DNA from: Bacteroidia bacterium
Lineage (GTDB): Bacteria; Bacteroidota; Bacteroidia; Chitinophagales; Saprospiraceae
Assembly (NCBI GenBank): GCA_030429045.1
Contig: JAUIEA010000029.1
Location: 1 to 33,085, forward strand
DNA length: 33,085 nt
Direction: 5' to 3'
Below are positions 1-33,085 of the stretch, piece by piece. Below the pieces are notes generated by a model. The model was not told where the DNA came from. It did no database searches and saw nothing but the letters and a program-made list of their open reading frames with translations. Both the position numbers and the translations under genes were made by a program. Within the stretch, counting starts at the first letter, position 1; each line of letters starts with the position of its first letter.

Positions 1-195
<195 letters not shown>

Positions 196-663
196 TTAGG
201 AACGGAAATGAGCAAATGCCCGGTTGGCTTCAGCCATCCGGTGAGTATCTTCCTTACGCTTGACAGCAGCACCTTCGTTCTTGCTGGCGGCAATCAGCTC
301 GGCAGAAAGCTTCTCTGCATACCCCTTGCCACTGCGGGCACGGGAAAAGTTGATCAACCACTTCATACCAATGGAAATCTTACGCTTGGCACGCACTTCG
401 ATCGGAATCTGAAACGTAGCACCACCGATCCGCTTACTGCGCACTTCGACCTGTGGCATTGCATTGTTCAACGCCTTCTTCCACACTTCATGCGGATCCT
501 CTTCGGTCTTCTCGGCGATAATATCCATGGCATCATAAAAAACCCGCAATGCTGTGGACTTCTTCCCACACATCATCAGGTTGTTGACAAACATGGTCAC
601 CATCTCATCTCCGAAACGGGGATCACCTGGCGTTACTCGTACTTTTGGTTTTCTTTTTCTCAT
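196..663 (-). CDS. rpsG: 30S ribosomal protein S7
   Basis: A 155-residue protein of normal S7 length. S7 nucleates assembly of the head of the small subunit by binding the 3' major domain of 16S rRNA, and it sits near the exit tRNA. Visible family features are the basic start MRKRKPKVR, the segment VTMFVNNLMMCGKKSTA, the central PHEVWKKALNNAMPQVEVRS and the C-terminal stretch MAEANRAFAHFR. The gene lies 18 bases after rpsL and 42 bases before fusA, in the classical str order. S7 is the autoregulator of this operon in Escherichia coli; I see no comparable structure that I can support here. Confidence 0.97.
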   Translation of the reverse strand: MRKRKPKVRVTPGDPRFGDEMVTMFVNNLMMCGKKSTALRVFYDAMDIIAEKTEEDPHEVWKKALNNAMPQVEVRSKRIGGATFQIPIEVRAKRKISIGMKWLINFSRARSGKGYAEKLSAELIAASKNEGAAVKRKEDTHRMAEANRAFAHFRS

Positions 664-681
664 CTTCTCGAGTAGTCAAGA

Positions 682-1056
682 TTATTTCTTAGGACGTTTC
701 GTCCCATATCGTGAACGGCTTTTCTTCCGGTTGGTTACACCTGCCGTATCCAAAGCACCACGGATGATCGTGTATCGTACTCCAGGCAGGTCCTTGATCC
801 TTCCACCTTCCAACAGGACGATGGAGTGTTCCTGCAGGTTATGCCCTTCACCCGGGATATATGCAATGACCTCATAGCCATTTGTCAATCGAACCTTGGC
901 TACCTTACGCAACGCTGAGTTCGGTTTCTTCGGAGTGGTGGTGTACACCCTGGTACAAACGCCCCGCTTCTGCGGACAGGATTCCAGGGCTTTCGCCTTG
1001 CTCTTCGTTTCAATCTTGAGGCGGCCCTTCCGGACCAGCTGATTAATGGTTGGCAT
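682..1056 (-). CDS. rpsL: 30S ribosomal protein S12
   Basis: A 124-residue S12, the decoding-centre protein that controls translational accuracy. It matches the family end to end: [12 protein letters not shown] at the start, [12 protein letters not shown] in the first conserved loop and [11 protein letters not shown] in the second, followed by [12 protein letters not shown]. The lysines of these two loops, where streptomycin-resistance changes arise in other bacteria, are the unmutated form. It is the first gene of the str operon and is preceded by a strong Bacteroidota promoter at 1152-1182, which leaves a leader of about 90 bases. Confidence 0.97.
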
Positions 1057-1151
1057 GCATTTACCGTTTAAATATGGTGGCGTCTCATCAAACCAATTGA
1101 TTCTGAACAGGTTTTGACAAAAATTGCCTCACTTTTTCTAAAAAGCGAATG

Positions 1152-1182
1152 CAAAGATAGGAGTATTCGCCCGGAAAACAAA
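1152..1182 (-). promoter_or_regulatory. Bacteroidota-type promoter of the str operon
   Basis: On the minus strand, TTTG (1182-1179) is followed after exactly 19 bases by TATCTTTG (1159-1152). This fits the TTTG / TAnnTTTG consensus of the major sigma factor in Bacteroidota. The site is about 95 bases upstream of the rpsL start and is correctly oriented. It also argues against starting the divergent acetyltransferase gene at the far-upstream ATG (1114), because that reading frame would run across this promoter. Confidence 0.7.
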
Positions 1183-1278
1183 CGCTTATTGAAAAATTAT
1201 CACCCGAATAAATCGCTATCTACAGCTGTCCTCCTTCAATCTTCTTCCCTTCTCCTGCCAAGCACTAACTTGCAGTCC

Positions 1279-1746
1279 GTGCAACGACCCGATATCCAGA
1301 TTCGATCCGGCAATCCCGATGACCTGCCACAAGTATTACAACTTGTCTGTGAACTAGCGACTTATGAACGCGAACCACACGCTGTCATTGCTTCTATCCA
1401 GGATTATTCCAGGGATTTCGCAGACCAATGGTTCGACCTGATCGTCGCCGAGGTGGACAACCAGATCATCGGTGCAGCCATTTACTATCGCTCCTACTCC
1501 ACCTGGAAAGGACGCATGATCTTTTTGGAAGATCTGATCGTGACCGAGGCCTGGAGGCAAAATGGCATCGGTACTCGCCTCTTCCTGCACCTCCTGGAGG
1601 AGGCCAGATCCATGCATACCCGGGTCATCAAGTGGCAGGTCCTGAACTGGAATACGCCGGCCCTGTCCTTTTATGCCAAACATCAGGCCCTCATCGAGAA
1701 GGACTGGTGGAACGGCAAGATCGTACTGAACCCACCTCCTCCCTGA
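1279..1746 (+). CDS. GNAT family N-acetyltransferase
   Basis: A GNAT-fold acetyl-CoA dependent acetyltransferase of about 155 residues. The fold starts at IQIRSGNPDDLPQVLQLV, has ELATYEREP after the first helix, and contains FLEDLIVTEAWRQNGIGTRL, where the R/QxxGxG/A signature binds the pyrophosphate of acetyl-CoA. It ends with WNTPALSFYAKHQA, as in diamine (spermidine/spermine-type) acetyltransferases. The substrate cannot be read from the sequence. I chose the GTG at 1279 because the family usually begins a few residues before the first beta strand; a TTG at 1270 is equally possible. The in-frame ATG at 1114 would add a low-complexity leader that overlaps the divergent rpsL promoter. The gene is convergent with the prenyl synthetase gene. 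Confidence 0.85.
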   Translation: MQRPDIQIRSGNPDDLPQVLQLVCELATYEREPHAVIASIQDYSRDFADQWFDLIVAEVDNQIIGAAIYYRSYSTWKGRMIFLEDLIVTEAWRQNGIGTRLFLHLLEEARSMHTRVIKWQVLNWNTPALSFYAKHQALIEKDWWNGKIVLNPPPP

Positions 1747-1755
1747 CCTGTAGGT

Positions 1756-2739
1756 CTAGAATTCTCTGCTCTGGAGTTCGGCCATCAACGCATCCAGACA
1801 AGCCCTCCCCCTTCCGACGGATTCCAGACGGTCCAGCTGACGCATCGCTTCCAGATGGTAGCGCCTCGCCTCCGCGATCACCTCGTCCCGGGCCCCACAT
1901 CGCGCAAACAGTGCCGCGATATCGGCCGCATCCGCCGACTCCCTGGCCGTCTGTTCGTACCCATACCAGTCGCGCAGCTGTCGCCGGTCCTCCTCTCCAC
2001 ATAACGCCATCGCCTGGTGGACCAAAGCCGTCTTTTTCCCGCGAAGGATATCGCCTCCATGCACCTTGCCCGTCTTCTCCGGGTCGCCAAAGACATCCAG
2101 CCAGTCATCCATCAATTGGAACGATACGCCCAGATCTTCTCCTACCCCGGCCAGAATGGCTGCCTGCTCCGGTGGCAGGCCTCCCAACAGGGCGCCGATC
2201 TCCAGGGACCCGCCCAACAACACTGCTGTCTTGCCCCGGATCATCTGCAAATACTCGGTCCAGCCGACCTCCTCCGATCCTTCAAAATCCATATCCAGCT
2301 GCTGCCCCTCGCAAACACCGATCGCTGTTTTGTGAAAGCGTTCGAGGACGATCGGCAGTTGCTCCGGCAGTGCCGCTTCAGTCAGCAAGCGGTAGACATC
2401 GATCAGCATCACATCCCCGGACAGGATTGCCGTCGGGATATTCCAGGCCTCATGCACGGTCGGCTGACCCCGTCGCAAGGGAGCCTCATCCATGATGTCA
2501 TCATGGACCAGGGAAAAATTATGAAAGACCTCCAGGGCCAGTGCGGCCCGCCACATCCGACCGGAAACCTGGTCACTTCCAAACAGGTAACCCGACACGC
2601 AAAGCATCGGCCGAATCCGCTTTCCACCCAACCGGAGAATGTAGCTGACCGGATCATACAGGCCGGAGGGAGCCCGCGGTGCGCAGTACTCCCGGACAAC
2701 TCCCTCAAATTCCTCCCTGAATTGGCGTAATGTTTGCAT
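1756..2739 (-). CDS. Polyprenyl (geranylgeranyl/farnesyl-type) diphosphate synthase
   Basis: A 327-residue trans-isoprenyl diphosphate synthase, which condenses isopentenyl diphosphate with an allylic diphosphate to make precursors of quinones, carotenoids or other lipids. The GGKRIRP motif (residues 38-44) and both aspartate-rich motifs are intact: DDIMD at 80-84 and DDWLD at 211-215, with the GKKT segment after the second. Phe75, five residues before the first motif, and the lack of an insertion in that motif suggest a short-chain (C15-C20) product; this is inference. I start at the ATG at 2737-2739. The frame is open far upstream, but that part is antisense to the next gene. A perfect -7 element lies 19 bases upstream of the start. 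Confidence 0.92.
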   Translation of the reverse strand: MQTLRQFREEFEGVVREYCAPRAPSGLYDPVSYILRLGGKRIRPMLCVSGYLFGSDQVSGRMWRAALALEVFHNFSLVHDDIMDEAPLRRGQPTVHEAWNIPTAILSGDVMLIDVYRLLTEAALPEQLPIVLERFHKTAIGVCEGQQLDMDFEGSEEVGWTEYLQMIRGKTAVLLGGSLEIGALLGGLPPEQAAILAGVGEDLGVSFQLMDDWLDVFGDPEKTGKVHGGDILRGKKTALVHQAMALCGEEDRRQLRDWYGYEQTARESADAADIAALFARCGARDEVIAEARRYHLEAMRQLDRLESVGRGRACLDALMAELQSREF

Positions 2740-2757
2740 GTAAATATGGATATGGGG

Positions 2758-2765
2758 CAAAAATA
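2758..2765 (-). promoter_or_regulatory. -7 element before the prenyl synthase gene
   Basis: Minus-strand TATTTTTG matches TAnnTTTG exactly and lies 19 bases upstream of the prenyl synthase ATG, which implies a very short leader. No good TTG is found 19-21 bases further upstream, so the -33 half is weak and may need an activator. The 16 bp palindrome at 2779-2794 occupies that position. Confidence 0.45.
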
Positions 2766-2778
2766 CATTGCCCCGGAC

Positions 2779-2794
2779 GGACATGCGTATGTCC
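2779..2794. promoter_or_regulatory. Palindrome GGACAT-GCGT-ATGTCC between divergent genes
   Basis: A perfect 6 bp inverted repeat around a 4-base centre in the 72-base gap between the divergently transcribed prenyl synthase and signalling genes. It lies where the -33 region of the prenyl synthase promoter should be, and 18 bases before the other gene's ATG. That placement suits an operator for a dimeric regulator. It is only one short site, so chance cannot be excluded. Confidence 0.3.
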
Positions 2795-2811
2795 ACGTCT
2801 GAATCCTGCCA

Positions 2812-4761
2812 ATGATCGCCAAAACGACCATTTCCATACTCCTCGTAGACAGTACGCTCGCCGAGGCCAACCTGACCACCTCCTTGCTGGTGCAGGGGAA
2901 TGACCAGTTCAAGGTCTATCAGGCAGATTCCATCTATGAGGCCATCCGGATGTCCGGACGCAGATCCCTCGATGTCATCGTCCTCGAACTCAATCTTCCG
3001 GACGTGAGCGGATACAAGGCCTTTCAGAAGTGCCGGGAAAAGATGCCCCATCTTCCCATTGTCATCTTCACCCAACAACACAACGAGATCATCGGCGTCC
3101 AGGCCATCCGGGCCGGCGCACAGGATTATCTGATCAAGGGAAGCGTCGATGCCCGTCACCTGCAACGTGCCGTCTATTTTGCCACACAGCGCCATGAGAA
3201 CACCGCCCAGCTGATCGCCTCTAACGACCTGATCACCCAGCGGGAACGAAAGCTCAGGGAGGTCCAGGACATCGGCGGATTCGGGTCGTGGGAAATGGAT
3301 ATCCTGAACCAGGAGATCTGGGGAAGTCCCAAATTCTTTGAATTGATCGGCATCCAGCATTCGAACACGCCCCTGAGCAAACGGATCTATCTCGATCTGG
3401 TCCACCCGGGTGATCAGGAAAAGGTCCACACTTTTTTCTCCACCCTGATCCAGTCCAACCAACCCCGATCATCCCGGCATCGCCTTTTGCTGGATGGCTC
3501 CTCGGTCAGGCAGGTAGAGCTCACAGCCCGGATCCAGATCGAAGAAAGCAGCCAGCAGGTCATTGCCCTCGGCGTCCTGTCGGAGGTCCAGGATAAAACT
3601 GAGGTCCGGAACGCCAGGGAGGAACAACAGTACTCCCGAAAACTGAAGAAACTGCGGGACAAGGTGCTCAATGACCTGTCTTTCCATATCCGGACCCCGC
3701 TCTACTCCATGGTCAACTTCCTCTATCTGCTGGAGGAGAGCCCGATCAAGCTCCAGAACAAGGAAGCCTTCCAGGGCCTGAAATATTCACTGGATGAATT
3801 GCAACAGCACATCAACCAGCTGATCACCTTTTCGCTGGCTGCAGAAGAGAATGCCAGCCAGCACATCAAATCATTTGACCTGCGCAAAGCCCTGCAGATG
3901 ATGGTGAAAATGCTAGACTTCCGCAAGGATCACCACCCCGTACATCTGGATATCAAGCTGGACCAGAAACTGCCACGGGATGTCCTGGGAGATCAGACCA
4001 AACTCGTTCAGGTCTTTTACAACCTGTTTGACCTGTTTCTCAATCTCAGCACCGAGCCACGACGGGTCGCCGTGCGGATCAAGGCCGAAACGACCGACCC
4101 GGACTGGATCAATCTGCTGATCACCTGTCGAGACCCACAGCCGGTACCGCCGGAGGTGGACCTCAACGTCTGGAACACGGAGTCCGGTCTGATGGAGCAC
4201 TATCAGGATAGTCCGGAAAATGAAAATCTGGCCAAGATCAATCTGATCACCATGGACAAGATGGTGCGCTCCATGGGAGGCAATTACAAGATCCCGCAGG
4301 AGCAGTCCAATTCACTCAAACTGGCCATTTCCCTCCCCATGCAGATCGTCCAGGTACAACCCCGGGTCACTGCTACCCAGGATTGGATCGAGCCCCTGCG
4401 CATCCTGCTGGTCGAAGATCACTTCCTCAATCAGATCGCCACAAAAAATGTGTTGCATACCTGGTCAGCTGACCTGACCGTGGATATCGCCGAAAACGGA
4501 CTCGTCGCCATAGAAAAGTTCAAAGCCCACGAATACGATCTGGTGCTGATGGATATCCAGATGCCGGTCATGAATGGCCTGACAGCGTGTAAGAAGATCC
4601 GGGAGACCTCTGCCGTGCCGATCATCGCACTTTCGGCGTATGCCTCAGACCAGGAAGCTGAAAAATGTATTCACGCCGGGTTCAATGACTACCTGGCAAA
4701 GCCATTCAAACCCGAAGAGCTCAAACACAAGGTCTTTCGGCTCGCATCTTTGGTCAGATAA
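2812..4761 (+). CDS. Receiver-PAS-(degenerate) histidine kinase-receiver signalling protein
   Basis: A 649-residue soluble signalling protein without membrane segments. The order is receiver (about 7-125), PAS (about 150-265), HisKA-like helices (about 275-345), HATPase-like (about 385-510) and a second receiver (about 528-647). The last receiver is canonical: Glu535-Asp536, phosphoacceptor Asp581 in LMDIQMPVMNG, Ser608 and Lys630. The rest is degraded. The first receiver has Glu59 in place of the phosphoacceptor (VIVLELNLPD) and only one acidic pocket residue (Asp13-Ser14), though Thr87 and Lys109 remain. The H-box reads SFHIRTPL, so Phe291 occupies the usual histidine position and His292 is shifted by one. 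The N-box is NLFDLFL, and the glycine-rich DxGxG motif is reduced to CRDPQPVP. I infer a scaffold or phosphate-accepting role. It is divergent from the prenyl synthase. Confidence 0.85.
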   Translation: MIAKTTISILLVDSTLAEANLTTSLLVQGNDQFKVYQADSIYEAIRMSGRRSLDVIVLELNLPDVSGYKAFQKCREKMPHLPIVIFTQQHNEIIGVQAIRAGAQDYLIKGSVDARHLQRAVYFATQRHENTAQLIASNDLITQRERKLREVQDIGGFGSWEMDILNQEIWGSPKFFELIGIQHSNTPLSKRIYLDLVHPGDQEKVHTFFSTLIQSNQPRSSRHRLLLDGSSVRQVELTARIQIEESSQQVIALGVLSEVQDKTEVRNAREEQQYSRKLKKLRDKVLNDLSFHIRTPLYSMVNFLYLLEESPIKLQNKEAFQGLKYSLDELQQHINQLITFSLAAEENASQHIKSFDLRKALQMMVKMLDFRKDHHPVHLDIKLDQKLPRDVLGDQTKLVQVFYNLFDLFLNLSTEPRRVAVRIKAETTDPDWINLLITCRDPQPVPPEVDLNVWNTESGLMEHYQDSPENENLAKINLITMDKMVRSMGGNYKIPQEQSNSLKLAISLPMQIVQVQPRVTATQDWIEPLRILLVEDHFLNQIATKNVLHTWSADLTVDIAENGLVAIEKFKAHEYDLVLMDIQMPVMNGLTACKKIRETSAVPIIALSAYASDQEAEKCIHAGFNDYLAKPFKPEELKHKVFRLASLVR

Positions 4762-4763
4762 TT

Positions 4764-4793
4764 TTTGACCTCCGGTCATACGATTTAGTTTTG
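4764..4793 (+). promoter_or_regulatory. Bacteroidota-type promoter of the amidohydrolase gene
   Basis: TTTG (4764-4767), an 18-base spacer, then TAGTTTTG (4786-4793), a full match to TAnnTTTG. It sits immediately after the stop of the upstream signalling gene and 16 bases before the amidohydrolase ATG. The leader would therefore be only about 10 bases. Confidence 0.6.
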
Positions 4794-4809
4794 CAGGGTA
4801 ACTTGCATC

Positions 4810-6534
4810 ATGACTCGCCTCGCCACCCTCTTCTCTATCCTGTTATGGATCACCTCCTGTCTTCCCATCTCGGAAAAAGGACCCGACACCATTTACTATA
4901 ATGGAAATATCTACACGGTGGATCCCCTGCAGCCCGGCGCCCATGCCATCGCCATCCAGGATGGAAAGGTCGTGGCGATCGGGGGCGATGAGGACATCAC
5001 CACCCTGGCGGGCCCGCATACGGTGATGATCGATCTCCAGCAACAGTTTGTGATGCCGGGATTCATCGATGGCCACGCCCACCTGCTCGGCGTGGGCAAT
5101 GCCCAGCGAAATGTTCAGTTACTGGATACAAAGAGCTGGTCGGAGGTCCTGGAACGAGTCACCTCCTACCTCCGTTCCAGGAAGGCGGATGAATGGATCA
5201 TCGGCAGGGGGTGGCATCAGGAAAAGTGGACCGAACTGCCCGCAGATGTGGTAGAGGGGTATCCTACCCATCACGGCTTGAGCAAGCTGACACCTGATCA
5301 GCCGGTCATCCTGCATCATGCATCCGGTCATGCCCTCCTCGCGAACGAAAAGGCCATGGCACTGGTTGGAATCAATGCAGAGACACCCGATCCGTTTGGT
5401 GGTCGGATCATCCGGGATGGTCGGGGACAGCCGACTGGCGTACTGGAGGAAAATGCCATGAGCCTCGTCAAAGCAGCCCACCAGAAAGCCCTGGATGGCC
5501 GTTCACCCGAAGCCAAACTGCAGCACCTTGAAGAAACCATCCTGATGGCCCAAAAGGAATGCCTGTCCCTGGGGATCACTTCATTTCACGACGCAGGGAG
5601 CAGCCGGGCAACCCTGGATCATCTTCGCCACATGGCTGAAGAAGAAAAGCTCGATCTGCGTATATGGGCGATGATCATCGATGATCCCGCTGCCCTGCCG
5701 GAAGTCACTCAGGGCTTGCCCTGGATCGACCTGGGTAATAGCCACCTGACTGTTCGGGCCATCAAAATGTATATGGATGGCGCCCTCGGTTCCAGAGGTG
5801 CCTGGCTCCTGGAACCCTACACGGATGAACCCGACTATACCGGTCAGCTGGTCACCCCTCTCGATTCACTGAAGACCATTGGTCGACTGGCCCTCGACAA
5901 AAAACTTCAACTGTGTGTGCATGCCATCGGCGATCGGGCCAACCGTGAATTCCTGAATATCTGCGATTCATTGTACCGGGATCTCGGTCCGGCACCGGAT
6001 CTCCGCTGGCGTGTTGAACACGCGCAGCATATTGACCCGGCCGATATTCCAAGATTTGCATCCCTCGGCGTGATCCCCAGCATGCAAGCCATCCACTGCA
6101 TTTCCGACGCACCATTCGTGATCAAGCGACTGGGTGTCGAGCGGGCCAGAGCAGGTGCATATGTCTGGCGTTCATTGTTGGATGCAGGTGCTCTTCTCAC
6201 CAATGGCACAGATGCCCCGGTGGAGTCCCTCAACCCCTTTCCAAATCTGCATTCTTCTATTACCCGGCGCCGACTGGACACTGGCGAACCCTTCTTTCCC
6301 GAACAAGCACTGACCCGACAGGAAGCCATCCATGCCTATACCCTGGCCAACGCCTATGCCGCTTTCCAGGAAGGACAGTTGGGGACCCTCTCGCCGGGGA
6401 AATGGGCGGACTTCATCATCCTGGACCGGGACCTGCTCACCTGTCCTGAAGAGGAGATCCCGCACGCAGTGGTCAGGCAAACTGTCATCGGTGGAAAAGT
6501 GGTCTACCAACATCCAGCATCAAAACCGGAATAA
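4810..6534 (+). CDS. Lipoprotein amidohydrolase (YtcJ-like, amidohydro_3 family)
   Basis: A 574-residue metal-dependent hydrolase of the amidohydrolase superfamily with a TIM barrel and a small beta-sandwich formed by both ends. Metal-ligand candidates are all visible: His89 and His91 in GFIDGHAHLLG, Lys319 in IKMYMDGALGS, His371 in HAIGDRAN, His404 in WRVEHAQHI and Asp468 in LTNGTDAPVES. The N-terminus has a short hydrophobic stretch ending in the lipobox ITSC (Cys17), so the enzyme is probably a lipoprotein exported from the cytoplasm. The family cleaves C-N bonds in varied amides, and the substrate here is unknown. It has its own promoter, and the next gene is convergent with only five bases between the stops. 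Confidence 0.9.
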   Translation: MTRLATLFSILLWITSCLPISEKGPDTIYYNGNIYTVDPLQPGAHAIAIQDGKVVAIGGDEDITTLAGPHTVMIDLQQQFVMPGFIDGHAHLLGVGNAQRNVQLLDTKSWSEVLERVTSYLRSRKADEWIIGRGWHQEKWTELPADVVEGYPTHHGLSKLTPDQPVILHHASGHALLANEKAMALVGINAETPDPFGGRIIRDGRGQPTGVLEENAMSLVKAAHQKALDGRSPEAKLQHLEETILMAQKECLSLGITSFHDAGSSRATLDHLRHMAEEEKLDLRIWAMIIDDPAALPEVTQGLPWIDLGNSHLTVRAIKMYMDGALGSRGAWLLEPYTDEPDYTGQLVTPLDSLKTIGRLALDKKLQLCVHAIGDRANREFLNICDSLYRDLGPAPDLRWRVEHAQHIDPADIPRFASLGVIPSMQAIHCISDAPFVIKRLGVERARAGAYVWRSLLDAGALLTNGTDAPVESLNPFPNLHSSITRRRLDTGEPFFPEQALTRQEAIHAYTLANAYAAFQEGQLGTLSPGKWADFIILDRDLLTCPEEEIPHAVVRQTVIGGKVVYQHPASKPE

Positions 6535-6539
6535 ACGCC

Positions 6540-7739
6540 TTAAGGGATATACACCTTGAAGAGCTGAGGTTCGCCCGTGGCGGGAATCACATGTAGCATA
6601 TACATCCCCGATATATATCGCTGTGTAGCCAGGACCTGAGACCCACCCGTCATTTTGCCTGAATCAATCACCTTGCCGTGGACATCCACCAGTTGATAAT
6701 GGCTGCCATGTACATCCCGACCGGTGATGCGTATAATGCCGGACGTGACCGTCACCTGGATCACAGATCTCATGCCTGCAGCTTGCGTTCCGGATGTTTC
6801 GGCCGACAGCTGGAAGGGTTTTTCCTCCACCAGCTCGCCATTTCGAAGCAGGCGAACCGTCCACCCGCCTTCGTACGCAGGTGCAGGAACATAGATCCAG
6901 CTCCAAAAATAATAGTACCACCAGTCCCGATCCAGCACAACATCCTCAACATACCACAACAGCCCATCCGGATTGACCCATTCCACTTTCAGTTGATCAC
7001 CCTCCCGCAACCCGTAGATCAGGGTCCAATAAGCGATCGCCTCATCCTGCTGATCAAAATCACTCCGGGAGAAAGGCTCCTCCCGCAGGGTATCCAGATC
7101 GGGGATGAACCCCACCATGCCGGATATCCACTGGTGAAACAGGGAGTCCACTGGGAGCTCATCCTTCCAGAAGGATGCAGCATTCCCGCAGGACCCGGAA
7201 AATGGATCGATGTGAAAGAGGGAGTCATACCACAACTCAAAGTGCAGGTGCGGGTCCTCACTGTTTCCGCTACTGCCCACCCAACCGATCTGTTGCCCGG
7301 GCAAGACTGTATCCCCGACACTGACCAGCACACTGTTCTTGCGCAAATGGCCATAATAGGTCTGGAAACCACCTGAATGGGTGAGGCCGATATAATTGCC
7401 CAGCCCCTTGGCCGGATCCGAACTCTTTTCCCGGTCAAAGAACCCGTCCTGGGTAAAGATCACCACGCCTGTGTCCACGGCCAACACTGCGATCCCGGTA
7501 TCCATAAGCGCAAAATTGCGAAGGACAAAATCCGTTCCCTGATGGCCATCATAGGTTTTGGAAAGGCAGTGGGCATCCAGGATGGTCTCATCCACCCCCC
7601 AATCCACGTAGTTGACGATGATGTAGTCTACGCCATACGCCCCGGAGATCGGTGTGACGAATCGCTCCTGTGCCGCCAGGACGCAGGGCAGGAGGAGAAG
7701 GAGATTCAGGATCCTCCATTTTTTCGTGTTGAATCTCAT
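6540..7739 (-). CDS. M23 metalloendopeptidase with T9SS sorting domain
   Basis: A 399-residue secreted peptidase. A signal peptide (hydrophobic core LLLLLPCVLAAQ, about residues 12-24) is followed by a LytM/M23 domain with the zinc site HQGTD (His66, Asp70), His131 in YYGHL and the HLH motif (His164, His166). Such domains cut peptidoglycan cross-links or glycine-rich peptides. A mid region with a Trp/Tyr-rich segment (about 240-310) resembles a beta-sandwich module. The last 80 residues (VDVHGKVIDSG, SGMYMLHVI, QLFKVYIP) look like a type A T9SS C-terminal sorting domain, so it should cross the outer membrane. It follows the HtrA-like gene on the same strand after 74 bases. Confidence 0.88.
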   Translation of the reverse strand: MRFNTKKWRILNLLLLLPCVLAAQERFVTPISGAYGVDYIIVNYVDWGVDETILDAHCLSKTYDGHQGTDFVLRNFALMDTGIAVLAVDTGVVIFTQDGFFDREKSSDPAKGLGNYIGLTHSGGFQTYYGHLRKNSVLVSVGDTVLPGQQIGWVGSSGNSEDPHLHFELWYDSLFHIDPFSGSCGNAASFWKDELPVDSLFHQWISGMVGFIPDLDTLREEPFSRSDFDQQDEAIAYWTLIYGLREGDQLKVEWVNPDGLLWYVEDVVLDRDWWYYYFWSWIYVPAPAYEGGWTVRLLRNGELVEEKPFQLSAETSGTQAAGMRSVIQVTVTSGIIRITGRDVHGSHYQLVDVHGKVIDSGKMTGGSQVLATQRYISGMYMLHVIPATGEPQLFKVYIP

Positions 7740-7761
7740 GTTGTTGGTTGATTTACCAGAG

Positions 7762-7774
7762 GGACAGGCTGTCC
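7762..7774. repeat. Inverted repeat GGACAG-G-CTGTCC
   Basis: A 6 bp perfect inverted repeat around a single base, in the 74-base gap between the HtrA-like and M23 peptidase genes. It has no T-run, so it is not an obvious terminator; it could be an operator or chance. Confidence 0.25.
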
Positions 7775-7813
7775 TTCATAGGCCAATATCCGGTATTCCT
7801 CCGGCGTTCGCAC

Positions 7814-8779
7814 TCAGGTGTGCCACTCCGTCGGCACGACATCCAGGGTGAGGATCCTGCCTTTCCTGAAGATCTCCAGCTGACCCGGTTTCCCGATCGT
7901 TGATTCATCCAGGAAGCGGTGCAGATCCTCTATGCCTTTCACGGGGCGTTCATCATAGCGCAGGATCAGGTCCCCCTGCTGCAGGCCGCCCCTGGCCGCC
8001 GGGCCGCTCTCATCCACCTGCTGGACCAGAACTGCCGTCTCCATTTGCACGAACGGCCGGAGTCGGTCATGGAGGGTAACCTGCTGACCCGCCAGTCCGA
8101 GAAACCCTCTCCTGACCCGACCGTGCAGGATCAGCTGACCGGCAACCCAGGAGGCCAGGTTGGATGAAACCGCAAAGCACAATCCCTGGGCACCACGAAT
8201 GACGGCCGTGTTCACACCGATCACGGCCCCTGAGGAATTCAGTAAGGGCCCACCCGAGTTTCCCGGATTGAGCGCAGCATCAGTCTGGATCACATCGTCG
8301 ATCATCCGCCCCGTACTGGACTTCAATGTCCGCCCGAGAGCGCTGACCACCCCCGCGGTGACAGAATACTGAAACCCATAGGGATTACCGACCGCAATGG
8401 CCATCTGACCGACCTGCAAGGCACTCGAATCCGCGAACCGGAGTGTGTGCAACCCCTCACTGTGGATCCGCAGAACAGCCATATCTGTTGCCGGATCCTG
8501 CCCGGACAGCTCCGCTTCGAAATCCCGGCCATCCGGCAGGGTTACGTGCCAGGAGGTACCCTGAGATACGACGTGCTGGTTGGTCACGATATACCCATCT
8601 GTGGAGATCAGGAAGCCAGACCCCATCCCCTTGGCAGTGGTCTTCTGCCGGGCATTCATCGTCCGGATCTGAGCCACAGACTGGCTGACGGTCTGACTGA
8701 CACTGACCACCGTTTGCGAGTAGGCGTCCAGCAAGGTGGTATCCGGATGGCTCAGGAGGGATCGATGTTGTTCTTGCAT
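7814..8779 (-). CDS. HtrA/DegP-like trypsin-fold serine protease with one PDZ domain
   Basis: A 321-residue protease of the HtrA family with an intact catalytic triad: His69 in TNQHVVS, Asp99 in ATDMAVLRI and Ser175 in NPGNSGGPLL. A single C-terminal PDZ domain spans about residues 225-318 (GPAARGGLQQGDLILRYD). HtrA proteins degrade or refold damaged envelope proteins. Unusually, none of the possible starts (8779, or 8818, which adds MVFDGTSHLIDFL) gives a signal peptide or a convincing anchor, so it may be cytoplasmic. The longer upstream frame overlaps the divergent zinc-ribbon gene and is not credible. It is the first gene of a probable pair with the M23 peptidase. Confidence 0.88.
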   Translation of the reverse strand: MQEQHRSLLSHPDTTLLDAYSQTVVSVSQTVSQSVAQIRTMNARQKTTAKGMGSGFLISTDGYIVTNQHVVSQGTSWHVTLPDGRDFEAELSGQDPATDMAVLRIHSEGLHTLRFADSSALQVGQMAIAVGNPYGFQYSVTAGVVSALGRTLKSSTGRMIDDVIQTDAALNPGNSGGPLLNSSGAVIGVNTAVIRGAQGLCFAVSSNLASWVAGQLILHGRVRRGFLGLAGQQVTLHDRLRPFVQMETAVLVQQVDESGPAARGGLQQGDLILRYDERPVKGIEDLHRFLDESTIGKPGQLEIFRKGRILTLDVVPTEWHT

Positions 8780-8923
8780 GAGGAAGTCGATTAGATGACT
8801 TGTACCGTCGAAGACCATTCCAAATGCAGACTGCGGCCATTCTGGCAGACCACGAGTGGCATTCCCTGCCTCAATGTCCTGCATCTGATCGAAAATCCCT
8901 ATTTTAAAGGGACAATTGGACCA

Positions 8924-9298
8924 ATGCCCGGAAAGGAAAAGGAACGCACCTGTCTGGAATGCGCGGATATCATCCATGGACGGAATGACAAACGTTTCTG
9001 TTGTGATCAGTGCCGATCGGCCTGGCACAACAAGCAAAACAGTGATGCCACCAATTTTGTGCGGAATATCAATAACACCCTCCGCAAAAACCGGCGCATT
9101 CTCGCCGAGCTCAATCCCAACGGTAAGGCCAAGGTGAAGCGAGAGGATCTGCTGGACCGGGGGTTCAAATTCAGCTACTTCACCAATATCTATACGACAA
9201 AGGGTGGGAACACCTATTATTTCTGCTATGAACAGGGATACATTACCCTGGCGGATGACTGGATCGCCCTGGTCATCCGCCAGAAGTATGTCGAATAA
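8924..9298 (+). CDS. Small zinc-ribbon-like protein
   Basis: A 124-residue cytoplasmic protein with a four-cysteine zinc site at the N-terminus: Cys10-Cys13 (TCLEC) and Cys27-Cys30 within RFCCDQCRSAWHN. A basic helical middle (NFVRNINNTLRKNRRIL) follows, then an aromatic C-terminal half with YFTNIYTTKGGNTYYFCY. The first part resembles the zinc-ribbon found in short Bacteroidota hypothetical proteins, and binding of nucleic acid or protein is plausible but unproven. The start is the ATG at 8924; the in-frame ATG at 8795 would be antisense to the HtrA start. It is divergent from the protease and convergent with the Band 7 gene. Confidence 0.75.
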   Translation: MPGKEKERTCLECADIIHGRNDKRFCCDQCRSAWHNKQNSDATNFVRNINNTLRKNRRILAELNPNGKAKVKREDLLDRGFKFSYFTNIYTTKGGNTYYFCYEQGYITLADDWIALVIRQKYVE

Positions 9299-9330
9299 TC
9301 TGAATTCCGCTCTTCAGACCGTGCCCGGAC

Positions 9331-10152
9331 TCAATTCGAGTCGCCCAGGATCAGGGGCAATCCTTCCTTGCCGGAACCGATGACCACCACCTTGGTATTG
9401 GGGGATTTGGCCATTTCCAGGGTGGCTTCAATGCCCTTGTCCCGCAGGATCTTGTCGGTCAGGCTCGCAGAAATGATCTCGTTTGCCTTCGCCTTGGCGC
9501 GCGCTTCGATGATCTTCCGCTCAGCCTCCTGCGTCTCTTTTTCGAGCCGGTACTTGTACTCTTCCGATTCCTGCTCCTGCTGCAGCTTGCGCTCAATCGC
9601 ATTCTGGATTTTCTCCGGCAGGGCAATATCCCGGATCAGTGTCGCACGCAACTCGACAAAATTATTCTCGAGCTCCTTGAGCAACTCCTCCTGGATGAGC
9701 GATTGGACCTCATCCCGTTTGGATGAATACAGTTCTTCCGGCTCAAAGCGACCAATGATCTTCCGGACGGCGGACCGGACTTCCGGACGCACCAGGGTCG
9801 ACATATAATCCTTACCAAACTTTTCGTGAAGCGAGGCGATCGTGTGATAGGTTGGATTGGTTCTCACCGTCACATCCACCTGAATCGTCAGGCCATTGCT
9901 GGAGAGGACTTCCATTTGTTCTTCGATCTGCTTTTCCCGGACATCGTAAACGAACATCGTATTCCAGGGCGCGACGATATGAAATCCGGGCGTGTAAGTG
10001 GTCTCCATGTCCAGTCCGTCTCCGAAGCGGTGGAAGAGAACCCCGCGTTCTCCGGCATCGATGGTAAGAAACATCCCTCCGGAGAGTACCAGTAACATGA
10101 TCAATCCAAACCCGATGATCAAGGCCCGAAGAAGTGTCTGTCTGTTTTCCAT
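9331..10152 (-). CDS. Prohibitin/SPFH (Band 7) membrane protein
   Basis: A 273-residue SPFH protein. One N-terminal transmembrane segment (about 8-30, ALIIGFGLIMLLVLSGGMFL) precedes the Band 7 domain, which begins at TIDAGERGVLFHRFGDG and includes the segment PGFHIVAPW. A long charged coiled coil with EQESEEYKYRLEKETQEAE (about 190-245) drives oligomer formation, as in prohibitins. These proteins form large rings on the membrane and often act as scaffolds for FtsH-type proteases. I start at ATG 10152; an ATG six codons upstream is in frame. The divergent DUF2279 gene begins 29 bases away, so their promoters must overlap. Confidence 0.9.
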   Translation of the reverse strand: MENRQTLLRALIIGFGLIMLLVLSGGMFLTIDAGERGVLFHRFGDGLDMETTYTPGFHIVAPWNTMFVYDVREKQIEEQMEVLSSNGLTIQVDVTVRTNPTYHTIASLHEKFGKDYMSTLVRPEVRSAVRKIIGRFEPEELYSSKRDEVQSLIQEELLKELENNFVELRATLIRDIALPEKIQNAIERKLQQEQESEEYKYRLEKETQEAERKIIEARAKAKANEIISASLTDKILRDKGIEATLEMAKSPNTKVVVIGSGKEGLPLILGDSN

Positions 10153-10181
10153 TCTTGTGTGATTTTGCAACTTCGTAATAT

Positions 10182-11258
10182 ATGGACAATATCTTTACTC
10201 CCATGCTGAGGTCATTGTCCTGCAGTTTAACACCAGACCGCCATAATGGTTATCCCGATTTCACCGGCCGCCGATCCCGGAAGGCCCTGGCCCTGGTGTT
10301 GGGCCTGACCATGATGAGCATTCAGGGGGCATGGGCGCAGGAGTTTTCCTTTTTCAGCCCGGCAGATTCTTTTCAACAGCATCGATTCTGGACCTCTGTG
10401 GGCATTGGGACTGCCGCCTATGGCATCACCCTGGTCGGATTGAATGAGGCCTGGTATGCCGACACTGATCGAACCCGCTTTCACACCTTTGACGACTGGG
10501 GGGAGTGGCGGTACATGGACAAACTGGGGCATATCTGGACCACCTACAGCGAAACCCGCTGGCTTACGCAGGGAGCACGATGGACAGGGATGGATCCCGT
10601 GGCCTCCCGCTGGACAGGCACGGGGATTGCCCTGGCTCTTCAGACCAGTGTAGAGGTCCTGGATGCGTTCTCGGCGAAGTGGGGCTTCTCCTGGTCAGAC
10701 ATGGGTGCCAATCTGATCGGAGCCGGGGTATTTGTCACTCAGGACATCCTCTGGCAGGAACAGCGTATGCTCATCAAGATCTCCAGCAATCCGGTATCCT
10801 ATTCCGGGGAGACCCTCATCGGTACGAACGGGGGCACCAGTTCCCTGAGAAAGCGAGCGCACGACCTCTATGGCGCCTCCTTTGCCACCCAATACCTGAA
10901 GGACTATAATGCCATGACCATCTGGATGAGCATCAATCCGGCTTCCTTCCTCCACCAACGGCCGTCCTGGTTGCCATCCTGGCTGAACATGGCTGTCGGG
11001 ATCAGCGGCGAACATCTGTATGGGGGGTATGCCAATTCCTGGAGCGAACCGGAAGGCGGCCCCTTTCAGGCAGATCCGAACACCTACCCGCGCCTGACGC
11101 AGATCTTTCTTTCGCCGGATATCGACCTCTCCCGGCTTCCCGTCAAGAGTCCGTTCTGGCGGACCCTTCTCCATGGATTGAATTTCGTCAAGATCCCGGC
11201 GCCTGCCCTTTCTCTGGATTCCAGGGGTCGCTGGTCCGGTCATTGGCTTTATTTTTGA
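10182..11258 (+). CDS. DUF2279 (YfiM-like) exported protein
   Basis: A 358-residue protein of the DUF2279 family. An N-terminal hydrophobic segment ending in GAWAQ (about residues 35-53) looks like a signal peptide after a rather long start. An ATG at 10203 is an alternative start. Family features are YMDKLGHIWTTY, which carries the conserved K-x-x-H, SWSDMGANLIGA and DILWQEQR followed by KISSNPVSY. Short hydrophobic helices suggest attachment to the envelope. The function of the family is not established. The gene is only four bases before aroA, so the two are very likely co-transcribed. Confidence 0.75.
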   Translation: MDNIFTPMLRSLSCSLTPDRHNGYPDFTGRRSRKALALVLGLTMMSIQGAWAQEFSFFSPADSFQQHRFWTSVGIGTAAYGITLVGLNEAWYADTDRTRFHTFDDWGEWRYMDKLGHIWTTYSETRWLTQGARWTGMDPVASRWTGTGIALALQTSVEVLDAFSAKWGFSWSDMGANLIGAGVFVTQDILWQEQRMLIKISSNPVSYSGETLIGTNGGTSSLRKRAHDLYGASFATQYLKDYNAMTIWMSINPASFLHQRPSWLPSWLNMAVGISGEHLYGGYANSWSEPEGGPFQADPNTYPRLTQIFLSPDIDLSRLPVKSPFWRTLLHGLNFVKIPAPALSLDSRGRWSGHWLYF

Positions 11259-11262
11259 CCTC

Positions 11263-12504
11263 GTGAAGCATATGCTCGAGCTATCCTTTCCAGAAGGACC
11301 CGTCCGGGGCACCTTCCAGCTACCGGTCAGTAAAAGTCTGGTGAACCGACAACTGATCCTGGCCGCCCAGGCCGGACGTTTGCCGGATATGCAGGATGTA
11401 TCACTCCCTGAGGATGTCCGCAAGCTGGCCCAACTCCTCACCCATCCGGGTCCGGTGTGGGATGCCGGCGCCGGCGGCACCACCCTCCGGTTCCTGACTG
11501 CATATCTGGCCCTGACCGGGAAGGATGGCATCGTCACCGGTTCCGCCCGTATGCAGCAACGTCCCATCGCTCCTTTGATGCACGCACTGGACCAACTGGG
11601 CGCGATCTATTTCTATTCCGGCATCACCGGCTGCCCCCCCCTGCTGTTGAGTGGGTTTCCCGGCCAGAAGCAAACGGAGATCACCCTTGACCCCTCCAGC
11701 AGCAGCCAATACCTGACGGCACTCCTGCTGGCCAGTCCCCTGCTGCCCGATGGCCTGACCATCCACCTCACCCGACCAGTGACCTCCAGGCCGTATTTTG
11801 AGATGACCCTGGCCGTCCTGGCAGATTGGGGCATCCGGGTGGAGGTAGAAGACAACCGGGTGAGTATCCTTCCCCAGGAGATCCGACCCAAAGAATTGAT
11901 CCTTGAGGCGGATTGGACGGCCGCCTCCTATGCTTATGCCATCCTGGCCCTGGCCCCCACGGGCAGTACCCTGGAATTGCCAGGCCTGACTCGTTCAGGA
12001 TTGCAGGGTGATGAGATCCTGGTGTCCTGGATGGAACAGTTTGGGATCGACACCGAGGATGGCCCCTCGGGGATCACCATTTGCCGCAACAGGGACATCG
12101 CCCCCCGGGCCCTGCAACTGGACTTCAGCGATTCTCCCGATCTGGCCCAGACCATGATCGTCCTGTGCGCGATCCTGGGGTGCCCGGGACGATTCACCGG
12201 ACTGCATACCCTGCAGATCAAGGAGACAGACCGCACTGCGGCCCTTCGGGAGGAATTGCACAAATTGGGTGTTCAGTTTGACCAGAGTCCGGATGACCCC
12301 GACGTCTGGCTGCTTACTGGCAAGGCGATCTCGGATGACCCGCCCACCTTTGCAACCTATCATGACCATCGGATGGCCATGGCTTTCAGCCTGTTTGCAA
12401 TGGCAGCCCCCTGCCGGATCCAGGACCCGGATGTCGTCCAGAAGTCCTTTCCGGACTATTGGGAGCAGCTGGAAGGGATCGGATTTCTTGTCAGCAGGGG
12501 CTAG
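11263..12504 (+). CDS. aroA: 3-phosphoshikimate 1-carboxyvinyltransferase (EPSP synthase)
   Basis: A 413-residue EPSP synthase, the sixth step of the shikimate pathway, which joins phosphoenolpyruvate to shikimate 3-phosphate. Seen in order: PVSKSLVNRQ (Lys24, Ser25, Arg29), DAGAGGTTLRF (67-77), SARMQQRPI, SSQYLTAL (from 148), DFSDSPDLAQT with Asp293 as the likely base, IKETDR (319-324) and HDHRMAMAF. All key substrate contacts that I can align are present. The length is slightly below the typical 427 residues. It starts at GTG 11263 or at ATG 11272, directly behind the DUF2279 gene. Its TAG stop shares bases with the stop of the convergent OmpA-like gene. Confidence 0.93.
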   Translation: MKHMLELSFPEGPVRGTFQLPVSKSLVNRQLILAAQAGRLPDMQDVSLPEDVRKLAQLLTHPGPVWDAGAGGTTLRFLTAYLALTGKDGIVTGSARMQQRPIAPLMHALDQLGAIYFYSGITGCPPLLLSGFPGQKQTEITLDPSSSSQYLTALLLASPLLPDGLTIHLTRPVTSRPYFEMTLAVLADWGIRVEVEDNRVSILPQEIRPKELILEADWTAASYAYAILALAPTGSTLELPGLTRSGLQGDEILVSWMEQFGIDTEDGPSGITICRNRDIAPRALQLDFSDSPDLAQTMIVLCAILGCPGRFTGLHTLQIKETDRTAALREELHKLGVQFDQSPDDPDVWLLTGKAISDDPPTFATYHDHRMAMAFSLFAMAAPCRIQDPDVVQKSFPDYWEQLEGIGFLVSRG

Positions 12505-13628
12505 CCCTTCATTTCGAGGATGGTGATCTCCACCCGTTGATTTTTCTTTCGACCGCTCAGGGTAGCGTTGGAGGCAACCGGTTTGCGCTTGCCATATCCT
12601 TTGTAGCGCAGCCGTGATTCCTGGATCCCGTGTTCGATCAGGTAGTCGGCTACTTTTTTGGCACGTGCCTCCGACAGGCGATCGCAATAGGGATGATCAC
12701 AATTCCCATTGGTGTGTCCGCCGATCTCGACTACTACGTCATTGTTCTTCTCCAGGAATTGGTAGATCTCATCCAGCGTCGGATAAGACTCCTGGTTGAG
12801 GGCGGCGGTATCTGCCTTGAAGTAGATCTTGTCGACACTGACCACCTGCCCGGTCTTGAGCTGGGCACGGGACAAGCCACCCAGGGTCGCTTCCGGTTTC
12901 GGAGCCGGTTTGGGAGGCGTGACGGCTTTGGGTGCCGGCTTGGGTGGTGGCGCTACTTCTTCCTCTTCCTCCAGGACGATCGCATCACAAGGTACAGGGC
13001 GGATCACCGATGCATTATCGATCAGGATATTGCCATTGTACGGGAATAATACGGGCGTCTGGTAAAAAGCTTCGAGGATGAACCAGGACAATCGCTTTTT
13101 AGGCTCGAACGTAAACTGGTACCTCACCCACCGCGGATGGGTGATCACGGAAGTGGAGGCCAGCATTTCCGATTTGTCGCAGGGGCTGTTCCCACCCCAG
13201 ATCCGGAAAACGGCCGGAGTGGTATGATAGACCTTCTCCCCCCGCTTGTTGGGTGAAAAATAATCCTGTGAACGGGCGAGATACAGATTGAATGTATAGC
13301 AGGTACCCGCTTCCAGAGGCCGAGCCAAAGGTGTGGAGACGGACTCCCAGGTATCGTTATCCCGGGTGACCAGGCCCAGGTATGAACTGCCCTTCTGGGG
13401 AGGTGTCGTGACATTGAAAAATGCAGAATCCTGGCCCGGGTGGGTATCTGGCGGGGGCTCGCTGGGAAATCCACAGTCGTACCAACCGGATGGCGGGGAT
13501 CCAGGGGCAGGAGTATCCTCAAAAGACGGATTTTCCAGGCGGATGGGTTCATACTGGGCATGAAGAAGGCCTGAGCCCAGGATCGCCCAGCAGAAGATCA
13601 GGGAAGAAAGGGTGTTCTGAATTTTCAT
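12501..13628 (-). CDS. OmpA-family protein with N-terminal jelly-roll-like domain
   Basis: A 375-residue envelope protein. A signal peptide (about 1-24, ending LLHAQ) is followed by a region of about 190 residues starting LENPSFEDTP, with GWYDCG, GSSYLGLV and ILIDNAS. Such features are typical of carbohydrate-binding-like jelly rolls in Bacteroidota proteins. A Glu-rich then Pro/Lys-rich linker (EEEEEVAPPPKPAPK) leads to an OmpA C-terminal domain: KIYFKADTAAL, EIGGHTNG, LSEARAKKV, RLRYKGYGKRKP. That domain binds peptidoglycan. The combination suggests a cell-wall-anchored surface or periplasmic binding protein. The frame continues 16 codons upstream of the chosen ATG without a signal-like start. 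Confidence 0.88.
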   Translation of the reverse strand: MKIQNTLSSLIFCWAILGSGLLHAQYEPIRLENPSFEDTPAPGSPPSGWYDCGFPSEPPPDTHPGQDSAFFNVTTPPQKGSSYLGLVTRDNDTWESVSTPLARPLEAGTCYTFNLYLARSQDYFSPNKRGEKVYHTTPAVFRIWGGNSPCDKSEMLASTSVITHPRWVRYQFTFEPKKRLSWFILEAFYQTPVLFPYNGNILIDNASVIRPVPCDAIVLEEEEEVAPPPKPAPKAVTPPKPAPKPEATLGGLSRAQLKTGQVVSVDKIYFKADTAALNQESYPTLDEIYQFLEKNNDVVVEIGGHTNGNCDHPYCDRLSEARAKKVADYLIEHGIQESRLRYKGYGKRKPVASNATLSGRKKNQRVEITILEMKG

Positions 13629-13733
13629 ATCTATAGATAGACCTGTCCCAAATAACGGGCCAGAACCCGCTTGCATTGCATGCGTTCATGCCCCGACACG
13701 GGGATTTACATATGATTAACGTTCGCCTGCACT

Positions 13734-14951
13734 TCAGGAAAAGGCATTAATCCCTGTCACATCCATTCCGGTGATCAGCAAATGAATGTCATGTGTCCCT
13801 TCATACGTCAGGACCGTTTCCAGATTCATCATATGACGCATCACCGGATATTCATTGGTAATACCCATCCCGCCGTGGATCTGGCGCGCCTCCCGGGCGA
13901 TCTCCAGGGCCATGTTCACATTATTCCGCTTGGCCATGGAAATTTGCGCAGGCGTTGCCTTGCCTTCATTGGCCAGGGTGCCCAGGCGCCAGGTCAGCAG
14001 TTGTGCCTTGGTGATCTCAGTGATCATTTCCGCCAGTTTCTTCTGGGTCAGCTGGAATCCGGCGATCGGACGTCCGAATTGTTCGCGTTCCAACGCGTAC
14101 CGCAGTGCAGAATCATAACAATCCAGAGCTGCACCGATGACGCCCCAGGCGATCCCGTAACGGGCCTTGGACAAACAGGACAGGGGACCTTTCATCCCGA
14201 TCACATTGGGCAGCACATTCTCCTTGGGAACACGCACGTCTTCGAATACCAGTTCGCCGGTAATAGACGCACGAAGGGACCATTTACCATGAATCTCCGG
14301 TGCCGTGAAGCCGGGCATTCCCTTTTCCACGATCAACCCTCTGATCTTTCCATCCTCATCACGCGCCCACACCACGGCAACATCGGCCACCGGTGAGTTG
14401 GTGATCCACATCTTCGCGCCATTGAGGATGTAGGCATCTCCGTCATCCCTGATATTAGTGACCATGCCCGCAGGATTGGATCCATGATCGGGCTCCGTCA
14501 GTCCAAAACAGCCGATGAACTCACCGCTACCCAGTTTGGGGAGATACTTCCGACGCTGCTCCTCACTCCCGAATTTGTAGATGGGATACATCACCAGTGA
14601 CCCCTGCACGGAGGCCATGGAGCGGATCCCGGAGTCGCCGCGCTCCAGTTCCTGCATGATCACCCCATAGGCGATCTCATCCATTCCACCACCGCCATAC
14701 TCGACGGGCAGACTGGGCCCGAACGCCCCGATATCGGCCAGGCCCTTGAAGAGATGGTAGGGGCAGGCGGCCCGGTTGGCAAAATCCTCGATGATCGGGC
14801 TGACTTCCTGCTTGACCCAGGTGCGGACAGCGTCCCGGGCGAGCAGGTGGTCCTCCTGGAGCAACTCGTCCAGTTGGTAATAATCATGCCCCTGGTAGCG
14901 ATCCTCTTTTGCCGACCTGGTGTGTGAATTGGGTGTACTTGTGGTATCCAT
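13734..14951 (-). CDS. gcdH: Glutaryl-CoA dehydrogenase (acyl-CoA dehydrogenase family)
   Basis: A 405-residue FAD enzyme that resembles mitochondrial-type glutaryl-CoA dehydrogenase more than ordinary acyl-CoA dehydrogenases. Diagnostic segments are GIRSMASVQGSLVMYPIY, whose Arg is the glutarate-binding position, CFGLTEPDHGSNP, WITNSPVADVAVVWAR, KARYGIAWGVIGA and the catalytic Glu in TYEGTHDIH. It oxidises and decarboxylates glutaryl-CoA to crotonyl-CoA in lysine and tryptophan breakdown. No other pathway gene is adjacent. A TACCTTTG element lies just upstream of the start, so it is probably expressed alone. Confidence 0.92.
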   Translation of the reverse strand: MDTTSTPNSHTRSAKEDRYQGHDYYQLDELLQEDHLLARDAVRTWVKQEVSPIIEDFANRAACPYHLFKGLADIGAFGPSLPVEYGGGGMDEIAYGVIMQELERGDSGIRSMASVQGSLVMYPIYKFGSEEQRRKYLPKLGSGEFIGCFGLTEPDHGSNPAGMVTNIRDDGDAYILNGAKMWITNSPVADVAVVWARDEDGKIRGLIVEKGMPGFTAPEIHGKWSLRASITGELVFEDVRVPKENVLPNVIGMKGPLSCLSKARYGIAWGVIGAALDCYDSALRYALEREQFGRPIAGFQLTQKKLAEMITEITKAQLLTWRLGTLANEGKATPAQISMAKRNNVNMALEIAREARQIHGGMGITNEYPVMRHMMNLETVLTYEGTHDIHLLITGMDVTGINAFS

Positions 14952-14968
14952 GCCTGTTATTATTGCCG

Positions 14969-14976
14969 CAAAGGTA
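14969..14976 (-). promoter_or_regulatory. -7 element of the glutaryl-CoA dehydrogenase gene
   Basis: Minus-strand TACCTTTG matches TAnnTTTG and lies 17 bases upstream of the ATG. The -33 half is weak: TTTT at 14997-14994, spacer 17. The 86-base gap is shared with the divergent membrane-protein gene. Confidence 0.45.
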
Positions 14977-15037
14977 CAATCTGACCTCAGATTAAAACAG
15001 CCGTCTTATTTTGAGGTTCAAACTTTATCCAATTCCA

Positions 15038-16375
15038 ATGCTGAGACGCGAAAAATCGCATGAATGGCTGGACAAGCTGAGCCGGGAAAGCTGGCAACTC
15101 GAGCTCCTGATCTCGGGATTTAGCATCTTCCTGCTGATCCAGGGATTGGATCTGGCCGAGCAGAAATTCCAGCTCTTCTTCAACCGGCTCCAATTACTGG
15201 ATTTCGACCTCCGCCAAGAGTTAGAAAGCTATTCATGGTTCCTCCTCATGGGTGGCAAAGGTCTGTTATACAATCTGGTATTACATCTCTTTCTTCGTGG
15301 GCTTTGGATTGCCGCAGTAGGATTGCGCACCTTCAACAGTGGAACTAGTTTTGCAACACAAGGCTACACCCCTCTCTTTCAAAGGACTTTAAAGCGGAAC
15401 ACTCTTTCACTGGATGATTATATCATCCAACTTGACAAATTTTGCAGCAACATCTTTGCTTTTTCCTACCTGGTCCTGTTTGTGGCACTTTGTACGGGGT
15501 CTTATATTTTCCTACTGAAAGGATCGATCTATCTGGTTACTTGGCTGGTTGGAGGCACATCCTCCCCCATTCTGGAGCCTGCACTTATCTTTTGGGGGGT
15601 CGTAATTATCCTCGTTTCATCCATCTACGTCTTAGACTTTGCATTCCTGAGCCCATTCAAACGCGAAAAAGGTATAGACAGGATTTACTATCCATTCTAT
15701 AAATTCTTGAGCTGGATCTCTCTTTCTTTCATTTATCGCACCCTCTATTATACGATGATGGGCAATCGGATCAGCCGTAGATTTTTGTGGTTCATAGTAC
15801 CTTTCTATATCGTTATTTACCTAGGTGACTCCATCCATGTTCAAACCCAGCCCCTGATCCCGAAAAGCTCTAATACACTCTCCATACATCCAGGGTATTA
15901 TGACAATCTCAATCCAAAGCGATCCGTGAAATTGGCTAGCACCCCGAGCAAATACGTATCAAACGGCATGCTAGAAGTATTTGTCCCGATCACATTGAAT
16001 AAAAAATTAACCTCTAGGATCAATCGGCATTGTTCTCAACAAACTGCAGTCCATTCGACACTCATTTCTTCCGATTTTGCATTATTCAAGATTGACGAAT
16101 CCACCATTCAACAAGAAGACAAGGTCAAACCTTATCTGGACTGTATGAACCAACTTTTCAGGATCAGCATTGATGATCAAGTTCTGCACAGCCATCCGTT
16201 CTTCCACCAGAACCCAATTACTACTCAATACGGACTTTCATATATGATCGATATCGACACGCTGCCCAGAGGCGTCCATCATGTCCAGGTGGGGCTGATT
16301 GATACCAAAAAGGTAGCAGACCGGGATTCCGTGTATTTTCGCCCCTACGCTCTTTTCCCGATATGGAAACTCTAA
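15038..16375 (+). CDS. Multi-pass membrane protein of unknown function
   Basis: A 445-residue protein that I do not recognise. After a charged start (MLRREKSHEWLDKLS) come about five or six hydrophobic segments, at roughly residues 20-38, 80-95, 140-160, 180-202, 222-240 and 248-264. A polar C-terminal part of about 175 residues follows and would lie on one side of the membrane. Base composition is visibly richer in A/T than in both neighbours. The end overlaps the start of folB by 13 bases, which suggests translational coupling. The start at ATG 15038 is preferred over the in-frame TTG at 15011. A weak TTATTTTG lies upstream. No catalytic motif could be named. Confidence 0.7.
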   Translation: MLRREKSHEWLDKLSRESWQLELLISGFSIFLLIQGLDLAEQKFQLFFNRLQLLDFDLRQELESYSWFLLMGGKGLLYNLVLHLFLRGLWIAAVGLRTFNSGTSFATQGYTPLFQRTLKRNTLSLDDYIIQLDKFCSNIFAFSYLVLFVALCTGSYIFLLKGSIYLVTWLVGGTSSPILEPALIFWGVVIILVSSIYVLDFAFLSPFKREKGIDRIYYPFYKFLSWISLSFIYRTLYYTMMGNRISRRFLWFIVPFYIVIYLGDSIHVQTQPLIPKSSNTLSIHPGYYDNLNPKRSVKLASTPSKYVSNGMLEVFVPITLNKKLTSRINRHCSQQTAVHSTLISSDFALFKIDESTIQQEDKVKPYLDCMNQLFRISIDDQVLHSHPFFHQNPITTQYGLSYMIDIDTLPRGVHHVQVGLIDTKKVADRDSVYFRPYALFPIWKL

Positions 16376-16743
16376 CCAGACAATTTGTTGGTATCGAGGG
16401 TCTTCGGATCCATGGCTTTCACGGTGTTTATCCGGAGGAGGCCCTGACCGGGCATTGGTTCATCATCGATCTGAAAGTAGAGATCCCGCCGCGCAGTCGA
16501 CCGGACCAGGATGACCTCGACTCGACCCTCAACTACGGGTCCCTGCACGCGATCTGCCTCCGTGAAATGGCGGTTCGGGCAGATCTCCTGGAGACGGTGG
16601 CGACCCGGATTCTCCGGCAAATCCGTGTACATCATCCTGAGTCTGGCGAGATCCGGATCCGGTTGACCAAGGAGCAACCGGCCTTTACCGGAGGCTGTGC
16701 TGCTGTCTTTGTCGAATTTCTTTCCCTGCCGGAAGAACTTTAA
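16363..16743 (+). CDS. folB: Dihydroneopterin aldolase
   Basis: A 126-residue FolB, which splits 7,8-dihydroneopterin to 6-hydroxymethyl-dihydropterin and glycolaldehyde in folate synthesis. Seen: IHGFHGVYPEE, with the substrate-binding glutamate pair at 25-26; LNYGSLH, with Tyr58; LLETVA, with Glu77 for pterin anchoring; and LTKEQPAF, with the catalytic Lys103. The length is normal. The start overlaps the preceding membrane-protein gene, so both are probably on one message. No other folate gene is in the window. Confidence 0.93.
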   Translation: METLTRQFVGIEGLRIHGFHGVYPEEALTGHWFIIDLKVEIPPRSRPDQDDLDSTLNYGSLHAICLREMAVRADLLETVATRILRQIRVHHPESGEIRIRLTKEQPAFTGGCAAVFVEFLSLPEEL

Positions 16744-16789
16744 AGATTTGATAACAACGATTGGCCGACCTCAGGCGTTATCGCAACAT

Positions 16790-17524
16790 ATGAATACCCG
16801 TATTATGAAACTGACCACACTACTCCTGTCTACCCTGCTCCTGTTTTCCTGCTCCACTGCACAACTTCAGACCCTGGACGGGTTGCTGGGGAAGGCAAAA
16901 AAGGTCCTGCCCGTTTCGGAAACTGATGCCGGCAACGGACTGAAAGAGGCCCTGGAGATCGGGGTGAGCAAGGGCGCGGATGCCCTGGCGAAAACGGACG
17001 GATATTACAAGAGTCCCTACAAGATTCTCTTGCCCGCAGAAGCACAGACGGTCATCAACAAGTTGAAAGTGGTGCCCGGGTTCCAGAACCTGGAAGCAGA
17101 CCTGACCGAGCGATTGAATCGGGCAGCGGAGGATGCGGCCCAGAAGGCCAAGCCGATCTTTATCAGTGCGATCAAACAGATGACCTTCAAGGATGCGATG
17201 AATATCCTGATGGGACAGAAGAATGCCGCTACCCAATACCTGGATCGAACGACCCGTCCGCCCTTATACGACGAGTTTCATCCTGTGATCCTGGAATCGC
17301 TGGAGAAGGTCAATGCGGTTTCGCTATGGTCTTCAGCCACAACAGCTTATAACAAATTGCCGTTTGTCACGGACGTCAACACCCGATTGGATGATCACGT
17401 GACGAATAAGGCCTTGGATGGTTTGTTTGCCAAGATCGAGCTCGAGGAGCTGGATATTCGCACCAATATATCTTCCAGATCCAGCGACCTGCTCAAGCGC
17501 GTGTTTGCTCGTCAGGATAAATAA
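16790..17524 (+). CDS. DUF4197 lipoprotein
   Basis: A protein of about 244 residues of the DUF4197 family. The signal sequence LTTLLLSTLLLFSCS ends in a lipobox-like FSC, so it is probably a lipoprotein. Family features follow: LKEALEIGVSKGADALAKTDGY, PYKILLPAEAQTV, LNRAAEDAAQKAKPIF, TFKDAMNILMGQKNAAT and the C-terminal NKALDGLFAKIELEE. The family is mostly alpha-helical and its function is unknown. Two ATGs fit the start, at 16790 and 16805; the second gives a more compact signal peptide. It follows folB after 46 bases and may be part of the same transcript. Confidence 0.85.
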   Translation: MNTRIMKLTTLLLSTLLLFSCSTAQLQTLDGLLGKAKKVLPVSETDAGNGLKEALEIGVSKGADALAKTDGYYKSPYKILLPAEAQTVINKLKVVPGFQNLEADLTERLNRAAEDAAQKAKPIFISAIKQMTFKDAMNILMGQKNAATQYLDRTTRPPLYDEFHPVILESLEKVNAVSLWSSATTAYNKLPFVTDVNTRLDDHVTNKALDGLFAKIELEELDIRTNISSRSSDLLKRVFARQDK

Positions 17525-17746
17525 TTTTCGGAAACCGTAGGAAGTGCGGAACTTTACACTCAAGTTTGTCGTATTATTGCGGAGATCATCCCCCGGTTTG
17601 AGGCAGAATGCTGCCCGACCCTGATGTTTCCAACTTAGTGGAAATCAGCTTTAACCGATTAGACGTGTTAGGAAAGAATGCTGGCTACACTGAAGAACAG
17701 TTCACTTTGTCATCTTTATTTTATTCTTTATTTATTTAACTGTGTT

Positions 17747-18175
17747 ATGAACATTTTTGTAGCCAAAATCAACTTCCGGACCTCTAGTGAGGATCTGCAA
17801 GCCGCTTTTGAAAAATTTGGTGAGGTTTCTTCCGCCAAGGTAATTATCGACCGTGAAACAGGTCGTTCTAAGGGTTTCGGCTTTGTCGAAATGCCTGACA
17901 ACGAGGCTGCACAGCAAGCTGTGGACGCCTTAGACGGATCCGAACTCGATGGCAGCACTCTTGTTGTCAAAGAAGCTGAAGATCGCCCGCGCCGCGAATT
18001 CCGTCCAGGAGGCGGAGGTGGCCGTGGAGGCTTTGGCGGCGGCGGAGGCCGTGGTTACGGAGGAGGCGGCGGAGGCCGCGGTGGTTATGGAGGCGGAGGC
18101 GGCGGAGGCCGTGATTTCCGTGGCCGTGATGACCACTCCGGTGGCGACAGCCGTTATAATCGTTATGACGACTAA
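17747..18175 (+). CDS. RRM RNA-binding protein with glycine-rich tail
   Basis: A 142-residue protein with one RNA recognition motif (residues 1-80) and an Arg/Gly-rich disordered tail. RNP2 is MNIFVAKINF and RNP1 is RSKGFGFVEM, both with the aromatic residues that stack on RNA bases. The tail (about 88-130) is a run of glycines broken by Arg, Tyr and Phe, ending in an acidic RYNRYDD. Such proteins are common in Bacteroidota and cyanobacteria and are often cold-induced RNA chaperones. The ATG is preceded by a very A/T-rich leader and the gene is followed by a strong terminator. The frame also opens at 17678, but that region looks like leader. Confidence 0.92.
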   Translation: MNIFVAKINFRTSSEDLQAAFEKFGEVSSAKVIIDRETGRSKGFGFVEMPDNEAAQQAVDALDGSELDGSTLVVKEAEDRPRREFRPGGGGGRGGFGGGGGRGYGGGGGGRGGYGGGGGGGRDFRGRDDHSGGDSRYNRYDD

Positions 18176-18200
18176 CGCTAGCTAGCGTACAAATACGATC

Positions 18201-18231
18201 AAGCCCTGTCCTTTCGGACAGGGCTTTTTTT
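18201..18231 (+). terminator. Rho-independent terminator of the RRM gene
   Basis: A perfect 11 bp stem (AAGCCCTGTCC at 18201-18211, GGACAGGGCTT at 18216-18226) with a TTTC loop is followed by a T-run to 18231. It lies 26 bases after the RRM stop. The flank on the other strand is not T-rich, so it should act on plus-strand transcripts only. Confidence 0.92.
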
Positions 18232-18265
18232 ATGCCTGTACGACCCAAACCGGGCTACCCCATTC

Positions 18266-19504
18266 CTATCCTTCATCCCCAGCCAGGGCCTGGCCGGCCA
18301 GCCAACCTCCCGTCCAGGCCGCCTGAAAGTTGAATCCACCGGTGATGGCGTCAATATTCAACACTTCCCCTGCTGCAAAGAGGCCGGGATGACGCCGCAC
18401 CCCAAATCGGCGAAAATCGATCTCCTTCAGATCGATCCCGCCCGCCGTGACAAACTCCTCCTTGAAGGTGCTCTTACCGTTGACACGATATGCGCCTTCA
18501 ACAAGTTCAGTCAGGAGTGCCTGCTCTTCCGATTTGCGCATCTCCGTCCAGATCCGGTTCAGAGGGATCCCCGCTCGTTCGATCAATCGTTGCCACAGCC
18601 GGGCCGGGATTTCCGGCCACGGGGTGTTGAGCACTGTCTTTTTGGGTGAGTTTGATCGTAGACCGCCCATCCACGCTTCCACCTCGACAGTTGTCTTTCC
18701 GGTCCAGTTGATGGAGACTGTAAACTGATAATTCCGGCGGGCCAGTTCCCGGGCCCCCCAGGCGGAACATTTGAGGATGGCCGGCCCACTCATCCCCCAA
18801 TGGGTGATCAACAGGGGGCCCCGGGCATAGAGATCAGTGTCCGGAACAGACACCTCTGCATCCGGGACGGAGATCCCCAACAAGCCCTGGATGCGTGCAT
18901 CCTTGATATTAAACGTAAACAGGGAGGGCACCGGATCAACGATCTGGATATCCAGGCCAGACAGCATCTTCCACACCGCCGGACTGCTCCCTGCCGCCAC
19001 CAGGATCTTGCGGGCCATGACCTTCTGGCCATTAACCGTCATTCGCCAGGGTGTTGCATCAGCTTTGGGCGGAGCCAGATATTCAACCCTGGACTGCAAC
19101 CGTACCTCCACCCCGGCCTGGGATGCCGCCTGCAACAGGCAGTGGACAATGGTCCCCGACTGGTCCGTCACCGGAAACATCCGGCCGTCTTCCTCCGTCT
19201 TCAATTTTACCCCGCGCTGCGCAAACCACTCCACCGTATCTCCGGGTGCAAAGCGCATAAAGGGACCCAACAGTTCCTTCTCTCCCCGGGGGTAGAAATG
19301 GACGAGTTCCATCGGGTCAAAACAGGCATGGGTGACATTGCACCGCCCGCCCCCGGAGATCCGCACTTTTTGCAGGACATCACGTCCCCGTTCGAAGATC
19401 ACAATACGCGTGGATGGATTGGCTTCTGCGGCAGTGATCGCAGCAAAGAAGCCGGCAGCACCGCCGCCGATGACGGCAATGTCAATAGCTTGTGTAGTCT
19501 TCAT
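18266..19504 (-). CDS. YhiN/HI0933-like FAD-dependent flavoprotein
   Basis: A 412-residue protein of the HI0933 family of flavoproteins, often annotated as aminoacetone oxidase family. The FAD-binding motif AVIGGGAAGFFAAI is near the start, followed by the family signature RISGGGRCNVTHA and later ATDQSGT-like NADH-region residues (FPVTDQSGTIV). LFAAGEVLNIDAITGGFN, near the C-terminus, closes the FAD site. The true reaction in bacteria is unclear. It starts 16 bases after the stop of the AI-2E family permease on the same strand, so both are probably co-transcribed. In-frame ATGs at 19516 and 19543 are alternatives. Confidence 0.9.
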   Translation of the reverse strand: MKTTQAIDIAVIGGGAAGFFAAITAAEANPSTRIVIFERGRDVLQKVRISGGGRCNVTHACFDPMELVHFYPRGEKELLGPFMRFAPGDTVEWFAQRGVKLKTEEDGRMFPVTDQSGTIVHCLLQAASQAGVEVRLQSRVEYLAPPKADATPWRMTVNGQKVMARKILVAAGSSPAVWKMLSGLDIQIVDPVPSLFTFNIKDARIQGLLGISVPDAEVSVPDTDLYARGPLLITHWGMSGPAILKCSAWGARELARRNYQFTVSINWTGKTTVEVEAWMGGLRSNSPKKTVLNTPWPEIPARLWQRLIERAGIPLNRIWTEMRKSEEQALLTELVEGAYRVNGKSTFKEEFVTAGGIDLKEIDFRRFGVRRHPGLFAAGEVLNIDAITGGFNFQAAWTGGWLAGQALAGDEG

Positions 19505-19520
19505 GTCAAAGGACATGACA

Positions 19521-20666
19521 TCAGGTGGAAAGGCCCTTCTCATTGGCTGAGTCTTCCATCCGCCGGGTCAGTTTCTTCACGATGGTAAATTCACTGAGGA
19601 AGACCCGGGCCACGACACGGAGGACCGTATACGTCGGGATCGCCAGCACCATCCCGGTGATCCCGCCGATCTTGGCACCGACCATGACGATGATGAAGAT
19701 CTCAAGCGGATGGGCAAGCACACGGCTGCCCAGAATGAAGGGTTGAAATATGAAATTGTCCAGCAACTGGATGATGGCAAACACGCCGATCACCCGCCAG
19801 ATCAACGGCAGCATCTGGGTATAGAAATCCAGGTCCAGGCTGGACGAGATCGTCATCAACACCCCGAACACCATCCCGATGATCGGTCCGATATAAGGGA
19901 TCACATTGATCAGGGCGGCAAAAAAGGCGATCAGGAAGGCATTGTTCACGCCAGCCAGGGTCAGCAAGGTGGTCAGCAGGAAGGTGATCAGGGTGATCTG
20001 GAGCAATACCCCACCAAAGTATCGTGTCAATAATTCGGATACCTCGTCGATCACCCGTCTGGTGCGTGAATCGTATTCCTGGGGCATCAGGCTAGCCACG
20101 AATTCCATGAACAGGCCTTCTTCCCGGAGGAAGAAGAAGGAGATAAAGATCACACTGAACAGGCCGATCACCAATGAACCGGCCAGAGAAAGGCTGGACG
20201 TGAAAAATCCGCCCACCTTGGCGGGCTCGAACCAGGTCTTGAGCGTGTCGATCACCTGTTGTGAGGGGGACCGGGTATCATGGACCAGTCCCAGTTCTGC
20301 CAGTCGTTCATTCAGGCGATTGAGGGGTTCCTCCAGGGATTGCGCAATGGCTACATAGTTGACCTGGGAGATGGAACTGGCCTGTTCGAGGAGCATGGGA
20401 ACAAACACCCACCCCAGGCCACCCAGGATCCCGAAGAAGACGATGATGGTGACGGCTGCCCGCAAACTGGCATTGGGGACCCATTCTCTGATCCGGATCC
20501 TGCGCAGCGCAGACATCAGGGGTGCGCCGACCATGGATACGACCCAGGCCAGCAGGATGTAGGTCACGATATCGGTAAAGAAATAGATGATCAGTCCGAT
20601 AAAGACCAGGGAGGCGATCAGGGCGATTGTCCGACCTTGTTTGAGCGTGATCCACCATTTGTTCAT
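19521..20666 (-). CDS. AI-2E family transporter (PerM/YdiK-like permease)
   Basis: A 381-residue integral membrane protein of the AI-2E exporter family. Two N-terminal transmembrane segments (about 12-55) precede a third near residue 70. A polar loop (about 95-165) is next, then four to five more segments, including FSVIFISFFFLREEG, LLTTLLTLAGVNNAFLIAFF, NVIPYIGPIIGMVFGVL and IFIIVMVGAKIGGITGMV. The motif INVIPYIGPIIG is typical. Members export signalling molecules, sodium or other small solutes, so AI-2 itself should not be assumed. The start is ATG 20666, as the long upstream frame lacks family character. A near-consensus TACCTTTC lies just upstream. Confidence 0.9.
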   Translation of the reverse strand: MNKWWITLKQGRTIALIASLVFIGLIIYFFTDIVTYILLAWVVSMVGAPLMSALRRIRIREWVPNASLRAAVTIIVFFGILGGLGWVFVPMLLEQASSISQVNYVAIAQSLEEPLNRLNERLAELGLVHDTRSPSQQVIDTLKTWFEPAKVGGFFTSSLSLAGSLVIGLFSVIFISFFFLREEGLFMEFVASLMPQEYDSRTRRVIDEVSELLTRYFGGVLLQITLITFLLTTLLTLAGVNNAFLIAFFAALINVIPYIGPIIGMVFGVLMTISSSLDLDFYTQMLPLIWRVIGVFAIIQLLDNFIFQPFILGSRVLAHPLEIFIIVMVGAKIGGITGMVLAIPTYTVLRVVARVFLSEFTIVKKLTRRMEDSANEKGLST

Positions 20667-21002
20667 GCGGGAAAGGTACGGAGAAGGGAGGTTATATGGA
20701 GAAACAGAATAAAGCGTAAACCCACCGTTGAACTCCGATCCCTTGGAGGAGTTGATCTTTCGCCACCCGATTTTCCCACCTGTTCTCCATCGCACAGGGT
20801 TTGCGCTTCCGCGCGATAAGGCTAGATCGCTCTGATCAACAGGGCCCATTCCGGTCTTATTTTGCCATCCTAGCCAGTATGGGCTGACCCGCCAAGTCCA
20901 TGCTCCTCGTTTGCGCTCTGTTCCAGGCAGGTCTGTCCCGAACCTCTCCGGGCGAAAGCGCAGACTGGATGACAGCCAGAGACAGAGAAAGGTGTAATTT
21001 GG
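20667..21002. other. Gene-free intergenic stretch with weak promoter-like sites
   Basis: About 336 bases between the divergent AI-2E permease and the unknown gene at 21003. Reading frames here have no family character. I see a 6 bp inverted repeat (AACTCC 20731-20736, GGAGTT 20748-20753) and an imperfect -7 element TTATTTTG at 20857-20864. The latter resembles the one before the unknown membrane gene at 15038. Nothing stronger is visible. Confidence 0.4.
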
Positions 21003-22268
21003 ATGTACCAATTTTTTGTGAACCACATGCCAACTCCAGCCAGAACCATCCTGCTGCGCGTTTCCAACGATGGTGTTCACCTGAACAACCAGGAAACACT
21101 TGGCTGGCCACAAACCAATTTTCCACCCAAGACCAATTTCCATTTCTCTGAACATACCCCCCACTACTGGCGAGTTCGCCAGGATGGATATGATCGACTA
21201 TCGGGCACCTTGTCCGTGACTGTAATCCAATATGAAACAGCCCATCCGGAGCCACTGTTTTCACAACAAAACCCGAAGGCACCCGTGAGGCATATCCGCT
21301 TTGCAAGTCTGAAATGGACCGCATTGCAAAGCCAGTTCAGCGTCTATCGCAAGGAGGCATTCAAGGAGATCACCCGGATGGACAGGCAAGTCAGCAAAGC
21401 GGATGAGCTCCAATTCAGACCCAAGGTCAAACGGGTGCGAATTGAGGGTCGAATATCCCTGAATCACCTCACGTTCAAACGAGGATATGCGGAAGGCATA
21501 AAACGCCTGCCGGGCATAAGTGATCCCGTTCAGCTCATCCTGGCCAATCCACATATCCTACCCGAATTTGAAGCGATCAAACCGTTTTTCGGCAAACTCC
21601 TCGGGAAGCGCACAATTGCCTTTACAGGAATGGTTGATATGGTCGGGAAACTGGTTCAGTCGGTCTCTTGCACTTCTTCCGATCTGGATCAGATCAACGA
21701 TGATTCAATTTCATCTGTCCGCAGATTGGTATTGAAGGACAGTATCAAATCCAGGAGTCAGGCGCAGGTGGACAAGAGCTTGTTCGGATCCGAAGAATTA
21801 TTCGATGACACACCGGCGGAAGCACTGGGAAATACCTATCGTAATCATGAAAAGCTGTTGCTGGAAGAGATCATGGATACACAACATGTGCGCAATCGCC
21901 CCCAACTTCAATTCCTGTCAGGACAGATCCATCATCCAGCCACGCCTTTGAAATTTACACTCCATCCCGACTTCGGCTTCCTCTTTCACCATAGTGGGAA
22001 AACGATGCATCACTTTCTCTGGGAATTGTTGAACACCAATGCCACATATATCTGGAGCTTACCTAAAGGTCCATTTACCCTGACGCAGGCCTATTCTCTC
22101 CTGGAACGAGAGGTCAATTCCATCCGGGATCACGGCAGGATGACCTATCTCCATCACACAGACAAGACGGCTTTTGTGTTCAATCGGATAACCCACGAGC
22201 ACCGCAATTCAGATTTCATCGACGGGTTTCCAAAATGGAGAGCGAGAATCATGGAGATGATGGTCTGA
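21003..22268 (+). CDS. Hypothetical cytoplasmic protein, AT-richer than neighbours
   Basis: A 421-residue protein that I do not recognise. It has no signal peptide and no membrane segment. The composition is basic and polar, with a Lys/Arg-rich middle (FRPKVKRVRIEGR, about 138-150) and a more structured C-terminal region (about 320-415) with FLFHHSGKTMHHFLWELL, ATYIWSLPKGP and AFVFNRITHEHRNSDF. Several His clusters might bind metal, but no known motif fits. The start may be ATG 21003 or ATG 21027, and the second gives a more usual start. Base use is less GC-rich than in flanking genes, which could mean transfer or low expression. It has no close gene partner. Confidence 0.65.
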   Translation: MYQFFVNHMPTPARTILLRVSNDGVHLNNQETLGWPQTNFPPKTNFHFSEHTPHYWRVRQDGYDRLSGTLSVTVIQYETAHPEPLFSQQNPKAPVRHIRFASLKWTALQSQFSVYRKEAFKEITRMDRQVSKADELQFRPKVKRVRIEGRISLNHLTFKRGYAEGIKRLPGISDPVQLILANPHILPEFEAIKPFFGKLLGKRTIAFTGMVDMVGKLVQSVSCTSSDLDQINDDSISSVRRLVLKDSIKSRSQAQVDKSLFGSEELFDDTPAEALGNTYRNHEKLLLEEIMDTQHVRNRPQLQFLSGQIHHPATPLKFTLHPDFGFLFHHSGKTMHHFLWELLNTNATYIWSLPKGPFTLTQAYSLLEREVNSIRDHGRMTYLHHTDKTAFVFNRITHEHRNSDFIDGFPKWRARIMEMMV

Positions 22269-22523
22269 CGAAGTGGAGTGGATCTGAATAGAGCGATCCG
22301 GCAATTGTCTGACTCGCATCTCCCATGGAGTTCTCGCCTTATTCCAGATCCTGGCATTACGCTCAGGCCCTGCGTTTCCCTGCTTTTCAATTCAATATTT
22401 TATATTTAAGGGAGGAGAGCGTCTGATCGCCATGACCTGCGACGCCCCTGTTTGTATTCGAGGCGATCAGGCTCCCACTCGAGGTTCGCATCATTCCTTC
22501 CATTTCCAAAAAGCACCCTGACC

Positions 22524-23684
22524 ATGAATCATCCCAACCTGTTGACCCTGGTTTTAGTCCTGACCTGCATATTCGGATGCAGTGATGGTAGTTCGCAGCA
22601 AACCAACGGCCGTACATCTGATGAGGGCCGTTCGAATGAAGGAATGCCGCTGGAAGAGCTGTTCCAGAAGTCGATGAACCAGGTCGAGGAAACCCGATAC
22701 CACGAATTCATTGATCCGAAAAATGGCCTGGCCCAGGCCCGATATCCGATCCCCAAGAGCTGGAAGGTCAATCACCCGGACCAACGGGTCTATATCGAAG
22801 GGCCGGGTCAGATGGCGATCTATAAGGCTGTAACAGAGAATTATGCCTGGAGTCAATCGCCCGGAATGCAGCAGACCCTGCAGATGAACGGGCAGCGGCT
22901 CGCCCAGCCAATGAACAATACACAACTATTACGGCAATGGGTCCAGCCCAATGTAGAGGCCCAGGGCTACACCCTGCTCACCAGCTACCCCTTGCCGGAA
23001 GTAGCCGGATTGTGGCAACGCCTGTTCCACGCCATGCCCAATACCGGATCTCAACGCCAGGTGGAAGCGTTGGGCACAGAATGGGATACCGGCAGGGGAA
23101 CCCGATCGCTCATCGTCCTGGTGCGGCATCAGGTGGCACAGCCACAAGCGGTATTCTGGACCCTCCAGACCACCGAACTGGAATGCGATCCCAGCTATTT
23201 TGATCAGGCCAAGAATGCCTACATCTATTCTTCTGCCAATGCCCAACTCAATCCCCAATGGGTACAGGTCATGAATGGTCAGTTGAAAGGCAATATCCGA
23301 AAGACCAACCAATTCTGGCAGGAAGCCTCTGCGTCCAGTGCAGCCGCTCACCAGCAACGGATGAATGCCATCGCCTCCCGGGGAAATGCGGCTCTGTCGA
23401 ATGCAAAAACCTACAGTGACATCCTGGATATCTCCCATCAGGGGTACCTCAGCCGGAGCCATATCAATGATGCAGGGCATGCCAAGACAGTGCGTTCGAT
23501 CAATGAAACCACCCTGATCGGCAATCATGAAACAGGTGAACACTATACAGTCCCGACCGGCGCAAACTATTACTGGGTGTCCGCAGACGGATATTACTTC
23601 GGAACGGACAATGCCCTGTTTGATCCGAATATCAATCAGCAGATGAATGACAAGACCTGGACGAAATTTGCCAACGAAAAATAA
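22524..23684 (+). CDS. Hypothetical lipoprotein
   Basis: A 386-residue putative lipoprotein of unknown function. The signal sequence LLTLVLVLTC leads to the lipobox IFGC, and a Ser/Gln/Asn-rich tether follows. The mature part has a region with YPIPKSWKVNHPDQRVYIEG and LFHAMPNTG, then an amphipathic Ala/Gln/Asn-rich segment (about 265-300). The C-terminus contains HETGEHYTVPTGANYYWVS, which resembles the tail of several short Bacteroidota proteins of unknown role. I start at the ATG at 22524; upstream in-frame codons do not look coding. The 255 bases before it hold an A/T-rich stretch near 22385-22410 but no clear promoter. Confidence 0.75.
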   Translation: MNHPNLLTLVLVLTCIFGCSDGSSQQTNGRTSDEGRSNEGMPLEELFQKSMNQVEETRYHEFIDPKNGLAQARYPIPKSWKVNHPDQRVYIEGPGQMAIYKAVTENYAWSQSPGMQQTLQMNGQRLAQPMNNTQLLRQWVQPNVEAQGYTLLTSYPLPEVAGLWQRLFHAMPNTGSQRQVEALGTEWDTGRGTRSLIVLVRHQVAQPQAVFWTLQTTELECDPSYFDQAKNAYIYSSANAQLNPQWVQVMNGQLKGNIRKTNQFWQEASASSAAAHQQRMNAIASRGNAALSNAKTYSDILDISHQGYLSRSHINDAGHAKTVRSINETTLIGNHETGEHYTVPTGANYYWVSADGYYFGTDNALFDPNINQQMNDKTWTKFANEK

Positions 23685-23729
23685 TGCCCCGCTGTGGTTC
23701 AGTGGTTTCGATCAGGGAATCCTGTCTGC

Positions 23730-24653
23730 TTATGGACGACTACCTATCGTTGTCATGAGCTTATCCCATCCTGCCCGCTTCACGGGTGTACGCCCGAACA
23801 CAGTGTTGAAGGTTTCTGCCGTCATGTCCATCCAATCCCGCTGGGTCATATCCAGCAGTTCAGGATGAGGCTCAAAGGCCGGTTCATGATGCCGTCGGGC
23901 AAACCGGTTCCAGGGACAGACCTCCTGGCAGATATCACAACCGAAGGCCCAGCCTTCCAGTTTGCCCTGGAATTCAGTCGGGATGGCTTCCCGCAATTCG
24001 ATAGTCAGGTAGGAGATACATTTCGAGCCATCCAGCACATAGCCGGAAGGAGATATGGCCTCGGTCGGGCACGCATCGATACAGCGTGTACAGGTACCAC
24101 AGTAATCCTTGATCGGCGGATCCGGCTCCAGGGGCAGATCGATGATCAGCTCCGCCAGAAAGAAGTAACTGCCGACATCCCGGTTGATCAACAGGGTGTG
24201 CTTGCCGATCCAGCCCATGCCTGATCGGCGGGCCCAGTCTCGCTCCAGTACCGGCCCGGAATCGACAAATACCCTGCCCTGGATATCTCCGTATTCTTCT
24301 TTCACCCAGCGGAACAGTTCCTTGAGTTTTCGCCGGATCGTCTTGTGGTAGTCCTCCCCGTAAGCGTACTGGCTGACCCGCGGGGCCTCCGGATCTGCCG
24401 CCACCTGCGGGTTGTGATAGTTGTATCCGAGACTGATCATACTCTTCGCTCCGGGCACCAGTTTCGACGGGTCTGTCCGCAACTCGAAGTGATTGGCCAT
24501 GTAGCCCATCTTGCCATGATAACCGGCATTGAGCCATTCTTCCAGCCGGCGGGCTTCTGCATCCATCGGTTCTGCCTTCGCCACGGAACAGAGAAAGAAG
24601 CCGAGATCGGCGGCTTTTTTCTTGAGGGCGTCACTGGGGTGGGAAGACAGCAT
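23730..24653 (-). CDS. queG: tRNA epoxyqueuosine(34) reductase
   Basis: A 307-residue QueG, the cobalamin and iron-sulfur enzyme that removes the epoxide oxygen in the last step of queuosine synthesis on tRNA. Catalytic Asp131 is in VDSGPVLERDWARR, followed by GMGWIGKHTLLI. Two [4Fe-4S] clusters are carried by CGTCTRCIDACPT (Cys185, 188, 191, 195), Cys212 and CDICQEVCPWN (Cys239, 242, 246). The length fits forms without the C-terminal HEAT repeat. A near-consensus TATCTTTA lies just before the ATG, and the repeat region begins about 40 bases upstream of the start. Confidence 0.94.
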   Translation of the reverse strand: MLSSHPSDALKKKAADLGFFLCSVAKAEPMDAEARRLEEWLNAGYHGKMGYMANHFELRTDPSKLVPGAKSMISLGYNYHNPQVAADPEAPRVSQYAYGEDYHKTIRRKLKELFRWVKEEYGDIQGRVFVDSGPVLERDWARRSGMGWIGKHTLLINRDVGSYFFLAELIIDLPLEPDPPIKDYCGTCTRCIDACPTEAISPSGYVLDGSKCISYLTIELREAIPTEFQGKLEGWAFGCDICQEVCPWNRFARRHHEPAFEPHPELLDMTQRDWMDMTAETFNTVFGRTPVKRAGWDKLMTTIGSRP

Positions 24654-24691
24654 GGGGTAAAGATAGGACGGGGGTTAGTTATCGGTTGTCA

Positions 24692-24851
24692 GTTGAAAGC
24701 GGAAATGGGAAGGCGGAAAGCGGAAGGATTGGGTATTGGGTATTGGGTAATGGGTAATGGGTAATGGGTATTGGGTATATGGCCAAAACGCTTTGAGTGT
24801 GTACAGAATTTCTGGTCCTTGTGTGCCTACCAGCCGTGGACTGGGTTCCTG
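24692..24851. repeat. Segment X, copy 1 (no insertion)
   Basis: Starts GTTGAAAGCGG, continues through a purine-rich stretch and the heptamer array, then a tail with CCAAAACGCTTTGAG and CCGTGGACTGGGTTCCTG. Copy 2 at 25705-25986 has the same parts in the same order with few base changes, a longer array, and a 73 bp insertion after its GGCGGA. Copy 1 therefore represents the empty site. Confidence 0.9.
24728..24776. repeat. Heptamer array 1, 7 units of ATTGGGT/AATGGGT
   Basis: Seven perfect-length 7-base units, four ATTGGGT and three AATGGGT. GGG recurs every seven bases with 4-base gaps, which meets the usual pattern for G-quadruplex formation on the plus strand. It lies within segment X and ends about 120 bases from the queG start. 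Confidence 0.95.
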
Positions 24852-24852
24852 G

Positions 24853-24894
24853 TATTCGGGGTTCGGTATTCGGTATTCGGTATTCGGTTTTCGG
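24853..24894. repeat. Heptamer array 2, 6 units of TATTCGG
   Basis: Six 7-base units: four TATTCGG, one GGTTCGG and one TTTTCGG. The period equals that of the ATTGGGT arrays, but G-runs are shorter. It follows the end of segment X copy 1 directly and is absent after copy 2. Confidence 0.9.
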
Positions 24895-24960
24895 TCCGGA
24901 TTCCTGAATATACTTTTGAAGAAGCTTTGGTAAACACACAAAAAAGATTGTTGCTGGTGC

Positions 24961-25043
24961 CGGTGTCTCACTGGCAGTGCGAGACGAGCTGTTTATTCTT
25001 GATCATGGCTGTGATCGAAGGTCCCGGGCGGTGTCTCACCGCC
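24961..25043. repeat. Hairpin cluster with repeated CGGTGTCTCAC
   Basis: The 11-mer CGGTGTCTCAC occurs at 24961-24971 and 25029-25039. The first lies in a hairpin built from GTCT / AGAC and CACTG / CAGTG. The second lies in a perfect 7 bp stem GGCGGTG / CACCGCC with a TCT loop (25027-25043). A third, GATCA / TGATC, sits between them. No T-runs follow, so terminators are unlikely. Confidence 0.6.
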
Positions 25044-25211
25044 TGAACAGTCCTTCCTTATGATTTTGGGGCGGCCTGAATGCATTACTGCCTTCAGCAG
25101 TCAGGATTTCGTAATTGAGGTATTGAGTTATTTCAAAGGAAGGGGATAGAAATTAAGGGTTCCTGCGTTCCTGCATACCTGTTGTTGAGCCTTGGGGTAC
25201 ATCGCCGAGCT

Positions 25212-25256
25212 GTTCAACGTTCAAGGCATCCCCGAAGTCTCGGGGAGCCAGTTCAA
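25212..25256. repeat. Small hairpin flanked by GTTCAA repeats
   Basis: GGC-AT-CCCCGA-AGTC-TCGGGG-A-GCC (25225-25249) forms a hairpin with a 6 bp inner and 3 bp outer stem. GTTCAA stands on both sides (25219-25224 and 25251-25256), and once more at 25212. It abuts double-hairpin element copy A. Confidence 0.6.
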
Positions 25257-25257
25257 T

Positions 25258-25335
25258 CCCGGACGATGGCCCTATTGCTTATAGGGCCATGTCCGGATCC
25301 AGACATGGCCCCAAGGGTTTGGGGTCATCGTCTGG
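25258..25335. mobile_element. Double-hairpin palindromic element, copy A
   Basis: Two hairpins in inverted orientation. Hairpin 1: CCGGAC (25259-25264), an unpaired G, ATGGCCCTAT, loop TGCTT, ATAGGGCCAT, GTCCGG (25291-25296). Hairpin 2: CCAGAC (25299-25304), ATGGCCCC, an 8-base loop, GGGGTCAT with one G-T pair, an unpaired C, GTCTGG (25330-25335). The ends CCCGGACGAT and ATCGTCTGG are inverted repeats with one mismatch, and the middle is a near-palindrome around GGATCC. It is flanked by AGTTCAA (25250-25256 and 25336-25342). It carries no gene, so any mobility would depend on a protein encoded elsewhere. REPIN-like or MITE-like are both possible. Confidence 0.65.
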
Positions 25336-25527
25336 AGTTCAACGTGATATTACTTGATTCCTGCGCTCAACGGCCATGGTCCCTCGCAATATCGAAATAA
25401 CGCCTTAACGAAATAACTCCACCTTAGACTCAAATGAAAGCCAACACCCACTATCTTTCTCCGCACTGGTTCCTGCCAGCCGGTGGCTGGATTCCTGATT
25501 AATCACTGGATACAGCCTGATTTGTGC

Positions 25528-25675
25528 TCCCCATTTTGAATTTGAGGTTTGGGATTCTACTTCGGATCTGGGGCGGCAGCTGAAGCAGCCGGTACGATCG
25601 TGTACTTGTGTTCGTCTTCGTTCTGTCCTTCAACCACCTTCAGGTCATTGGGATTTGGAATTTGTTTGTGATTTG
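25528..25675. repeat. Segment Y, copy 1
   Basis: 148 bases beginning TCCCCATTTTGAATTTGAGG, matching 26038-26185 with three mismatches by my count. It contains the palindromic core GTACGATCGTGTAC. It ends in low-complexity TTTG-rich sequence. No coding character is visible. Confidence 0.9.
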
Positions 25676-25730
25676 TCATTTGTGATTTGGAATTTCCCCT
25701 GTCCGTTGAAAGCGGAAATGGGAAGGCGGA

Positions 25731-25797
25731 ACCCGGACGATGGTGCTTTAGGCACCATGTCCGGATCCAGACAAGCTGCACAGCAGCTTCGTCTGGG
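25731..25797. mobile_element. Double-hairpin palindromic element, copy B
   Basis: Same frame as copy A with other inner stems. Hairpin 1: CCGGAC (25733-25738), unpaired G, ATGGTGC, loop TTTAG, GCACCAT, GTCCGG (25759-25764). Hairpin 2: CCAGAC (25767-25772), AAGCTGC, loop ACA, GCAGCTT, unpaired C, GTCTGG (25791-25796). GGCGGA flanks it on both sides (25725-25730, 25798-25803), and copy 1 of segment X has a single GGCGGA (24712-24717) with no element. This supports insertion with a 6-base duplication, although a precise loss from copy 1 would look the same. Confidence 0.7.
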
Positions 25798-25813
25798 GGC
25801 GGAAAGCGGAAGG

Positions 25814-25904
25814 ATTGGGTATTGGGTATTGGGTATTGGGTGTTGGGTAATGGGTATTGGGTAATGGGTATTGGGTAATGGGTATTGGGTATTGGGTATT
25901 GGGT
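25814..25904. repeat. Heptamer array 3, 13 units of ATTGGGT/AATGGGT/GTTGGGT
   Basis: Thirteen 7-base units, nine ATTGGGT, three AATGGGT and one GTTGGGT, within segment X copy 2. Twelve of the units are separated by 4-base gaps between GGG runs, so several G-quadruplexes could form. The different count from array 1 shows that these arrays expand and contract. Confidence 0.95.
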
Positions 25905-26037
25905 AAAAGGTATATGGCCAAAACGCTTTGAGCGTGTACAGAATTTCTGGTTCCTGTGTGCCTGCCAGCCGTGGACTGGGTTCCTGCGTTCCTGATTCCT
26001 GGTTCCTGGTTGGGACCGTGGTAGAGCCTGGTTCATG

Positions 26038-26185
26038 TCCCCATTTTGAATTTGAGGTTTGGGATTCTACTTCGGATCTGGGGCGGCAGCTGAAGCAGCC
26101 GGTACGATCGTGTACTTGTGTTCGTCTTCGTTCTATCCTTCAACCACCTCCAGGTCATTGGGATTTGGAATTTATTTGTGATTTG
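26038..26185. repeat. Segment Y, copy 2
   Basis: Matches 25528-25675 at a 510-base offset with three mismatches (G/A, T/C and G/A). It ends about 70 bases before the DinB gene start, so it may contribute to that gene's upstream region. Confidence 0.9.
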
Positions 26186-26255
26186 AGATTTGTCTTTTGG
26201 GATTTAAAACCTCGGATAACCAAAGCCGTATCTTCCCCACCAGAATATTCATACG

Positions 26256-26825
26256 ATGACAACCGAAGATCTGCTGAACCATTGGTTTTCCAGGATTGAT
26301 GCCACCACCGAGCAGATCCAGGGATTATGTGGAGCGCTGACTGCGGACCAGGTGAATCAAAAGCCTAATCCCGATGTGTGGAGCATCGCGCAGATCCTGG
26401 ATCATATCATGACCACCAACCAGTCCTATTTTCCGATGCTGGACAAGCTAGTGCTTGGTGAACTCGACCTGCCCCTCCATGGCCGACTGCCCTTCCTGCG
26501 CCGGTTCTTCGGGCGATTCATCCTGAACGGGGTTTCGCCACGTCGGGAGAAAAAGATCCGCACCTTTCCGGTCTGGGAACCGGCTACCAGCCAGTTGCCC
26601 GCAGATATCGTGGCCCGGTTCGGTCAGCATCAGGCCCGGCTCAAGTCACGGATGGAGGATGCCCTGCCGCCGCTGGAACAGGGGGCCAGCATCTACTCCC
26701 CGGCCAGCCGGATGATCGTGTACTCCCTGGCGGATGCATTTGAGATCATCGTGACCCATGAAGAGCGGCACCTGGAACAGGTGAAGGAGGTTTTGAGTGG
26801 AGGAGTGGAGGAGTTGAGGGGTTAA
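26256..26825 (+). CDS. DinB-superfamily protein
   Basis: A 189-residue four-helix-bundle protein of the DinB/YfiT-like superfamily. The metal-binding histidine pattern is visible: His50 in QILDHIMTTN and the pair in VTHEERHLEQV near residues 167-171. Members are thiol-S-transferases (for example with bacillithiol or mycothiol) or have no known role, and the substrate here is unknown. The last codons lie in a G-rich low-complexity stretch, and the stop TAA comes from a GGGGTTAAGG repeat. Start ATG 26256; the upstream side is the repeat region. A second DinB-like gene follows after 89 bases. Confidence 0.85.
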   Translation: MTTEDLLNHWFSRIDATTEQIQGLCGALTADQVNQKPNPDVWSIAQILDHIMTTNQSYFPMLDKLVLGELDLPLHGRLPFLRRFFGRFILNGVSPRREKKIRTFPVWEPATSQLPADIVARFGQHQARLKSRMEDALPPLEQGASIYSPASRMIVYSLADAFEIIVTHEERHLEQVKEVLSGGVEELRG

Positions 26826-26914
26826 GGGGTTAAGGAGAATTTGGGGTATTTCGAAAAGACGAGCCCCAATGGGGTTGAACAAGAATGTGTTACATCTATG
26901 ATTAAAAGAACCGT

Positions 26915-27427
26915 ATGGCATTTTTGAACCTGGCGATCCAAACGTTTGAAATGTATCGCCAACTCGGTGAGAAGGCGATGGCTCAGGTTCCGGAGGAAGG
27001 CTTGTTTCGGGAACCGAACGAGGGGGTGAACAGCCTGGCCATCATCGTCAATCACCTGGCTGGGAACATGCTTTCCAGATGGACAGATTTTCTGACCACG
27101 GACGGCGAGAAGAACTGGCGACATCGCGACCAGGAGTTTGAATCCGTGCTGCACACCCGGGAAGAGGTGCTGCAGCGCTGGGCCGAAGGCTGGGATTGCC
27201 TGTTTGCCACCCTGGGAGAATTGCAGGAAGAAGATCTCCACCGGGAGGTGCTCATCCGATCCGAGCCCCATACCGTTCAACAGGCCCTGACCCGTCAGAT
27301 CGCTCACTACGCCTATCACGTCGGCCAAATGATCCTGCTGGCCAAGATCATCCGGGGGCCGGAATGGGAATCCCTGTCCATCCCGAAAGGCGGATCGGAT
27401 GCCTTCAACCAGAAGAAAATGGGCTAA
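26915..27427 (+). CDS. DUF1572 (DinB-superfamily) protein
   Basis: A 170-residue helical protein of the DUF1572 group within the DinB superfamily. The likely metal ligands are His47 in IIVNHLAGNMLSRW, and the two histidines of IAHYAYHVGQM near residues 130-134. The phrase SLAIIVNHLAGNM and the ending GPEWESLSIPKG are typical. Its exact activity is unknown. It lies behind another DinB-type gene, which suggests a related role, but the 89-base gap holds its own short stem (CCCC-AAT-GGGG), so the two may be separately expressed. Confidence 0.85.
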   Translation: MAFLNLAIQTFEMYRQLGEKAMAQVPEEGLFREPNEGVNSLAIIVNHLAGNMLSRWTDFLTTDGEKNWRHRDQEFESVLHTREEVLQRWAEGWDCLFATLGELQEEDLHREVLIRSEPHTVQQALTRQIAHYAYHVGQMILLAKIIRGPEWESLSIPKGGSDAFNQKKMG

Positions 27428-27546
27428 AGCCGGTCTGAGGAGAAGTCCCATCTCAGTGATCGGGATTGCCCTCTTTCCTGAGCAAGATCACATAAAACCA
27501 GGTGCATTCGTTGCGGTTCCGAATTACCTTGCATGAAATTTCAACC

Positions 27547-29193
27547 GTGAAAGCCAAATCCGTCATCGTCCCCATGCAGCGCGGCGTAAAGGTGTTGCAT
27601 GATCCCGTATTGAACAAGGGCACTGCCTTTACTGAAGAGGAGCGTGACCGCCTGGGCCTGCGTGGACTGCTCCCTCCCCGGGTGCTCACCCAGGACCACC
27701 AGAAAAAGCGCGTCCTCGACAACCTCAAGGTTAAACCGGACGACCTGGAACGGTATATCTACCTGGTGTCCCTGCAAGACCGCAATGAGAATCTCTTTTA
27801 CCGCACGGTGATCGACCACCTGGAAGAGACCATGCCGATCATTTACACGCCTACGGTCGGAAAAGCCTGCCAGTCTTACGGGCATCTTTTCCGGCAATCG
27901 CGTGGCCTGTATATCTCCCTCCAGGACCAGGGACGAGTGCGGCAGATCCTGCACAACTGGCCGCACCAGCATGTCCGGGTCATCGTGGTGACCGATGGCG
28001 AGCGCATCCTCGGGCTGGGAGACCTCGGCGTTTATGGCATGGGCATCCCCATCGGCAAGCTCTCGCTCTACACCGCCTGCGCCGGCATCCATCCCACCCA
28101 TTGCCTGCCCATCGTCATTGATGTGGGAACCAACAATCAAGCCCTGCTGGACGATGAACTCTATCTCGGCTTACAACATGAACGTGTCCGGGGTTACCAG
28201 TACGACGAGTTGTTGACGGAATTTATCCATGCCGCCAGGGAGGTCTTCCCCGATGTGCTGATCCAGCTGGAGGACTTCGCCACGCATAATGCCTTTACCC
28301 TGCTCCACAGTTTCAAGGACAATGCCTGCCTGTTTGATGATGACATCCAGGGTACGGCCAGTGTGGCCCTCGCGGGGGTGTATTCCGCTTTGAAGATCAC
28401 CGGGGGCAAGCTGGCCGATCAGCGGTTTGTCTTTCTCGGTGCCGGCGAAGCGGGCGTAGGTATTGCGGATATTCTCAGCTCGGCGATGGTCGAGGAGGGA
28501 CTCACCCTTGAAGAGGCGCGCCAACGATGCTGGCTGGTCGATTCCCGCGGGCTGGTCTGCAGCTCCCGGGAAAACCTGGCCCACCATAAACTGGCTTACG
28601 CGCACCAGCATGCCCGGGTAGACACCCTCGAAGAAGTGATCGACCTCCTGCATCCGACCGCGATCATCGGCGTCTCCGGCCAGGGCGGGAAGTTTACCCG
28701 GGAGGTGCTGGAGAAGATGGCTGATCTGAACGAACAACCCATCATCTTTGCCCTGTCCAACCCCACCGCCAATTCGGAATGCACCGCTGAAGAAGCTTAT
28801 CGCCACACCGATGGACGAGCCATTTTTGCCAGTGGCAGCCCCTTCGATCCTGTCGAGCTGAACGGGCGGTCCTTCTATCCCGGTCAGGGAAACAATGTCT
28901 ATATCTTTCCGGGCGTCGGATTGGGAGTGGCCTACTGTAAAGCATCCCGGGTGACGGACAAGATGTTTCTGGAGGCCGCACGCACGGTTTCCCACATGGT
29001 CAGCAAAGAAGAGATGGCAGACGGGCGGATCTACCCTGCCCTCAATCGGATTCGTGAGGTCAGCGCCCGCATAGCGGAAGCCGTGGCCCGGGTGGCGATC
29101 GACGAAGGGTTGACCCGGATCGCTGAAGCCGATGTCACCCTGGACAAGATCCGCGACTATATGTACAGTCCTGAATACACCGAATACATGTAG
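27547..29193 (+). CDS. maeA: NAD-type malic enzyme (malate dehydrogenase, oxaloacetate-decarboxylating)
   Basis: A malic enzyme of about 548 residues, the large eukaryote/MaeA-like form, which converts malate to pyruvate and CO2. Seen in order: LNKGTAFTEEERDRLGL, YTPTVGKACQ with the catalytic Tyr, RVIVVTDGERILGLGDLG, the metal site in QLEDFATHNAF and FDDDIQGTASV, the nucleotide-binding FLGAGEAGVGIA, ALSNPTANSEC and the closing FPGVGLGV. Cofactor preference is not fixed by this reading. The start is uncertain: GTG 27547 gives a family-like beginning, while GTG 27502 is also in frame. The next gene begins two bases after the stop. Confidence 0.93.
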   Translation: MKAKSVIVPMQRGVKVLHDPVLNKGTAFTEEERDRLGLRGLLPPRVLTQDHQKKRVLDNLKVKPDDLERYIYLVSLQDRNENLFYRTVIDHLEETMPIIYTPTVGKACQSYGHLFRQSRGLYISLQDQGRVRQILHNWPHQHVRVIVVTDGERILGLGDLGVYGMGIPIGKLSLYTACAGIHPTHCLPIVIDVGTNNQALLDDELYLGLQHERVRGYQYDELLTEFIHAAREVFPDVLIQLEDFATHNAFTLLHSFKDNACLFDDDIQGTASVALAGVYSALKITGGKLADQRFVFLGAGEAGVGIADILSSAMVEEGLTLEEARQRCWLVDSRGLVCSSRENLAHHKLAYAHQHARVDTLEEVIDLLHPTAIIGVSGQGGKFTREVLEKMADLNEQPIIFALSNPTANSECTAEEAYRHTDGRAIFASGSPFDPVELNGRSFYPGQGNNVYIFPGVGLGVAYCKASRVTDKMFLEAARTVSHMVSKEEMADGRIYPALNRIREVSARIAEAVARVAIDEGLTRIAEADVTLDKIRDYMYSPEYTEYM

Positions 29194-29195
29194 TT

Positions 29196-29978
29196 ATGGG
29201 CGCATCTGGCTGGACAATCGTTGAGGTCACTCCGGACAACCACCTGCAGGAGACCCTGTTCTGCGCCAAGAATCCAAAGGATCCCGGCTACCGGGAAAAA
29301 TTGAAATGGCTGGCCAAGGAGCAGCAGAACGGCCTTCGGCTATCCATTCTGAAAAAAGGCGATCGCAATGTCGGATTCATCGAATGGATGCCCGCGGAAA
29401 GAGCCTGGCGACCGATCGATGCACCAGGATACCTGTTTGTCCAATGTATCATGGTGGCCAAAAAGAGTGACCGCCAGCAGGGTGCTGCCAGCCTGTTGAT
29501 CGATCATGTCTGCCAGGCTGCAAGAGACCAGAAGAAAAAGGGGGTGGCGGTCATGACCAGCAAAGGGACCTGGATGGCCGACGAGGGAGTCTTCCTCAAA
29601 AACGGGTTTACGCCCCTGGATCGCAGCGGACGGTTTGAGCTCTATGCCATTACCTTTCACAGGGGAGCTGGTGGTGGTCCCCGATTTATGGATTGGACCG
29701 TCTGCACGGTCGATTATCCGGAATGGACCCTGCTGTATGCCAACCAGTGCCCCTGGCATGTCAAGGCGGCAGCTGCCCTGCGGGATTGTGCTGCCGGCTA
29801 TGGGATCGACCTGTTCGTACATGAAGTCACCGATCCGCAGGAGGCACAGACCATGCCTGGCGGGTCTGGCACCTTTGCATTATTGCACCGGCGTGAGGTC
29901 CTGGCCGATCACTATATCAGCACCACCCGTTTCACGAACATCCTCGGAGAGCAGGGGCTGCTCAATCCCGGAGGATGA
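29196..29978 (+). CDS. GNAT acetyltransferase with YoaP-like C-terminal domain
   Basis: A 260-residue protein. The first 155 residues form a GNAT domain, with FVQCIMVAKKSDRQQGAASL as acetyl-CoA binding motif, and MADEGVFLKNGFTPLDR. The rest resembles the YoaP-like extension, including a short QCPWHVKAAA stretch and a terminal half with LLHRREVLADHYISTTRF. The target of acetylation is unknown. Only two bases separate it from the malic enzyme stop, so it is almost surely co-transcribed. Its end overlaps the end of the convergent GH9 gene by 17 bases. Confidence 0.8.
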   Translation: MGASGWTIVEVTPDNHLQETLFCAKNPKDPGYREKLKWLAKEQQNGLRLSILKKGDRNVGFIEWMPAERAWRPIDAPGYLFVQCIMVAKKSDRQQGAASLLIDHVCQAARDQKKKGVAVMTSKGTWMADEGVFLKNGFTPLDRSGRFELYAITFHRGAGGGPRFMDWTVCTVDYPEWTLLYANQCPWHVKAAAALRDCAAGYGIDLFVHEVTDPQEAQTMPGGSGTFALLHRREVLADHYISTTRFTNILGEQGLLNPGG

Positions 29979-32079
29979 TCGGTAAACTCTGCCCGCCCGT
30001 GCGCATGAAAACCATGCCGCGTGGCAGACCGGACAGATCCATTTGCGTGGCTTCCCGATCGATATGTTTCAGGGTCTGTCCGAGGAGGTTGACGATCTCG
30101 CCGCCAGCATGCAGCGGTCTGGAGAACCGGACCACGCCCGAAGTTGGATTGGGATGCAGGGAAAGCGAAGGCTCCCCTGTTCCGGGGTCAGACAACGGCA
30201 CACCCGGATCTCCGGTCACAAATGCTGCCAGCAGGCGAATGTATCCGGCTTGAGAATAAATGGCCGGCTCAGTGATCTCCCAGGAATTGTCCGGCCATCC
30301 CGAGTTGAAATCGAGATAGCTCTTCATGGGCGGCTGCCCGGAAGGCGGGGACATGGTAGTCACTGAAAAATCCTTGTTGGGTCCACCCGTGACATAGCCC
30401 GGTGGAGGGCCGTCCGGTGAGTCCAAGGCGTGATCCCAGTCGGTCCCATCGGCAAACCAGGTATGGTAGATCTGATTGACACAGTGGTCACCACCCAGTT
30501 CATACATATTGGACAGCATCACCATACCCAATGGATTCACCCCGTGGAAGTAGTGGAGATGATGGGCCGCCCGCTGGATATAGGGATCCACTGCAGACGG
30601 GTTGACTGCAAAGCGTGCCGCCAGCAGGTTGAGGGTGCCATAGGCGGCCATGGGCAGGTTGCTGCCCCAGTGGAAGGACCAGTCGGGCATACCGGCCTGG
30701 TACAGCTCCCCTGTGGACAGCCCGTAGAAATCATTCCAATTGTTGGCCACGGCGGCGGAAAAGGAGCCCAGGATGGCATCCGTGGCTACCGGATCGACAT
30801 CCACCAGGGAGGTATAATGCAGCAGGGCGCTGTTCAACTCCATATAGTACGGTCCCCAGAAACCTCCCATTGGTTCAGCCTGGGTATAGTGGTCCAGGAA
30901 AAAATCCTGATACGACGCTGTACCGGTGAGGTCATACAAATGCACGGCAGCGGTCAGTGCGGCATTCCACTGTTCGGTTTCACCCCAGTCCGCATCACCG
31001 GCTACGATGGAACCGTCATCACAATCCGTCTCCAGCAGATCGCCTTCAAAGGCGGGGAGGACCTGATTGAAACAGGTCTGGGCCCTGAGTCCCAGCACGG
31101 ATGCATATCCTTCCCACCCTTCGATCTGGCGGTAGACCACTGCGGCATGGGCCAGCATGGAGGCCATGGCAATGGTGGCTGAGGTACAGACCGGACCATA
31201 ATACCGGGGATCCTGGTTCAGGCTGGGCGGTGAGAGGACATTCTCACTGAAGTTTGCACTGCCCATTTTGAGGTGTACGCTGCCATCCGGTTCGATCATC
31301 TTGAGGAGCCAGTCCAGTTCCCATTTCAATTCATCCAGGATGTCGGGAAAGGAGTTTCCACTTTCCGGGATACTCCATTCATCCGAAAAGGCCTGCGGGT
31401 TTTCCTCCCAGGCCCAGAGCAGGTCGTGGACCGCCCGATGGGCAAAGGTGACATACTTGTTGTAGTCGCCCGCATCATACCACCCGCCACGCAGGTCTTT
31501 CCACAGGGCCTGGTTCAGGGGATCGAAAATGGAGCGGCACTGCGCCTCCTGTTGAAAATCCAGACCATCCGACCACCGAGGATCGGCATAGGGTGGCTCC
31601 TTGGCAAAGCCGCAGCGATTGTAAAAGAACATCCGCCCGGCGGCTTGCATCACCTCCTGGTAGGGATCGGTATGGATCTGGAATTCGGCAGAGCGATTTC
31701 CCTGGCCATCGTCCAGATAATAGCGGCCCGATTGTTCCTGGATGGACAGGTCGACCCACCAGCCCTGGTCTCCCGAAGCCGCATGGACATTTCCATCCTG
31801 CCAGGGGTCGATCAGGAAAGAGATGATCGACTGATCGGTCAGGGCGTCTTTCAAGACCATCTCCGGAAATCCCGGTGGCGTATAGGTCAGATTGCTGTTA
31901 AACCCCACCTCCGGATTACTGACGACAGCCACCTTCAGGGCCTTCGGGGTGTAGCCAAACTGATCGACATGAATGAAAGGGTTGGACGATTGGGCCATCA
32001 GGGCCAAAAAAGTAAGGCAGGACAGCAGGAGCAGTAACCCTGCTTTGATCCACTCCCTGGAGAACGTAGGATTAGGCAT
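29962..32079 (-). CDS. Secreted glycoside hydrolase family 9 enzyme with T9SS tail
   Basis: A 705-residue secreted glycosidase, probably an endo- or exo-beta-1,4-glucanase. A signal peptide (about 12-30) is followed by an Ig-like CelD_N domain (about 35-135, starting IHVDQFGYTPKALKVAV). The GH9 (alpha/alpha)6 barrel runs from about 145 to 620. The catalytic base pair is in GGWYDAGDYNKY (Asp202, Asp205) and the likely acid is Glu604 in SWEITEPAIYSQAGY. The substrate-binding HYFHGVNPLGM (about 509-519) is present. The final 70 residues (LHPNPTSGVVRFS, IVNLLGQTL, LSGLPRGMVFM) are a type A T9SS sorting domain. The ATG at 32079 is preferred over an upstream frame extension. Confidence 0.92.
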   Translation of the reverse strand: MPNPTFSREWIKAGLLLLLSCLTFLALMAQSSNPFIHVDQFGYTPKALKVAVVSNPEVGFNSNLTYTPPGFPEMVLKDALTDQSIISFLIDPWQDGNVHAASGDQGWWVDLSIQEQSGRYYLDDGQGNRSAEFQIHTDPYQEVMQAAGRMFFYNRCGFAKEPPYADPRWSDGLDFQQEAQCRSIFDPLNQALWKDLRGGWYDAGDYNKYVTFAHRAVHDLLWAWEENPQAFSDEWSIPESGNSFPDILDELKWELDWLLKMIEPDGSVHLKMGSANFSENVLSPPSLNQDPRYYGPVCTSATIAMASMLAHAAVVYRQIEGWEGYASVLGLRAQTCFNQVLPAFEGDLLETDCDDGSIVAGDADWGETEQWNAALTAAVHLYDLTGTASYQDFFLDHYTQAEPMGGFWGPYYMELNSALLHYTSLVDVDPVATDAILGSFSAAVANNWNDFYGLSTGELYQAGMPDWSFHWGSNLPMAAYGTLNLLAARFAVNPSAVDPYIQRAAHHLHYFHGVNPLGMVMLSNMYELGGDHCVNQIYHTWFADGTDWDHALDSPDGPPPGYVTGGPNKDFSVTTMSPPSGQPPMKSYLDFNSGWPDNSWEITEPAIYSQAGYIRLLAAFVTGDPGVPLSDPGTGEPSLSLHPNPTSGVVRFSRPLHAGGEIVNLLGQTLKHIDREATQMDLSGLPRGMVFMRTGGQSLPIILRD

Positions 32080-32132
32080 ATGGATGGAATTAAAGAACTG
32101 TAGGTGAACCACCCCAAGTTAAGGGAATCCAC

Positions 32133-32163
32133 TTGCCTTTTGAAGACAAAGGCTTTAACTTTC
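32133..32163 (+). promoter_or_regulatory. Possible promoter of the propeller gene
   Basis: TTG (32133-32135), 20-base spacer, TAACTTTC (32156-32163), one base off TAnnTTTG. It would give a leader of about 80 bases before the ATG at 32250. The gap is shared with the divergent GH9 gene, so assignment is tentative. Confidence 0.3.
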
Positions 32164-32249
32164 ATGGTGAATCCCCCCTGCCTGGAGTGCTCGACAGCGT
32201 TTTACTTCAGAAATCCGACGTTCAGGCAGGTCCAAACCAATCTGCCGAT

Positions 32250-33085
32250 ATGTCCAATCCGACATGCTCTTCCTGCTGGAGGTCCCTCCTTTTTATCTGT
32301 CTGTCCTTCATCTTTATCCATCCCGGTCAGGGCCAGATCTCCTGGATCCAGACCAATGGTCCGTTTAACGGAGATGTAGCAGGCCTGTTTCTGCATCCCA
32401 CCGACGGGCGACTCCTCGCTCTTGCGGATGGGAATGTGTATCGGGGCATCCCTCCCGGTCCATTCTGGAGCCCGGTCGTTTTTACACCCGACATCAACTA
32501 CTGGTACGCCATCGAGAAGGCCGATGATCTGGAGTATTATCTCATCGGGGCATTTGGCGGCTTGGGACACACTACGGACTTTGGCATCTCCTGGGATCAG
32601 ACCACATTGGCGGTGTCAGACATCCAACTTCTGAAAGCTACGCCTGACGGACGCGCCCTGATCTATGCCGGCTCCAATGAATTCTATGTGACCACTGACC
32701 ATGGCGAGACCTGGACCTTGCAACCCAGCAACCTGGGTATCGATGTCCTTGCGCTACTCTATGATCCTTCTACAGATTTCTTCTTTGCGGGCACGGCAGA
32801 AGGTGTCTGGGCCAGTGCCGATAACGGGGCGTCCTGGATAGCGATGAACAACGGAGATATGTCCAACAGTATTACCATTCGGTTGTTGCACCGCATTGAT
32901 CAGAGTGGTACCCTTCTGGCAAGCACCGGGTCAAAGCTGTACCGAAGTACAGATGGGGGGATCAACTGGACCCTTCTCCCGGGCAACCTGTTTATCAATC
33001 ATCTGGACGATTTGGGTCCGGATGCGGTCTACGCTGCTTGCGGGTTTGCCGGATTGTATCGTTCGTCTGTGGATGGGCTGCAATG
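32250..33085 (+). CDS. Secreted BNR/sialidase-like beta-propeller protein, N-terminal part
   Basis: The frame from ATG 32250 stays open to the window end, so the gene is cut by the edge. The first 278 residues show a signal peptide (hydrophobic SLLFICLSFIFI, ending near GQG) and then repeats of about 45 residues containing Ser/Thr-x-Asp-x-Gly-x-x-Trp: TTDFGISWDQ, TTDHGETWTL, SADNGASWIA, STDGGINWTL. These Asp-box (BNR) repeats build the beta-propeller of the sialidase and photosystem-stability-factor type. In Bacteroidota they are usually secreted by T9SS; the sorting domain would be beyond the window. The gene is divergent from the GH9 enzyme. Confidence 0.85.
   Translation, partial: MSNPTCSSCWRSLLFICLSFIFIHPGQGQISWIQTNGPFNGDVAGLFLHPTDGRLLALADGNVYRGIPPGPFWSPVVFTPDINYWYAIEKADDLEYYLIGAFGGLGHTTDFGISWDQTTLAVSDIQLLKATPDGRALIYAGSNEFYVTTDHGETWTLQPSNLGIDVLALLYDPSTDFFFAGTAEGVWASADNGASWIAMNNGDMSNSITIRLLHRIDQSGTLLASTGSKLYRSTDGGINWTLLPGNLFINHLDDLGPDAVYAACGFAGLYRSSVDGLQ

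Follow-up and report, generated by a model that had tools for sequence, protein, structure and literature searches.

The DNA analysed here (the window, 33,085 nucleotides) is contig C38 of G000, a 4.27-Mb draft genome of an uncultured bacterium, and it contains 1.6 kb of repeats between queG (23730-24653, minus strand) and a DinB-like gene (26256-26825, plus strand). A segment that we call X occurs twice on the plus strand of these repeats, unoccupied at 24692-24851 (copy 1) and occupied at 25705-25986 (copy 2), and the initial annotation described the second as carrying a double-palindrome insertion. We find the same arrangement, with an insert of 66 bp; the 67 bp given before included the A at 25731. 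This insert, copy B of the element (25732-25797, plus strand), has the form CCCGGAC..GTCCGG-AT-CCAGAC..GTCTGGG and reads CCCGGAC(G)ATGGTGC..GCACCATGTCCGG-AT-CCAGACAAGCTGC..GCAGCTT(C)GTCTGGG; it was matched by a covariance model at 25724-25805 (E 1.0e-15). Copy 1 of segment X reads ..GGGAAGGCGGAAAGCGGAAGGATTGGG.., and the corresponding junction lies between 24718 and 24719. GGCGGA is indeed single in copy 1 (24712-24717) and present on both sides of the insert in copy 2, but the repeat is seven bases long and not six: one GGCGGAA stands in copy 1, and an apparent duplication, GGCGGAA at 25725-25731 and 25798-25804 (both plus strand), encloses copy B. A second full copy with longer tips, copy A (25258-25336, plus strand), is absent from the initial annotation. 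AGTTCAA lies on either side of it, and it is adjoined by a free-standing palindrome-like sequence, CCCCGAAGTCTCGGGG (25230-25245), resembling the CCCCGAGNNCTCGGGG palindromes that are also present in element tips.

The surroundings are themselves repetitive. At the unoccupied site, TRF reports a period-7 array with consensus GAAAGCG (24695-24725, plus strand), and the ATTGGGT array beside it has 7.3 units in copy 1 of segment X and 13.1 in copy 2. The occupied segment is flanked by a 168-bp direct duplication, 95% identical (25528-25695 and 26038-26205). Both in the window (24653-26255) and at four other loci (L178, L117, L127 and L134), the intergenic DNA is a mosaic of 7-base phrases (GGCGGAA, ATTGGGT, TTATCAG and CAATAAC) and palindromes, in which the TCAGTTA-type units resemble the TAACTGA repeats in the relevant passages of PMC4679880. 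Between queG and the DinB-like gene, the genomes G001 and G002 (L178, L179) have a gene in which DKTGTLT, the motif of P-type ATPases, was recognised by eye; that gene is absent from the window at 24653-26255.

Copy B folds into two hairpins at -27.3 kcal/mol, compared with -8.66 on average for shuffled sequences (z -8.96; none of 200 shuffles folds as well), and the fold of copy A (25257-25338) gives a z of -9.01. On the plus strand, hairpin 1 of copy B (25733-25764) has the base stem CCGGAC/GTCCGG with a bulged G at 25739, and hairpin 2 (25767-25796) has CCAGAC/GTCTGG with a bulged C at 25790; each stem holds one bulged base and ends in a variable tip. When 19 copies were aligned, leaving out 4 odd copies of 23, 94.9% of cells were paired in the two-hairpin structure, a figure favoured by construction because the structure was drawn from the same alignment. 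Half of the pairs (13 of 26) had changed on both sides, no shuffle of 500 scored as high in pairing or covariation, and slid structures were at most 40.9% paired. These compensatory changes are stronger evidence for the structure than the pairing percentage. The base stems, CCRGAC/GTCYGG, are nearly invariant in the alignment; the upper stems are swapped wholesale with pairing preserved, and the tips of some copies are the palindrome CCCCGAGNNCTCGGGG. A four-arm fold with an outer stem and a central palindrome, which pairs 88.2% of cells as against 94.9% for two hairpins, is a possible alternative state.

The CCCCGAGNNCTCGGGG palindrome is also dispersed on its own account, with 53, 67 and 21 occurrences in G000, G001 and G002 and none in G003, G004 and G012; among these six genomes it is confined to the three in which the element is amplified. 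General insertion of this palindrome into loops was considered and is unsupported, since 5 of the 47 distinct occurrences among the loci examined lengthen a stem, where shuffles average 1.88 and reach 6.

Genome searches support the proposed gene-less element and show it dispersed in many copies. The element centre, ATGTCCGGATCCAGACA, gave 64 forward and 60 reverse matches in the genome at up to 3 mismatches, whereas the reversed pattern gave 5 and 4; owing to the near-palindromic sequence of the centre, many places are counted on both strands. With the covariance model, built from the 19 copies, G000 yielded 83 strand matches at E<=0.01 (150 of 2627 candidates scored), corresponding to 45 distinct places counted by hand, of which 34 were at or below 1e-5. 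Matches at E<=0.001 were found in 6 of 40 genomes, its own included, as 72, 65 and 61 strand matches in G000, G001 and G002, 2 in G003, 1 in G012 and 2 in G028, where the counts for the congeners and other genomes are strand matches and not places. The covariance search gave no match at this threshold in G004, of the same genus, and high copy number was restricted to G000, G001 and G002 among the 40. A wider survey of the order under stricter filters found a match in 6 of 248 genomes, again including its own, which leaves a small sample, and a pattern search of contigs returned 6 stretches from two MAGs, Lewinellaceae Ww120 and Saprospiraceae Tobar13m-G19. Rfam has no family for the element region (the scores of its three hits at E<=1 fall far short of their gathering scores), and phage records held no match to copy A, the sole copy tried.

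Whether insertion duplicates its target was decided by comparing filled and empty sites. For 79 elements, the 13 bases outside CCC..GGG on each side were taken, and adjacent flank pairs with up to 2 mismatches each were sought in the DNA collected for this analysis, all from draft genomes. Unoccupied twins of the flanks exist for 32 of the 70 elements that a filter classed as outside the satellite described below, and they are mostly paralogous repeats and not orthologous loci. Offset 0 is included in 28 of these 32; the other four join at -1, -1, +1 and +7. Offsets from -9 to -4 are additionally shown by four of the 32, two of which (L108:265 and L131) are satellite contexts missed by the filter, while L136 and L141 show -8 alongside 0. 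Mismatched flank pairs gave any offset in 1-4 of 70 and offset 0 in 0-4 (20 shuffles). Filled and empty sites both exist, so the insertion is real, and it is scarless, with no target base duplicated or lost.

The apparent duplication at copy B has another source. GGCGGAA represents a single unit of the satellite (xxCGGAA)n, whose period is 7 bases, and for this reason its presence on both sides looks like a duplication. The satellite pattern CGGAANNCGGAANNCGGAA has 80 + 78 matches in G000 against 12 + 4 for the reversed control, 7 + 14 in G001, 4 + 14 in G002, and 0 or 1 in four other genomes searched. Of the nine elements classed as satellite-borne, eight have empty twins, each showing both -7 and 0, and the flanks of the window copy join at -7, 0 and +7 in 31, 27 and 33 distinct sequences. 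Copy A was flanked by repeats of AGTTCAA, and its empty twins join at 0. A MITE-type element mobilised by cut-and-paste transposition with a duplication of 6-7 bases would explain both flanking repeats, the GGCGGAA pair reduced to one in copy 1 and the AGTTCAA pair; against it, the non-satellite twins join at 0 and not at -6 or -7, the satellite itself supplies -7, 0 and +7, and no direct repeat of constant length made at insertion appears in the empty-twin test. We regard such an element as very improbable, and a target duplication of 6-7 bases, including the 6-base duplication first proposed, is rejected on the empty-twin test. REPINs had been set aside on the ground that they do not normally duplicate their target; because insertion of this element duplicates no target, that reason falls away and the element is better read as REPIN-like. 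Caution is called for in general, since a satellite with 7-base units can look exactly like a target-site duplication.

It could also be asked whether copy 1 was emptied, and is not ancestral, through a precise palindrome-aided deletion between two GGCGGAA repeats. Replication slippage between short direct repeats is established, and slippage across the hairpin would leave exactly copy 1. On the other side, the homologous repeat region beside queG in the congener G002 (L178) is without the element, and the genome has empty GGCGGAAAGCGGAAGG phrases at other places. Neither observation settles what happened at this particular site, and we consider the deletion unlikely.

The flanks of the 79 elements, which reduce to 16 contexts at up to 6 of 16 mismatches, show no constant base; the only clear preference, on both sides, is a purine at the third base outside the end (71 of 79 left flanks and 72 of 79 right flanks, the right being read on the other strand). 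After clustering, this position is a purine in 29 of 32 ends and never T, and the fourth to eighth bases are purines in 11-17 of 32. This pattern, RNN^NNY, was found post hoc and not predicted. It suggests an enzyme with a loose, two-sided target. The preference speaks for an enzyme but not for the IS608 class, because both sides are alike, in contrast to the one-sided target tetranucleotide of IS608, and a conserved one-sided tetranucleotide of the IS200/IS605 type was not seen in the 79 elements. Symmetric flank preferences are common for double-strand transposases, which fits the MITE-type alternative.

The same flanks bear on the question of whether a dedicated enzyme is needed at all. Template switching or ectopic recombination among repeated intergenic phrases could copy the hairpins and swap their tips: the 79 elements lie in 16 contexts, several of which are repeated phrases; the intergenic DNA that was read is a patchwork of short repeats; the 12 Y1 loci yielded no cognate transposase; and whole tips are exchanged at once, in some cases for the palindrome CCCCGAGNNCTCGGGG, a replacement not known from RAYT movement. 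However, identical ends and zero offset in unrelated targets, tRNA T-arms among them, are more regular than such a process would lead one to expect, as is the symmetric purine preference at the third base. The two-sided preference makes this process less likely, and the REPIN-like reading slightly less likely as well; we judge movement without a dedicated enzyme rather unlikely.

Some copies occupy tRNA gene fragments, where placements were read by eye alongside ARAGORN calls. In G000 (contig C70, L213) the element lies in the T-arm of an altered tRNA-Ala, CACCGG^TTCGACTCCGG, and in G001 (C236, L163) in that of another, CAAGGG^TTCGAATCCC, downstream of the 16S rRNA end and tRNA-Ile; an intact tRNA-Ala is adjacent in both. 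Because an intact tRNA adjoins the element-bearing copy, the empty state is ancestral at the tRNA site. These element-bearing copies have a hairpin in place of the anticodon loop, and a neighbouring G001 tRNA-Ala copy without the element is still recognised as tRNA by Rfam (36 bits). Tandem altered tRNA-Ala copies with a GC-rich hairpin for the anticodon loop stand by the intact gene at L213, L163 and L214 (G001 C222), and one altered G000 copy has an additional hairpin in the D-loop. Elements also lie in a repeated 3' part of tRNA-Phe, GGCGG^TTCAATTCCGCC, after a GIY-YIG ORF, twice on G000 C96 and once on G001 C245. In the amplified clade, a T-arm-like junction was found in 6 of 79 elements, three in G000, two in G001 and one in G002, the last (L142) not in a recognised tRNA.

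Outside G000-G002 there are nine contig loci, five of them in tRNA fragments, at which the architecture is kept and the base stems are different but compensated. The element lies at the same T-loop edge in a tRNA-Gly of G012, at the T-stem/acceptor junction of tandem tRNA-Asp 3' fragments in G003, near the T-loop of a tRNA-Asp fragment after a GIY-YIG ORF in G184, in the D-loop of a tRNA-Arg 5' copy in G072, and in tandem tRNA-Leu fragments on G049 C1. The same tandem unit occurs on G049 C16 with no tRNA called, the element on G028 C126 is near a tRNA-Leu, and those on G028 C84 and in G104 are not within a recognised tRNA fragment. Tentatively, these loci may represent an undescribed, widespread double-hairpin family (GACG..GTCxG-ATSC-xGAC..CGTC, its base-stem letters differing from genus to genus with compensation). 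Such a family would either target tRNA genes or persist in them. It is seen in six types (Ala, Phe, Gly, Asp, Leu and Arg), where it lies in a duplicated copy at an edge of the T-loop, at the junction of T-stem and acceptor or in the D-loop, without target duplication where boundaries are clear; in one Saprospiraceae clade it would have escaped from tRNAs and multiplied across intergenic DNA. If the tRNA association holds, the elements are markers of a process by which duplicated tRNA genes are occupied time and again.

A different history would start from a tRNA-targeting system, either a site-specific integrase or one of the GIY-YIG type, and would have its boundary hairpins break away and multiply. 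The homologs within tRNA fragments in other genera and families would suit this, as would the order tRNA, GIY-YIG ORF, element and tRNA 3' fragment, seen with tRNA-Phe in G000 and G001 and with tRNA-Asp in G184. We nevertheless hold it improbable: among the 21 GIY-YIG loci surveyed, most genes with an upstream tRNA have no such element beside them, and the T-arm-like junction is confined to the 6 of 79 elements given above, one of them outside any recognised tRNA. As an observation in its own right, 13 of the 21 GIY-YIG loci have a tRNA gene (Asp, Asn, Ala, Phe, Ser or Met) upstream on the same strand within about 800 bases, in some cases followed by a repeated tRNA 3' end; the loci include L230, L232, L238, L239, L240, L241, L245, L247 and L249. 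Our literature search found nothing linking GIY-YIG and tRNA genes to Bacteroidetes mobile elements, and nothing pertinent on palindromic elements in tRNA T-loops.

Candidates for a moving enzyme were sought as matches to PF01797 (Y1_Tnp), of which G000 has 4 and G001-G004 have 1, 2, 3 and 2, so that Y1 transposases occur in all five genus genomes searched. A transposase with the termini of the element, which the initial annotation had suggested looking for, was not seen: none of the 12 Y1 loci is flanked by the element within about 1.5 kb per side (less at contig ends, in drafts from which a copy may be missing), PF01797 being the only family searched, and this likewise counts against the MITE-type alternative. 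One isolated CCCCGGACGG occurs at L107 and isolated partial element motifs at L031, L102 and L103, with no double hairpin at any of them. Palindromes of other kinds (GGCCCCGTAGGGGTC, CCCGGGGTTTCAACCCCGGG and GGTGCCGGTGTCTCACCGGC) lie near several Y1 loci, and other flanks read show none; palindromic repeats are close to the Y1 genes at L031, L032, L033, L034, L100, L103, L105 and L106. By eye, the motif DHVH..WQ..Y..xQ..HH in several Y1 proteins resembles subclass 1.2 of Quentin et al., and the L106 protein resembles subclass 2.6, as far as these are set out in the pertinent passages of PMC6006769. The Y1 genes with palindromes nearby include some resembling subclass 1.2, which is described there as generally without terminal hairpins (PMC6006769). 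The genes between paired elements on two contigs, inspected by eye, are long secreted-type or uncharacterised ORFs, with no evident transposase source among them.

Considering these results, we favour, with modest confidence, a non-autonomous REPIN-like element that is moved most likely by an enzyme supplied in trans, the best candidate being an HUH tyrosine (Y1/RAYT-like) transposase. The element would consist of a doublet of REP-type hairpins in inverted orientation; in each hairpin the base stem is fixed, a single base is unpaired and the tip is free to vary. The enzyme would read the base stem and the bulge, ignore the tip, and act on folded single strands, inserting the element precisely at CCC..GGG with target bases neither duplicated nor lost and a weak purine preference three bases outside each end; the window element would then simply sit inside a 7-base satellite whose unit repeat mimics a target duplication. 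The fixed base stem with its bulge, the free tips, the doublet and the clean insertion match what would be expected of a REPIN moved by a Y1 enzyme; the analogy is with E. coli, whose enzyme depends on the bulge and does not read the upper stem specifically (PMC8266576). Our observations comprise the number of copies, their structure with compensated tips, the clean boundaries, the empty twins and the flank preference; we infer the enzyme, its class and the single-strand route, because the tag and the cognate gene are missing and the flank preference is two-sided. How palindromic repeats spread with no matching transposase is a question that PMC3733652 raises for the CGTC repeats, and it becomes testable through the occupied and unoccupied sites of three related genomes, which agree in their zero offset and flank preference.

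Among known systems, MITEs share the short, non-autonomous form with inverted ends; unlike them, the element has no target duplication and no parent transposon was found. Rickettsia palindromic elements are short palindromes inserted inside genes, according to PMC3733652, whereas the gene targets seen here are tRNA fragments. Mitochondrial double-hairpin or repetitive hairpin-forming elements are gene-less hairpins and double hairpins thought to be mobile, as summarised in PMC2800124; in the sponge examples covered there the stems are conserved and the loops vary, whereas here the upper stems vary with compensation, and those elements are organellar, in an unrelated host.

CGTC-tagged REPs come closer. 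They are found in Bacteroidetes among five phyla by Di Nocera et al. (2013, PMC3733652), and the traits listed there that our element shares are AT at the stem foot, mostly inverted pairs, no dedicated transposase and occasional nesting in other palindromes. In our element, too, no associated transposase was found and inverted pairs predominate, double hairpins being what was searched for. It differs in that the stem pairs GTC with GAC, and CGTC is located on the 3' side of its hairpin; in place of an unpaired CGTC at the hairpin end, GTC/GAC is paired in 17-19 of 19 copies, with only one base bulged.

With REPINs or BIMEs, the REP doublets moved by RAYT (TnpA-REP), the element shares two inverted imperfect hairpins and a gene-less, intergenic, many-copy state, and its inverted doublets are dispersed, clade-restricted and cleanly inserted without target duplication. 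It lacks the GTAG tag (neither GTAG nor CTAC stands within 8-9 bases of the ends in any of the 79 elements), no cognate RAYT flanked by the same hairpins was found (0 of 12 Y1_Tnp loci), its tips change as whole blocks, fragments of tRNA genes harbour some of its copies, and its weak flank preference is symmetric. Whole-doublet excision has been observed in Pseudomonas, as the corresponding passage of PMC3116915 reports. E. coli TnpA-REP cannot do without the bulge in the stem, whereas it recognises the upper half non-specifically (PMC8266576), and the element shares with E. coli REP this bulged stem with a specific lower and a non-specific upper part. The CGTC repeats, by the description in the cited sections of PMC3733652, are the nearest published orphan class, and we take the element to be a variant form of REP/REPIN-type repeat.
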